This document shows positions 1 through 51,604 of a stretch of DNA of 51,604 nucleotides, piece after piece. The translations under genes and the position numbers were made by a program. Origin of the DNA: Candidatus Binatota bacterium (GTDB lineage: Bacteria; Desulfobacterota; Binatia; UBA1149); contig DUBO01000043.1 of NCBI GenBank assembly GCA_012960245.1, forward strand, positions 23,908 to 75,511. Direction: 5' to 3'. The stretch's first letter is position 1. Each line of letters opens with the position of its first letter. The notes below the pieces were generated by a model. It had not been told where the DNA came from. It saw nothing but the letters and a program-made list of their open reading frames with translations, and did not search any database.

Positions 1-2591
1 CCTTCGCGCACTCCGTCACCGCACACCGGCGGTAACGCGGGCGTGCTGTTGGGATCTGCCGGGTCTGAACCGGCCCGAGTTTCGGTAGTGTCAAAGAACC
101 CGTCTTCGTCCCGATCCAGGGCCAGGCGCGTGCCCGAGCCGGGGGGCACACAGGTGTAAGTTATTTCCTGGCCGGCGGTAGCTGCCAGCAGGCGCACGTC
201 GTCGGCTGCGAGTGCGGGCTCGCCGTTTATATCCAGCGAGAAGCTGCCGCCGTTAAGGTAAAGCGCGCCACGTTGTTCGCCCGCCAGCGTTCCCCTGGCC
301 ATGAGCTCGCAGTCGCCGGCTTCGTCGCGGGCAATGAGCAGGTCTATGCGGTCAATTATGGCCTGGGAGTTGAGATTGGCCGGCGTGGCCGTCAGCTGCT
401 GGCCCACGGCCGGGGCCAGGCCGGTGTCGAACGCGAGCATGAAGGCTTCGAGCTGCCGCTGCTCGACGTCGTTGACCTGGAACACCGGTGCCGCGAAGAA
501 ATCGAAGAGCGTCGGGATGGCCCCGTCGTGCAGGAATCCGCTCTCGGCCACCTGCGGTCCGGCGGCATTGAACTCGCCGAGCTTGTCGTAGCCGTTACGA
601 AGGTGGGGCACCTTGAATTCCTGCGACTCGCCTTCGAAGGTCGAAAATCCACCGGTGCCGAGCGGCAGGTTGTGGCAGCCTTCGCAGGTGGCGATGACGT
701 CGTGGTTGCCGGTCACAAAAAGGCTGGCGCCGGCGGCTTGCTGGGCGGTGAAGCTGCCGTCGAGATTGGCCACCGGGTTTGGCGGGTAGCGTACTTGCAG
801 GATGAAATCGGTGTAGGCCTGCATCTGTTGGGGCGTAAGCGGCAGGGCCGTGCCCATGAGACCCACAAATGCTCCGTTGAACTGCTTGAAGCTGAGGTCT
901 TCGTTGAGCGGATCGCCGCCGCCGCCGTTGCGGTCGCCGCGCCAGTGCATGGAGCCGGCGCCGTCCATGCCCCTGAGGCTCTGCGTGGTCATCGGGCCCT
1001 TGGCGGGATGAAAGGGGTCTCCGCTGCCTATGATGGGGAACGGGTTGGGGTTGGGAACCAGCTGCCCGAAGGGGTCGCCGAGGTTCCAGGCCTTGCGGTC
1101 CATGTCGGCCGAGAAGTGACAGGTGGCGCAGGAGTTGTCACCGTGTCCCGAGGTGAGCGTGGAGTCGTAGAGAAAGCGCCGACCGTCGCGTACGTTGGCG
1201 GGTTCGGGGTCGTAGCCAAGGGCCACGGTGCCCAGCTCACTGGCGCTGCCGGTGTCCACCAGCGATATGGTCTTGTCAAAGAGGTTGAGAACGTAGAGCC
1301 GCGAGTGCCCCTCGTGCAGGGCTACTCCCACGGGGCCCGCGCCCACCGTGATGCGATTGGTCACAGTGCCGGTGGCGTCTATCTCGCCCACCAAGCCAGA
1401 ACCGAAGGCCGCTATCCAGGCCCGCGTGCCCGCTGCGTTGAAGACGAGGTCGAGCGGCATGCCGAGGCTGTCCGCTCGTTCCGACGGCGGTCCGGGGCTG
1501 GTTAAATAATTGACGTGAGGGTTGAGGTGAACCGCCACCGGCGTGCTGCCGCTTATGATGCTGACCCGCTGCTCGGCGATGTGACCGCGCAGCACGGGCT
1601 CGAAGCGCACGTGGTTGCGCGCGTCCTGGTTTGTGACGTAAACGTCGCCCGTGGCCGGGTTGACGGCCATGTTGAACAGCATGGAGCCCACCCCGGTGGC
1701 AAAGCCGGTTTCAACCGGCGGGTCGGAGTCGGCGTCTATGGCAAACACGTCGCGGTCGGGCAGGTCGAAGGGTACAAAAGCACTCCAGTCGCGGCCGTCG
1801 GCGTCGAGCCAGTTGCCCGAGCCATCAAACTTGAGGATCAGCCCGGTCTCGGGCTGGTTGGGCGTTGAGCCTGGCGGAAAGGAAGCCGCGCCGCCGTTGG
1901 GCGTGACCAGCACTTCGGGTATGACAACCGTCTGGCTGCCCGAGTGCAGCACGGCCGCGTACACGGTCGAGCCATCGGGCGTGACGGCCAGCGCGCGCGG
2001 CTTGTCACCGAACAGCACCACGACGTCCGCTTGCGCGGAGGGCGCGTCGGCATCAATGACCCACACGTCGCTGCGGCCTACGCCGGGCGTTGTGAGCTGC
2101 GGATCAAAGGGCAGGGCCTGGCCGCGATGCGCGCAGGCCACGAAGATCTTGTTGCCCGCGCTGCCACCCACCACGATGTCGCGCGGCTCGTCCCCGACCA
2201 GGATCGTGGCCACTACTCGCGCGGTGGCTGGGTCGCTAACGTCGACCAGGCTGACGCTGTCTGACAGGTGGTTGGACACCCACAGTTGGTTGTTGCCGCG
2301 AGCGGCCAGCGCCACCGGCTCAAGACCAACCGCTACCACGCCAGCCCGGCTGAGGCTGCCGTTGGCCGACACTTCAAAAATCTCGACGCGGTTGTCGTGG
2401 GTGTTGGCGGCGTACAGCCGCGTGCCGTCGGCCGAGAGCACCAGCGGGCGAACAGGTACCGACTCGAACAGGGTGTATGATCCCTGGGCGTCGGCCGGCC
2501 CGGCGTTCAGGCCGATGAGCGCCGGGGAGACAGTTATCGCCAGCACAAGGCCTGCGAGCAGGCGCGGGAGGGGGCTGCGGAGGCACTGCAT
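1..2591 (-). CDS. Secreted YVTN beta-propeller / di-haem cytochrome c protein (3' part off window)
   Basis: ATG at 2591; at least 863 codons remain open to the window edge, so the C-terminus is missing. An N-terminal signal peptide (about residues 1-35, hydrophobic [10 protein letters not shown], ending near ADAQG) indicates export. Residues about 40-460 contain repeated propeller-blade sequences of the YVTN/YncE type ([32 protein letters not shown]). Two haem-attachment motifs follow, CATCH at about 488 and CEGCH at about 636, in the arrangement of MauG/bacterial cytochrome c peroxidase-like di-haem proteins. The last visible residues (VCGDGVREG) begin a CGDG..CDDG-type cysteine motif common in secreted proteins of this lineage. 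Role is inferred: a periplasmic or surface redox protein. The substrate is unknown. It diverges from the thiolase gene. Confidence 0.9.
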
Positions 2592-2804
2592 TGCACCTGT
2601 TTACTGTGCACGCAGGGTGTTTTGCAAGGCCAATTGCGCCTTGCACTGCCCGCGGGGGTTGGAAACAGCGTTTGCGCTTGGATAAACACTCAAGGGCGGC
2701 CCTGTTCTATCTGCCGCCGAGTGCGTATTTCCCCAGCCTCGACCGGGGGGGACGCAGCGCCGGCAGGGCAGGACCACGGGCCCGCAAAGGAGATCAAACA
2801 AGGC

Positions 2805-4037
2805 ATGGGAAACGCTTACATTCTTGACGCCGTTCGTACGCCCCGGGGCAAGGGCAAGTCCTCGGGACGCCTGCACGAGACCCACCCCCAGGAGTTGCTT
2901 GCCACCTGCCTGAGGGCCCTGCCCGAGCGCAGCGACTTCGATCCGCGCGAGGTAGAAGACGTGGTCGTGGGCTGCGTGACCGAGACCGGAGAGCAGGGCG
3001 GCTGTGTCGCTCGGCACTCGGTGCTGGCCGCACAGTGGCCGCAGGAAGTAACCGGCGTGTCGCTCAACCGCTACTGCGGCAGCGGTCAGCAGGCCGTCAA
3101 CTTTGCCATGATGGGTTGCGCGGCTGGTTTCCAGGACCTCGTGGTGGGCGGCGGCGTGGAGAGCATGTCGCGGGTGCCCATGGGCGCCGACAAGTCGGGT
3201 CTCGACGGCCACAACCCGGCCTTGAGGGAGTTGCACCCCTTGGTGCCGCAGGGCATTTCGGCCGACCTCATTGCCACCTGCGAGGGTTTTACCCGCGACG
3301 ATTGCGACCAGTGGGCGGCTTCGAGCCAGGCCCGCTGCGAGCAGGCCGTGGCCGACGATCGTTTCGTTGCGAGCATGGTTCCAGTGTGCAACACCGATGG
3401 CGAGGTCATGCTCGACCGCGACGAACACCCGCGACCAGGCACGACGGCCGAGAGCCTGGGTGCCCTGCCCCTGTCGTTCGACCAGATGGGCGACTACGTG
3501 CAGAAGGGCGATGAACTCAGCTTTGACCAGAAGGCGGTGTCGGTTTATCCCGAGCTGGACGGCATCAATCACGTGCACCATGCGGGCAATGCCAGTGGCA
3601 TTGTCGACGGGGCCTCTGCCGTGCTCGTGTGTTCGGATGCCTACCTGGCCGCCCACCCCGGCGCCAAGCCGCGCGCGCGCGTCGTGTCGATGGCCACCAT
3701 GGGCGACGAGCCGGTCATAATGCTCACCGCGCCGGCCCCGGCCTCGGAGGTCGCGCTCAAGAAGGCCGGCATGACCTGGGACGACATCGATCTCGTGGAG
3801 GTCAACGAGGCCTTCGCCGCGGTCGTGCTCAAGTTTCTCAAGGAAACCGGCTATGACGGCGACAAGGTCAACGTCAACGGCGGGGCCATTGCCCTGGGCC
3901 ACCCGCTGGGAGCCACCGGTGGCATGCTGATGGGTACGGCGCTCGACGAGCTCGAACGCCGCGACGCGACCACGGCGCTTGTGACCATGTGCATAGGCGG
4001 CGGCATGGGCATAGCCACCGTTATAGAAAGAGTCTGA
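2805..4037 (+). CDS. Thiolase family protein (acetyl-CoA C-acyltransferase)
   Basis: 410 aa, the usual thiolase length. The start at 2805 follows AAAGGAGA at a good distance; the frame is open further upstream but has no matching sequence there. The N-terminus [11 protein letters not shown], the nucleophile Cys91 in NRYCGSGQQ, the [16 protein letters not shown] loop with His366 and the second catalytic Cys396 in CIGGGMG are all present, so the enzyme should be active. It catalyses CoA-dependent cleavage of 3-ketoacyl-CoA or the reverse condensation. The sequence style is that of lipid-degradation thiolases (FadA-like), but substrate chain length cannot be told. The downstream oxidoreductase gene starts 67 bp later, and these genes may be co-transcribed. 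Confidence 0.96.
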
Positions 4038-4045
4038 AGCAACAC

Positions 4046-4077
4046 GGGCCGTAAAACTACAGGGCCGTAAAACTACA
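4046..4077 (+). repeat. 16-bp tandem duplication
   Basis: Two perfect consecutive copies of GGGCCGTAAAACTACA lie just after the thiolase stop codon, in the short spacer before the next gene. There is no obvious secondary structure or coding role. It resembles several other 15-18 bp tandem duplications in this window. Confidence 0.9.
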
Positions 4078-4104
4078 GGGGCCACCACCCCGGGGGGAGA
4101 CAGG

Positions 4105-5025
4105 ATGAAGATAGGGATATTTGCCGGTGGAGGAGAGTCTACTCTCGAGGAAGCAGTAGAGCGCATAGTACAGGCCGAGCGCGACGGTTTTGCGTCGGCG
4201 TGGCTGGCCAACATTTTTGCACTCGATGCGCTCACGGTGCTGGCCCTGGCCGGCCGCGAGACCTCTCGCATAGAGCTCGGCACGGCCGTGGTACCTACTT
4301 ACCCGAGGCATCCGCACTCGCTGGCCCAGCAGGCGGCCACAGTCAACGCGGCCTGCGGCGGCCGCTTGTCGCTGGGCATAGGACGTAGTCACAAGCTGGT
4401 CATCGAAGACATGCTGGGCTTGACCTACGACAAGCCCATCGGCCACATGCGCGATTATCTCGAGGTGTTGCGCTCTTTATCAGACACTGGCAACTGCGCT
4501 TACACGGGCGACCAGTACACGGTCAACGCGCCCCTGCAGGTAGAGGAAGGTGTGGGTTTCGGCTTGTTCGTGGGCGCGCTCATGCCGCGCATGCTCGAAC
4601 TTTGCGGCCAGCTCTGCGAAGGCACTCTCACCTGGATGAGCGGTCCGAAGCATATCGAGAAAAACATTGCGCCGGTGCTCAACGCCGCGGCCTCGGCCGC
4701 CGGAAGGCCCGCCCCCCGGGTCATAGCCTCGTTGCCGGTCTGCGTGACCTCCGACGAAGTGCGTGCGCGCGAAGAGGCGGCGAGACTGTTTACCATCTAC
4801 GGCAGCCTGCCGGTCTACAGGGCCTGCATGGACGAGGAGGGAGCCGACGGTCCGGCCGACCTCGCGCTGGTGGGTGACGCCGGGCAGGTAAAGGAGGCCA
4901 TCAACAGGGTGCGCGACGCTGGCGCAACTGATTTTTACCCGGCGGTGTTTCCCTCGGGTGTCGAAGGCGAGGACTCCGAACGCGCGTCCTACGACCTGAT
5001 GGCGTCACTGGGGGGCGAAGTCTGA
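4105..5025 (+). CDS. LLM-class (luciferase-like) flavin/F420-dependent oxidoreductase
   Basis: 306 aa with a GGGGAGA ribosome site just upstream. It has the TIM-barrel luciferase-like signature: an N-terminal MKIGIFAGGG strand, LGTAVVPTYPRHP (the beta-strand/cofactor region near residues 53-65), LSLGIGRSHK, and a late barrel segment with VGDAGQVKEAINRVRDAGATDFYPAVFP. The family reduces or oxidises small substrates using F420 or FMN. The sequence is closest in style to the actinobacterial/deltaproteobacterial F420-type group, but the cofactor is not proven here. Its stop codon overlaps the proposed CTG start of the selenoprotein gene, which suggests translational coupling. Confidence 0.93.
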   Translation: MKIGIFAGGGESTLEEAVERIVQAERDGFASAWLANIFALDALTVLALAGRETSRIELGTAVVPTYPRHPHSLAQQAATVNAACGGRLSLGIGRSHKLVIEDMLGLTYDKPIGHMRDYLEVLRSLSDTGNCAYTGDQYTVNAPLQVEEGVGFGLFVGALMPRMLELCGQLCEGTLTWMSGPKHIEKNIAPVLNAAASAAGRPAPRVIASLPVCVTSDEVRAREEAARLFTIYGSLPVYRACMDEEGADGPADLALVGDAGQVKEAINRVRDAGATDFYPAVFPSGVEGEDSERASYDLMASLGGEV

Positions 5026-5846
5026 AAACCGTAGACTACGTAGAGCGTACGCGTGAGCTCTACGAACCGCTGCCGGCTTACCGCTGGGTCGACAACAGCG
5101 GCGAGCCCGTGCCCTGGACTCCTCTGTCGCGGCCGCTGGCCGAGTGCCGCGTGGCCCTGGCCGGTTCGGGCGGGGTGCACCTGCAGGGGCAGCAAGCGTT
5201 TCACTTCAGCGACGACACCAGCATTCGCGAAATTCCAGCCGACAGCGACAGCGGCGACCTGCGCGTGTCGCATTTTGGCTACCCGGTGGGCGACGCGCGC
5301 AAAGATCCGAACTGCGTGTTTCCGCTTGAGCGACTGCGCGAGCTTGCCGACCAGGGTGTCATAGCCGGTGTCGCACCCACGGCCTTTACTTTCATGGGAG
5401 GCATATACTCGCATCGGCGGGTGGCCGAAGAGCTCATCCCTGCACTGCTCGACGGCCTGCGCAGCCAGGAGGTCGATCTTTTTCTGCTCGTGCCGGCTTG
5501 ACCGGTGTGTCACCAGACCGTCGGTCTGGTTGCAAGGGCGGTGGAGGCGGCGGGCATAGCCACCATGACGGTATCGGTGGGCCTGGATATTACCCGCCTT
5601 GTGCGGCCACCGCGGACGGCGTTTCTCAATTATCCCATGGGCAACGAAACCGGCCGCCCCGGTCGCGCTGATGAACAACGGTCAATAGTGCAAAAGACCC
5701 TCGAGGCTGCGGCGAGTATCAAAAAGGCCGGCGAGATAGTCGACCTCGGCATGGTTATGGAAGGCGAGGCGCCGGGTGGTGGTCCCTGGCAGGACTGGGT
5801 GTACACTACAGACTTTCGCGATAGCCTGATGCGGTCGCGTTCGTAG
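5022..5846 (+). CDS. GrdB-like selenoprotein with in-frame TGA (Sec160)
   Basis: This is one gene of 274 codons read through a TGA at 5499-5501. The reading frame is open on both sides, and the product matches, from memory, the glycine/sarcosine/betaine reductase selenoprotein B-like family: SHFGYPVGDARKDPNCVFPL, then TFMGGIYSHRR, then LLVPA-U-PVCHQTVGL. The TGA falls exactly where that family has selenocysteine, giving a UxxC redox motif (Sec160, Cys163). A hairpin with bSECIS properties begins 10 nt after the TGA. Start: family-like sequence (YVERTRELYEPLPAYRW) lies upstream of the first GTG at 5109, so CTG at 5022 with GGGGG 6 nt before it is preferred; GTG 5109 is the alternative. Function is probably a thiol/selenol reductase; the true substrate is unknown. 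Without recoding it would look like two ORFs, 5109-5501 and 5505-5846. Confidence 0.88.
5508..5534 (+). other. Putative bacterial SECIS hairpin
   Basis: Bases 5512-5519 (ACCAGACC) pair perfectly with 5523-5530 (GGTCTGGT) around the triloop GTC. Three more pairs extend the stem (5508-5510 with 5532-5534) after a single mismatch. The loop G is base 22 and the loop U is base 23, counting the U of UGA as 1. In E. coli fdhF the SelB-contacted loop bases are G23 and U24, so the geometry is nearly the same. The bulged U seen in the E. coli element is not obvious here. The hairpin lies within coding sequence, as expected for bacteria. Confidence 0.7.
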
Positions 5847-5863
5847 ATCTAAGGAGGAAAACA

Positions 5864-6268
5864 ATGACGGAAGCTGGAAGAGACAAGACGCTGAGGGTTT
5901 TTGCGCTGCTGTTCGGGTTGCTGGCCATATCTAACTTTCTCAAGCCCCTGCAGTTGAGCCCCGACGTGGGCTTCGTGCTTTTCGGTACGCGACTGGAGGG
6001 CAGCGCCAACGCGATTGCCGGCCCGGCTTTCGGTCTCTACCTGGCTGCCTACGCACTGGCGCTGTGGCGACGGCTGCCGGCCGCGCTGCCACTGGCCCTG
6101 ATCTACGTGGCCTACGTGGCGGCCAACCTCGTATTGTTCAACATGACGCCGCTGGCCGACGACAGCGGGCTGCTCTTTGGCCTGGCCTACACTGCCGTGG
6201 CGCTGGGCGTTTCGGGTGGCTCGGCCTGGCTGCTGTGGACCGGCCGCCCCCGGTCCGGCCAGGGCTGA
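5864..6268 (+). CDS. Small four-helix membrane protein, unknown function
   Basis: 134 aa preceded by a textbook AAGGAGG six bases upstream. Four hydrophobic stretches are visible: LRVFALLFGLLAISNFL, GPAFGLYLAAYALAL, LPLALIYVAYVAANLVLF and LFGLAYTAVALGVSGG. An integral inner-membrane protein is therefore likely. No catalytic motif is evident. It lies 17 bp after the selenoprotein stop and is probably in the same operon, but I do not recognise the family. Confidence 0.85.
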   Translation: MTEAGRDKTLRVFALLFGLLAISNFLKPLQLSPDVGFVLFGTRLEGSANAIAGPAFGLYLAAYALALWRRLPAALPLALIYVAYVAANLVLFNMTPLADDSGLLFGLAYTAVALGVSGGSAWLLWTGRPRSGQG

Positions 6269-6300
6269 CGGCTGGGCTCCCGGGACCGGAAACTGGCCCC

Positions 6301-6340
6301 CCAGATAACCTGCCCCCCAGTTGGGGGGCAGGTTATCTGG
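6301..6340. repeat. Perfect 18-bp inverted repeat, 4-nt spacer
   Basis: CCAGATAACCTGCCCCCC (6301-6318) and its exact complement (6323-6340) are separated by AGTT. The RNA or cruciform would be very stable. No T-run follows on either strand, so it is not a classical intrinsic terminator. It sits 33 bp after the membrane-protein gene and just before the TGGGGCAA motif at 6349. Confidence 0.9.
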
Positions 6341-6348
6341 CCATCAAC

Positions 6349-6356
6349 TGGGGCAA
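6349..6356 (+). promoter_or_regulatory. TGGGGCAA motif, putative activator site (1 of 4)
   Basis: The context is aacTGGGGCAAttc. It lies 100 bp upstream of the -24 GG of the sigma-54-type promoter at 6447. The same 8-mer occurs in the other three long intergenic regions of this window that carry such promoters, one of them at exactly the same 100-bp distance. An enhancer site for an NtrC-type activator is inferred. Confidence 0.45.
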
Positions 6357-6446
6357 TTCGCAGCCCGGACACCTTAAGTTCGCCGATAAAAACAAACGAA
6401 GGTGCCGGGTTTCCGAGTTTTTGTCCCAAAAAATAATGCCGGGGGT

Positions 6447-6463
6447 CTGGCACGTTTTCTGCT
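6447..6463 (+). promoter_or_regulatory. Sigma-54-type promoter (-24/-12)
   Basis: CTGGCACG-TTTT-CTGCT matches the YTGGCACG-N4-TTGCW consensus at 12 of 13 defined positions, with the invariant GG (6449-6450) and GC (6461-6462) separated by 10 bases. The predicted start is near 6474. Transcription would run through a short ORF at 6511 into the cysteine-rich protein gene at 6694. Confidence 0.65.
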
Positions 6464-6510
6464 TTACCCCAAGTATCTTTGCTTGAATTGGGGGGCGAGG
6501 AGAAAACAGG

Positions 6511-6576
6511 TTGATTGAAAGTGCATTAATGGTCGCGTTGTTTATTGCTGTCGGAGTTTTCTTTCCTTCCAGCTGA
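6511..6576 (+). CDS. Possible 21-aa hydrophobic peptide
   Basis: TTG at 6511 lies 8 bases after GAGGAG (6497-6502), a very good ribosome site, and reads (M)IESALMVALFIAVGVFFPSS before a TGA. A single membrane-spanning stretch is plausible. It sits about 37 nt downstream of the predicted sigma-54 start and upstream of the cysteine-rich protein gene. It could be a small membrane protein, a leader peptide or chance. No homology can be judged at this length. Confidence 0.35.
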   Translation: MIESALMVALFIAVGVFFPSS

Positions 6577-6600
6577 GACTCAGCGCTAGGGTATTGAAGG

Positions 6601-6640
6601 CTGGCTGGCCGCCTTCTGGCTGGCCGCCTTCTGGCTGGCC
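6601..6640 (+). repeat. 15-bp tandem repeat, about 2.7 copies
   Basis: The unit CTGGCTGGCCGCCTT occurs at 6601 and 6616, with a partial third copy at 6631-6640. It lies in the leader of the cysteine-rich protein gene, 50 bases before its start, and may reflect recent slippage. Confidence 0.9.
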
Positions 6641-6693
6641 CCAGTTTCCGAGCCAGAGTTGGCGCGTACGAACTGTAGCGAAGGAGTTATCCT

Positions 6694-7284
6694 GTGATGA
6701 ATGCTGCTGTAGAAGTAATTCGTACTGGTCGCTTGGTGACCGCGCTTGGCGCAGCCGCCCTGGCCGCCGTTTTCATATTGTCGGCTGTTCCGGCCGAGGC
6801 CAAGCGCGACGAGTGTCGCCACGCCTGCAACGACGTACGCAAATCGTGTAAGCGGAGCGCCAAGGCCATCCGCAAAGCCGAGAAAAAGGCCTGCGACGGC
6901 GAGCGCAAGACCTGCCGCGTTGATTGCCAGTTTGATTCTGACCCCAAGGATTGCAAGAAGCGCTGCGGCGACGATCGCAAGGATTGCAAGGACAGCGTCA
7001 AGGATCTCGAAGATATCGTCAAGAAGGAGTGCAAGGACGACCGCGAGACTTGTCGTAACGCCTGCGAGGCCAACGCCGGTAATCCTTGCTTTCAGGACTG
7101 TGGCTCGAGCATGGGTAGCTGCATTTCAACGGCTACTGATACCTACGACGCTTGCCGCAGCGCCTGCCTGGACGACGGCTTTCGCGACGAATGCCGCGAC
7201 GCCTGCACGGTGGACAGGCTGTTGGCCGGCGAGTCCTGCTCTGCGGTGTTCAACACCTGCCACGCTGCCTGTATCGGCGGCTGA
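6694..7284 (+). CDS. Secreted cysteine-rich protein with paired CxxxC motifs, unknown family
   Basis: 196 aa. The start is GTG 6694, seven bases after AGGAG (6682-6686); ATG 6697 is an alternative. A clear signal peptide (hydrophobic ALGAAALAAVFILSAVPAEA) ends near residue 36. The mature part has more than 20 cysteines in recurring CxxxC pairs (CRHAC, CRVDC, CRNAC, CRSAC, CRDAC, CHAAC) embedded in a Lys/Asp-rich, helix-forming sequence. Helical hairpins stapled by disulfides, or metal binding, are both possible. It is preceded by a sigma-54-type promoter 220 bp away, so expression is probably signal-controlled. I do not recognise the family. Confidence 0.9.
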   Translation: MMNAAVEVIRTGRLVTALGAAALAAVFILSAVPAEAKRDECRHACNDVRKSCKRSAKAIRKAEKKACDGERKTCRVDCQFDSDPKDCKKRCGDDRKDCKDSVKDLEDIVKKECKDDRETCRNACEANAGNPCFQDCGSSMGSCISTATDTYDACRSACLDDGFRDECRDACTVDRLLAGESCSAVFNTCHAACIGG

Positions 7285-7333
7285 GAGCTGCAGTGGTTCT
7301 ACTGCTGCGCGGACTCTGGGTTTGGAACCAGGC

Positions 7334-7951
7334 TTAGAGTTCGCGCACCAGCACGAACCAGCTCGACATCGATTTCTCGTCCTTGGTGGCCAGGCCTATG
7401 AATACGTCGTCGGCCACCCGTCGCATGTAATCGATCATGCGGTTGTAAACAAAACGCGATACCCCGCGACCGTTGGGCTTTATGTCCGGCCAGCCTTCGG
7501 CGGCTAGCAGGGGCAGGCGGTTGTAGTCAAAAGCGCAGGCCCCCAGCTCTGAGTCGGGCGTGTCGTGGGTGACGTAGTAGCCCGGGCCCACCACCTTCAT
7601 GGTGGGGGAGCGGTTGTAGCCCCACAGCTCGTTGAGCGAGCTGTCGGCCTGCGAGCTGGGCCGGCAGCAGATCTTTTCAAACTCTGTGAACAAGGGCAGC
7701 GAGTTCTTGCCGTGGAAAACAACTGCTTGCATGGCGGGATGATCGATGGGCACGAGATCGCTGGTGACCACCGGGGGGTTGCTGGCCACCAGCTCCCACA
7801 ATCGACTCTGCACCCGGGTTCCCGACAGCGAGCGCGCAGCCGCAACGGCCCGTTCGAGCGGCAGGCGGTTGAAAAAGTCCGCGAGGTCGACGGCCGACAC
7901 CGAATCATCGGCGATAATAGAGAGTAGTTCGTTCTGCTTGTCGTCTGCCAT
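7334..7951 (-). CDS. Conserved hypothetical protein
   Basis: 205 aa. The start at 7951 (MADDKQNELL) is chosen because GAGGTGGG lies just upstream; the frame extends to 8020 with low-complexity Pro/Arg sequence. The protein is soluble-looking, without signal peptide or membrane segments. The middle contains VVFHGKNSLPLFTEFEKICC and GYYVTHDTPDSELG, and the C-terminus contains FVYNRMIDYMRRV. I do not recognise the family and assign no function. It diverges from the GMC-oxidoreductase operon with an 83-bp spacer. Confidence 0.88.
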   Translation of the reverse strand: MADDKQNELLSIIADDSVSAVDLADFFNRLPLERAVAAARSLSGTRVQSRLWELVASNPPVVTSDLVPIDHPAMQAVVFHGKNSLPLFTEFEKICCRPSSQADSSLNELWGYNRSPTMKVVGPGYYVTHDTPDSELGACAFDYNRLPLLAAEGWPDIKPNGRGVSRFVYNRMIDYMRRVADDVFIGLATKDEKSMSSWFVLVREL

Positions 7952-8034
7952 TTGCTGCCCACCTCTTAACTTCGCCATGCTAGGTCGCCCGGCCGGTCGT
8001 GGCAATGGCAATGGCACCAACCTAAACTCGGCTC

Positions 8035-8586
8035 GTGTCCGCTTTCAGCCCCACTGTTTCCTGGCGAGACCGCGGCAGCTACGGTCTCAGCGACCGAGTG
8101 TTACTGGCTGTCATAGACGCGCTCTGCCCGCACGAAGAACCTTTTGATTTCGACGCCACCAGCGATGTCCTCAGCGAGGTGAAGAGCTTTCTGCCCTTTC
8201 TACCCGGCGCGCTCAGGCTGGGCTTGCCCGCGGGTCTCGCCCTGCTCGAGTTTGCAGGAACAGTGCTGCCGCCCCGGGGTTCGTCCCGGGGGCGCTTCAC
8301 CAGCGCTGACAGGGACTCGCGACGAAACTCCCTGCAAGCCTGGCTGGAGGCTGGCGGTGTACGTGAAGCCATGGTGGCCGGCCTCAAGGCGCTCTCGCTG
8401 CTGTGTTTTTACCAGCACCCCTCGGCCCAGGCTTCGCTGGGCATTGATTGGCAGGCGCGAGCCGATCGGCTGACGCTTGAGCGTGGCAAGCTGATGGCCG
8501 CCGTGGCTGCGGTCGGCGGCGGTACGGATAAAGCTGCTGCGGATGCCGGCGATGCGGATAGTGGCGAGCAGGGGGCCGACCGGTGA
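8035..8586 (+). CDS. Small accessory subunit of GMC oxidoreductase (gluconate 2-dehydrogenase subunit 3-like)
   Basis: 183 aa, GTG start. The pattern VLLAVIDALCPHEE near residue 25, FLPFLPGALRLGLPAGLALLE near residue 60 and FYQHPSAQASLGIDW near residue 135 is typical, from memory, of short proteins encoded directly before GMC oxidoreductases. Its stop overlaps the start of the GMC gene (GTGA), so the two are almost certainly translated together as partner subunits. There is no Tat or Sec signal. The function as an electron-transfer or assembly subunit is inferred from the neighbourhood. Confidence 0.88.
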   Translation: MSAFSPTVSWRDRGSYGLSDRVLLAVIDALCPHEEPFDFDATSDVLSEVKSFLPFLPGALRLGLPAGLALLEFAGTVLPPRGSSRGRFTSADRDSRRNSLQAWLEAGGVREAMVAGLKALSLLCFYQHPSAQASLGIDWQARADRLTLERGKLMAAVAAVGGGTDKAAADAGDADSGEQGADR

Positions 8587-10187
8587 GCGTGGGCCGGCAG
8601 GGGCAGGGTATGCTACCGCCCGAGTACTCCCTGGCTTACCCCAACGTGGAGTCCGGCCTCGACCTGGCGCCGCGGCTTTCTTCGCCCCGGGTCTATCACG
8701 CCGACGCCGTGGTGGTGGGCAGCGGCGCGGGCGGGGCCCCGGTGGCTGCGCGGCTGCGCGACGCTGGCCTCGACGTGCTCCTGCTCGAAGAGGGCGGGCT
8801 CTACCGCACGGCTGATTTCGTGACCGATCCCCTGGAGTCGGCCCGGCGCATGTATCGCGACGCGGGCACCAGCCTCATCCTGGGACAGCCGCCCATAACC
8901 TTTGCCGAGGGCAGGTGCGTCGGCGGTTCTACTGTTATCAACGGCGGCATGTCCTGGCGCACACCCGGGCGCGTACTACAGCACTGGGATCGCAAGCTGG
9001 GCCTGGACGGTTGCGATGAGAAGAGCATGCAGGGCTGGTTTGAGCAGGCCGAGCGCATATTGACTCCGGAGACCCAGCATCCCGAAACCATAGGAAAACC
9101 GCTGGCGCTGTTCGCCGACGCGGCCCGTCGCAAGGGTTGGGACCCGGTCGACAACCAGCGCAACATGCAGCGCTGCATGGGGCTCAACAACTGCGGCTTC
9201 GGTTGTCCGACGGGAGCCAAGCGATCGATGCTGGTCACCGAGATTCCTCGCGCGCTGGCCGCCGGTGCGCAGCTGGTAACCAACGCCAGGGTGGACCGCG
9301 TACTGAAACGCCGCCGCCGCGTGGCTGGCGTGGCGGGTAGTTTTGTCGACCTTCACGGGCGTAGGCAAGGCCGCTTCGAGGTTCGCGCGCGCCTGGTGGT
9401 GCTCGCGGCGGGCGCCCGCAACACGCCGGGCCTGTTGCTCAGGAGTCGGCTGCGCGGTCCGATGACCGGCCGCGGCCTGCACGTGCACCCCAACGCCAAG
9501 GTGGTGGGGCTGTTTGACCAGCCGCTCGACAGCTGGGTGGGCACCCACCAGGCCCACCAGGTCCATCGCTTCATGGACGAGGGCATACTCATGGCCGCCG
9601 CCGGTGTTCCACCGGGCATACTGGCGGCGGGCATTCCCGGCCTGGGCGAGGAACATGGCCGCTTGATGGCGCGCTACAACCACATGCTGACCGCCGGTTG
9701 CCTGGTGGAGGACAGCGGCGAGGGCCGTGTCCGCCTGGGCCCGGACCGCCGGCCGCTGATGACTTTCAAGTTGTCGTCGCGGGATCTCGAGGTGCTGCAC
9801 CGCGGCGTTCGCCTGCTCGCCGAGGGTGTATTCGAGGCTGGTGCTGAGCGCGTGTTGTTGCCCTTTGCCGATCTTCCGCTGCTCGAGTCGGCAGACGAAC
9901 TCGAAAAGATTGACCAGCGGCCTCGGTCGCCGCAGGGGCTCGAACTGATGACGGTGCACATAATGGGCAGTTGTCGCATGGCCGTCGAAGAGCGCCACGG
10001 GCCCTGCGACCCCTGGGGGCGCGTGCGTGGCATAGAAGGGCTGGCGGTGGCCGACGCAAGCGTTATCCCCTCGCCGGTGGGGCTCAATCCCATGGAAAGC
10101 ATCGTCGCGTTGGCGCTGCGCAACTGCGAGCGCTGGATCGAGGGCTACAAGAGCCAGGGAGGCAACAGTGCTGTTCACTCGTCCTGA
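8583..10187 (+). CDS. GMC family FAD-dependent oxidoreductase
   Basis: 534 aa. The FAD-binding motif VVVGSGAGGAPVAARLRDAG at residues 40-59 is followed by LLLEEGG. GGSTVINGGMSWRTP is the usual GMC flavin-contact segment. A Cys-rich loop (CMGLNNCGFGCPTGAK, about residues 197-212) is seen in the cholesterol/alcohol oxidase-like branch. The C-terminal HIMGSCRM and VADASVIPSPVGLNPMESI are the active-site and FAD-closing motifs. It oxidises an alcohol or sterol-like substrate, which cannot be identified from sequence. It overlaps the upstream small subunit by 4 nt and the downstream gene by 20 nt. Confidence 0.95.
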   Translation: MSVGRQGQGMLPPEYSLAYPNVESGLDLAPRLSSPRVYHADAVVVGSGAGGAPVAARLRDAGLDVLLLEEGGLYRTADFVTDPLESARRMYRDAGTSLILGQPPITFAEGRCVGGSTVINGGMSWRTPGRVLQHWDRKLGLDGCDEKSMQGWFEQAERILTPETQHPETIGKPLALFADAARRKGWDPVDNQRNMQRCMGLNNCGFGCPTGAKRSMLVTEIPRALAAGAQLVTNARVDRVLKRRRRVAGVAGSFVDLHGRRQGRFEVRARLVVLAAGARNTPGLLLRSRLRGPMTGRGLHVHPNAKVVGLFDQPLDSWVGTHQAHQVHRFMDEGILMAAAGVPPGILAAGIPGLGEEHGRLMARYNHMLTAGCLVEDSGEGRVRLGPDRRPLMTFKLSSRDLEVLHRGVRLLAEGVFEAGAERVLLPFADLPLLESADELEKIDQRPRSPQGLELMTVHIMGSCRMAVEERHGPCDPWGRVRGIEGLAVADASVIPSPVGLNPMESIVALALRNCERWIEGYKSQGGNSAVHSS

Positions 10188-11046
10188 CGGCGTAAAACTG
10201 GGCGGGCTCGACCCGGTGCGGCGCATGCTGCCCTTCATCCTGCCCACCCGTAACCAGGCCGCGGTACTGTGCCGTCAGCAGGTCGAGGTCGCCCCGCTCC
10301 GGGAGTTCCTGGCCGATTGGAATCGCGACCGCGAAGCGGCCCGGCAGGCGACGCTGTTTCATCTCGTGCTCAGGGCGCTCGCCATGTCGCTGCACGAGCG
10401 CCCTCGGCTCAACCGCTTTGTCATGGGGGGCAGGCTATGGGCCCGTAAGGGCTTGTGGATTTCGTTTTCGGGCAAGCAGGGCATGAGCGATGACGCGCCG
10501 GTGTACACCCGTAAGCGTGAGTTCGCGGCCAACGAGGACCTGGCCTCGGTTGTGGATGGTCTGACCGCGGCATCGGTCAGCGGCCGCTCGGGAGTGGAGA
10601 CCGATTCGGACAAGGAGGTGTCGTTGCTGCTGAGGCTGCCGGCTCCCTTGCTACGCCTGGTCATCGGCCTTGCGCGCCTGCTCGATACCCTCAACCTGCT
10701 GCCGGCCGCCATGCTGCGGGCCGATCCGTTGTACGCCTCTGCCTTCGTCGCCAACCTGGGCAGCGTGGGCATCGACGCCTGCTATCACCACAACTACGAC
10801 TACGGCAACATCCCTATCTTTGTAACGATGGGGCGGATTCACAAGGCGGTAGTCGTCACCGCCGACGACCAGTTGCAGGCCAGGGAAGTTTTCGAGCTCA
10901 AGTTTACTTACGACGAGAGGGTGGAAGACGGTTTCTATTGTGCGCGTGCACTCGAGCGCCTGGCCGAGCTGCTTGCCCACCCCGAACGGCTGCTCGAGGC
11001 CCCGGATCTTCCGTTATCTGCCGCTGGCTCCGGTTCGGCTTGCTGA
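10168..11046 (+). CDS. 2-oxoacid dehydrogenase E2-like acyltransferase domain protein lacking the catalytic His
   Basis: 292 aa, GTG start inside the end of the GMC gene with GGGAGG just before it. The fold is that of the E2 catalytic domain/chloramphenicol acetyltransferase (HLVLRALAMSLHERPRLNRFV, then ASAFVANLGSVGID and FVTMGRIHKAVVV). E2 enzymes end in a DHRxxDG active-site motif. Here the matching segment is DERVEDG (residues 249-255), with Glu250 replacing the catalytic histidine. No lipoyl domain is present. It therefore probably does not act as a standard transacylase; a binding or structural role, or an altered chemistry, is more likely. The 3' end overlaps the convergent glycosyltransferase gene by 33 bp. 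Confidence 0.9.
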   Translation: MLFTRPDGVKLGGLDPVRRMLPFILPTRNQAAVLCRQQVEVAPLREFLADWNRDREAARQATLFHLVLRALAMSLHERPRLNRFVMGGRLWARKGLWISFSGKQGMSDDAPVYTRKREFAANEDLASVVDGLTAASVSGRSGVETDSDKEVSLLLRLPAPLLRLVIGLARLLDTLNLLPAAMLRADPLYASAFVANLGSVGIDACYHHNYDYGNIPIFVTMGRIHKAVVVTADDQLQAREVFELKFTYDERVEDGFYCARALERLAELLAHPERLLEAPDLPLSAAGSGSAC

Positions 11047-12231
11047 CCTGGCCTCTTTGTCCAGCGACGAACAGTTGGTCAGGTATTCGCGCAGGATGCG
11101 CGTGGTAGTGCTGCCGCCCTCCATGTTGTAGCCCAGCTCTGGCGGATTATTGTAGCGCGCTTTCTGCACTGCCTTGAGCAGCGATTTGCCGTCGAGCTGC
11201 CAGGGCTCAACGACCACCGCCTGGCCTTCTTGTTCGAGGCGCCGGGCCCGGCGGGTCTGGCTGCCGCCCGGCTGCCGGCGCGGGATGATCACGGCCGGTG
11301 TTGAATTCTGCAACACGTCGAGGCTGGCGTTGAAGCCTGCCTCTCCGACCACGACCTGGGCCTGGTTCAGCAGCGGGACAAGGTTCTCGACACTGCGCTG
11401 TAGTTTCACGTGGCGGCTTGAGCGGGTGAGGTGTCGCAGTTCTTTCCAGTCCTCTTCGGATATGGATGGGCCTGTCACAATCCTGGTCTCAAGGCCTTCT
11501 TCTCTCCACAGCCTGCCGTGTTCGAGGGCGGCGAGTTTGAGCAGCTTGGCTGAGTCGTGTCCGTTGCCGCCGCTTACCAGTAGCTCGGGGGTAGGGTTAG
11601 GCGGGGCGGGGGTTGAGCGGCTGTCGAGTTCGCTCACGTCGACGAAGCCGGTGTGAAGAATCTGTACCGGCAGGTTCATCGCTTCGGGGCTGCGGTCTTG
11701 AATATTCACGTGACTGGGGTCGGTGTGCACGAGCAACATGTCAAAACAGCTGTTGAGCAGCTCCAGCGTATCCTGGTCCACGAAGGCGGGCTCGCCCACG
11801 TCATCGGGGCTGCGAACACTGCAGGCCATCACTGGCACCGTGTTGCTGGCCAGGGCGGCGTTTATAAGCGGGACGAGCTCAGAAGCCAGGGTGATGAGCT
11901 CCAGCGGAAAACGGTCGACGAGCAGGACCTCGGGGCTGGTGGAGGCAAAAAGATCGAGCAGTTTATCTCGGCGCAACACCAGGGTCTGGTCGAGGTCGCG
12001 GCGTCGGTCCAAGGTCTGAATGCCCCCGTCATCGGCTAGCGTGGCCGCCGGCAGCTCTCTGACCAGCACGTTGGCTGGGGCGACAATTCCTTTGGGTATG
12101 GGGGAACCCAGCACGAGAGTGACTCTGAAGGACTGGCTGAGGCTGTCGGCCAAGCCGAGGCTGTGACGCAGGGCACCGAGAGACCAGGATGGCTGGCTGT
12201 AAAAGAATAGCTTTGGTAGCGGTAATGACAT
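11014..12231 (-). CDS. MurG-like (GT28-type) predicted glycosyltransferase
   Basis: 405 aa from ATG 12231 (MSLPLPKLFFYSQ). The frame is open to 12303, but that part overlaps the proposed promoter. The N-terminal half has a Rossmann-like start with SLGALRHSLGLADSL, as in the predicted glycosyltransferases of COG4671. The C-terminal half has GEAGFNASLDVLQNSTPAVIIPR and SQTRRARRLEQEG, the nucleotide-sugar binding region of MurG-type enzymes. It likely transfers a sugar from a UDP- or similar donor in the cytoplasm, for envelope or secondary glycans. A sigma-54-type promoter lies 55-70 bp upstream. Confidence 0.9.
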   Translation of the reverse strand: MSLPLPKLFFYSQPSWSLGALRHSLGLADSLSQSFRVTLVLGSPIPKGIVAPANVLVRELPAATLADDGGIQTLDRRRDLDQTLVLRRDKLLDLFASTSPEVLLVDRFPLELITLASELVPLINAALASNTVPVMACSVRSPDDVGEPAFVDQDTLELLNSCFDMLLVHTDPSHVNIQDRSPEAMNLPVQILHTGFVDVSELDSRSTPAPPNPTPELLVSGGNGHDSAKLLKLAALEHGRLWREEGLETRIVTGPSISEEDWKELRHLTRSSRHVKLQRSVENLVPLLNQAQVVVGEAGFNASLDVLQNSTPAVIIPRRQPGGSQTRRARRLEQEGQAVVVEPWQLDGKSLLKAVQKARYNNPPELGYNMEGGSTTTRILREYLTNCSSLDKEARSASRTGASGR

Positions 12232-12286
12232 TGTGCGATGCCCCATTGTTTGACCGGTTTGCTTTCTTGACCGGTGCCTCTCACGA

Positions 12287-12303
12287 AGCAAAGGCCATGC
12301 CAT
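12287..12303 (-). promoter_or_regulatory. Sigma-54-type promoter for the glycosyltransferase gene
   Basis: Read on the minus strand: ATGGCATG-GCCT-TTGCT, 11 of 13 consensus positions, with GG at 12301-12300 and GC at 12289-12288 separated by 10 bases. The predicted start is near 12276, giving a leader of about 45 nt. It diverges from the promoter at 12543, with the TGGGGCAA motif between them. Confidence 0.55.
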
Positions 12304-12444
12304 TTGCGGGGCGCCGGTAATAGGCTGCTGTTTTGTGCAAGCCAGCAGGGGGGATTCGGAGTTACAGCCCGGTAATAACGTAGTTCCTTGCGCTATGACC
12401 CCCTGGGTTCACACTCTTTCGGGGGGGTCAGCAGCAGGGTGAAA

Positions 12445-12452
12445 TGGGGCAA
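12445..12452 (+). promoter_or_regulatory. TGGGGCAA motif, putative activator site (2 of 4)
   Basis: The context is aaaTGGGGCAAatg. It is 100 bp upstream of the -24 GG at 12545 and about 144 bp from the divergent -24 at 12301. A reversed, imperfect copy (TTGCACCCA, 12463-12471) follows, making a spaced dyad. It is placed to serve both promoters. Confidence 0.5.
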
Positions 12453-12542
12453 ATGGGCTTATTGCACCCAACTGCGTGGGTATATGCCGCAGACAGTAGG
12501 CTTGGGTGGTGCATTTCTGCTAGTTAATCCGCAGCATCCGGA

Positions 12543-12559
12543 TTGGCATGATGGTTGCT
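12543..12559 (+). promoter_or_regulatory. Sigma-54-type promoter upstream of a terminator, not of a gene
   Basis: TTGGCATG-ATGG-TTGCT matches 12 of 13 consensus positions with exact GG-N10-GC spacing (12545-12546, 12557-12558). The predicted start is about 12570. No plus-strand gene follows; instead a strong intrinsic terminator stands about 50-80 nt downstream, which points to a small RNA. Confidence 0.65.
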
Positions 12560-12569
12560 TATTTTAACC

Positions 12570-12651
12570 GCGTGTCGCTGTGGTGGTTCCCCCGAAAGCT
12601 ACTACTTCGGTCACTGGCGGTCGGCGGCGTAAGCCGCCGGCCGTTTTTTTT
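12570..12651 (+). ncRNA. Putative sigma-54-dependent small RNA, about 82 nt
   Basis: It is bounded by the sigma-54-type promoter at 12543 and the terminator at 12618-12651. The body has a first hairpin, CCGAA (12592-12596) with TTCGG (12606-12610), leaving the loop AGCTACTAC exposed, then a short linker and the terminator hairpin with eight T residues. This is the layout of an Hfq-type bacterial sRNA and recalls the sigma-54-driven Qrr RNAs of Vibrio, without sequence relation. No ribosome site or sensible ORF is present. Its last 41 nt are antisense to the 3' end of lnt. Confidence 0.5.
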
Positions 12652-14167
12652 GTGCCGCGGCCCCCAGCGCTGCAAGCATGAGCAGAACACTTAGCCACGG
12701 CAGCCAGTCTCCCCCCAGGCTGTAAGGCCCAGGCCCAGGCCCCGGCTGTACCACGAACAATCCCACGCGCGCCGAACCCGGTCGGAGCGATCCCGCGAGC
12801 GAAGCGTCAGCGGCCAGCAGTACGCTGCTGCCGGTGGTCGTTGAGCGCAGCAGGGGCAATCCGTTTTCCACCGTCCTGGGCGTGGTGAAGGCCAGGTGTT
12901 GCAAGCGGCCCGCTCCGGCGTCGAACCAGGAATCGTTAGACAGGTTTACCAGCAGGTCTGCCCCCGCGCGCGCCGCGCTCCGTGACGCCCCGGCAAACAC
13001 AGCTTCAAAGCAGATCAGCGGGGCGATGCTCCACCCGTCGAGTTCAAACAGCACCCGCTTGCTGCCCGGCAGGTAGTCGAGTGGATTGGCGCCTGGCAAC
13101 CAACCGGGCCTGTACTCCATCCACTGCAGCAGCCTCATCTTGTCGTAGACTTTCCATTCGCCCACCGCGGGGTCGAAGAAGTAGGCCGAGTTGTACAGAT
13201 GGGCGCGGCCGTCGCCGCGATCTTCGTTGCGCACGCTTCCCAGCAGTACCGCCGCGTTCTGCTGCCTGGCGAGCTCCTCGACGCGTTGCTTGCTGCTCGC
13301 GTCGAAGAAGCGGGGTATCGCTGCTTCGGGCCAGACGATGAGGCGCGCGTCGGCAAGTTCGGGTCGGCGGCTGAGCTCGAGCTGGAGATCGAGGTGCGAG
13401 CTCTTTTTCGCGGGGTCCCACAGGTCGTGCTGGCCCAGGCCCGGTTGTATGACGGCGACCTTGAGAGGGCTGAGTCCTTGTTCGTCGGCCGCCGGAAGCC
13501 CAACGAGAGCCGAGAGTACAAAAACCACGAGCACCGCGCCCGCCACCGCGGCCGAGCGCAGGGCCTGGTCGAGGCGCTGGTTTTCAATCCACGTCACCGC
13601 CAGTGCTCCACCGAAGGCTGCCGCCAGCCAACCGGGCAACCAGGTACCGCCCAGGCGGATGAGGGCGTAGGACGAGGGCAGGTCGTGGAAGGCCTGGCCC
13701 AGCAGCCCCCAGGGATTGCCGCCCAGCAGGCTGGCGCGGGCAAAATCCCAGGCCGTCCAGGTAAAGGCAAAAGCCACTACGCGTGCGATCGGGGACAGCG
13801 GGTGCAGTCTCGAGGCAAAAAGCGCGAGCAGGGCGGTAAAAAGGGCCACGTGCAAGCCGGTAAACCCGATGGCAAGGGCAGCGGCCTCGGCCCCGCCGAC
13901 CTCAAAATAGCGCAGTGCGGCCTGGGCTATCCATGCCCCGGTTCCACCGAGGGCAAAAGCCCAGCCGAACAGCAGCCCGGCCAGCGCCGCGTGCCAGGGC
14001 CTGAGCGGCCTGGCCGGATCCAACAGCAGCAGCGCCAGCGGGGCTGGTGCCAGCAGTGCCGCCCACGAGAGGTCAAACGGCGGAAACGCAGTGATGTATA
14101 ATAAAGCGGCTGCCAGGCACCGGGCCGGCAGCCGTGCCAGGGGAGGGGGTAGGCTGGAATCCTGCAC
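12611..14167 (-). CDS. lnt: Apolipoprotein N-acyltransferase
   Basis: 518 aa from GTG 14167; a TTG at 14227 would add 20 residues but would overlap the divergent kinase start. It transfers an acyl chain to the N-terminal cysteine of outer-membrane lipoproteins, completing lipoprotein maturation in the inner membrane. The N-terminal half has about six membrane segments with the family signature AWDFARASLLGGNPWGLLG. The C-terminal half is a nitrilase-like domain with the catalytic set Glu in VWPEAAIPRF, Lys in YDKMRLLQ and Cys in LICFEAVF. A last membrane helix (WLPWLSVLLMLAALGAAA) closes the protein. Length and motifs are normal for Lnt. Confidence 0.95.
   Translation of the reverse strand: MQDSSLPPPLARLPARCLAAALLYITAFPPFDLSWAALLAPAPLALLLLDPARPLRPWHAALAGLLFGWAFALGGTGAWIAQAALRYFEVGGAEAAALAIGFTGLHVALFTALLALFASRLHPLSPIARVVAFAFTWTAWDFARASLLGGNPWGLLGQAFHDLPSSYALIRLGGTWLPGWLAAAFGGALAVTWIENQRLDQALRSAAVAGAVLVVFVLSALVGLPAADEQGLSPLKVAVIQPGLGQHDLWDPAKKSSHLDLQLELSRRPELADARLIVWPEAAIPRFFDASSKQRVEELARQQNAAVLLGSVRNEDRGDGRAHLYNSAYFFDPAVGEWKVYDKMRLLQWMEYRPGWLPGANPLDYLPGSKRVLFELDGWSIAPLICFEAVFAGASRSAARAGADLLVNLSNDSWFDAGAGRLQHLAFTTPRTVENGLPLLRSTTTGSSVLLAADASLAGSLRPGSARVGLFVVQPGPGPGPYSLGGDWLPWLSVLLMLAALGAAAQKKRPAAYAADRQ
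12618..12651 (+). terminator. Intrinsic terminator (plus strand)
   Basis: An 11-bp stem (12618-12628 with 12633-12643, one G-T pair) closed by the GTAA tetraloop is followed by T8 (12644-12651). The T-run exists only on the plus strand, so it stops rightward transcription. It overlaps the lnt coding end, whose own transcription runs leftward. The nearest complete plus-strand gene upstream ends 1.5 kb away. Confidence 0.85.
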
Positions 14168-14196
14168 GGCAGGTCTCTCGATACTCGCGGGCTGAT

Positions 14197-16713
14197 ATGA
14201 CTGCAAGCAAAGAAAGCCGTTTCGCAACGATACTCGCGCCGGGCCTTGTACAGGTCCTGGTCGCGCTCGTAGCCTCGGTGGTGGTCGCGACTGCGATTTT
14301 CGCTTCGGTAGACCGGGTGGGCAAGAGTTTTCCCGGCTTCTTCGTCTGGGAGAACCTGGTTGTACCGGCGCTGGGCGAAGCCAACTGGACCGGCGCGGAA
14401 TCGGGCGTGGAATACCTGTCGTGGCTGCGCTCGGCCGACGGGCGCACGCTGCGCAACGGGCGCGAGCTCACCGAGATGGTGGAGGGGCTGAGCCCCGGTA
14501 CCAGCCTCAGCTACATTTTTGAGAAAGAGGGACGGCTGACGGAGGTCGAAGTCGAGGTGATGCGTTTTGGCTGGCGCGAGTGGGTCTCGGTGCTGGGCCT
14601 GTTCAACTTTGACGCCGCAGCGCTACTCATCCTGGGCATAGTTGTTCTCTACATGAAGCCCGACGACCCGGCCGCGCGCGCGCTGTTTCTCTTCAGTGCC
14701 AACGGGGCTGCTTACCTCGCGGCTTCGGCCGACATGCAGGGCAGTTACCTACTGCGGATGCCGTACTTCTTTTTCTTCAACCTTGTACCAGCCACTACCT
14801 TCTACCTCGTGAGTTGTTTTCCGGTGGGTCGCATCAGGCGGCGCTGGGAGGACGGGGTGTTCGCGGCCTTGCTCGGCCTGGGCTTCGCCTACGGGATTGC
14901 CACCAACTACTTCTATTTTCGCGATCACGATCTCTTGCTCGTCCTCGAGCGAATGAGTTACCTGCCCGTAGCGCTGGGCGCTGTCATGGCCCTGGCCTTC
15001 TACGCCTACTATTTTTTCACCACCGACAGCCTGGTGGTCAGGCAGCGCACCAAGGTGGTGTTGTTCGGCACCGCGTTGGCGTTTGCCCCGATGGCCGTGG
15101 TCCTGCCGGCCGTCTTTGTCGGCGGCGCGGCCTTGCCCGTGAACCTGAGCACGGTGCTGTTCGTGGTCTACCCGGTCAGTATTGGCTACGCGGTGGCCCG
15201 CCACGACCTCTTTGGCATAGACAAGGTGATCAAGCGCGCCCTGGTCTACACCGTGCTTTCAGCCCTGGTGCTGGGCGTCTATACACTGACCCTGGGTACG
15301 GTGGACTACCTGTTCGAGGGCCTGACGGCCGCCGCTTCGCGGGTGGCCGAGGGCGTGCTCATCCTCGGCCTGCTCGTGGTGAGCAACCCCAGCCGCGCGC
15401 GCATCCAGGCCTTCGTTGACAGGATGTACGACCGGCGCCGCTACGATTATCGCGGGGCGGTAAGGTCGGCGTCGCGCAGCTTCAGCTCTATCCTCATCTT
15501 TGAAGAACTGGTTCGGTCGGTGCTCGAGCTGGTGGACGAAACCCTGCAACCGGTGTGCGCCGACATACTGTCGGTCGACGAAGACGGCGCCGTTTACCGC
15601 CGCGGCCGCCTCGTGCACGCGGCCGGAGGGCAGGGCGGCGTGCGCACGGGGCTGGGTGGCGCAGCTGCCTCCAGCCTGGCCCCGCTGGCGAGGGAGTTGA
15701 ATCAGGTCGACCTGCTGGCCGAGGCCCAGCAGGCCGGCGATGGTCACGAGGCCGACGTTGAGGCAGCCATGCTCGACCTTGACGCGGTGTTCGTTCTGCC
15801 CATGAGACTGGAGGGTCGACTGGTGGGCATGGTGTCGGTCGGCCAGCGGCGGGCGGGCGGTTATCACGGCGGCGACGACGTCGAACTGCTGCGGACGGTT
15901 TGCGACCAGCTGTCGGTGGCACTCGAGAACGCGCAGGCCTATTCGCGTATCGATCAGCTCAACCGCGGGCTCGAGGAAAGCAATCTCGAGCTCAACCGTA
16001 CCAACGTCGAACTGCGCGAGACCCAGGGATTGCTGGTGCAGAAAGAACGCCTGGCAGCCGTTGGCGAGTTGTCGGCCGCCGTCGCCCACGCCATACGGAA
16101 TCCGCTCGCGGGCATCAAGGCCGCAGCCCAACTGGCTATATTTGAAGCCGACGATGAAGAAAGCTCCGACCCGGACGAACAGGTCGCGCTCAGGGACATA
16201 GTGTCGGAGACCGATCGTCTCAGCGACCGCATAGCAGCGTTGCTCGATTACTCGCGTCCCTTTGAGCCCAGCCTCGCGCCTGGATCGATGGAGAAACTAG
16301 CTGGCGAGGTCATGGCCCTGTCAGCCGGCAAGGCGACCGAGCGGTCCATTGAGCTCCACCACCAGCCCGAACCCGGACAGCCGCTGGTGCTGATGGACAA
16401 GGTGCTGTTCGAGCAGGTGATAATGGAGTTGGTGGCCAACGCCCTCGACGCGTCTCCCGACGCGGGCAGGGTGCAGCTGACCAGCGGCCACGACGAAGAA
16501 CACGCGTGGCTCGAGGTGACGGACAGCGGCGCGGGCATAAAGCCAGACAAGGTTTCGCGTATCTTTGACCTGTTCTTCACCACCAAGGCGGGGGGCACGG
16601 GCTTCGGGCTGGCCACGGTCAAAAAGATCGTCGACCAGCACGGCGGTACGGTTACGGCTGAGAACGCGGAGCAGGGCGGGGCGATCTTTCGCGTAGAGCT
16701 CCCCCGGGCCTGA
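14197..16713 (+). CDS. ComP-like membrane sensor histidine kinase with GAF domain
   Basis: 838 aa from ATG 14197 (MTASKES), only 30 bp from the divergent lnt start. Layout: TM1 at about 15-37, a periplasmic PDZ-like segment (about 40-120, LRNGRELTEMVEGLSPGTSL), a block of about eight membrane helices (about 130-395), the juxtamembrane signature DRMYDRRRYDYR seen in ComP-type kinases, a GAF domain (about 430-580), a short coiled coil, and HisKA with phospho-acceptor His631 (AVAHAIRNPLAGIK). HATPase follows with N-box (ELVANALDAS), DSGAGI and GTGFGLATV. It should autophosphorylate in response to an unknown envelope or membrane signal. Its likely partner is the convergent NtrC-family regulator next door. 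Confidence 0.94.
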   Translation: MTASKESRFATILAPGLVQVLVALVASVVVATAIFASVDRVGKSFPGFFVWENLVVPALGEANWTGAESGVEYLSWLRSADGRTLRNGRELTEMVEGLSPGTSLSYIFEKEGRLTEVEVEVMRFGWREWVSVLGLFNFDAAALLILGIVVLYMKPDDPAARALFLFSANGAAYLAASADMQGSYLLRMPYFFFFNLVPATTFYLVSCFPVGRIRRRWEDGVFAALLGLGFAYGIATNYFYFRDHDLLLVLERMSYLPVALGAVMALAFYAYYFFTTDSLVVRQRTKVVLFGTALAFAPMAVVLPAVFVGGAALPVNLSTVLFVVYPVSIGYAVARHDLFGIDKVIKRALVYTVLSALVLGVYTLTLGTVDYLFEGLTAAASRVAEGVLILGLLVVSNPSRARIQAFVDRMYDRRRYDYRGAVRSASRSFSSILIFEELVRSVLELVDETLQPVCADILSVDEDGAVYRRGRLVHAAGGQGGVRTGLGGAAASSLAPLARELNQVDLLAEAQQAGDGHEADVEAAMLDLDAVFVLPMRLEGRLVGMVSVGQRRAGGYHGGDDVELLRTVCDQLSVALENAQAYSRIDQLNRGLEESNLELNRTNVELRETQGLLVQKERLAAVGELSAAVAHAIRNPLAGIKAAAQLAIFEADDEESSDPDEQVALRDIVSETDRLSDRIAALLDYSRPFEPSLAPGSMEKLAGEVMALSAGKATERSIELHHQPEPGQPLVLMDKVLFEQVIMELVANALDASPDAGRVQLTSGHDEEHAWLEVTDSGAGIKPDKVSRIFDLFFTTKAGGTGFGLATVKKIVDQHGGTVTAENAEQGGAIFRVELPRA

Positions 16714-16748
16714 ACCAGCAGCGCGATGGTGGGAGTTGCGCGCGGCGC

Positions 16749-18143
16749 TCAGCGCAGCGCGTGCTTGTCTAGCCGGTAGCGCAGCGTGTCCCTGGACATC
16801 CCCAACAGCTTGGCGGCCTGCACCTGGTTGTTGTCTGCGTATCTCATCGCGCTGGTGAGCAGGTTGGCCTCGACGGTTTCCAGCGGAATCGGCCCCTGCG
16901 AGAAATCGACCTCAAAGTCGGCCGTTGCCACGGTGCCCGTGTTTTGCGTGCGAGTCCCGGCAGCCGGAAAAAATGCGAGATCCTGGACTTCGAGGTCACC
17001 GCCGTTGTGCATCACCAGGGCGCGCTCCAGGGTGTGGCTGAGCTCGCGAATGTTGCCCGGCCAGGGGTAGGCAAGCAGGGCCCGCATGGCGTCGGCACTT
17101 ATCTTTGGCGCGGCCACGCAGTAGTCGGCCGCGTGTTGGGCCAGGAAGTGTTGCGCCAGGATCTTGATGTCACCTTCGCGTTCCCTCAGTGCGGGGAGCT
17201 TGATGTTGACCACGTTGATGCGGTGAAAGAGATCCTCGAGGAAGTTGCCTTCGGCGACCTCTTTTTCCAGGTCCATGTGGCTTGCCGCCACTATGGTGCA
17301 GTTGATCTTGCGGTCGCGGGTGCTGCCCAGGCGACGCACGACCTTTTCGTCGATGATCTTGAGCAGCTTGGATTGCAGGGGGCGGGCCATGTGGCCGATC
17401 TCGTCGAGAAACAGCGTGCCGCCGTCCGAGGCTTCGACCAGGCCGGTCTTGGATGTATTGGCGTCGGTAAACGCGCCCTTCTCGTATCCCATGAGCTCGG
17501 CCTCGAGAAGGTTCTCTGGAATGGCCGTGCAGTTGACCTCGATGAAGGCCTGGTCGGCCCGTGGCGAGGCGTTGTGCACAGCCCGCGCCACCAGTCCCTT
17601 ACCTGTTCCCGTTTCACCCGCGAGCAACAGGGTGGGGCCTTCGCCGTCGGCCTTTTTCATGCCGGCGAGCCTGGTCACCAGCTGCCGTACCTGGTCGATG
17701 GCCGGCGACCGGCCGATGATGCCCCCCTGCTCGGGTACCGACAGGTCGCGTTCGCGGTAGTATTCGAGTTCCCGACGTACGCCGGCACCTTCCAGGCAGC
17801 GGTTTATGACGAGGGCGAGTTCGTGCAGGTCGACGGGCTTTCGCAGGTAGTCGGCCGCCCCGTCGCGCATTGCCTTCACGGCGTCTTCCACCGTGCCGTA
17901 GGCGGTCATCATGATCATGACCACATCCGGCCAGGACTCGTGCACCCTGGCCATCAGTTCCATGCCACTCATGCCCGGTAGCCTGTTGTCGGTAAACAAC
18001 AGGTCGGGGGGACCATCCGGGATCACCGCCAGGGCCTCTTCAGCCGTTTCGAACTCACGGGCCTGGTGGCCCAGCTTGACCAGGGCGCGGGCCAGCGTGC
18101 GCCGCAGCACCTCCTCGTCTTCAACCAGTATTATGTCAGCCAT
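16749..18143 (-). CDS. NtrC-family sigma-54-dependent response regulator
   Basis: 464 aa. Receiver domain 1-120 with phospho-acceptor Asp52 (FTDNRLPGMSG) and Lys in YLRKPVD; AAA+ domain about 140-375 with Walker A GETGTGKG, the sigma-54 contact loop and FLDEIG; C-terminal Fis-type helix-turn-helix (QAAKLLGMSRDTLRYRL). It activates sigma-54 RNA polymerase from upstream sites. The contact loop is GAFTDA, with Asp227 in place of the consensus Gly; this variant is known in some family members but is notable. It is convergent with the kinase gene (35-bp gap). Five sigma-54-type promoters lie within 12 kb, so it is the natural candidate activator. Confidence 0.95.
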   Translation of the reverse strand: MADIILVEDEEVLRRTLARALVKLGHQAREFETAEEALAVIPDGPPDLLFTDNRLPGMSGMELMARVHESWPDVVMIMMTAYGTVEDAVKAMRDGAADYLRKPVDLHELALVINRCLEGAGVRRELEYYRERDLSVPEQGGIIGRSPAIDQVRQLVTRLAGMKKADGEGPTLLLAGETGTGKGLVARAVHNASPRADQAFIEVNCTAIPENLLEAELMGYEKGAFTDANTSKTGLVEASDGGTLFLDEIGHMARPLQSKLLKIIDEKVVRRLGSTRDRKINCTIVAASHMDLEKEVAEGNFLEDLFHRINVVNIKLPALREREGDIKILAQHFLAQHAADYCVAAPKISADAMRALLAYPWPGNIRELSHTLERALVMHNGGDLEVQDLAFFPAAGTRTQNTGTVATADFEVDFSQGPIPLETVEANLLTSAMRYADNNQVQAAKLLGMSRDTLRYRLDKHALR

Positions 18144-18249
18144 TGTCTAGTCAGCTCCTCTGCCTGCCGGTCAGCGGCCAGCAGTCAGCAGTCAGCAGGC
18201 TCGCCAGCTTCGAGCGCCCCCCCCGTGTGGGGCCCGGCTGAACCCACAT

Positions 18250-18257
18250 TGGGGCAA
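18250..18257 (+). promoter_or_regulatory. TGGGGCAA motif, putative activator site (3 of 4)
   Basis: The context is catTGGGGCAAatc, 61 bp upstream of the -24 GG at 18311, in the gap between the response-regulator gene and the secreted-protein pair. It matches the site at 12445 over TGGGGCAAAT. Confidence 0.45.
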
Positions 18258-18308
18258 ATCACTCACTCCAGTGTAGCCAAAAAGCGCCATAAATAAAGGC
18301 TCTACTAC

Positions 18309-18325
18309 TTGGCACAGCAACTGCA
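18309..18325 (+). promoter_or_regulatory. Sigma-54-type promoter for the 18529 operon
   Basis: TTGGCACA-GCAA-CTGCA, 11 of 13 consensus positions, GG (18311-18312) and GC (18323-18324) 10 bases apart. The predicted start is near 18336, leaving a leader of about 190 nt. Two dyads lie in that leader: CCTGCC-AGT-GGCAGG (18386-18400) and GGGAAAA-A-TTTTCCC (18430-18444). Confidence 0.55.
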
Positions 18326-18528
18326 TGCAAGTTCCGTGAACGGACAGGCCCGCTGCGGTTTTTCCAATACCAGCAAGGCTTAGAGCCTGCCAGTGGCAGG
18401 TTCTGCCGGGCTTCAGTTGGGATCGCGGAGGGAAAAATTTTCCCCGGATGGGGGGCCATGAAGGTTGAGGTGTGCTTTTGCCGTTGACTATCATGCTTTC
18501 TGGATGGAGTGTTGAATCGGAGTAGAAC

Positions 18529-19041
18529 TTGAGATTCTCTATTAAAACCCGTGCTAGTTGGCGCTTGCTGGCCGCAGTTATACTGCTGGCGGCCTGCCCC
18601 TGCGCGCAAGCAGGCCTCACCGACCCCAACCTTGCCATAGGCCGGGTTACGGCCACGCCGTCGGGCTCGGGCTCGGTGGTCGACGTTGTGGGCAACTGGG
18701 AGTTTGACGCGCTCATGCAGGTGGAGTTTCCGCTGACGCTGGTAGCGAGCCAGGGCGAAAACTTCGTGCGGATACCTGTTGACGGCCAGGGAGCGGACAG
18801 CGGCAGCCTGCCAGCACTGGTAGACGGGCTCGACCCCTTGGAGATCGAGGCGCTCGAAGCCGCGGCTTTGCCGGCGGCCGAAGCGTCGCTGCTGCGCGTG
18901 GAGCCGCATCGCATCACGGTGGCGCTGCCGGCACTCATCGGTGACGGCCTGGTGTCGATAGAAATTTACGTGGTCGTACCCGACCATGGTGGATTTGTGA
19001 GCAACCGCGTGTCGGTTGAAGTTGCGGGGATAGATCCGTGA
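18529..19041 (+). CDS. Secreted protein (possible lipoprotein), unknown function
   Basis: 170 aa from TTG 18529, supported by GGAG six bases upstream. The signal peptide (SWRLLAAVILLAACPCAQAG) has two possible cleavage modes: a lipobox LAAC giving a lipoprotein at Cys23, or signal peptidase I after AQA. The mature part is beta-rich (NLAIGRVTATPSGSGSV, SVEVAGIDP) and negatively charged, with no known domain that I recognise. Its stop overlaps the next start (GTGA), so the two proteins are probably made together and may work as a pair. Transcription is probably from the sigma-54-type promoter at 18309. Confidence 0.85.
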   Translation: MRFSIKTRASWRLLAAVILLAACPCAQAGLTDPNLAIGRVTATPSGSGSVVDVVGNWEFDALMQVEFPLTLVASQGENFVRIPVDGQGADSGSLPALVDGLDPLEIEALEAAALPAAEASLLRVEPHRITVALPALIGDGLVSIEIYVVVPDHGGFVSNRVSVEVAGIDP

Positions 19042-21062
19042 GGCGTGTTTTACCCAGGCTGCTTGTAGCTTCGACTGCCGTCCTCTTGCTGGGCTCCCCG
19101 GTGGCGGGCCAGGTTTTCAACGGCGACCCGGTAGATCCGGCCACGGGCCTGGCCTATCCCATGCTGCCCGGCCTCGAGCTGGCGCTGCCCGGACCCGACC
19201 TGCGCTGGAACACCGGCGACGAAAGCATCGATACTTCAATCACGGGCGACGTTGACCTCGTGATACGCGTGGGTACGGTGAACTCCGCTGTTATTCCCGC
19301 GCCGTCTTCGCCGCTGCAACAGGTGTCGGCCGGTGGCCTGGGGGCCGACGGCGGGCAGTTGCTGCCTTTCACAGTGATGGCGAGCGACGGTTCGCTGCCC
19401 GGTAACGTTGCCAGCTCCTCGGAGCTCGACTCCCGCGGCGTGGCCGTGTTTGCCTTTGCTGACCTCGACGGCGACGGGTTCATCGGACCCACCGACTCCG
19501 ACGGCTCGGCCGACAATGCGCTCGAGCTGCAGGAAGCCTGGGCCTACGCGGCGCAGCAGACCGGCTTGCTGGTCGCCGGTCGCAGCCAGGGTACCATCGG
19601 CCTGCAGCTGGGAGCTCCGGCCAGCATGGGCGGCCTCACGGTGGCTCTTTGTGCCGGCGCCTACACGGGCGTAGACGGCAACAGTCTTTTCATTGACGGC
19701 ACGCCCTTGTTTACCGCCTGGCCGTTCTACCCGCCGCTTGATCCGGCCAGGGTGGTGGGCAACGGAAACGCTCCGCCGCCCGACCCGCTGCTGCCCTCGC
19801 ACGTAAAGTTTGAACCCGGACACAACTGGCTTCCCCCTCCCGGCCATCCGCTGGTGGGTACTCCCTTTGCTTTGCCGCTCGACGGTAGCTCGGTGTCGAT
19901 AGACCGGGCCGTGGTCTTTAGCGGAGAAGCAGTAGGAGCCGCCTTGTTCGTGGAGGTCGACCCGACTGCTTTCATGCCGGGTGCTCGCAACAGGCTCAGG
20001 CCGGCACCGTCGATAGACGGAAGCGGCAGGGTCCTGGTTCTGCCGGTTGAAACGACGAGGCTGGCCGTCGACGGGGCTGTCAGCCGACGGACTTACAGGC
20101 TGCTACCGGTTGACTCGCTGGGCAACGTGGCTGACCCGCCCGTTACAGGATTGTGGCTTACGCTCAGAGCCAGCGGCGCCGTTGCTGTGCATTCGCCCGA
20201 TGCCGACGGCGACCGCTTCCACGAGAGCCTGGTGCTGGTGAGCGCGGCTGGACTGCAGGTGACTCTCGACGACGTGGGCCTCGACGGTACCGGGCGAATT
20301 GAAGTAGTGCAGGGCACTTCGGGCGCACAGCGGTTACTGGCGGTAGCCGGTGCGCTGGCCACAGACAGCGACGGCGATGGCGTTGGTGACGATGGCAGCG
20401 GCAGCGGCGTGGAAGGCGACTTTTTCTGCAACGAAGAGCTCGTCAGTCTCGGCGCGCCCTGCGATGATAACTGTCCCTTTACCATCAACCCTTCCCAGTT
20501 TGACGACGATGGCGACGGCGTGGGCGACTGTTGCGACGGATCATGCGTCATAGACCCGGCCGGCGACGGCTGTTCGGAGTGCGCGCCCGCGTCCCCGGAT
20601 TTCGCCCCGTCGAGGTCGTTCTCGCGCGCGGTCTTGAAGCTTCGCAATCCGCCGAACGGCCAACCCCAGAGAGTTCGTTTGCGCGCGCTGTTTACGACCA
20701 GGACCGGTGGCTCGCTGGCTCCCGACGCAGAACTGCTGACGATACTGTTGGAGAAGGACCAGGTGGAGCTATACCGCGGCGTGCTCGATTCGCAGATGGA
20801 GCCTGGCGCCGGCATGACCCCGGGCTACTCGTATCGCGACAAGGCTGGCCTGGTCGATGGGCTGCGCAGGGTTCGCTTGAAGAACAGCTCCTTGTCGCGC
20901 TGGCGTGTAGCTTTAAAGGCCCGCGGCCTGGGGCTGCTGGCCAACCCCGGCCAGGGTACCGTGCGGCTGTCGCTGGATATAGGCGACGACGCCTTCTCTC
21001 TGGTCTTTGACTGCCAGTCGGGTGGTGTGACCACCCGCTGCCGTTATCGCGGCGCTAGCTGA
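19038..21062 (+). CDS. Large secreted protein with thrombospondin type-3-like calcium repeats
   Basis: 674 aa, GTG start overlapping the upstream stop. An N-terminal signal peptide (LLVASTAVLLLGSPVAG) leads to a beta-rich region. Asp-rich loops of the thrombospondin-3/EF-like type are present: DLDGDGFIGPTDSDGSADN near 145, then DSDGDGVGDDGSGSG and FDDDGDGVGD near 445-495, with cysteines (CDDNCP, CCDGSC) bracketing them. These loops normally bind calcium in extracellular proteins. The C-terminal 150 residues form a separate beta-rich domain (RLRALFTTRTGGSL). A surface or extracellular structural role is inferred; no enzyme motif is visible. Confidence 0.9.
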   Translation: MRRVLPRLLVASTAVLLLGSPVAGQVFNGDPVDPATGLAYPMLPGLELALPGPDLRWNTGDESIDTSITGDVDLVIRVGTVNSAVIPAPSSPLQQVSAGGLGADGGQLLPFTVMASDGSLPGNVASSSELDSRGVAVFAFADLDGDGFIGPTDSDGSADNALELQEAWAYAAQQTGLLVAGRSQGTIGLQLGAPASMGGLTVALCAGAYTGVDGNSLFIDGTPLFTAWPFYPPLDPARVVGNGNAPPPDPLLPSHVKFEPGHNWLPPPGHPLVGTPFALPLDGSSVSIDRAVVFSGEAVGAALFVEVDPTAFMPGARNRLRPAPSIDGSGRVLVLPVETTRLAVDGAVSRRTYRLLPVDSLGNVADPPVTGLWLTLRASGAVAVHSPDADGDRFHESLVLVSAAGLQVTLDDVGLDGTGRIEVVQGTSGAQRLLAVAGALATDSDGDGVGDDGSGSGVEGDFFCNEELVSLGAPCDDNCPFTINPSQFDDDGDGVGDCCDGSCVIDPAGDGCSECAPASPDFAPSRSFSRAVLKLRNPPNGQPQRVRLRALFTTRTGGSLAPDAELLTILLEKDQVELYRGVLDSQMEPGAGMTPGYSYRDKAGLVDGLRRVRLKNSSLSRWRVALKARGLGLLANPGQGTVRLSLDIGDDAFSLVFDCQSGGVTTRCRYRGAS

Positions 21063-21081
21063 GCGGCGGTCTATTTCTTTT

Positions 21082-21120
21082 AGGGCTATCGCCCTGCTCG
21101 TCCGCAATCCCTCTGCGGAC
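21082..21120 (+). terminator. Weak terminator-like hairpins after the 19038 gene
   Basis: AGGGC-TATC-GCCCT (21082-21095) and GTCCGCA-N7-TGCGGAC (21100-21120) lie 20-60 bp after the stop codon. Only a pyrimidine-rich tail follows, not a T-run, so termination is possible but not assured. Confidence 0.3.
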
Positions 21121-21235
21121 TGTCTCTCCTCTGCCAAACCCGCCTGATGGTCTTATCCAGGCGTGCCTTTGAGGGCCCTGTTTCTACTTACCCCTTGCCC
21201 CGGCAGGGGGGGGGGAAGCCCCATCTGCGGGGGAG

Positions 21236-21243
21236 TTGCCCCA
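21236..21243 (-). promoter_or_regulatory. TGGGGCAA motif, putative activator site (4 of 4, reversed)
   Basis: On the plus strand it reads agTTGCCCCAct, 64 bp upstream of the -24 GG at 21307. A near-copy (TTGCCCCG) occurs about 41 bp further upstream. Orientation is opposite to the other three copies, which is acceptable if the site is bound by a dimer. Confidence 0.4.
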
Positions 21244-21304
21244 CTTTGCCACCTCTGATGGGGGGTAGGGGCGCTGGTTTTTCCCTAAAATCGGGTTTCC
21301 GCCG

Positions 21305-21321
21305 TTGGTATGCCGATTGCT
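21305..21321 (+). promoter_or_regulatory. Sigma-54-type promoter for the beta-helix gene
   Basis: TTGGTATG-CCGA-TTGCT, 11 of 13 consensus positions with GG (21307-21308) and GC (21319-21320) 10 bases apart. It resembles the promoter at 12543 (TTGGCATG-ATGG-TTGCT). The predicted start is near 21332, with a 60-nt leader to the ATG at 21392. Confidence 0.55.
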
Positions 21322-21391
21322 TATAGGGAGGCACCCCCTGGGCGTTTTTGGGGATAAATAAGCCCCTGGGAACATAAAGGAGGAACGGAAA

Positions 21392-22600
21392 ATGATTACA
21401 AGAATAACTGCAATAGCAGGGATGGTAGCGATGCTGCTTCCCTCGGTAGTGGTAGCTGCCGTGTTGAACGTGCCTGGGGAATTCTCACGCATAGACGACG
21501 CGGTTGATGCTGCTTCTGCTGGTGACACGATCGTCGTCGCACCGGGTACGTACACCCGGCGCGTACGCGTTCGCAGGGTCGATAACCTGACCATCGACGG
21601 TGGCGGGGCTGCCATCATGCAGGTTGACTCTGATGACGACGCATTTCGGGTGCGTGAGTCTGACAACGTCACCATCAACGGTTTCATCATCAACGGTGGC
21701 GAGCGCGGCGTGAGGGCAAAACGCTCTTCGGGCCTTACCGTGACCAATAACGAAATGAACAACGTTGAGGAAGGCGTGCGACTGCGCGAGTGCTCTGGCG
21801 CCAGCGTTGTGGGCAACACCGTTAACGGCACCAGCAGGGGCCGTGGTATACGGATCGATAGGTCCGACGACGTAACTGTCGACGGCAACGCGATCTCAGG
21901 TGCGGCGCGTGAAGGCTTGAGGGCCAAGCGGGCCAACGGTCTCTGGATCACCAGCGGTAGCTTTGACGGTAACCGCGGTGGCGTGAGACTGACCCGTGTG
22001 GGCGCTGGCAGCAGTGGCTCCCAGCTGACCGGGGTAACGGCCAACGGCAACACGCGTACCGGTATCAGGGTCAAGGGCGATGCTGGCACCTCGGTGTCCG
22101 GTAACACGGCTAACGACAACGGTCGTTACGGCCTGCGCCTTGAAGGATCCTCGTTCTCGCTGGAAGCTGCCCAGGCAGACAACACTGCCAGCGGTAACTG
22201 CAGCGGTGACTTCCGCGTCAACAACCAGACCGTGGGTGGTGGCTGTGGTGACTCGACATCGACGAGTTCCACCAGCAGCACGAGTATGCCCGGAAGCTCG
22301 ACCACGAGTATGCCCGGAAGCTCGACCACGAGTATGCCCGGAAGCTCGACCACGACCATGCCTGGCACGTCGACCACGAGTATGCCCGGAAGCTCGACCA
22401 CGACCATGCCTGGCACGTCGACCACGAGTATGCCCGGAAGCTCGACCACGACCATGCCTGGCACGTCGACCACGAGTATGCCCGGTGCCTCGACAACCAC
22501 GGTGATCGCGCCGACAACCACGGTGATCGCACCGACCACCACGGTGATCACTCCGACCACCACGGTGATCGCACCGACCACGACGGTTCCCGCGACCTGA
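21392..22600 (+). CDS. Secreted right-handed beta-helix protein with Ser/Thr repeat tail
   Basis: 402 aa with AAAGGAGG upstream. A signal peptide (ITAIAGMVAMLLPSVVVAA) precedes a pectin-lyase-like beta-helix of the NosD/PbH1 kind (residues about 25-290): stacked turns such as DNLTIDGGGAAIM, DNVTINGFIINGG, SGLTVTNNEMNN, DDVTVDGNAISG. Residues about 298-370 are nine 8-residue units (SMPGSSTT / TMPGTSTT), then four 7-residue TTVIAPT units, an extended, probably glycosylated or wall-spanning stalk. The DNA of the tail is itself tandemly repeated. A surface or extracellular role with carbohydrate contact is inferred. A sigma-54-type promoter precedes it and a strong terminator follows. Confidence 0.92.
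   Translation: MITRITAIAGMVAMLLPSVVVAAVLNVPGEFSRIDDAVDAASAGDTIVVAPGTYTRRVRVRRVDNLTIDGGGAAIMQVDSDDDAFRVRESDNVTINGFIINGGERGVRAKRSSGLTVTNNEMNNVEEGVRLRECSGASVVGNTVNGTSRGRGIRIDRSDDVTVDGNAISGAAREGLRAKRANGLWITSGSFDGNRGGVRLTRVGAGSSGSQLTGVTANGNTRTGIRVKGDAGTSVSGNTANDNGRYGLRLEGSSFSLEAAQADNTASGNCSGDFRVNNQTVGGGCGDSTSTSSTSSTSMPGSSTTSMPGSSTTSMPGSSTTTMPGTSTTSMPGSSTTTMPGTSTTSMPGSSTTTMPGTSTTSMPGASTTTVIAPTTTVIAPTTTVITPTTTVIAPTTTVPAT
22283..22579 (+). repeat. In-frame tandem repeats: 24-bp x9 then 21-bp x4
   Basis: Units of 24 bp begin at 22283 and recur to 22498, alternating between AGTATGCCCGGAAGC... and ACCATGCCTGGCACG... versions. Four 21-bp units (ACCACGGTGATCGC...) follow from 22496 to 22579. The alternation of two variants suggests expansion by duplicating 48-bp pairs. 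This is protein-coding sequence, not a CRISPR array. Confidence 0.95.
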
Positions 22601-22666
22601 CAGGTTAACAATCCGTACCTCGGCTGGGGGCTGACTATAGCCACCCGCCTGCTGGCAGGGATGGAG

Positions 22667-22694
22667 CCCGGGATCGAAAGATCCCGGGTTTTTT
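22667..22694 (+). terminator. Intrinsic terminator after the beta-helix gene
   Basis: The nine-base stem CCCGGGATC (22667-22675) with its complement (22680-22688) is closed by a GAAA tetraloop and followed by T6. It is the cleanest terminator for a protein gene in the window, 67 bp after the stop codon. Confidence 0.92.
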
Positions 22695-22729
22695 CTGTTT
22701 GGGGCTGGTCGAAAGCCGACCGCGGGGGC

Positions 22730-23005
22730 CTATTCGCAGCTCTCGCGTGTGGTAGGACTGCGCTGGCAGGCCATGCTGTCGCGCATGCCCGCCGACACGA
22801 AGGCGCAGGCGTTCATGATTGCCGCCTGCCGAGCCTCGGCCACGGTGCTTGCCGCTACCGTGCGGCACTTGTCTCGGCCCTTGTAGCTCACGCAGACCTC
22901 GCAGCTGTGTTCCGACATCTGTACCGTGCCGTAAACCAGCACTACGGCGAGACCGCCGAACAACAACAGCCCCGCCAGGCCCGCGCGTGGAATCTTTATG
23001 GCCAT
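22730..23005 (-). CDS. Small single-pass membrane protein with cysteines
   Basis: 91 aa. A basic N-terminus (MAIKIPRAG) and one membrane helix (LAGLLLFGGLAVVLVYGTV) are followed by a soluble part containing CEVC, KCRTV, NACAF, ACQR and SCE. The charge pattern suggests the soluble part is outside the cytoplasm, where the cysteines could form disulfides. The alanine-rich helix TVAEARQAAIMNACAF is a plausible conserved core. I do not recognise the family. The start codon lacks a strong ribosome site. Confidence 0.7.
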   Translation of the reverse strand: MAIKIPRAGLAGLLLFGGLAVVLVYGTVQMSEHSCEVCVSYKGRDKCRTVAASTVAEARQAAIMNACAFVSAGMRDSMACQRSPTTRESCE

Positions 23006-23091
23006 CGGGGAGCAAGTTAGCAGTCGTCGCCTTGAGCGGCAACGCGCGGGCGGGTCTTGGACGGGGGACGCGGCGAGTCTATAAAGCCCGT

Positions 23092-23748
23092 GTGAGCGAC
23101 GAATCCGGATCGATGGCGCAGGCCGAACGCCTGCTACGCGGACTCAACGAAACGGGCGCCGCGCCTCTCGAGCTGGTCGAGAAGCTGGCCGAGCTCGCCC
23201 GCGGTGGCGCCGAGGCGGCGCTGCTGGGGGCGTTGCAGTCGAGCGAGGGCGATCGCAGGCTTGCCGCAGCCCTGGCGCTGGCCCGCGCGGGCCTGGTTGG
23301 TGCGGCTAAATCCGGCACTGTATCTGCCGGCACTGTATCGACCGGGGCAGTATCGACCGGGGAGCAGGTGCAGCGGGCCTTGCTCGCGGGCCTTGCCGAC
23401 ACCCGCAGCGACAGGCGCTGGGCCGCTACCGTGGAGCTGGCTGGCCTGCTGGTCTCGGCGCCAGCCGCCTTGCAGCTGCTCAGTGTTCTTTCGCGGGAGG
23501 GGAACCCCCTGCAAAGGCGAATGGCGTTTTACTGCATGGCCCGCGCCAGGGCGGGTGAAGAAACGGTTTTGCTCGACGGGCTGGCCGACGAGGAATCGCT
23601 CGTGGTGCTGGCGGCTCTTTCGGCCCTGGGGCGGCTGGCCGGCATCTCGGACGCTGCACTGGCGTCGGTCGAGCGCCTGGCCGATGACCACTGCGATTCA
23701 GCGGTCAGGAGAGCGGCGTCGGAGTACGCCCGGAGGTTGAAGAGATGA
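23092..23748 (+). CDS. HEAT-repeat-like helical protein
   Basis: About 218 aa from GTG 23092; ATG 23113 is an alternative, and the frame open upstream to 22819 looks non-coding. The sequence is a series of Ala/Leu-rich helix pairs (AALLGALQSSEGDRRLAAALALARAG, LLDGLADEESLVVLAALSALGRLAG) typical of HEAT repeats, which serve as protein-binding scaffolds. A linker of four 5-residue units (SGTVS/AGTVS/TGAVS, DNA 23311-23361) looks like a recent expansion. The next gene starts at ATGA over its stop codon, so the two are co-translated. Specific function unknown. Confidence 0.85.
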   Translation: MSDESGSMAQAERLLRGLNETGAAPLELVEKLAELARGGAEAALLGALQSSEGDRRLAAALALARAGLVGAAKSGTVSAGTVSTGAVSTGEQVQRALLAGLADTRSDRRWAATVELAGLLVSAPAALQLLSVLSREGNPLQRRMAFYCMARARAGEETVLLDGLADEESLVVLAALSALGRLAGISDAALASVERLADDHCDSAVRRAASEYARRLKR

Positions 23749-24095
23749 CAAGCAGCAACAGCAACACCGAAGAACTGGCAGCGGCTCACTGCTCGCCCTG
23801 CGCCGAGGGGTCACCGGCCATGGACGCGGGCGATGCCGCCGAGCTGCTCGAGGCGCTGGATGGCTGGAGTATACAAGACGGGCACCACCTGCAGCGCAGC
23901 TGGGAGTTCAAGAATTTCGTAACAGCCCTGGACTTCGTCAACCGGGTGGGCGAGGTCGCCGAAGCCGAGCAGCATCACCCGGACATCACGCTCGCCTGGG
24001 GAAAAGTGGAGGTCTGCGTGCACACCCACACCGTGGGCGGCTTGAGCCGCAACGACTTCATACTTGCTGCCCGCATCGACCAACTGCGGCGCTGA
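23745..24095 (+). CDS. phhB: Pterin-4a-carbinolamine dehydratase
   Basis: 116 aa. Family core: GWSIQDGHHLQRSWEFKNF, AEAEQHHPDITLAWGKVEV, THTVGGLSRNDFILAARID. The HHPD motif and the late TH...GLS.NDF segment carry the active-site residues of the PhhB/DCoH family, which dehydrates 4a-hydroxytetrahydropterin for recycling of the cofactor of aromatic amino-acid hydroxylases; related proteins also serve in molybdopterin-linked roles. An N-terminal extension of about 25 residues (SNSNTEELAAAHCSPC) is unusual. It overlaps the HEAT-protein gene by 4 nt. Confidence 0.94.
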   Translation: MTSSNSNTEELAAAHCSPCAEGSPAMDAGDAAELLEALDGWSIQDGHHLQRSWEFKNFVTALDFVNRVGEVAEAEQHHPDITLAWGKVEVCVHTHTVGGLSRNDFILAARIDQLRR

Positions 24096-24125
24096 GTCTA
24101 CCGGCTACCGAGTCTACCGGCTGCC
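24094..24125 (+). repeat. 16-bp tandem duplication
   Basis: GAGTCTACCGGCTACC and a copy with one change (24110-24125) begin within the stop codon of the pterin dehydratase gene and fill most of the spacer before the convergent hydrolase gene. It has the same character as the duplication at 4046. Confidence 0.85.
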
Positions 24126-24144
24126 GAGCGGCCGTCGGCGCGTT

Positions 24145-25569
24145 TCAGTGCAGCGTGTCGGTGGCCGGGTCTTCGTCGCCTTTGCCGCCGTTTGCCGCGT
24201 CGGCCTTGGCCTTACCCGCCTTGCGGGCTTTGGGCTTGGTCGTCTTGGACTTCCTGGCCTCTACCCGGGCGGGCTCTTCGCTCGAACTACTGTCGTGGGC
24301 GACATCGGCGGCCGGTGACTTGTCCTGCCTCGCCTCCAGCCAGCTGCCGTAGAGCCATCCCAGGAACCGGTCGGCCGCGTCTATGACGGCCTGGCTGCGC
24401 AACGAGGGAAATATCTCGAAGGCGTGCTGGGCACCGGGGATCTCGGCGTACAGTACCTTCTCGTTGGAGGCTTCTTCGAGCGCCGAGCTGAACTGCCTGG
24501 CTTCTTCCACCGGCACCAGGCTGTCGCGTTCGCCGTGTATGATGAAAAACGGCGGCGCGTCTGCGTGCAGGCGATCAAGCGGCGAAGCCTTGCGGTACTC
24601 GTCCGGCGCTTCTTCGATGGACGCCTTCATTACCTTTTCCTCGAGCACCTTGAGCAGGCCCTGGTTGTAGAGGTTGGCGTTGCGGTTGGTGAAGTCGTAG
24701 ACGCCGTAGAAGGGTACGCAGCCGGCTACCGAGGTGTCGACGTCTTCAATACCGGGTTGGTACTCGGGGTCGTTGGCCGTCAGTGCTACCAGCGCCGCGA
24801 GGTGTCCGCCCGCCGAGCCGCCGGTCACGACAAGGAAGTCGGGGTTGGCCCCGTAGTCGGCGCCGTGTTCTCGTATCCAGGCTATCGCGTGCTTTATGTC
24901 GACCAGGTGGTCGGGGTAGGTGGCGTGCGGGCTGAGCCGGTAATCGACGCTCACGCAGACCCAGCCGCGTGAGGCCATCTGCTGCATGAGCGGGAGTCCC
25001 TGTTCATTCTTGCTGCCGATGACCCAGCCGCCGCCGTGAATCTGCAGCAGGGTGGGGCAGTTGGAGGGAGCTGAGCGGCTGCGGTAGACGTCCAGCCGCA
25101 GGTTGATGCCGCGCACGCGCCGGTAGTGGATGTCGGCCACGCGTTCCACGTCGGGCAGGGCAATGGGAAACGGCCGCACAACGGGCTTCCAGCGGATCTC
25201 GCTGTCAAAGGCTTGCCGCCTGTCGTCGGGGACCGTGTCGCGGTAGTCGGCTCCAAGGCCACGCCTGAGCACCGACTCTACCAGCGCGGGCGTTTCAGTG
25301 GCGCCCCACCACTCCTTGAGCAGGGCGACCCAGGAGCCCAGCAGCAGGAGCATGCCGATGTTGCCAAAAAGCGAATCCAGCGCGCCGCCCGAAACCAGCA
25401 TCATGGCGAGCAGGGCCTGCAGCGCGACGTGCTGAGGGGCGAGCTCGCCCACTATCCACCCGGCAAAGAAACTCAGCGCCGAGGCCTTGTCGCCGGTGTA
25501 GGTGGGCCGGTAAACATTCCAGGTAAACCAGGCGCTCAGGGCGCCGAGTATCAACATCATCAGGGCCAT
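24145..25569 (-). CDS. Membrane-anchored alpha/beta hydrolase (HSL/BD-FAE-type esterase)
   Basis: 474 aa with GGAG upstream. The N-terminal 90 residues contain three to four membrane helices (LMMLILGALSAWFTW, ALLAMMLVSGGAL, MLLLLGSWVALL). The catalytic domain follows: oxyanion motif HGGGW, nucleophile in GGSAGG, acid in HGERDSLVP and His in PGAQHAFEIFP. It is therefore an intact carboxylesterase of the hormone-sensitive-lipase-like group, tethered to the membrane. The C-terminal 45 residues form a Lys/Ala-rich tail (SKTTKPKARKAGKAKADA), possibly disordered and nucleic-acid or membrane-surface binding. Substrate unknown. Confidence 0.93.
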   Translation of the reverse strand: MALMMLILGALSAWFTWNVYRPTYTGDKASALSFFAGWIVGELAPQHVALQALLAMMLVSGGALDSLFGNIGMLLLLGSWVALLKEWWGATETPALVESVLRRGLGADYRDTVPDDRRQAFDSEIRWKPVVRPFPIALPDVERVADIHYRRVRGINLRLDVYRSRSAPSNCPTLLQIHGGGWVIGSKNEQGLPLMQQMASRGWVCVSVDYRLSPHATYPDHLVDIKHAIAWIREHGADYGANPDFLVVTGGSAGGHLAALVALTANDPEYQPGIEDVDTSVAGCVPFYGVYDFTNRNANLYNQGLLKVLEEKVMKASIEEAPDEYRKASPLDRLHADAPPFFIIHGERDSLVPVEEARQFSSALEEASNEKVLYAEIPGAQHAFEIFPSLRSQAVIDAADRFLGWLYGSWLEARQDKSPAADVAHDSSSSEEPARVEARKSKTTKPKARKAGKAKADAANGGKGDEDPATDTLH

Positions 25570-25702
25570 AGGGGGTCTCCGTGGGGCCGCGTCAGCCGCG
25601 GCCGCGGCCCGAGCCTATAAGCGGGGCTGTTCTTACGCCAGCCCCACCCGCGCGGTCCCGTCAACGGTTCCAGGGCTGGCTTCCAGGGGCAGCGGCCGGC
25701 GG

Positions 25703-26605
25703 TCAGGGGTCGGCGGTGACAGCGCCGCTGGCTTCCTGCCAGGCGCGGCTGACGACGAAGTCGCGATCAAGCTTGAGCAGTAGCGGGATTTCCATCGTGT
25801 CGTAACCTTCGTCGAGCTCCAGCCTGGTCATGGCCAGGGTTTTCTTCAGCGTCCATCCCGCCGCGGCGGCGCGCTGGCCCTGCTCCCAAAGCTCGGCCAT
25901 GAAGTCGCGAAAAGCTCGCAACCCCGCGCGGTCGGTGGCCTCGCCGTGACCGGGTATGACGCGGTCGAAGTCGAGCTCCAGCACCCTGTCGACGGTGGCC
26001 GCCCATTCACGCACCGAGCCGCCTGCCTCGAGATCGATGTTGGGATAGCGCTTGTTGAAGAACAGGTCGCCGGTGTGCAACACTCGGTCTTCCACGAACA
26101 GCACCACGAGATCGCCGTCGGTGTGGCCTCGCCCGGGGTAAAGCGCGCGGATGGTTTTGCCGCCGATGCTCATCTCGTGCCGGGTCTCAAAAGTGGTGTT
26201 GGGCAGCTTGCGGTCGTCGCCCTCCCAGAAATCGGCATCACGGGTTAGCATGTGGTGGAGGGTGCGCTCGGTGGCCACTACTTTGGGCGCGCCGTCGAAA
26301 CCGGGATTGCCGTGGCTGTGATCGAGGTGGTAGTGGGTGTTGAGTATGGCCTGCACCGGGCCGCCGCCCAGTTCTTCGGCAAGCTCACGGATGGCCTCGC
26401 CCTGGAAAGCGAAGGTCATCGTGTCGACTACCACCGCGCCCTCCGACGTCGCCAGCACGGCAACGTTGCCGCCAAGGCCCTGCAGCATGTACACGTCACC
26501 GCTGACCTGCTCGTGTTCGAGCCCCGACAGCTTCCAGCGCAGGGCACCCACGGTAACGGCCGCGAGCAACGCCACGACGAGCAGCGCTCGTAAGCCTTTC
26601 TTCAT
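25703..26605 (-). CDS. Exported metallo-beta-lactamase-fold hydrolase
   Basis: 300 aa with an N-terminal hydrophobic signal or anchor (LRALLVVALLAAVTVGAL). Zinc ligands: THYHLDHSHG (His91, His93, Asp95, His96), GRGHTDGD, LHTGDLFF and PGHGE, all in place, so a working binuclear site is likely. The arrangement recalls periplasmic class-B beta-lactamase relatives and quinoprotein-associated proteins; antibiotic hydrolysis should not be assumed. It follows the glutathione transferase gene on the same strand by 21 bp. Confidence 0.93.
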   Translation of the reverse strand: MKKGLRALLVVALLAAVTVGALRWKLSGLEHEQVSGDVYMLQGLGGNVAVLATSEGAVVVDTMTFAFQGEAIRELAEELGGGPVQAILNTHYHLDHSHGNPGFDGAPKVVATERTLHHMLTRDADFWEGDDRKLPNTTFETRHEMSIGGKTIRALYPGRGHTDGDLVVLFVEDRVLHTGDLFFNKRYPNIDLEAGGSVREWAATVDRVLELDFDRVIPGHGEATDRAGLRAFRDFMAELWEQGQRAAAAGWTLKKTLAMTRLELDEGYDTMEIPLLLKLDRDFVVSRAWQEASGAVTADP

Positions 26606-26626
26606 CCTATCGCCCGGTCCCCGCGC

Positions 26627-27274
26627 CTAGGCGGCTTGCTGGAATAATTCGCGTTCTTCCGCGATGAGTTTGGCCACAGTCGGTCGTTCGACGACGCGCT
26701 GGTACAGCCCGGCGAGCCCTGGCCAGCGGGCGCTGTCCACCAATTCCGAGGCGTGGGCCATGTTGATCAGCATGCTCACGACCGAGATGTCGGCTATCGA
26801 GAAGTCGCCGGCCAGGTAGTCGTTGCTGCCCAGTTCACCTTCTATGTAGTCGAACAAGGGCGGCAGCTTCTCGTCGATGGCGGTTCTGACCACCGACTCG
26901 TCGCAGTCCTTGCCGAAGAAGGCCGGGCCGACCACGCGTTGCCTGAAGATGTCGGGTCCGATGACACTCACCAGCGCCGTGTCGGCGTACTCTTCAAACC
27001 AGCGCGCGCGAGCCAGCAAGCGGGCGTCAACCGGGTATACGGCCGGGTCGGGGTGTGTTGCCTCGAGGTAGGCAATGATCACCGACGAGTCGGGCATGGT
27101 CCAGCCGTCCTCTTCGAGCACGGGGATCTTGCCCAGCGGGCTGATGGCGGCAAAGGCGTCGTCGCCTGCGCCCGGCATTATGGGGTTGAGATCGTAGGGG
27201 AGGTTTTTTTCTTCGAGCACGATGCGCACCTTGCGTACGAAGGGGGAAGGGCCGATTCCATGGATTTTTAACAT
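26627..27274 (-). CDS. Glutathione S-transferase family protein
   Basis: 215 aa, GGAG eight bases before ATG 27274. The N-terminal thioredoxin-like domain has SPFVRKVRIVLEEKNLPY, the cis-Pro segment GKIPVLEEDGW and the SNAIL-like PDSSVIIAYLE. The C-terminal helical domain has the N-capping motif DYLAGDFSIADISV. These are standard GST features; it conjugates glutathione to electrophiles or reduces peroxides. Class and substrate cannot be assigned. It is probably co-transcribed with the MBL-fold gene downstream. Confidence 0.94.
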   Translation of the reverse strand: MLKIHGIGPSPFVRKVRIVLEEKNLPYDLNPIMPGAGDDAFAAISPLGKIPVLEEDGWTMPDSSVIIAYLEATHPDPAVYPVDARLLARARWFEEYADTALVSVIGPDIFRQRVVGPAFFGKDCDESVVRTAIDEKLPPLFDYIEGELGSNDYLAGDFSIADISVVSMLINMAHASELVDSARWPGLAGLYQRVVERPTVAKLIAEERELFQQAA

Positions 27275-27379
27275 GCTGTTTTCTCCTGCCGTTGTTTTTT
27301 GCAGGCTACACAGCCTGTCGGAACAACGGGGACACGCCGACTATAGGGAGCTACCCGCGGCTGCGACAAGGCTCGCTGC

Positions 27380-28132
27380 TCAGTTTGTGCTGTCTTCGTC
27401 GAGGTCCGCGAGTCCCGCACGCGCGTAGCGGGTCACCATGGCGGTGACGGCCACCGTGGCCAGCAGGCCCACGAGCATGGTGGCGTACCAGCCTGGTCCA
27501 TGGCTGCTGTTGCCACCGGCGAGTTGCACGGCTTCGCCGCCGGCCGCGCCGTAGTAGACGTACAACAACGTGCCCGGCAGCATGCCGGCGCAGGCGAGCA
27601 GGTAGTCACGGGCGCGTATCGAAGTGAGACCGAGCGCGTAGTTGAGCAGGTTGAAGGGGAACAGCGGCGACAGTCGCAACAGGAAGACCACGCGCAGGCC
27701 ACGCTGTGCAACGGCCGCCTCCATGCTGGCCAGGCCCGGTCGCTTGCGCAGGCGGCTTTCGACCGCCGGGCGGGCGAGGTAGCGCGAGACCAGGAAGGCG
27801 AGGTTCGCTCCCAGCGTGGCGCCGACCATGACCAGGGCGGTTCCGTTTGCCACACCGTATACGGCACCGGCGGCAAGCGTCATGAGCGAGCCCGGCACCA
27901 TGGCAACCGTGGCCAGCGCATAGACGGCGACGAACACCGCGGCCCCGGTAGTGCCGCGACCGCGAATCCACTCGAGCAAAGCGGGCAGGTCGTCGCCGGC
28001 CAGGTGGGCCACGGCGGCCAGCCCCAGCAGCGCAGCTACGGCGACTATACTCCCCGCCTTTGCACGGCCACACGTTTTACCGGAAGTGGGCGTGGTTTCC
28101 CCGGCTGTTTTTCTGCTTGCTCGGCGGCTCAT
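27380..28132 (-). CDS. TVP38/TMEM64 family (SNARE-associated, DedA-like) membrane protein
   Basis: 250 aa. A hydrophilic N-terminus is followed by five or six membrane segments. The family core reads VPGSLMTLAAGAVYGVANGTALVMVGATLGANLAFLVSRYLARP, and a re-entrant part follows with RLSPLFPFNLLNYALGLTSI, the conserved VTT-domain motif. Members are thought to move or flip lipids; the exact role is not established. The gene stands alone on this strand and diverges from the M48 peptidase gene. Confidence 0.93.
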   Translation of the reverse strand: MSRRASRKTAGETTPTSGKTCGRAKAGSIVAVAALLGLAAVAHLAGDDLPALLEWIRGRGTTGAAVFVAVYALATVAMVPGSLMTLAAGAVYGVANGTALVMVGATLGANLAFLVSRYLARPAVESRLRKRPGLASMEAAVAQRGLRVVFLLRLSPLFPFNLLNYALGLTSIRARDYLLACAGMLPGTLLYVYYGAAGGEAVQLAGGNSSHGPGWYATMLVGLLATVAVTAMVTRYARAGLADLDEDSTN

Positions 28133-28183
28133 TTAACGCTCTATCTTCGCTCGTTATCCGTGTTTGTTCCAACTTTGTAACAA

Positions 28184-28224
28184 CGGCGAATATAACGAGC
28201 CCATTCGGTCTTGAAAATTCGCCG
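28184..28224. repeat. Spaced 8-bp inverted repeat in divergent promoter region
   Basis: CGGCGAAT (28184-28191) and ATTCGCCG (28217-28224) are exact complements 25 bp apart, inside the gap between the TVP38 and M48 peptidase genes. TTGAAA at 28211 could be a -35 element for the peptidase gene. A regulator-binding site is possible. Confidence 0.35.
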
Positions 28225-28246
28225 CCCTACTTACTAATAGTGGGGG

Positions 28247-29365
28247 GTGTCGAATGAATTGAAATCGTGGCTGCGACCTGTGGGGCTTACAAGGGAAACC
28301 CTGTCAGTGCTGCTGTTGTCTGCGTTGTTCCTGGGGGCGCCGGCCTGCACGCCGGTGCTGCAGACCCCGGTGGTCTCGGCGGCGGCGGTGAGCGAGGAAG
28401 GCCGACGCCAGAAGGAGCTTTTCGTCGAGCTCTTCCAGGCACGGCGACAGCGCCTGTCGCGTGTTGCATCGCGGCTGCGCGTGCAGGGCGTGGAGCTTTG
28501 CGGCGAACAGGTTGGGCCTTACTACGGCTTACTCGTACGCAGTCGCGATGACATTGCCGAGAACTTCAGGGACGCGGCCACGACCGTGCTTGGCCTGGGC
28601 AAGCGTCCGACTATCGAGCTGATCGAATCTGGCTCGCCGGCCGAGACGGCCGGCCTGAAGACGGGCTGGGTCGTGGGTTCGATCAACGGCCACGCGGTGC
28701 ACAACGGCGAAGAGGTGGCGCGCTTCACCGAGGAGGCGAGGGCTGCGGGGGCTGCGCTTGAGCTCGAGCTCGGGGGCGAGCAGGCCGGCCGGCGGGTGAC
28801 GGTAGAGCCGGTGACGGCCTGCGCGTTTCCTGTGATTATGAAGGTGGGCGATCCGGTAAACGCTTTTGCGGACGGCAGCCGCGTAGTCATCTTCAGCGGC
28901 ATGATCAAGTTCGTGGAAAGCGACGAGGAGCTGGCGCTGGTGGTCGGCCACGAGATGGCGCACAACGTGCTCAGCCATGTACGCAAGCAACAGGGCAACT
29001 ACGCGGTGGGCCGACTGCTCGGGCTGCTCGTTGATATCGGCGCGGCCGCCGCCGGCGTCAACACGGCGGGTACCGGCGAGATGATGGGCGCGTCTATCGG
29101 CGCTAACGCTTCCTCGCTGGGTTTTGAAGCCGAGGCCGATTACATGGGCATGTACGTTGCGGCCCGCGCCGGTTACGACGTGTCGGGGGCGCCGATGCTC
29201 TGGCGGCGCATGGCCGTTGAACACCCGGGGTCTATTGATGGCGCGTTCATGGCTTCGCACCCGAGCACCACGGAGCGCTTTGTTGCCCTCGAGCAGACGG
29301 TGGACGAGATCAAGCGCAGGCGTGCTGCCGGTGAAGAACTCATACCCCTGCGACTCGAGGAGTAA
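28247..29365 (+). CDS. M48 family metallopeptidase with PDZ domain
   Basis: 372 aa, GTG start directly after a G-run. Signal sequence: LLLSALFLGAPACTP, with a cysteine but a poor lipobox. A PDZ-like domain (about residues 115-190: IELIESGSPAETAGLKTGWVVGSING) precedes the peptidase domain with zinc motif VVGHEMAHNVLSHV near 244 and the third-ligand region EAEADYMGMYVAARAGYD. Conserved HPSTTER follows. This is the layout of periplasmic BepA/LoiP-like quality-control peptidases, with a PDZ domain added. A role in outer-membrane protein quality control is inferred. Confidence 0.94.
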   Translation: MSNELKSWLRPVGLTRETLSVLLLSALFLGAPACTPVLQTPVVSAAAVSEEGRRQKELFVELFQARRQRLSRVASRLRVQGVELCGEQVGPYYGLLVRSRDDIAENFRDAATTVLGLGKRPTIELIESGSPAETAGLKTGWVVGSINGHAVHNGEEVARFTEEARAAGAALELELGGEQAGRRVTVEPVTACAFPVIMKVGDPVNAFADGSRVVIFSGMIKFVESDEELALVVGHEMAHNVLSHVRKQQGNYAVGRLLGLLVDIGAAAAGVNTAGTGEMMGASIGANASSLGFEAEADYMGMYVAARAGYDVSGAPMLWRRMAVEHPGSIDGAFMASHPSTTERFVALEQTVDEIKRRRAAGEELIPLRLEE

Positions 29366-30385
29366 TCAGGGGCGGCCAGCGGCCAGGCGCAGCGTGTCCG
29401 CGTAGCCGCGCACGATACAGGCCCCGTCGAGTACACCGCGCTCCTTGAGCAAACGGTGCATGGTGGGCAGCCTGTAAAGCGGCACCGCCATGAAGAGGTG
29501 GTGTTCGAGGTGGTAGTTCACCCGGTTGGGCGCGAGTAGCAGGCGCTCCCACCAGCTCGCCAGCGTGGTGCGCGCGTTCTGCAGCGGATCGGCCGGGTCG
29601 GCGATCATCGAGTGCTCGTTGATCGAGCGTATGCGCATGGCCAGGCTGTAGGTCGTGAGCCAGGCAACCGGCCAGAGCAGGTAGAGCAACGGGTGGCCGA
29701 GGGCCGTGAGCAAGGCCAGCAGCGCCGCGTTGGTGGAGAGCACGCCCAGCAGGTTGTTGTAGGTAAAGCCGTCTGCCGACTCGCGACGGCGGGCGCGGCC
29801 CTTGCTGATCGAGAGGTCTCTTTGCAGTGTAGCCTTGGCGCGTTTCCAGCCGGTTTGTCCTGACAGGTCGCGCCACAGCTTGCGCTTCATGCTGGCGCGG
29901 CTGATCGGGAAGGGACGCGTAAGGTTTCGATCGGGATCCTTGTCGGTCCAGTTGAAGCGGTGGTGCTCGAGGTGGTAGGGCCGGTAGGGGGCGATGTCTG
30001 ACCAAACCGGGTAGGCACACAGCCAGTTGCCCACCAGGTCGTTGGCTGGACGCGTGGAGAGTAATGCGCCGTGCGAGGCTTCGTGCATGAGCACGGCGAA
30101 GCCGAGCTGGCGGGCGCCGATGACGAACAGGGCGAAGACCACCGTCAGCAGGTTGGGCCAGGCGGCGACCAGCGCCATGGCGGCAGCCACGATGCCCCAG
30201 TTAACCGCCAGCGACCACAGCCCGCGAAGGTTGTTCACGCGATGCAACTCGCGGATTTCGCGTTCGGTGAGCACCGCCTTCCAGTCGCGGTCGGCCGTGG
30301 AAGGGGCCCGCCCGTCGGCGGCCACCACTATTCCGTCACCGCTGCGCTGCCAGTCCACCTGAACCGTGTTTGCCACGCTCGACAT
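29366..30385 (-). CDS. Membrane fatty acid desaturase family protein
   Basis: 339 aa from ATG 30385; a TTG at 30421 would add 12 residues. Three histidine clusters of the diiron desaturase/hydroxylase family are present: HEASH, HLEHHRFNW and HLEHHLFMAVP, plus SINEHSMI. Four to six membrane stretches (NWGIVAAAMALVAAWPNLLTVVFALFV, LLYLLWPVAWLTTYSLA) fit the family. It introduces a double bond or hydroxyl into a lipid chain, taking electrons from an unidentified partner. Its end abuts the convergent M48 gene with no spacer. Confidence 0.94.
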   Translation of the reverse strand: MSSVANTVQVDWQRSGDGIVVAADGRAPSTADRDWKAVLTEREIRELHRVNNLRGLWSLAVNWGIVAAAMALVAAWPNLLTVVFALFVIGARQLGFAVLMHEASHGALLSTRPANDLVGNWLCAYPVWSDIAPYRPYHLEHHRFNWTDKDPDRNLTRPFPISRASMKRKLWRDLSGQTGWKRAKATLQRDLSISKGRARRRESADGFTYNNLLGVLSTNAALLALLTALGHPLLYLLWPVAWLTTYSLAMRIRSINEHSMIADPADPLQNARTTLASWWERLLLAPNRVNYHLEHHLFMAVPLYRLPTMHRLLKERGVLDGACIVRGYADTLRLAAGRP

Positions 30386-30437
30386 GACCCCGATGGTGAC
30401 GGCAATGACCCCCTGCGTCAAGAGAAGAGGCTGTCTT

Positions 30438-30449
30438 CCCCTTTCGGGG
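30438..30449. repeat. CCCC-TTTC-GGGG mini-hairpin upstream of a gene start
   Basis: A four-base-pair stem with a TTTC (GAAA on the other strand) loop lies 26 bp before the hydrolase start and inside its G-rich ribosome-site region. The same motif recurs at 50220-50231 and, with a longer stem, at 50430-50443, each time just ahead of a gene. Confidence 0.4.
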
Positions 30450-30475
30450 GGGAGGCGGTGGTGTTAGAAGGCGGC

Positions 30476-31420
30476 ATGCGTTTTTTGTTTTTCAGGCTAC
30501 CGGGTTACCTGCTCTTCACAGCACTGGTATTGGCGGGAGTGCAGGCGCTGCACAGCGACGACATGCAGCGCACTTTTCCCGCGGCGGGTTCTTTTGTAGA
30601 GGTTGACGGACTGAGCTTCCACGTGCTCAGGCAGGGGCAGGGCAGCCCCGTGTTACTGCTGCACGGTTGCCCGGGTTTTGCCGACGATTTTCGCATCACG
30701 GCTGACGGCGGCCCCGGCGTTTTCGAGCTGTTGGCGGTTGATCACGACGTGATCGCTATTGACCGCGTTGGTTACGGCTACACCGATGGCGGGGACGACG
30801 GCGTCCTCGGCCTGTTTGGCCAGGCCGACCTCTTGCCGGGCCTGCTGGCTGCTCTCGGCGTCGACAGCGCCGTGCTGGTGGGGCACAGCTACGGCGCTTC
30901 GCTGTCACTGGCCACTGCCGTCCGCCATCCCGAGGTCGTAGACGGCATGCTCTTGCTGGGTGGCGCCGTTTACGGTGAGGGAGTTGAGCCGGGGTTTCTT
31001 GAACACCTCGCGGCGGCTCCGGTGCTTGGTCCGCTGGTGAGCCGTTCGCTGGCGCCCCTGCTGGCTCCCCTGGTCGAGGAAGGCCTGGCCGAGGCCTTTG
31101 CACCCGACGCGCTTCCACCGGGCTACGCCGGCCGCTTCGCCATTCACCTTGCCCGTCCCGGCCCCATGGTGCAGCGCGCCCACGAGATTATGGGGCTTGC
31201 CCCGGCGCTCGACGCCATCGCCCCCGCTTACAGGGGCATAAAGGTGCCGGTCACCATCGTGGTGGGAGGCGAAGACACTCGTGCGCTGGCCAACAATCGC
31301 CGCCTGGCCGAAAATCTTGCGCAGGCAAAGTACGTGGAGATACCCGGTATCGGGCACGAGATTCCACATCTGCGCGCGCGCCTGGTGGCCGACGAGGTCC
31401 GCGGGTTGCTCGTCCGCTAA
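30476..31420 (+). CDS. Alpha/beta hydrolase, membrane-anchored or exported
   Basis: 314 aa from ATG 30476 (MRFLFFRLPGYLLFTALVLAG), whose first 25 residues form a signal anchor. Hydrolase features: oxyanion loop LLHGCPGFADDF, nucleophile elbow GHSYGAS, acid in VGGEDTRAL and catalytic His in IPGIGHEIPH. The triad appears complete. The family covers epoxide hydrolases, haloalkane dehalogenases, esterases and lipases; the substrate is undecided. It is divergent from the desaturase and convergent with the acyl-CoA synthetase, whose stop overlaps its own by 4 bp. Confidence 0.93.
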   Translation: MRFLFFRLPGYLLFTALVLAGVQALHSDDMQRTFPAAGSFVEVDGLSFHVLRQGQGSPVLLLHGCPGFADDFRITADGGPGVFELLAVDHDVIAIDRVGYGYTDGGDDGVLGLFGQADLLPGLLAALGVDSAVLVGHSYGASLSLATAVRHPEVVDGMLLLGGAVYGEGVEPGFLEHLAAAPVLGPLVSRSLAPLLAPLVEEGLAEAFAPDALPPGYAGRFAIHLARPGPMVQRAHEIMGLAPALDAIAPAYRGIKVPVTIVVGGEDTRALANNRRLAENLAQAKYVEIPGIGHEIPHLRARLVADEVRGLLVR

Positions 31421-33087
31421 GCCCCTGCCGCCTGGTCCTGGTCCACCAGTTCGAGGGCCCGGGCTGTCACGCTCTTGTAGTCCATCTTGCCCGCGGGCGT
31501 GCGTCCGAGAGAATCGACGCAGAATACGCGCTTGGGCACCTTGAAGGCCGCCAGCAGTTCGCGTACGTGCTGGCGCAATTCATCCTCGCCGGCCTGTGTA
31601 CCCTCGGCCGGGGTCACCAGCGCCGTTATGGCCTGGCCCCACTTCTCATCGGGCAGGCCGACCACTGCCGCGTCTTCTACCGAGGGGTGACGCTTGAGCA
31701 CTTCTTCGAGCTCCTCGGGGTAAACTTTTTCGCCGCCGGTGTTGATGCACTGCGAGCCTCGTCCGAGCAGCACCAGGGTCCCGTCTTCGGCCACGGTGGC
31801 GTAGTCGCCGGGCATGGAGTAGCGCACGCCGTTTATCACGGGGAAGGTCTGCGCGCTTTTTTCCGGGTCCTTGTAGTAGCCGGCCGGAATGGGGCCGCAG
31901 CGCGCCACCCGCCCGCGCTCGCCTGAGCCCGGCACGACCTCGCGGCCGTCGTCGGTGAACACCTTCACGTTGTCGCCCACGGTAAAACGAGCCGTTTCGG
32001 TTTTCGTTTCGGCCGTCTGCACCGAGGTTCCCATGCCGGTGGCCTCCGACGCGCCCAGGGCATCGACCAGCGCCATGCCCGGGTGGTGGTCGAGGAGTTT
32101 CTCCTTGGTTTCGGGAGTCCACATGACCCCCGAGGACACCATCATCACCAGGCTCGACAGGTCGTAGGCTTTTTTAGCACCCGTCTCTGCCTGGCCAGCG
32201 CGTTCTTCGAGCGCCGCGAGCATCGGCCGTGCGAATACGTCGCCCACCATTGAGATCACCTGTACGCGGTCGCGTTCGACCGAGCTCCACAACTCCTGCG
32301 CATCGAAGCTGCGCGAGGGCAGGGTCACCACGCAGCCACCGCCCATGAGCGCGTTGATGGCGGTGAACAAACCGGTGCCGTGCATCAGCGGGCAGGCCGG
32401 CAGCAGGAACACTGTGTCGCCGTCACCCACGCGTGACAGGTGCTCGTCGAGGTCGGCGGGCTTGTTGGCTCCGGTCACCAGTTCGCCGCCACCACCGAGC
32501 GTGCCCCACAGGGCGGCTTGCGGCCACATCACCGCCTTGGGCATACCCGTGGTGCCGCCGGTGTAAAGAAACACCATGTCCTCGCCGCTGCGTTCGATGT
32601 CCAACGGCGAGTCGTCGCCCGACAGCGCGTCGTCCCAGCTCGTCGCGAAGCCCGCGAGCGGGTTTTCGTCTGCCACCTGGACGAGCGTGGTCAACGATTG
32701 GTTGCTCTCCACCAGGGCCGCGACGCTGTCGGTGAAACAGCCTTCAAATATGATCGCCACGGAGTCGGAGTTCTCCAGTATGTAGGCCAGCTCCTCGGCC
32801 CGGTAACGGTAGTTGACGTTGACAGGCACCAGCCGGGCCTTGAAGGCCGCGGCCAGGGTGATCATCCACTCGGGGCGGTTGTAAGCGTAAATGGCCAGCT
32901 TGTCGCCGGCCACCGCTCCACGGTCGAGCAGGAAGCGCGCGAGCGCGTTCGAGCGGCGATCGAATTCGGCCCAGGAGATCGCCAGGCCGCCGTGCAGCAA
33001 CGCGGGCCGATCGGGCACAACGCGTGCTACGCCCTCCCATACGTTGGCAAAGTTCCAGTGTTGATTCGAGGCTGCGAGGTCGTTCAT
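31417..33087 (-). CDS. Acyl-CoA synthetase (AMP-binding, FadD-like)
   Basis: 556 aa. It activates carboxylic acids to CoA thioesters by way of an acyl-AMP. The ATP/P-loop motif FLYTGGTTGMPKAVMW is at residues about 173-188, the adenylate segment SSGVMWTPETKEKL and GASEATGMG lie in the middle, GRGSQCINTGGEKVYPEEL is the hinge region, and the catalytic lysine is in TPAGKMDYK near the end. The sequence style recalls actinobacterial FadD enzymes that act on branched or steroid side-chain acids, which is an impression only. It diverges from two acyl-CoA dehydrogenase genes and probably supplies their substrate. Confidence 0.95.
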   Translation of the reverse strand: MNDLAASNQHWNFANVWEGVARVVPDRPALLHGGLAISWAEFDRRSNALARFLLDRGAVAGDKLAIYAYNRPEWMITLAAAFKARLVPVNVNYRYRAEELAYILENSDSVAIIFEGCFTDSVAALVESNQSLTTLVQVADENPLAGFATSWDDALSGDDSPLDIERSGEDMVFLYTGGTTGMPKAVMWPQAALWGTLGGGGELVTGANKPADLDEHLSRVGDGDTVFLLPACPLMHGTGLFTAINALMGGGCVVTLPSRSFDAQELWSSVERDRVQVISMVGDVFARPMLAALEERAGQAETGAKKAYDLSSLVMMVSSGVMWTPETKEKLLDHHPGMALVDALGASEATGMGTSVQTAETKTETARFTVGDNVKVFTDDGREVVPGSGERGRVARCGPIPAGYYKDPEKSAQTFPVINGVRYSMPGDYATVAEDGTLVLLGRGSQCINTGGEKVYPEELEEVLKRHPSVEDAAVVGLPDEKWGQAITALVTPAEGTQAGEDELRQHVRELLAAFKVPKRVFCVDSLGRTPAGKMDYKSVTARALELVDQDQAAGA

Positions 33088-33243
33088 GAAGTACTCCTTA
33101 CAGCCGCGGTGTTAACACGAGGGCCACGGTTGCTGCAACGTCCGCGGTTCCCGAATCCCCCGCGGAGGCTGGCTTCAGCAGGGGGTAGCGGGCAATTATG
33201 CACGGGCGACCGGGTGCGACCAGCACCATTGGAGAAACACTGT

Positions 33244-34419
33244 ATGGACCTTGGTTTTTCAACTGAACACGAAAAGTTTCGCAACGAACTGCGCGTGTGG
33301 CTGAGCGATAACCTCGAGCAAAGCTGGAGCGAGTCCTTGCGTGATAGCGGCAACGACGAGCACGCGCTCATCGAAGTACGTCGCCAGTGGCAGCGGCGTA
33401 TGTACCAGGGGGGATATCTTGGCATGCGCTGGCCCGCCGAATGGGGAGGCCGCGGTGCCACCGAGGTCGAAGAGGCCATACTCGCGCAGGAAATCGCGCT
33501 GGCCGACGCGCCGCCTATCCTCAACGCGCTGGGGCTGGGCCTGTGTGCGCCCGCGCTCATACACCACGGCAGCGAAGAACAGCGCCGTCGCTTCATTCCG
33601 CCCATGCTCAACGCCGACGAAATCTGGTGCCAGGGGTTCAGCGAACCGGGAGCGGGCAGTGACCTTGCTTCGCTCAGGCTGAAGGCCGAGATCGATGGCG
33701 ATTTCTTCGTGCTCAACGGCCAGAAGTGCTGGACGACTTACGGGCCATGGGGCGACTGGATCTTCGTGCTTGCCCGCAACGATGCCGAGGATCGCTACGG
33801 TGGCATTTCATTCATACTCGTCGACCTGCACAACACCGAGGGTGTTGAAGTGCGACCGCTCAAGCAGATAACCGGCGAGAGCGAATTCGGCGAGGTGTTT
33901 TTCGACAACGCGCGCGTGCCGCGTTCGCAACTCGTGGGCGAAACAGGCCAGGGCTGGAAGATCGCGATGACGGTGCTGGGTTACGAAAGGGGGGGCGCGA
34001 CCTTGGGACCGGCCACCGAGCTGGGCACGGACCTCTTTGCTTTGCTTCGCACCTGTCGCGAGCTCGGCATCACCGACACGGCCAGTCGGGCTAAGCTCGG
34101 ACTGCTGGTTGCCGAGTGGCAGGTGTTGATGGCTAACGGCTACCGCACGCTCGCAGGCCTGAGTGAGGGCAATCCACCCGGCCCCGAATCGTCGATACAG
34201 AAACTGGTGTGGAGCGAACTCGACCAACGCTTGCGCACTACCGCCATCGAGTTACTGGGACCCGGCGCGCAATTGTCGCGCCACGATCCGTCGGCGCGCG
34301 CCGACGTCGACTGGCCGCGCAATTACCTGTGGGCCAGGGCCGAGACTATTTTTTCGGGCAGCTCGGAGATACAGCGAAACATCATTGCCAAGCGAGTGCT
34401 CGGTCTGCCCCAGGGCTGA
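33244..34419 (+). CDS. Acyl-CoA dehydrogenase (first of adjacent pair)
   Basis: 391 aa from ATG 33244, with GGAG ten bases upstream; the open frame extending to 32440 is the antisense of the synthetase gene and is not coding. FAD/substrate motifs: QGFSEPGAGSDLASL, GQKCWTTYG and, at the C-terminus, FSGSSEIQRNIIAKRVLGLP. It oxidises acyl-CoA to 2-enoyl-CoA, passing electrons to ETF. It is followed 60 bp later by a second, shorter family member; adjacent pairs like this often form alpha2-beta2 enzymes in sterol-type side-chain degradation. Confidence 0.95.
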   Translation: MDLGFSTEHEKFRNELRVWLSDNLEQSWSESLRDSGNDEHALIEVRRQWQRRMYQGGYLGMRWPAEWGGRGATEVEEAILAQEIALADAPPILNALGLGLCAPALIHHGSEEQRRRFIPPMLNADEIWCQGFSEPGAGSDLASLRLKAEIDGDFFVLNGQKCWTTYGPWGDWIFVLARNDAEDRYGGISFILVDLHNTEGVEVRPLKQITGESEFGEVFFDNARVPRSQLVGETGQGWKIAMTVLGYERGGATLGPATELGTDLFALLRTCRELGITDTASRAKLGLLVAEWQVLMANGYRTLAGLSEGNPPGPESSIQKLVWSELDQRLRTTAIELLGPGAQLSRHDPSARADVDWPRNYLWARAETIFSGSSEIQRNIIAKRVLGLPQG

Positions 34420-34479
34420 AGGGACGCGGGCAGACAATCGGCAGACAACGGGCAGAGAACCGGACGAGAGAAAGAAAAC

Positions 34480-35565
34480 ATGAGATTCGATATTTCAGAG
34501 GACCAACAGCTACTGCGCGATGCCACCCGCGATTTTATCGCCGGTGAGTGTCCCATGGAGGCAGCACGGCGCCTGGCCGAGGAGAGCGACGAGGGCTACT
34601 CGACCGACCACTGGGCCAAGCTGGCCGAGCTCGGCTACCTGGGGCTGGTTGCCGGCGAGCAGGCCGGGGGCCAGGGCATGGGCGCGGTCGAGCTGGCCGT
34701 CGTGGCCGAGGAAATGGGCCGAGCGTGTTTTCCCGGCCCCTACCTCGACGTGGTCGTGGCTGCGCGCGTACTTGAGCTGGCCGAGCGTGACTCGGTGGCG
34801 GCCGACATCGCCGCCGGAAAGCTGACCGTGGTGCTGGCCACGCGCGACACCGTGTGGCCAGGCGAGAGTGGCGGTGCGACCTTCGCCGACGGCAGGGTCA
34901 CCGGCAGCAAAGTCTTCGTGCCCTTTGCCGCCTCGGCCGACAAGCTACTGGTGACCACCCACAAGGGGGTGGCGCTGGTCGACGGGCCGTTCCAGCTGGA
35001 TGCCATGACTACCATGGACGAGGCAACACGTTTTGCCCGCGTGAACTTCGACAACACGGCTGAGCTGCTGGGTGACAACGCGCTGGTAGAGAAAGCCAAC
35101 GAGCTGGCCACCATAGGGTCGGCGGCGATGGCGCTGGGCGTGTGCCAGGTCACTCTCGAGATGACGGTGGAATACACGCGCGAGCGCGAGGCCTTTGGTC
35201 GCCCCATCGCTGCTTTCCAGGCGTTGCAGCATCGCATGGCCGACATGCTGCTGCGCGCGGAGGGTTCACGGTCGCTGGTTTACCGGGCGGCCTGGGCGCT
35301 CGACGCCGGCCAGTCGGAGGCCGCGCTCATGCTGGGCAGCGCCAAGGCCTGGGCTGCCGAGTCGGCGCTGGCCAACTCGCGCGAGTGCCTGCAGATGCAC
35401 GGTGGCAACGGCTTCACCTGGGAGTATTCTGTTCACCGCTATCTCAAGCTGGCCGGTACGCTCGACCAGTTTAACGGCGCGCGCGACGAGATGCTCGAAA
35501 GCGCGTTGCTGGCAGCCGAGGAACTGGCCCGGGAAAACGCGGTTGGTACAGCCGCGGCTGGCTGA
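34480..35565 (+). CDS. Acyl-CoA dehydrogenase (second, shorter partner)
   Basis: 361 aa. N-terminal DISEDQQLLRDATRDFI and C-terminal QMHGGNGFTWEYSVHRYLKLA are acyl-CoA dehydrogenase features, but the middle substrate/FAD loop is shorter and lacks the usual EPxAGSD sequence (here ATRDTVWPGESGG). This fits the non-catalytic or half-site partner of heteromeric dehydrogenases. It is expected to complex with the product of the preceding gene. A direct repeat (GGCAGACAA) fills the spacer between them. Confidence 0.93.
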   Translation: MRFDISEDQQLLRDATRDFIAGECPMEAARRLAEESDEGYSTDHWAKLAELGYLGLVAGEQAGGQGMGAVELAVVAEEMGRACFPGPYLDVVVAARVLELAERDSVAADIAAGKLTVVLATRDTVWPGESGGATFADGRVTGSKVFVPFAASADKLLVTTHKGVALVDGPFQLDAMTTMDEATRFARVNFDNTAELLGDNALVEKANELATIGSAAMALGVCQVTLEMTVEYTREREAFGRPIAAFQALQHRMADMLLRAEGSRSLVYRAAWALDAGQSEAALMLGSAKAWAAESALANSRECLQMHGGNGFTWEYSVHRYLKLAGTLDQFNGARDEMLESALLAAEELARENAVGTAAAG

Positions 35566-35587
35566 CCCCGGGAAACGGAGCACTGGC

Positions 35588-36376
35588 GTGACGAAGAAAA
35601 CAAAGAAGACCGCGGCTGGTAAGAAGCGCAGCCCAGGGAAACGCAGCCCCAGTAAACCACCTCCGCTGGTAATCGGCCCCTTCGAGGGATTTCCGGTCGA
35701 CACGCTGCGTTTTCTTTCCGAACTCAAGGCGAATAACGAGCGCGATTGGTTCGAAGACAACAAGCAGCGTTATCGCGAAAACCTTCTCGCCCCCATGTGT
35801 TCGTTCATAGAGGCCATGGATTCGGAGTTGGCCCGCGTGTCGGACTGCTTCGTGGCGGACTCCCGGCCCCACGGAGGGTCGATGTTCAGAATATATCGCG
35901 ACGTGAGGTTCTCGAGGGACAAGAGCCCCTACAAGGAGCACGCCGCCTGCCAGTTTCGGCACATGGCCGGAAACGACGCGCACACCCTCGGTTTTTACGT
36001 GCACGTTGCGCCCGACGAGGTTTTTTTTGGCGGCGGCATCTGGCGCCCGCCATCGGGTCCGTTGGCCCAGGTGCGCGAGGCCATAGCCGATGACCCCGAT
36101 GCCTGGAAGAAGGCCACCCGTTCGGCCGCCTTCAAGCGTCGCTTCGGCGAGGTGAGCGGAGATTCGCTCAAGCGCCCACCGCGCGGCTTTGACGCCGAAC
36201 AGCCGCTGATCGTAGACATCAAGCGCAAGAGTTTTTTTGCCGTGCAGAGGGTCGCCCCCCGCACGATAGAAGAACGTGGCTTTGCGAGGGAAGTGTCGCG
36301 CGCTTTCGTGGCGCTCAAGCCATTGATGTCTTTTCTTGCGACCGCCGTGGGCGTGTCGTTTTCGCTGGACGAGTAA
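35588..36376 (+). CDS. TIGR02453/DUF2461 family protein
   Basis: 262 aa from GTG 35588 with GGAG eight bases upstream. A basic Lys/Pro/Ser-rich N-terminus (about 28 residues) precedes the domain: FLSELKANNERDWFEDNKQRY, FRIYRDVRFSRDKSPYKEHA, GFYVHVAPDEVFFGGGIWRP, all characteristic of this widespread family of unknown biochemical function. It is located 22 bp after the second dehydrogenase gene and is probably in the same transcript, though no metabolic link is known. Confidence 0.92.
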   Translation: MTKKTKKTAAGKKRSPGKRSPSKPPPLVIGPFEGFPVDTLRFLSELKANNERDWFEDNKQRYRENLLAPMCSFIEAMDSELARVSDCFVADSRPHGGSMFRIYRDVRFSRDKSPYKEHAACQFRHMAGNDAHTLGFYVHVAPDEVFFGGGIWRPPSGPLAQVREAIADDPDAWKKATRSAAFKRRFGEVSGDSLKRPPRGFDAEQPLIVDIKRKSFFAVQRVAPRTIEERGFAREVSRAFVALKPLMSFLATAVGVSFSLDE

Positions 36377-36404
36377 CAGGCCGACGACGGCCGGGGAGAA
36401 CAGT

Positions 36405-36809
36405 ATGGAAGTTGAAGGCGGATGTTATTGCGGTGCCGTGAGGTACCGTGCCGAGGGCGAAGCAGCCTTCAAGGGGCAGTGCCACTGCCGCGAGTGCCAG
36501 TACATATCGGGTGGTTCACCCAACCTAGTGTTGGCCCTGCCCGAAGAAGGCTTTGCCTACACCAAGGGTAGCCCGGCGTCGTTCAAGCGCAGCGATCTCG
36601 AGAACCCGGTCACGCGAGAGTTCTGTGGCGACTGCGGCACGCACATGCGCAGCATTGCGCCGGGCCTGCCCCTGGCCCTGCTCAAGGTGGGCACGCTCGA
36701 CAACCCCGCCGATTTTGTGGGACCCGACATGGCGATTTTCACTTCCGACAGCCAGCCGTTTCACATGGTGGCCGAGGGCGTGCTTTCTTTCGAAGGCATG
36801 CCCGGCTGA
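36405..36809 (+). CDS. GFA family (glutathione-dependent formaldehyde-activating-like) zinc protein
   Basis: 134 aa with GGGGAGA upstream. The zinc-binding cysteines of the CENP-V/GFA domain are complete: GCYCGAVRY, GQCHCRECQYISG and FCGDCGTHM. Despite the family name most members are not proven to act on formaldehyde; S-hydroxymethylglutathione or other thiol adducts are possible. The nearby glutathione transferase gene gives weak support to a glutathione-linked role. Confidence 0.93.
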   Translation: MEVEGGCYCGAVRYRAEGEAAFKGQCHCRECQYISGGSPNLVLALPEEGFAYTKGSPASFKRSDLENPVTREFCGDCGTHMRSIAPGLPLALLKVGTLDNPADFVGPDMAIFTSDSQPFHMVAEGVLSFEGMPG

Positions 36810-36839
36810 CGGTCATCAAGGGTTACAAGGAGCGTTGTC

Positions 36840-37610
36840 ATGAAGGATTTGTTTTCCGTAGCCGGTAAGACGGCGTTGATAACCGGCGGAAGCCGGGGCA
36901 TTGGCTTGATGATCGCCCGCGGGTTGGTCGAGGCTGGCGCCAGGGTGTACATCAGCTCGCGCAAGGCGGATGTCTGCGAGCGGGTTGCCGCCGAATTGTC
37001 GGAGTTCGGCGAGTGCATCGCGCTTCCCGCCGACTGCAGCACCGAGCAAGGCTGCAACGGGCTGGCGGCCGAACTGGCCGAGCGCGAGAAAGAGCTCAAC
37101 ATCCTCGTTAACAACGCCGGGGCCAACTGGGGCGCGCCCATGGAGGATTTTCCCGACTCGGGCTGGGACAAGGTGCTGGCACTCAACGTCAAGGCCGTGT
37201 TCCAGCTCACGCGTGCGCTCGTGCCGCAGCTCGAGGCGGCGGCGCGCAAGGGAGACCCGGCGCGGGTCATCAACACGGGCTCGATCGACGGCCTCAAGCC
37301 TCCCATGCTCGACACCTTTTCTTACTCTGCTAGCAAGGCGGCGGTGCATCACCTGACGCGGGTGCTTGCAAAAAAGCTCGCCGCTAAAAACATAACGGTC
37401 AACGCGATCGCGCCTGGGCCATTCGAGAGCAAGATGATGGAAGTCACGCTCGAGAACTTCGGCGAGGCTATTATCGCCTCCTGCCCGATGGGCCGCATCG
37501 GCGAGCCCGAGGACATGGCGGGCGTGGCCATCTACCTGGCCTCGCGGGCCGGTGCCTACGTGACCGGGGTCGTCATTCCGGTGGACGGCGGCATCTCGAC
37601 CACGACGTAG
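36840..37610 (+). CDS. Short-chain dehydrogenase/reductase
   Basis: 256 aa. The NAD(P) motif TGGSRGIG is at residues 17-24, NNAGANWG follows, catalytic Ser lies in NTGSIDG and the YxxxK pair in YSASKAA, and the C-terminal VTGVVIPVDGGIS is intact. It is a classical SDR that oxidises or reduces an alcohol/ketone, in this setting possibly a 3-hydroxyacyl or sterol-type intermediate. An AAGGAG-like site precedes the start. It is the fifth gene in the plus-strand lipid-catabolism run. Confidence 0.94.
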   Translation: MKDLFSVAGKTALITGGSRGIGLMIARGLVEAGARVYISSRKADVCERVAAELSEFGECIALPADCSTEQGCNGLAAELAEREKELNILVNNAGANWGAPMEDFPDSGWDKVLALNVKAVFQLTRALVPQLEAAARKGDPARVINTGSIDGLKPPMLDTFSYSASKAAVHHLTRVLAKKLAAKNITVNAIAPGPFESKMMEVTLENFGEAIIASCPMGRIGEPEDMAGVAIYLASRAGAYVTGVVIPVDGGISTTT

Positions 37611-37620
37611 GCTGGCAGCC

Positions 37621-38235
37621 GTGATCAAGCTCTGGTACGCGCCTCTTACCCGCTCAATCCGGGTGCTGTGGTTGCTCGAGGAACTCGCTGTCCCCTATGA
37701 ACTCGAGAGGGTGGAGTTCGAGGTTCCGTCGAGCAGGTTTTTTGCGCAGGACACGCCTACCGGCAAGTTGCCGACCATCGAAGACGGCGGCCTCGTGCTG
37801 TGCGAGTCAGGCGCTATAGTTGAATACCTCGTTGAGCGTTACGGGGAAGGGCGTCTTGCCCCGCCACCGGGGACGCCGGAACGGGGGCATTACCTGCAGT
37901 GGATACACATGGCCGAGAGCACGGTGTTTCCGCCCGTCGGCATATTGGTGTGGCTTTCGCGCTACCGTACCGACGGGGACGAATACGCGGCCCTGCAGGA
38001 GTCTACTCGCGCGAGGGCCGAGGCGGGGGTCCAGTTCGTAGAAAATGAACTTTCAAGCCGCCAGTACCTGCTGGGCGACGATTTTTCGGCCGCCGACGTG
38101 ATGATGGGGTTTTCGCTGGTCGCCGCACGGTTCGTGGATGTCATCGACGATCGCTACCCGGCCGTCCAGGCCTACCTGTCTCGCCTTGAGCAACGCCCGG
38201 CTTACCGTGAAGCGGTAAAGATCGGCGGGGGGTAG
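37621..38235 (+). CDS. Glutathione S-transferase family protein
   Basis: 204 aa, GTG start 10 bp after the SDR stop. The N-terminal domain has APLTRSIRVLWLLEELAVPYEL, GKLPTIEDGGLVLCESGAIVEYL; the C-terminal domain has the conserved YLLGDDFSAADVMM. It is a normal GST fold with an intact glutathione site region. It is the last gene of the run from 33244 and may detoxify electrophiles made in the pathway. It is only distantly similar to the GST at 26627. Confidence 0.94.
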   Translation: MIKLWYAPLTRSIRVLWLLEELAVPYELERVEFEVPSSRFFAQDTPTGKLPTIEDGGLVLCESGAIVEYLVERYGEGRLAPPPGTPERGHYLQWIHMAESTVFPPVGILVWLSRYRTDGDEYAALQESTRARAEAGVQFVENELSSRQYLLGDDFSAADVMMGFSLVAARFVDVIDDRYPAVQAYLSRLEQRPAYREAVKIGGG

Positions 38236-38311
38236 CAGGTGTCGTGCCGATTGTGCGCCTGCCTGTGAAAGTCCAGCCGCCTTTTAACGCTGGCGGTACG
38301 AGGCTTTGCCG

Positions 38312-39412
38312 TCAGACGTTGAACCTGAAGTGCACCACGTCGCCGTCCTGCATGACGTAGTCGCGGCCTTCAACGCGTGCCTTACCTGCGTCTCGACAAC
38401 CCGCTTCTCCGCCTAGCTTCACGTAGTCGTCAAAGGCGATGACCTCGGCGCGTATGAAACCGCGCTCGAAGTCGGTGTGAATCACGCCCGCAGCCTGCGG
38501 TGCCGTGGATCCACGCTTCAGCGTCCAGCCGCGAACTTCCTTGGGGCCGGCCGTCAAAAAACTGATCAGCCCCAGCAGCGAGTAAGCGGTGTGCACCACC
38601 TGGTCGAGCCCGCTGCTCTCTATGCCGTAGCCCTGCAACATCTCCAGCTGTTCCTCGTTGCCCAGGCCGGCTACTTCCTGTTCGAGCTGCGCGGAGATAA
38701 CGACTACGGGCGCGCCGTGTTGATCGGCGTGCTCGCGCAGCGCCGCCACCTGGGGGCCCTCGCCGGTGGGGTCGTCTTCGCCCACGTTTGCGCAGTAGAT
38801 CACCGGCTTGGCGGTGAGCAGCCACAGGTCGGCAAAAAAACTTTGTTCTTCATCGCGGTCGGGTACTTCGAACAAGGCCGCGGGCCGTCCCTGGTCGAGA
38901 TGGGCGGCCAGCTCGCGCGCCATTTCGAACACGGGCTTGAGCGACGGGTCACCCCGGGACTGCGACTCGAGTTTGCCTAGTCGTTTTTCCAGGGTCTGCA
39001 GGTCGGCCAGCAACAACTCGGTCTCAATGATTTGGACGTCGCGAGCCGGGTCGACGCTGCCCGCCACATGGGTGACGTTGGCGTCTTCAAAACAGCGCAC
39101 CACGTGAACCACGGCCTGGGTCTCGCGTATGTTGGCGAGAAACTGGTTGCCAAGGCCCTCGCCGAGGTGGGCGCCTTCCACCAGTCCCGCTATATCGGTG
39201 AACGTTACCGTGGCGGGAACGAGTTTTTCGGGGTTCACCATGGCAGCCAGGGCCTTCAGGCGACTGTCGGGCACCGGCACCACGGCGGTATTGGGTTCGA
39301 CCGTACAGAAGGCGTAGTTGGCCGCCGCCGCCTGCTCACTGCGCGTGAGGGCGTTGAACAGCGTCGATTTTCCTACGTTGGGAAGTCCTACTATGCCTGC
39401 TGAGAGAGCCAT
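38312..39412 (-). CDS. ychF: Redox/ribosome-associated GTPase/ATPase YchF
   Basis: 366 aa, the standard length. G1 [14 protein letters not shown] at residues 9-22, G2/G3 region [23 protein letters not shown], and the altered G4 (YCANVGED in place of NKxD) that lets YchF/OLA1 prefer ATP. The C-terminal TGS domain ends [16 protein letters not shown] and [16 protein letters not shown]. It is a conserved housekeeping protein acting on ribosome-linked and oxidative stress processes. Confidence 0.97.
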
Positions 39413-39491
39413 CGTCGGCGTATCCTAGCCGTAGCAGGCCTGCGCGTCCACGCGCGCAGCTGGATTCCAGGGAGGCGGTCGATAACCGACC

Positions 39492-40724
39492 TCAGTTGTA
39501 GCGGGCCGATTTGCCCTTGGACTCGCCGTGCGAGCTGACCGCAAAGCGCAGGTCGTCAAGAAATCGTTCGACGATCTGGGCGTGGTTGGGGGTGACCATC
39601 ATGTGCAGGGCCGGCGGTCGCTCCTGCCGGTCAAGGTGCCAGCCGCGCGCGTCCATGACGTCGCCGATCGCGCCCATGTCGTACTGGTCTGAGCAGAAAG
39701 CCATCAGGCTGGCGGGTGGATCGCCTACCAGCCGCAGCCCGTCGATAGCAGAGATACCCGCTTTCAGCGCGGCGCTGGTCTGCGCCACCACGCGAGCGCG
39801 CTCGAGGTAGCCCTCTTCGCCCAGGTAGTTCATCACCGCCCAGGCAGCCGCGATGGCCGAGGCCGGTCGCGTGCCCGCCACCGCCAGCGAGCCGTACATA
39901 CCGCCGGGCCAGTCGTCAAAAAAGAAAGCCTGGTGGTTGAGCAGCGTATGGGCGTCTCGGTGTATGACCACCGACGCGCCCTTGGTGGCGTAGCCGTACT
40001 TGTGCACGTCGGCCGACATGCTCGTGACCCCGGGCACACGAAAATCGAAAGCCGGCAGCGGCACGCCGGTCCTTTCGAGAAAGGGCAGTATGAATCCGCC
40101 CACGCAGGCGTCCACGTGGCAGAACGCGTTGTGCTCGGCGGCCAGCGCGGCAAGTTCTTCTACCGGGTCTATAAGTCCGTGCGGATAGTTGGGCGCCGAG
40201 GCCACGAGCATGGCGGTAGCGGGTCCCACGAGTTGGCGGGCGCTGTCGAGGTCGGCGCGCAGGTCGTCTGCCAGCTCGATGCGCCGGCAGGGCATGTCGA
40301 GGTAGTGCGCGGCCTTGATAAAAGCCGGGTGGGCCGAGGCGGGCACGAGCAGCTCGGGCTCGGCAATGTTTCGTTCCGCCCGTGCATGGTCGCGCGCCGC
40401 CTTAACGGCAGCCAGGATGCTCTCGGTGCCGCCCGAAGTCATGCAGCCGCGCGCGCCCTCGGGGGCGTTGAGCAGGTCGGCGGTCATCTCGACGACTTCT
40501 TCTTCCATCACCCGCAGGCTGGGAAAGCGGAAGGGGTTGAGCGCGTTCTCGAAGAGGAACTCTCGGTGTGCGGCCTCCAGCACTTCGTCCACGTCTTCGC
40601 CCGCCGGGAACACCAGGCTCCAGGTGCGTGCGCCTCGCCAATCGGCGTCGTCCTGTTTGAGCCCGCGCATTCGGTCCATGACTTCCTGCTTGGACATTCC
40701 GTTGGGGGAGAGTTTTGCAGCCAT
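39492..40724 (-). CDS. PLP-dependent group II decarboxylase/sphingosine-1-phosphate lyase-like protein
   Basis: 410 aa from ATG 40724 (MAAKLSPNG); the open frame upstream to 40955 overlaps the divergent dioxygenase gene and is not used. Features: CMTSGGTESILAAVKAARD (phosphate-binding, near 94-112), HVDACVGGFILPF with the PLP-nitrogen Asp205, and SADVHKYGYATKGASVV with the Schiff-base Lys242. Overall it resembles the DPL1/S1P-lyase branch more than glutamate decarboxylase. It may cleave a phosphorylated long-chain base or decarboxylate an amino acid. Confidence 0.93.
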   Translation of the reverse strand: MAAKLSPNGMSKQEVMDRMRGLKQDDADWRGARTWSLVFPAGEDVDEVLEAAHREFLFENALNPFRFPSLRVMEEEVVEMTADLLNAPEGARGCMTSGGTESILAAVKAARDHARAERNIAEPELLVPASAHPAFIKAAHYLDMPCRRIELADDLRADLDSARQLVGPATAMLVASAPNYPHGLIDPVEELAALAAEHNAFCHVDACVGGFILPFLERTGVPLPAFDFRVPGVTSMSADVHKYGYATKGASVVIHRDAHTLLNHQAFFFDDWPGGMYGSLAVAGTRPASAIAAAWAVMNYLGEEGYLERARVVAQTSAALKAGISAIDGLRLVGDPPASLMAFCSDQYDMGAIGDVMDARGWHLDRQERPPALHMMVTPNHAQIVERFLDDLRFAVSSHGESKGKSARYN

Positions 40725-40812
40725 GCCTTCTTCTAGCAGCACGCGAGCTTTATGGGGAGCGCCGCGGCAGCCGACCTTGCCAAGGGGTGGCGATGATGGC
40801 TGACTGTCAACC

Positions 40813-41592
40813 GTGAGACTCACCGACGAGCAACTGGCCGATTTCGGTCGCGACGGGTTTTTGAACGCTGGCCGCGTGTTCAGCGAGGGCGAACTTGCGG
40901 AGATAGGCGGCGAGTACGACCGCCTGGTGACCGCCGACTCGCAGACCCTGGGCAATGACCGCGACGGTCGTTACCCCTACCGCGCGATGATGCAGTTTCG
41001 CAGTCCCGCGCTGCGTTCTTACATCAACCATCCCGAGCTCATCGAACTCGGCCTGCAACTGGTAGGGCCCGACCTGCGCTGCTGGTGGGACCAGGGCATC
41101 AACAAGAGCCCGGGCGCGGGCAGCCACATCGACTGGCACCAGGACAACGGCTACCAGAGCGGCAGCCTGCCCGAGTATCTCACCTTCTGGCTGGCGCTGG
41201 ACGATTCGGATCTTGAGAACGGTGGCCTGCTCGTTGTGCCCGGTTCGCAGGCCACGGGCCTGCGCGCGCACGAGCTGCGCGGCGTGCACTGGGTTATCTC
41301 CGACATCGACGAGAGCGGGGCTGATGAACCCGGGGCCGTGTCCCTGGAAGCGAAGGCGGGCGAACTGCTGGTATTCTCGTCGATGCTGGTTCACAAGACC
41401 GTTGGCAACCATAGCGCCGACCGCCAGCGCAGGGCCTGGGTGATCCAGTACGCCCCCGGCGACGCGAGCAACGACGAGACCGGGGAGGTGTACGACAACC
41501 GCGCCTGGGTGGCTCGCGACGGGCAGCGCGTGGAAGAACCCTGGTCGGAACGTCGTTTTGATCTGGCCCGCAATGCGCTCGACGAGGGCTGA
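40813..41592 (+). CDS. Phytanoyl-CoA dioxygenase (PhyH) family protein
   Basis: 259 aa, GTG start. N-terminal LTDEQLADFGRDGFLNAGRVF is the typical PhyH opening. The Fe(II) ligands are in WHQDNGYQSG (His and Asp) and LVHKTVGNHS (distal His), with the 2-oxoglutarate Arg in ADRQRRAWVIQY. It therefore looks like a functional 2-oxoglutarate-dependent hydroxylase acting on a lipid or small metabolite. It is divergent from the PLP-enzyme gene across 88 bp. Confidence 0.94.
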   Translation: MRLTDEQLADFGRDGFLNAGRVFSEGELAEIGGEYDRLVTADSQTLGNDRDGRYPYRAMMQFRSPALRSYINHPELIELGLQLVGPDLRCWWDQGINKSPGAGSHIDWHQDNGYQSGSLPEYLTFWLALDDSDLENGGLLVVPGSQATGLRAHELRGVHWVISDIDESGADEPGAVSLEAKAGELLVFSSMLVHKTVGNHSADRQRRAWVIQYAPGDASNDETGEVYDNRAWVARDGQRVEEPWSERRFDLARNALDEG

Positions 41593-41628
41593 CACACTAC
41601 GTATCGCGGGCGGCACATGGGAGGCACG

Positions 41629-42009
41629 ATGGACGACAAGCAACACGACAACGAGCGGGTGATCCGGGATTTCGTGGAGGCGTGGTCGCGGCTGGACGCG
41701 GACGAGCTGGTCGCTTACTTCACCGATGATGGCGTTTATCACAACATGCCCATGGGCCCGGTAGCGGGTCGCGACAACGTCAGGGAACTGATCAAGGGTT
41801 TCTTGTCGACCTGGACTGAAACCACCTGGGACTTGCTCAACCTGGTCAGCACGGGAGACGTGGTGATCGCGGAACGCCTCGATCGCACCGTGGCTGGCGA
41901 CAAGTCGGTGGATCTTCCCTGCGTGGGGGTTTTCGAGATGGAGAATGGCAAGATAAAGGCCTGGCGCGATTATTTCGACTTCGCGACTTACAGCCAAGCG
42001 ATGGGCTGA
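41629..42009 (+). CDS. Limonene-1,2-epoxide hydrolase/SnoaL-like (NTF2 fold) protein
   Basis: 126 aa from ATG 41629, preceded by GGGAGG; an ATG at 41617 would add four residues. The sequence FVEAWSRLDADELVAYFTDDGVYHNMPMGPVAGRDNVREL matches the NTF2-like opening of limonene-epoxide-hydrolase proteins. The putative catalytic set is present: Arg and Asp in AERLDR and a late Asp in WRDYFD. Hydrolysis of a lipid or terpene epoxide is plausible. It follows the dioxygenase gene by 36 bp. Confidence 0.92.
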   Translation: MDDKQHDNERVIRDFVEAWSRLDADELVAYFTDDGVYHNMPMGPVAGRDNVRELIKGFLSTWTETTWDLLNLVSTGDVVIAERLDRTVAGDKSVDLPCVGVFEMENGKIKAWRDYFDFATYSQAMG

Positions 42010-42021
42010 GGCGTTGATGGT

Positions 42022-42050
42022 TTGACACCGGCGCTGCGCGTGCCTAGCGT
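42022..42050 (+). promoter_or_regulatory. Sigma-70-type promoter ahead of the riboswitch
   Basis: TTGACA (42022-42027) is a perfect -35 element, followed after exactly 17 bases by TAGCGT (42045-42050), which keeps the key T, A and final T of the -10. The predicted start near 42057 falls just before the first paired elements of the cobalamin riboswitch. Confidence 0.65.
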
Positions 42051-42061
42051 GCGCGTCGAGT

Positions 42062-42225
42062 CGTCTGGAGGCACCGTTGCCGGTGTTTCCAACGGGAACG
42101 AGGTGAAAATCCTCGGCTGCCCCGCAACTGTAAGGGAGGACGAAAGGCGCAACGGCCACTGGGCTCACACCCCGGGAAGGCGTGCCGAGTAGATCGATCC
42201 CCGAGCCAGGAGACCGGGATGACTC
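42062..42225 (+). promoter_or_regulatory. Cobalamin (B12) riboswitch
   Basis: All main conserved blocks appear in order: GGTGTTTCCAACGGGAA (about 42082-42098), GAGGTGAAAATCCTCGGCTG with CCCCGCAACTGTAA (42100-42133), GCCACTGGG (42155-42163) and the B12 box AGCCAGGAGACC (42204-42215). The leader ends 43 bp before the start codon and its ribosome site (AGGAGG, 42259-42264). B12 would be expected to repress the downstream pair of secreted proteins. Confidence 0.95.
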
Positions 42226-42268
42226 GCAGATATATCTTCAAGTCCGGCGCGGGCCGGCAGGAGGAAAC

Positions 42269-43720
42269 ATGCGGGTATCGTTGGCGGCGCGGGTCGCCGT
42301 TAGTTCATTTTTAAACGCTGGCGTGATGACGGCGACGTCTTTCGCGCTGGCAGTGGGGTTTGCGGTCGGGGCGGGGCCGTCCTCGGCCCAGGTCAGCGCA
42401 CAGGTGGGCTACATTTACGATAGCCAGCTGCTGGGCGACACCACCCAGGGTTGCGTAGCGGCAGCTCCCGGGGGCATTTTTGTCGCCGTTGGACCCGGTT
42501 TCACTGCTGGCGCGCAGCAGCTGGTGTTTGTCACTCCCTCGGGAGCCGAGCGTGTGCTGGCCAGCGGCTTCAATTCGATTTCTCACTGCGCTTACGATTC
42601 GGCTGCCGACGTTCTCTACCTGGCCGACAACGCCCTCGAGACCGGCGGTGTCACGGGCGACACGGTGTTTGCGCTGGGCCAGGCTTCTACTGCTTCGGGG
42701 CTGACCGCGCTGGGCAACGAACTGGTGGCTGCGGGTACGATACCCTCGGCCTCGGGTGTGGCCGTGGGCCCGGCGGGCGCGGTCTACGTTGGCGACGCCG
42801 TTGGCAATGGCGCGGGGCGCGTGGTGGCGCTGAGCAGCAGCGGCGCGACGGATTTCGTAGCCTCGGGCATCGATTTTACTTCCGGCCTGGCTTTCGACAG
42901 CGACGGCAGCCTGCTGGTGGCCGAATCCACGGGTAGCTTCGAGTCGAAGATCAGCCGTTACGATTCCAGCGGTAGCTTTGTTGAGACGGTGTCCGGACCG
43001 ACCTTTGCCCACGGAAGCTACGACCTCGCCTTTGACCGTGACGGCAGCCTGCTGGTAACGGGCTCTTTCGGCGGCGACGTTGTCCGGCTGGCGGCGGGTG
43101 GCGGCAGTTCTTCTTTCGCATCGGGCCTGACCTTTACTTCTGGTCTCGACATCGATGCTTTCACGGGCCGCGTTGTAATGCTGTCATCGACCTTCAGCGG
43201 GGAAGATGAAGACAGCTCCCTTCACATGTTCACTCCGGTGGACTCGTTGGTGGCCGGGCGCGGGCACCCCGAGCGCAACTGCCTGGTCGAGTTCTACGGG
43301 CTGGAGCTGCTACCGCGCAAGCCGGGACGCCCGGCCAGGCACGCTATCTGTCGCGACGGTGACCCCTGCGACGCCGACCGACTGGTCAACCAGTCCTGCC
43401 TGTTTCCCGTAGGGATCTGCGCCAATGTCGTTGACGTCGACCTGCCCGACTGCAGCAGCAACGGCCTGGCCTCTATCACCCTGGACGCCAGGCCGGCGTC
43501 GGCCGAGCTGGCGGAGCTGGCGACCCGTCTTTCGGCTGCCTTACCCTTGAGCGAGTCGAGCTGTGCGTTCAGTGACGGCCTGCGCGTTGACCTCAGGCTG
43601 CGGCCGTCGGGCGTATTCAAAAAAAGCCGAGCGCGCGTTCGCAGCCGTGCCCTTGGAGTTGACGTCGGCATGCGCGATCGCGACAAGGTCAAGCTGCTGT
43701 GCCTTCCGGCGGTAGGGTGA
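42269..43720 (+). CDS. Secreted beta-propeller protein under B12-riboswitch control
   Basis: 483 aa from ATG 42269 with an AGGAGG site. Signal peptide about 1-42 (VAVSSFLNAGVMTATSFALAVGFAVG ... AQ; quoted in parts). Residues about 50-370 are NHL/SMP-30-like propeller blades: ASGVAVGPAGAVYVGDAV, TSGLAFDSDGSLLVAES, SYDLAFDRDGSLLVTGS, TSGLDIDAFTGRVVMLSS. The C-terminal part has several cysteines (CRDGDPCDADRL, NQSCLFPVGIC). In Bacteroides the surface propeller BtuG captures cobalamin under the same kind of riboswitch; an analogous role is inferred here, with no sequence identity claimed. It overlaps the next gene at TGATG. Confidence 0.92.
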   Translation: MRVSLAARVAVSSFLNAGVMTATSFALAVGFAVGAGPSSAQVSAQVGYIYDSQLLGDTTQGCVAAAPGGIFVAVGPGFTAGAQQLVFVTPSGAERVLASGFNSISHCAYDSAADVLYLADNALETGGVTGDTVFALGQASTASGLTALGNELVAAGTIPSASGVAVGPAGAVYVGDAVGNGAGRVVALSSSGATDFVASGIDFTSGLAFDSDGSLLVAESTGSFESKISRYDSSGSFVETVSGPTFAHGSYDLAFDRDGSLLVTGSFGGDVVRLAAGGGSSSFASGLTFTSGLDIDAFTGRVVMLSSTFSGEDEDSSLHMFTPVDSLVAGRGHPERNCLVEFYGLELLPRKPGRPARHAICRDGDPCDADRLVNQSCLFPVGICANVVDVDLPDCSSNGLASITLDARPASAELAELATRLSAALPLSESSCAFSDGLRVDLRLRPSGVFKKSRARVRSRALGVDVGMRDRDKVKLLCLPAVG

Positions 43721-44622
43721 TGTCTTACCTCACGGCAAAGAATTGCTGCGCCGTTGCAGTGGCGGCCCTGCTGTTGTTGTCCGCGGCCGAGCTTTGCCTC
43801 GCCGCCGACCCCTGGGCCGATCGCGTGCGGAGTTTTCAGCCGGGCGCCGGCGCGGGTTTCGGCGCTGATCAGCTGCCCACCATTGTGCTGGGCCCTCCTG
43901 TTGGAGCTGGCGCGCTCGAAGGTTCGAGCCACGTCGTGTCGCTGGGTAACGGCGGCAGCCTGACGCTGTCTTTTCGCGACAACCTGGTTTTTGACGGGCC
44001 GGGCGACGATCTCGTCGTCTTCGAAAACGCTTTCTACGTGGGCGGCAACGCAGAACAGGTGTTCACCGAGTTCGCCTTCGTGGAAGTCAGCGACGACGGG
44101 CGGCGTTGGCTGCGGTTTGATTTCGACCCGGCCACTGGACTGGGGCTGGCCGGCCGGACGCCGGTGTGGGCGGGCGTAGAAGTCGACCCGCTGGGGCCCT
44201 CTGCTGGCGGTGACCGTTTTGATATTGCCGACCTGGGGCTCAGCTTCGTGCGTTACCTGAGACTGGTCGACGTGGATGGGCAGGTGGCCGACCTCGGCGA
44301 CAGCCTGCCTCCTGCGGGCAGTGCCGGCTTTGACCTCGACGCAGCCGCGGCACTCAACAGCAGCCGGCCCGGCAGGGTTCTCGGCCGCGTGTTGTCGGCG
44401 GGGGCGCCGGTAGCCGGGGCGCGTGTAAAACTGGTTCCACTCGGCGACGGGCGTCGACTCCGGCGAAGGACCCGCGCTTCGGGGCGCTTCAGGTTCGCGC
44501 GTGTTCTGCCCAGCGGTGACTACAGGCTCAAGGCCCGCCTGCCCGGCAAGCCATGGACGACGGCGCTTGTGTACCTTGACCTCGAGCAACTGTTGGTCTC
44601 CCGTGACCTGCAGCTGCAGTAG
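43720..44622 (+). CDS. Secreted cell-surface protein, second gene of the B12-riboswitch operon
   Basis: 300 aa; ATG 43720 overlaps the upstream stop by one base. The signal peptide (AVAVAALLLLSAAELCLAA) is followed by a beta-rich domain with LGNGGSLTLSFRDNLVFDGP and DDLVVFENAFYVGGNAE, then FVEVSDDGRRWLRF, a pattern I recall from cell-surface proteins encoded with B12-uptake genes. Residues about 225-300 form a small carboxypeptidase-regulatory-like domain (GRVLGRVLSAGAPVAGARVKL ... SGRFRFARVLPSGDYRLKA). It may anchor or assist the propeller. Exact function unknown. Confidence 0.9.
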   Translation: MSYLTAKNCCAVAVAALLLLSAAELCLAADPWADRVRSFQPGAGAGFGADQLPTIVLGPPVGAGALEGSSHVVSLGNGGSLTLSFRDNLVFDGPGDDLVVFENAFYVGGNAEQVFTEFAFVEVSDDGRRWLRFDFDPATGLGLAGRTPVWAGVEVDPLGPSAGGDRFDIADLGLSFVRYLRLVDVDGQVADLGDSLPPAGSAGFDLDAAAALNSSRPGRVLGRVLSAGAPVAGARVKLVPLGDGRRLRRRTRASGRFRFARVLPSGDYRLKARLPGKPWTTALVYLDLEQLLVSRDLQLQ

Positions 44623-44687
44623 GCGCTGCCCGCTGCCGGGCCAGCCGCTTGTGCAACCGCTGGCGGGCGAAGGTATAACTCGCCGCC

Positions 44688-45188
44688 ATGTCTGACACGC
44701 GCAGCTACAAGCAATTGCTCAGCCCGGCCGAGGTGCTTGAGCGCCACAGTGGCGGTCCCGACGACGGGGTATTTACCGACGGAAGCTGCGAGGGCAATCC
44801 TGGCCCGGGTGGTTGGGGCTGGGTGCGGGTGGACCAGGGCAACATCGTGGCGGAGCGCTGGGGCCGTGACCCTGCTACCACCAACAACCGCATGGAGCTG
44901 GCCGCCCTGATAGACGCCTACGGCGAAATCGGCGCCGCCGAGAGCGTGGTGGTCTACAGCGACAGCCAGATCTGCGTGAAGACGGTGAACGAGTGGGCCG
45001 CGGGTTGGAAGGCCCGCGGATGGAAACGAAAGGGTGGCCCCATAGCCAACCTCGAGCTGGTCAAGGAACTCTACGCCTTGGCGCAGGCGCATCCGGATGT
45101 GAATTTGCGCTGGATTCGCGCCCACGACGGTTCGCGTTGGAACGAGTACGTTGACGCGCTGGCCAACAGCTACATGCGCGAACGCTGA
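44688..45188 (+). CDS. rnhA: Ribonuclease HI
   Basis: 166 aa. It degrades RNA in RNA-DNA hybrids. Catalytic residues are complete: Asp in FTDGSCEGNPGPGGWG, Glu in NNRMELAA, Asp in YSDSQICVKT and the late Asp in NEYVDALA, with the flexible His in RAHDGSRWNE. About 25 extra N-terminal residues (SYKQLLSPAEVLERHSGG) precede the fold. The basic handle region (GWKARGWKRKGG) is present. A TATAAC box lies only 12 bases before the ATG and no ribosome site is visible, so a leaderless transcript is possible. Confidence 0.96.
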   Translation: MSDTRSYKQLLSPAEVLERHSGGPDDGVFTDGSCEGNPGPGGWGWVRVDQGNIVAERWGRDPATTNNRMELAALIDAYGEIGAAESVVVYSDSQICVKTVNEWAAGWKARGWKRKGGPIANLELVKELYALAQAHPDVNLRWIRAHDGSRWNEYVDALANSYMRER

Positions 45189-45218
45189 TCGCCGGTCGCT
45201 GTTGATTCAGCTGTTGGT

Positions 45219-46013
45219 TCAAGCGCGTTGGGGTCGCAGGGCGAGGCTGGCGAGGAACAGCAGCAGCGCCAGTACCACCATGGTCGGGCCCGCGGCGGTG
45301 TCTATGCGCCAGGAAAGCGCCAGTCCGGCCACGGCAGTGCCCGAGCCCAGGCTGGCGGCCAGGGCCAGCTGCCAGCGAAAGTTTATCGTCCACAGGGCGG
45401 CCGTCGCCGCCGGTATGACCAGCAGGGCTTCGATGAGCAGTATGCCAACCAGCCTCACACCCACGATCACCGTAACAGCGAGCAACACCAGCAGCAGGGC
45501 GTCAAGGCGGTCGACGGGTCGGCCATAAGCGCGGGCGATCTCCTCGTCGAAGGCGATGAGCAGCATCTCCCGAAAGAACAGCGCCAGTACCAGCAGGATG
45601 GCGGTCGCGGCAAGGGTGAGCAGCAACAGCTCGTTGCCGCTTATGGAGAGCACGTCGCCGAACAGGTAGGCGAACAGGTCCTGGCGGTAGCCGTCTTTCA
45701 AGCTCAACAACAGCAGCCCCAGCGCCATTGAGCCCGAGAAGAACACGCCTATGACGGTGTCTTCGCTCAAGGCTCCGCGCTTGGCGCTACGCTGCACCGC
45801 GAGCGCCACGATGACGGCAAAAACGGCGGCCGAAAGCACCGGATCGATGCCCGCGAGCAGCCCTATCGCTACCCCGGCGATGGCCGAATGGGAGATGCCC
45901 ACGCCGATAAAGGCAAGGCGCCTGAGGACGACAAAGAAACCCAGCGTGCCGCAGAGCAGGCCCGCCACCAGCGCCGCCGCGAGGGCTCTCTGCATGAAAG
46001 CGTATTCGAGCAT
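45219..46013 (-). CDS. znuB: Zinc/manganese ABC transporter permease
   Basis: 264 aa integral membrane protein of the ABC-3 family with about eight helices: ALAAALVAGLLCGTLGFFVVL, GVGISHSAIAGVAIGLLAGIDPVL, VGVRLVGILLIEALLVIPAATA, ending in ALLLFLASLALRP. The SHSAIAG segment is typical of ZnuB-type permeases. Its start overlaps the stop of the ATPase gene by one base (TGATG), so the three genes form an operon in the order A-C-B. Confidence 0.95.
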   Translation of the reverse strand: MLEYAFMQRALAAALVAGLLCGTLGFFVVLRRLAFIGVGISHSAIAGVAIGLLAGIDPVLSAAVFAVIVALAVQRSAKRGALSEDTVIGVFFSGSMALGLLLLSLKDGYRQDLFAYLFGDVLSISGNELLLLTLAATAILLVLALFFREMLLIAFDEEIARAYGRPVDRLDALLLVLLAVTVIVGVRLVGILLIEALLVIPAATAALWTINFRWQLALAASLGSGTAVAGLALSWRIDTAAGPTMVVLALLLFLASLALRPQRA

Positions 46014-46840
46014 CAGTCCTTTGTGCCGTCGTTGTCGGTGTGGGAGTGCTCCGGGCCGGTGGCGTGATCATGGAAGGCGAACTCACCGGCGAGGAAGTTG
46101 AACTCGCAGCTGTAGGCTTCGCGCAGCGCGTGGCTGTGCACCACGTCGGCCGGGTTGCCGTGCGTGTGCATGCGCTGGTTGATGCACACCAGCTGGTCGG
46201 CCTGACCGGCCAGTGCCAGCAGGTCGTGCGACACCGCCACCACGGTGAGCCCGAGTTGCTCCTGCAGGCGCCGCAGCAGGGCGTAGAATTCGTGCTCGGC
46301 CGGCAGGTCAAGGCCGGCCGTGGGCTCGTCGAGCACGAGCAGTCGGGTGCTGGCACAGAGGGCCTGGGCGAGCAGCACGCGCCGTTGTTCGCCTCCCGAG
46401 AGTTGACCGACGGGTCGCTGCTGGCGGTCGGCCAGCCCCACCCAGTCGAGCGACCTCGCAACTTCTTTCCAGTCGTCAGCGCGCGGTCGCTTGAAGGGAC
46501 CGAGGCAACACAGGCGACCCATCATGACCACGTCGGCCACGGTGGCCGGAAAGCGTGGGTCGATGGATTGACGCTGGGGAACGTAACCGAAGGCGTGCGG
46601 GTCCTGCCCTTCGGTACCCGGTTCGATTCCGAACACGCGTACGCTGCCCGAGCTCACCGGCCACAGGCCGAGTAATACTTTGAGCAGGGTGGTCTTGCCC
46701 GCGCCGTTCGGGCCCACGATGCCCAGGAACTGGCCGGCCGTGACCGACAGGCTTATGTCCTGGAGTACGTTGCGGCCGGCCCGCTCAACGCTGACATCGA
46801 TGAGCTCGACAACCGCTTGCTGGCTGTCGGCCAGGCTCAC
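46013..46840 (-). CDS. znuC: Zinc/manganese ABC transporter ATP-binding protein
   Basis: 275 aa, GTG start overlapping the znuA stop (GTGA). Walker A GPNGAGKTTLLKVLLG, the Q-loop region FGYVPQRQSIDPRFP typical of metal-type ABC ATPases, signature LSGGEQRRVLLAQAL, Walker B LLVLDEPTAGLD and the switch His in VAVSHDLLAL. The C-terminal tail is His-rich (FHDHATGPEHSHTDNDG), which would fit metal sensing or binding. It powers uptake through the ZnuB permease. Confidence 0.96.
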   Translation of the reverse strand: MSLADSQQAVVELIDVSVERAGRNVLQDISLSVTAGQFLGIVGPNGAGKTTLLKVLLGLWPVSSGSVRVFGIEPGTEGQDPHAFGYVPQRQSIDPRFPATVADVVMMGRLCCLGPFKRPRADDWKEVARSLDWVGLADRQQRPVGQLSGGEQRRVLLAQALCASTRLLVLDEPTAGLDLPAEHEFYALLRRLQEQLGLTVVAVSHDLLALAGQADQLVCINQRMHTHGNPADVVHSHALREAYSCEFNFLAGEFAFHDHATGPEHSHTDNDGTKD

Positions 46841-47823
46841 TGTTGTGCTCCACAGGCCGACGCAAAAGCTCCGGCCAGCGCGCGCATGAGCGCAAAGTAG
46901 TCGCCGCGCGACGGATCGCGCGGGTCACCCAGGGGGTCAGCTGTTACCACTGTGGCCGAGAACTCCTTTGCCAGCGTGACGGCGTTGCGACGCCCGACAC
47001 GCGGCTGCACAAGTATAGCCGGTACCGAGTGGCGACGCGCGGATTCGACCAGCGCGGCCAGTTGGCGGGCCGAGGCACCGGCACCGGGTGAGTGTTCGAC
47101 GATGCCCAGTTCCTCGAGGTCGTAGCGGCCGGCAAACCACGGCCACGCGTCGTGCCAGGCCAGGTAGTATCGGCAGTGCGCAGCGTTGAGGGTGTCACGA
47201 ATCTGCTCGTCGAGCTGGCCGAGCTGGTGGGCCAGTGACTGTCCACGCGCCTGGTAGTACTCGGCACCACCAGGATCGAGGCTCACAAGCGCGTCGACCA
47301 GGGCCGGCAACACGTGGTCGCGTACCAGCAGCGGGTCGAGCCACAGGTGGGGGTCGCGGTCTGTTTGGCCTTCGTGGTGGGCGTGGCCTTCGTGGTGGGC
47401 GTGGCCAGCGGGCGAGGGCAGTCCGGGCAGCTCGCCGAGCACGAGCAACGCTGGCGCCGTTTCAGAGTCGGGCAGCAGTCGCCTTGCCCAGTCGTCGAGG
47501 CCGCCCACCATGACCAGCAGTCGGGCGGAGGCCAGGCGCTGCACGTGGCTGGGGCGGGGGGTAAAACCGTGGGGGTCATCGCCGGCAGTCAGCAGGGCCG
47601 ACGCGCTCACCCTGTCGCCGCCTGCTTCGTCCACGAGCCAGGCCAGGGGAAGCAGGCTCGTAATCACCGGCAGCGCGGCCTCGGCAAGTTCGTCGTTGGC
47701 AACCGGCTCGTTGGCAACCGGCTCGGATGACCGCCTGGCCACGAAGGCAAGCAATCCAATCACCAGCAGGGTGGTCGCCACCAGCAGCGCGGCGGTTCTG
47801 CGCATGGCCAACGTGGAACTCAT
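46837..47823 (-). CDS. znuA: Zinc/manganese ABC transporter substrate-binding protein
   Basis: 328 aa from ATG 47823; upstream open frame to 48072 is antisense to the SDR gene. N-terminal signal/anchor (RRTAALLVATTLLVIGLLAFVA). Cluster A-1 features: TSLLPLAWLVDEAGG, DDPHGFTPRPS (first metal His), the charged His loop HAHHEGHAHHEG near 140, DPHLWLDPLLV, and the late WHDAWPWFAGRYDL. The His-rich loop favours zinc. Two DNA duplications are visible in the gene: 18 bp x2 at 47367-47402 (the His loop) and 15 bp x2 at 47696-47725 (EPVAN repeated). Confidence 0.95.
   Translation of the reverse strand: MSSTLAMRRTAALLVATTLLVIGLLAFVARRSSEPVANEPVANDELAEAALPVITSLLPLAWLVDEAGGDRVSASALLTAGDDPHGFTPRPSHVQRLASARLLVMVGGLDDWARRLLPDSETAPALLVLGELPGLPSPAGHAHHEGHAHHEGQTDRDPHLWLDPLLVRDHVLPALVDALVSLDPGGAEYYQARGQSLAHQLGQLDEQIRDTLNAAHCRYYLAWHDAWPWFAGRYDLEELGIVEHSPGAGASARQLAALVESARRHSVPAILVQPRVGRRNAVTLAKEFSATVVTADPLGDPRDPSRGDYFALMRALAGAFASACGAQQ
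47367..47402. repeat. 18-bp in-frame tandem duplication in znuA
   Basis: GGCCTTCGTGGTGGGCGT occurs twice in succession and duplicates the HAHHEG unit of the metal-binding loop, increasing the number of histidines. A second in-frame duplication of 15 bp lies at 47696-47725 of the same gene. Confidence 0.9.
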
Positions 47824-47873
47824 GTTTCTATGATCATGCCTGCCCGACCCGTCGACGGGGTTCGCGGGCACGG

Positions 47874-48620
47874 TCAGCTGCGGCCGAAGCCACCGCTCAC
47901 GCTTATGGCCTGCCCGGTTACCCAGGAGGCCTGCTCGGAGGCAAGAAAGGTTATCATCGCGGCTATGTCCTGCGGCCGTCCCAGGCGGCCCAGCGGGTAG
48001 AAGCCCGCCGCTCGCGCGCGGGACTGCTCGTCGAGGTAGGCGATCATGGGTGTGTCGGTCACCCCGGGGCACACCGCGTTGACGTTTATGTTGTAGCGTC
48101 CGAGTTCGAGCGCCAGCCCGCGCACCAACGATATGACAGCGCCCTTGGTGCTGCCGTAAACAGCCATGCGTTTCTCGTTGCCCTTGCCTGCCTCGGACGC
48201 CAGCGCGACGATGTTGCCCGACTGTTGCTCGACCATAATCTCCGAAGCCGCCCGGCAGCAGTTCATCGTGCCCAGCAGGTTGATGTCGATCAGTGCTTTC
48301 CAGTCTTCCGGGGTTTCGTCCTTGAAGAAGTCTATGCCACCGCCAATCCCGGCCGAGGTGACGAGTACGTCGAGCTGTCCCCAGGTTGATGCTGCGTCGG
48401 CGGCCGCGGCCTTGCAGGCGTCGAAGTCGCGAACGTCGAGTACAACGCCGAGTGTTTCGTGTGCCGAGGTTTCTTCGAGGGCCGTCGCCAGGGCCTGCTC
48501 GTTGACGTCGGCCAGCAGTACGCGGGCGCCCTCATCGAGCATGTAGTCGACCGTGCAGCGCCCCAGCCCCGAGGCTGCGCCGGTTATCAATACGACCTTG
48601 TCACGTAGTCCCAGTTCCAT
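47874..48620 (-). CDS. Short-chain dehydrogenase/reductase
   Basis: 248 aa. Cofactor motif ITGAASGLGR at about 13-22, TSAGIGGG, YGSTKGA carrying the YxxxK catalytic pair, VCPGVTDTPM and the C-terminal WVTGQAISVSGGFGRS, all intact. It is a classical SDR with unknown alcohol or ketone substrate. It lies 50 bp upstream of znuA on the same strand, so read-through into the zinc operon is possible, though no functional link is apparent. Confidence 0.94.
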   Translation of the reverse strand: MELGLRDKVVLITGAASGLGRCTVDYMLDEGARVLLADVNEQALATALEETSAHETLGVVLDVRDFDACKAAAADAASTWGQLDVLVTSAGIGGGIDFFKDETPEDWKALIDINLLGTMNCCRAASEIMVEQQSGNIVALASEAGKGNEKRMAVYGSTKGAVISLVRGLALELGRYNINVNAVCPGVTDTPMIAYLDEQSRARAAGFYPLGRLGRPQDIAAMITFLASEQASWVTGQAISVSGGFGRS

Positions 48621-48671
48621 GGCGGTTCTCCCGCGCCGAAACTAGGCCCGCACTCGCGTGCTTTCAAGCAC

Positions 48672-48686
48672 CGGGCTTTCAGCCCG
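48672..48686 (-). terminator. Weak hairpin after the dockerin-repeat gene
   Basis: CGGGCT-TTC-AGCCCG forms a six-base-pair stem 18 bp beyond the stop codon at 48705, with no T-run on the minus strand. It may contribute to RNA 3'-end formation but is not a full intrinsic terminator. Confidence 0.3.
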
Positions 48687-48704
48687 AGGCGACAGGGGAG
48701 CCGT

Positions 48705-50210
48705 TTAGAAAGGGCAGTTGAGCGTGACGGGCAATCCGACCGCGACCTGGAGTACCATCAGCGCGTCGGTCGAGGCCACGGCGCCACTGGAATCCGTGTC
48801 ACATACCTCGAGCTCGCAGCTTTCGAGGCCCACCGAGGACCTGAGTATATACGAAGAGTCGAGTGCTGTAACCGTGCCGGAGTCGTTGGGGTCGCCGCAG
48901 GCCACGCGTTGGCAGCTGTGGTCGCAAAGCTCGCCCGAGTCCCACTCGGTGTCGCCGTCATCGCACTGCTCGAGTGCGTCCAGCGTCCCGTTGCCGCAGG
49001 TGATGCTCAGGCGCGGGCATTCAATCTCCACGTCCAGTCCCACGGCCGCTTGCAGAAGCAGCAGCGAATCGGTCGCCGATACCCGGCCGTTGCTGTCCAC
49101 GTCGCAGACTTCGAGCGCGCAGGAATCCAGTCCAACAGCTACCCTGAGGGTGAACAGGGCGTCGATGACGCTCACCGCTCCACGCGAATCGTCCGGGTCA
49201 CCGCAGAGTACGGCAGCGCAGTTGTTGCGGCAGGACTCGCCGATCTCGTGGGCGCGGTCTCCGTCGTCGCAACGCTCGCCTATCTCGATGAGCCCGTTAC
49301 CACAGGGAGAGGTGTCGGGGTGTATGAGGTCGATGACCTGGAAAACCGGGTCGTGGTGAGTATCAAACAGGCAGTCTACCAGCGCGGCCAGCGAGAAGAC
49401 CGGAGCCTGCGGGTTTACGCACTCGTTGGGAAAACCAAGCTCGGACAGGTCGATGGCCCGGCAGTTTCCCGGCAGCTGGCGAAGCAACTTGTTGTGCGCC
49501 ACGCGCAGGTTCTCGTCGGTGCCTGGGTGACCGGTCGCCGTGGCATCGAGTTCTTCCTCGGCCCTGCACTCGGTGCTGGCCGGCACTTTGCCGCGCTCCT
49601 GCTTCGAAAGGCAGCGTTCGCGTGAGCGAAACTCGTTGGTGACCATGTCGGCCGCTTTGTGAGCGAGCAGGTCCTGGCACTCCCTCTGTCCCCTGCTGAG
49701 CTCGAGCTCGAGAACGGGGTACTCAACGCGCAGCATGTTGGCTATGTACTGGTCCACGGCAACGATGATGCACTGCTGGTGGTCGAGCGCCGTGTAGGCA
49801 AGGCTGTCGAAGCCGGTGCAGAAGCCGGGCCAGCCCAGCGCCAGCAAGCTCATGCCGGTGCAGCTGCGGTCGATTCGTTTGCCGAAAAGCTTGCGGGCCC
49901 TGACCAGGCGGTTATCGGTTGATTCGTTGCCGGTGGGCTCATCGGCTACCGCCAGGCAGTCGGTCTCGGCCGGAAGCTGGCCCCGCACCACGTCGCGCCT
50001 GCAGGCCTGGCGGGCGTTGAGCGTGGAAACCATGTATTCGGTGGTGGCAAAACCGGCCTTGTTGCGGCACAGGGTTAGCTCATCACTGAGCTGGGCGTGG
50101 GCCATTGCAGCCGGCAGCAGCAGTGCGGCCGCTGCCAGCAGAGAAAAAGTTGCGGCTTTGCAAAAAGCTGGCCTGTGAAAAAACGACCTGTAATTTATGA
50201 CTGAACGCAT
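48705..50210 (-). CDS. Secreted protein with dockerin-like EF-hand repeats and CGNG..CDDGD motifs
   Basis: 501 aa from ATG 50210; a much longer frame upstream is antisense to mrp and spurious. Signal peptide near residues 1-40 (LLAAAALLLPAAMAHAQ). Residues about 45-300 form a Cys-containing helical region of unknown type. Then come CGNGLIEIGERCDDGD at about 303, a dockerin type I-like pair of calcium loops (VIDALFTLRVAVGLD, VDSNGRVSATDSLLLLQAAVGL), a second CGNGTLDALEQCDDGD, and a second pair (LDSSYILRSSVGLE, TDSSGAVASTDALMVLQVAVGL). Such modules occur widely in secreted proteins of this lineage without cellulosomes. An extracellular, calcium-stabilised role is inferred. Confidence 0.92.
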   Translation of the reverse strand: MRSVINYRSFFHRPAFCKAATFSLLAAAALLLPAAMAHAQLSDELTLCRNKAGFATTEYMVSTLNARQACRRDVVRGQLPAETDCLAVADEPTGNESTDNRLVRARKLFGKRIDRSCTGMSLLALGWPGFCTGFDSLAYTALDHQQCIIVAVDQYIANMLRVEYPVLELELSRGQRECQDLLAHKAADMVTNEFRSRERCLSKQERGKVPASTECRAEEELDATATGHPGTDENLRVAHNKLLRQLPGNCRAIDLSELGFPNECVNPQAPVFSLAALVDCLFDTHHDPVFQVIDLIHPDTSPCGNGLIEIGERCDDGDRAHEIGESCRNNCAAVLCGDPDDSRGAVSVIDALFTLRVAVGLDSCALEVCDVDSNGRVSATDSLLLLQAAVGLDVEIECPRLSITCGNGTLDALEQCDDGDTEWDSGELCDHSCQRVACGDPNDSGTVTALDSSYILRSSVGLESCELEVCDTDSSGAVASTDALMVLQVAVGLPVTLNCPF

Positions 50211-50219
50211 AGTTGTGTA

Positions 50220-50231
50220 CCCCGAAAGGGG
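50220..50231. repeat. CCCC-GAAA-GGGG mini-hairpin upstream of a gene start
   Basis: It lies 10 bp before the start codon of the dockerin-repeat gene (minus strand), in the position of its ribosome site. It is the same motif as at 30438 and 50430. Confidence 0.4.
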
Positions 50232-50429
50232 GGCTGCTCCTGCCAGCGACGTTAGCCCTGATTTCAGACAAGCGTCAAGGCGCCAATAGCCGTTGTTCTC
50301 GGCACGTATGCCGGAGTCGCCGCGCAGACAGCACTGGCTTGACTCCGCAGGCCGTGACGGCGAATCACTGACCATGCCCTTGGAGGTCTTCAATGGCAGT
50401 TGCCGGGGCGTTTGCGTTTCTCCGGCTAC

Positions 50430-50443
50430 CCCCCGAAAGGGGG
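50430..50443 (+). repeat. CCCCC-GAAA-GGGGG hairpin at the mrp ribosome site
   Basis: A five-base-pair stem closed by a GAAA tetraloop is followed immediately by the purine-rich AGAGGG ribosome site and ATG 50457. It could mask or position the ribosome site. No T-run follows, so it is not a terminator. Confidence 0.45.
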
Positions 50444-50456
50444 AGAGGGCGATAAA

Positions 50457-51604
<1,148 letters not shown>

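Follow-up and report, generated by a model that had tools for sequence, protein, structure and literature searches.

Does the short interval between a glycosyltransferase gene and lnt in this Candidatus Binatota genome encode a small RNA of its own, driven by sigma-54? The question is raised by the plus strand of the window (the whole 51.6-kb stretch of DNA analysed), where TTGGCATG-ATGG-TTGCT at 12543-12559 is followed further 3' by a GTAA-loop hairpin and then by eight T residues (12644-12651), exactly the arrangement described in the original prediction. Scored against TGGCAYG-N4-TTGCW, which we take to be the consensus for sigma-54 (-24/-12) promoters, TGGCATGATGGTTGCT at 12544-12559 fits at 12/12 specified positions; the site falls one position short if Y must be C, which accounts for the 12/13 reported earlier. 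Because the C at 12558 is counted as -12, the predicted start is 12570, and the RNA would run from there to 12651, about 76-82 nt. Its putative intrinsic terminator (12616-12651) overlaps the 3' end of lnt; the hairpin is found as foreseen, with a stem slightly longer than the 11 bp first given, 13 pairs with G-U counted. No frame inside 12570-12651 contains a start codon followed by a stop, and the gene occurs once in the genome. The earlier observation that plus-strand genes are distant holds as well: the last likely one upstream (10168-11046) ends 1.5 kb away, and mechanical plus-strand ORFs at 11174-12039 are antisense to the glycosyltransferase gene. These features support the proposed reading of a small RNA with its own terminator, whose transcription is itself predicted, and we consider it likely that 12570-12651 is a stand-alone, separately terminated, non-coding RNA of about 80 nt that depends on sigma-54.

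The locus was compared in three closely related genomes of the genus, the source genome and two congeners. Promoter, RNA and terminator occur at the same place in all three and form one conserved unit, and the ten proteins tested from the surrounding block, a histidine kinase and an NtrC-type regulator among them, are present in both congeners. The original prediction would have been refuted had promoter and terminator not been conserved together in close relatives; in both congeners they are. The promoter matches at 12/12 specified positions in each species, with only two N4 positions varying, while the spacer that separates it from the RNA is scrambled, with differences at 7 of 11 ungapped positions. 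Within the RNA, whose body is conserved in all three species, 6 of 39 columns differ up to the lnt stop and 3 of 41 positions differ in the part overlapping lnt; the upstream intergenic DNA used for comparison carries 62 changes in 217 ungapped columns. Promoter and body jointly are more conserved than that DNA (P = 0.004; P = 0.017 against its nearer stretch). For the body alone the conservation is statistically modest, P = 0.04 against the upstream intergenic DNA and P = 0.12 against the nearer stretch. Changes avoid paired columns (2 of 48 paired against 7 of 35 unpaired, P = 0.027), and both changes that do fall in paired columns preserve the pair; no two-sided compensatory change occurs among the three genomes. 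In the terminator, differences between species are confined to the tetraloop and a single G-C/G-U pair. Taken over promoter, spacer, body and upstream DNA, the pattern of substitution fits function.

Folding revises one part of the original prediction, which had placed an exposed AGCTACTAC loop on a hairpin at 12592-12610. The pairing probability of that hairpin is approximately zero in all three species, and combining it with the terminator costs 12-14 kcal/mol relative to the minimum-energy fold. According to the minimum-energy folds in the three species and base-pair probabilities, the first hairpin instead spans 12572-12614, with GUGGUGGUU paired to AGCUACUAC and a C-rich loop, CCCCCGAA (12589-12596), left open. 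The AGCTACTAC segment is thus predicted to be paired, the C-rich loop being the open part of this hairpin. The loop reads CCCCCGAA in two species and CCCCGA in UBA1149, and is open in all three; fold z-scores are -5.6, -5.3 and -4.6. Upstream of the promoter, CTTTCGGGGG at 12416-12425 is the exact reverse complement of the RNA's CCCCCGAAAG (12589-12598); it differs in UBA1149, so the complementarity may be due to chance.

Outside the genus, a class-wide search of 148 genomes with the model R1, run with stricter filters that lose some weak matches, gave no homologue among the remaining 145. Scores drop from 109-112 bits for the three members of the genus to 32.9 for the best match beyond them; at E<=0.5 the model has matches in 74 of the 148 genomes. 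Seventeen non-genus loci behind weak matches were viewed, sixteen of them properly (L023 was mis-centred), and were rejected, having at most 10/12 promoter positions upstream; by eye, each of the sixteen closes with a hairpin that resembles a terminator and is followed by a T-rich stretch. A BLAST match in another genome (G028, locus L004) lies within open reading frames and was likewise set aside. Positional equivalents were sought at 16 lnt loci from all 13 genomes of the order, scoring sites with GG and GC intact: the three genus loci have a 12/12 site 69-70 nt from the lnt end, and the thirteen others reach at most 9/12 promoter positions within 700 nt. The exact loop pattern gave no relative outside the genus among named genomes, where its two records are UBP10_UBA1149 and NIOZ-UU50, and no match in viral contigs; a search of plasmids likewise gave no match. 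No Rfam family reaches its gathering score at 12300-12700, where the only matches at E<=10 are suhB / mmgR (RF00519), with 20.6 bits against a gathering score of 41, and rnk_pseudo, with 14.6 against 55; both were rejected. GlmY, CrcZ and NrsZ are other known sigma-54 RNAs and were compared here through the Rfam scans alone. The element is best described as a probable sigma-54-dependent small RNA that belongs to a known functional kind but has no known relatives at the level of family.

The genome encodes RpoN (PF04552, one match, 215 bits). A second sigma-54 site, TGGCATGGCCTTTGCT at 12287-12302 on the minus strand, with GG-N10-GC kept by alignment in all three species, faces the glycosyltransferase gene (11014-12234, minus strand, likely start 12234; PF04101, 39.1 bits, cutoff 22), and through it the suggested co-control of that gene with the RNA is plausible. 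The glycosyltransferase is 84-87% identical in the two congeners; relatives occur in 20 of the 148 class genomes, with identity outside the genus of at most 36%. Eleven Sigma54_activat matches pass cutoff, eight of them above 125 bits, a count that is soft because the family is also matched in 14 of 14 control genomes. One of several candidate activators of the sRNA promoter is an NtrC-type response regulator at 16749-18143 on the minus strand (Response_reg, Sigma54_activat, HTH_8), syntenic in both congeners; a kinase gene lies near it, at 14134-16713. A candidate activator-binding dyad, here CTGCGT-N9-CCGCAG, lies at 12472-12492, centred about 88 nt before the predicted start. It is a perfect 6-bp dyad in both congeners, with the outer pair T:A in one and G:C in the other, and has one mismatched pair here. 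Taken alone the dyad is weak, with four window matches at no more than one mismatch against 2.0 expected; among the loci fetched (18 of 192 matching) its core occurs only in copies of the sRNA locus.

Of the 22 other sigma-54 sites in the genome, 18 had their downstream proteins scanned against Pfam. At seven sites the downstream protein has no Pfam match, and the remainder include PII, a polysaccharide export protein, two AAA ATPases, a Flp pilin, DUF4215, DUF7948, a transglycosylase-domain protein, two small regulators and a sigma-54 activator. The list hints at a theme of surface and nitrogen functions, which a glycosyltransferase would suit; the transglycosylase-domain, AAA ATPase, polysaccharide export, PII, Flp pilin and DUF4215 genes, at loci L057, L058, L072, L073, L076, L079 and L080, would outline such a regulon. 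At another locus, L074 (G000:C45:62283), an element at about 1500-1850 has a sigma-54 site and, some 318 nt beyond the start predicted from it, a strong terminator (-23.2 kcal/mol, eight T), with a short ATG frame inside; an NtrC-type regulator gene comes next. This element may be another sigma-54 RNA or a small-protein gene. The window also contains, at 42046-42236 on the plus strand, a Cobalamin riboswitch (116.7 bits).

Could the site be a chance resemblance to a sigma-54 promoter, beside an unrelated hairpin in the end of lnt? The pattern TGGCAYN5TTGCW has 24 matches in the 2.82-Mb genome and its reversal has 7, so part of the 24, about seven, would be expected by chance; the terminator, moreover, sits within coding sequence. 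The exact form TGGCATN5TTGCT occurs three times genome-wide (twice reversed), and two of the three are the sRNA promoter and the divergent site in front of the glycosyltransferase gene. Only 2 of the 24 sites have a strong terminator in the next 350 nt, and 12544-12559 alone has one within 100 nt, by a scan that returns eight terminators on both strands of the window. Against coincidence stands the retention of promoter, spacing and terminator in all three species, with substitutions only at neutral places, and we regard this explanation as very improbable.

The overlap with lnt invites other explanations. The neighbour was correctly named in the original prediction as lnt, apolipoprotein N-acyltransferase (12611-14227, minus strand; TIGR00546, 218 bits against a cutoff of 132.9), and since its stop codon lies at 12613-12611, 41 nt of the RNA (12611-12651) are antisense to its end, an overlap that had also been anticipated and is kept in all three species. 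The 3' half of the RNA, complementary to the last 41 nt of the lnt mRNA, might thus form a cis-acting antisense unit, in which sigma-54 transcription towards lnt, or the duplex, would lower lnt expression or read-through into the glycosyltransferase gene. Such a unit would need no target in trans, and it draws on an overlap that is real and conserved and on the tandem arrangement of lnt and the glycosyltransferase gene on the minus strand. The antisense part, however, is the terminator itself, which is tightly folded, and the conserved body, identical in 33 of 39 columns, is situated past the stop codon of lnt, in a part for which antisense action on lnt coding sequence needs no conservation; we judge the cis-acting unit unlikely. 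Substitutions in lnt bear on what is conserved here. None of the 13 fourfold sites in its last 20 codons varies, compared with 85 of 309 across the gene (P = 0.014). Its final 12 codons carry two replacement changes and no silent one, the whole gene 74 replacement and 114 silent; this contrast does not reach significance (P = 0.15), and conservation equal to or above that of the final window is seen in 182 of 514 twelve-codon windows. Both amino-acid changes in those 12 codons come from the terminator's tetraloop and its G-C/G-U change, which fits constraint on the terminator more than constraint on the protein tail. The terminator might also simply shield lnt, with transcription or sigma-54 binding taking place and the RNA having no role. 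Its position close behind the promoter, the failure to find a conserved target and the modest statistics for the body alone all agree with such a guard, but the RNA's changes avoid paired columns and none of the three species loses the open C-rich loop, and we give the guard even less weight than the antisense unit. A separately terminated small RNA remains the preferred reading.

As a precedent for such an RNA, the original prediction had cited Vibrio Qrr. Qrr is among the Rfam families, acts Hfq-dependently, and has luxO as a neighbour or is present in several copies. The candidate has no Rfam match to Qrr at E<=10 in 12300-12700, is a single copy in a genome where Hfq was not found, and has the glycosyltransferase gene and lnt as neighbours. 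What stands of the comparison is the layout: Qrr is described as having a sigma-54 promoter directly before a short RNA, a predicted terminator and an NtrC-family activator (PMC11443567), and here too a sigma-54 promoter directly precedes a short RNA with a predicted terminator. Pxr of Myxococcus xanthus and other myxobacteria, for which a predicted sigma-54 promoter, an enhancer region and hosts with no hfq homologue are described, appears to be the nearest analogue (PMC5684412, PMC5568312). The likeness is one of description: a short intergenic RNA, a predicted sigma-54 promoter, an upstream enhancer region and a host in which no Hfq was found. Another chaperone is described as possible for Pxr (PMC5684412, PMC5568312). 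Pxr differs in having three stem-loops in 108 nt, where the present RNA has two. Its flanking genes are the regulator gene nla19 and one for an NADH dehydrogenase (PMC5568312), whereas here the RNA is flanked by the glycosyltransferase gene and lnt, and the NtrC-type gene is 4 kb distant. A parallel for the loop is IsrR of Staphylococcus aureus, which is described as working without Hfq, with single-stranded C-rich regions in hairpin loops, and which has been modelled on Shine-Dalgarno regions (PMC9410917). The C-rich stretch here is likewise predicted to be single-stranded in a hairpin loop; IsrR, in contrast, is Fur-controlled, belongs to another phylum and has three C-rich regions. The IsrR host is AT-rich and G-rich stretches are rare in it, so a C-rich seed would be less selective in the GC-rich genome studied here. 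The likeness to IsrR is one of function, not kinship. Together, the Hfq-less, sigma-54-driven Pxr and the C-rich-loop RNAs of Gram-positive bacteria would make a better analogy than Qrr.

How might the RNA act? Hfq (PF17209) was found neither in the source genome nor in any of 148 genomes of the class (Binatia), while 5 of 14 control genomes were matched; a Qrr-like, Hfq-dependent mechanism is therefore unlikely. From these features we infer transcription, an activator and a mechanism as follows. An NtrC-type activator would bind upstream, possibly at 12472-12492, and RNA polymerase with RpoN would transcribe the RNA as far as its own terminator. The glycosyltransferase gene, which has a sigma-54 site of its own, would probably be switched on there by the same signal. 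The RNA would most likely act in trans without Hfq, the C-rich loop of its first hairpin pairing with G-rich ribosome-binding sites of target mRNAs. Taken by itself, this loop mechanism is a tentative proposal that we hold somewhat short of an even chance.

Targets were sought in the three genomes as TTCGGGG, the complement of the loop, located 2-12 nt before an ATG. There are 45, 38 and 47 such matches per genome against 27, 29 and 27 for the reversed pattern. All 45 matches of the source genome were followed up, together with the congener copies of three strings common to the three species, and no conserved start-site target emerged among them: two of the shared strings precede frames of 60 or more codons that are themselves parts of longer frames, and the third starts no frame of 60 codons. 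Several other strings also recur in all three target lists. On the minus strand of the window, at 50208-50226, TTTCGGGG stands shortly before the ATG of a Dockerin-match protein and is complementary to the RNA loop; the string recurs in one of the two congeners, and its frame is open for 127 codons upstream. We treat this case as a lead.

The host belongs to Binatota, the group also called UBP10 (PMC8262859). UBA1149 is there treated as an order, one of three excepted from the report of flagellar genes in all orders (PMC8262859). The main text of that genome paper contains neither "small RNA" nor "Hfq" (PMC8262859), and the collection of papers searched has none with both "Binatota" and "small RNA". 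In its fullest form, the reading would make this the first regulatory RNA under sigma-54 control in the phylum Binatota, one that is specific to the genus, works free of Hfq, brings a C-rich hairpin loop to ribosome-binding sites and tunes cell-surface genes (polysaccharide, pili, secreted proteins) under shared sigma-54 control; with all its parts combined, this picture is a doubtful one, if possible. Compact and with a clear evolutionary footprint, the RNA offers a testable case for how a sigma-54-driven small RNA may act without Hfq, a protein found in none of the 148 genomes of its class.
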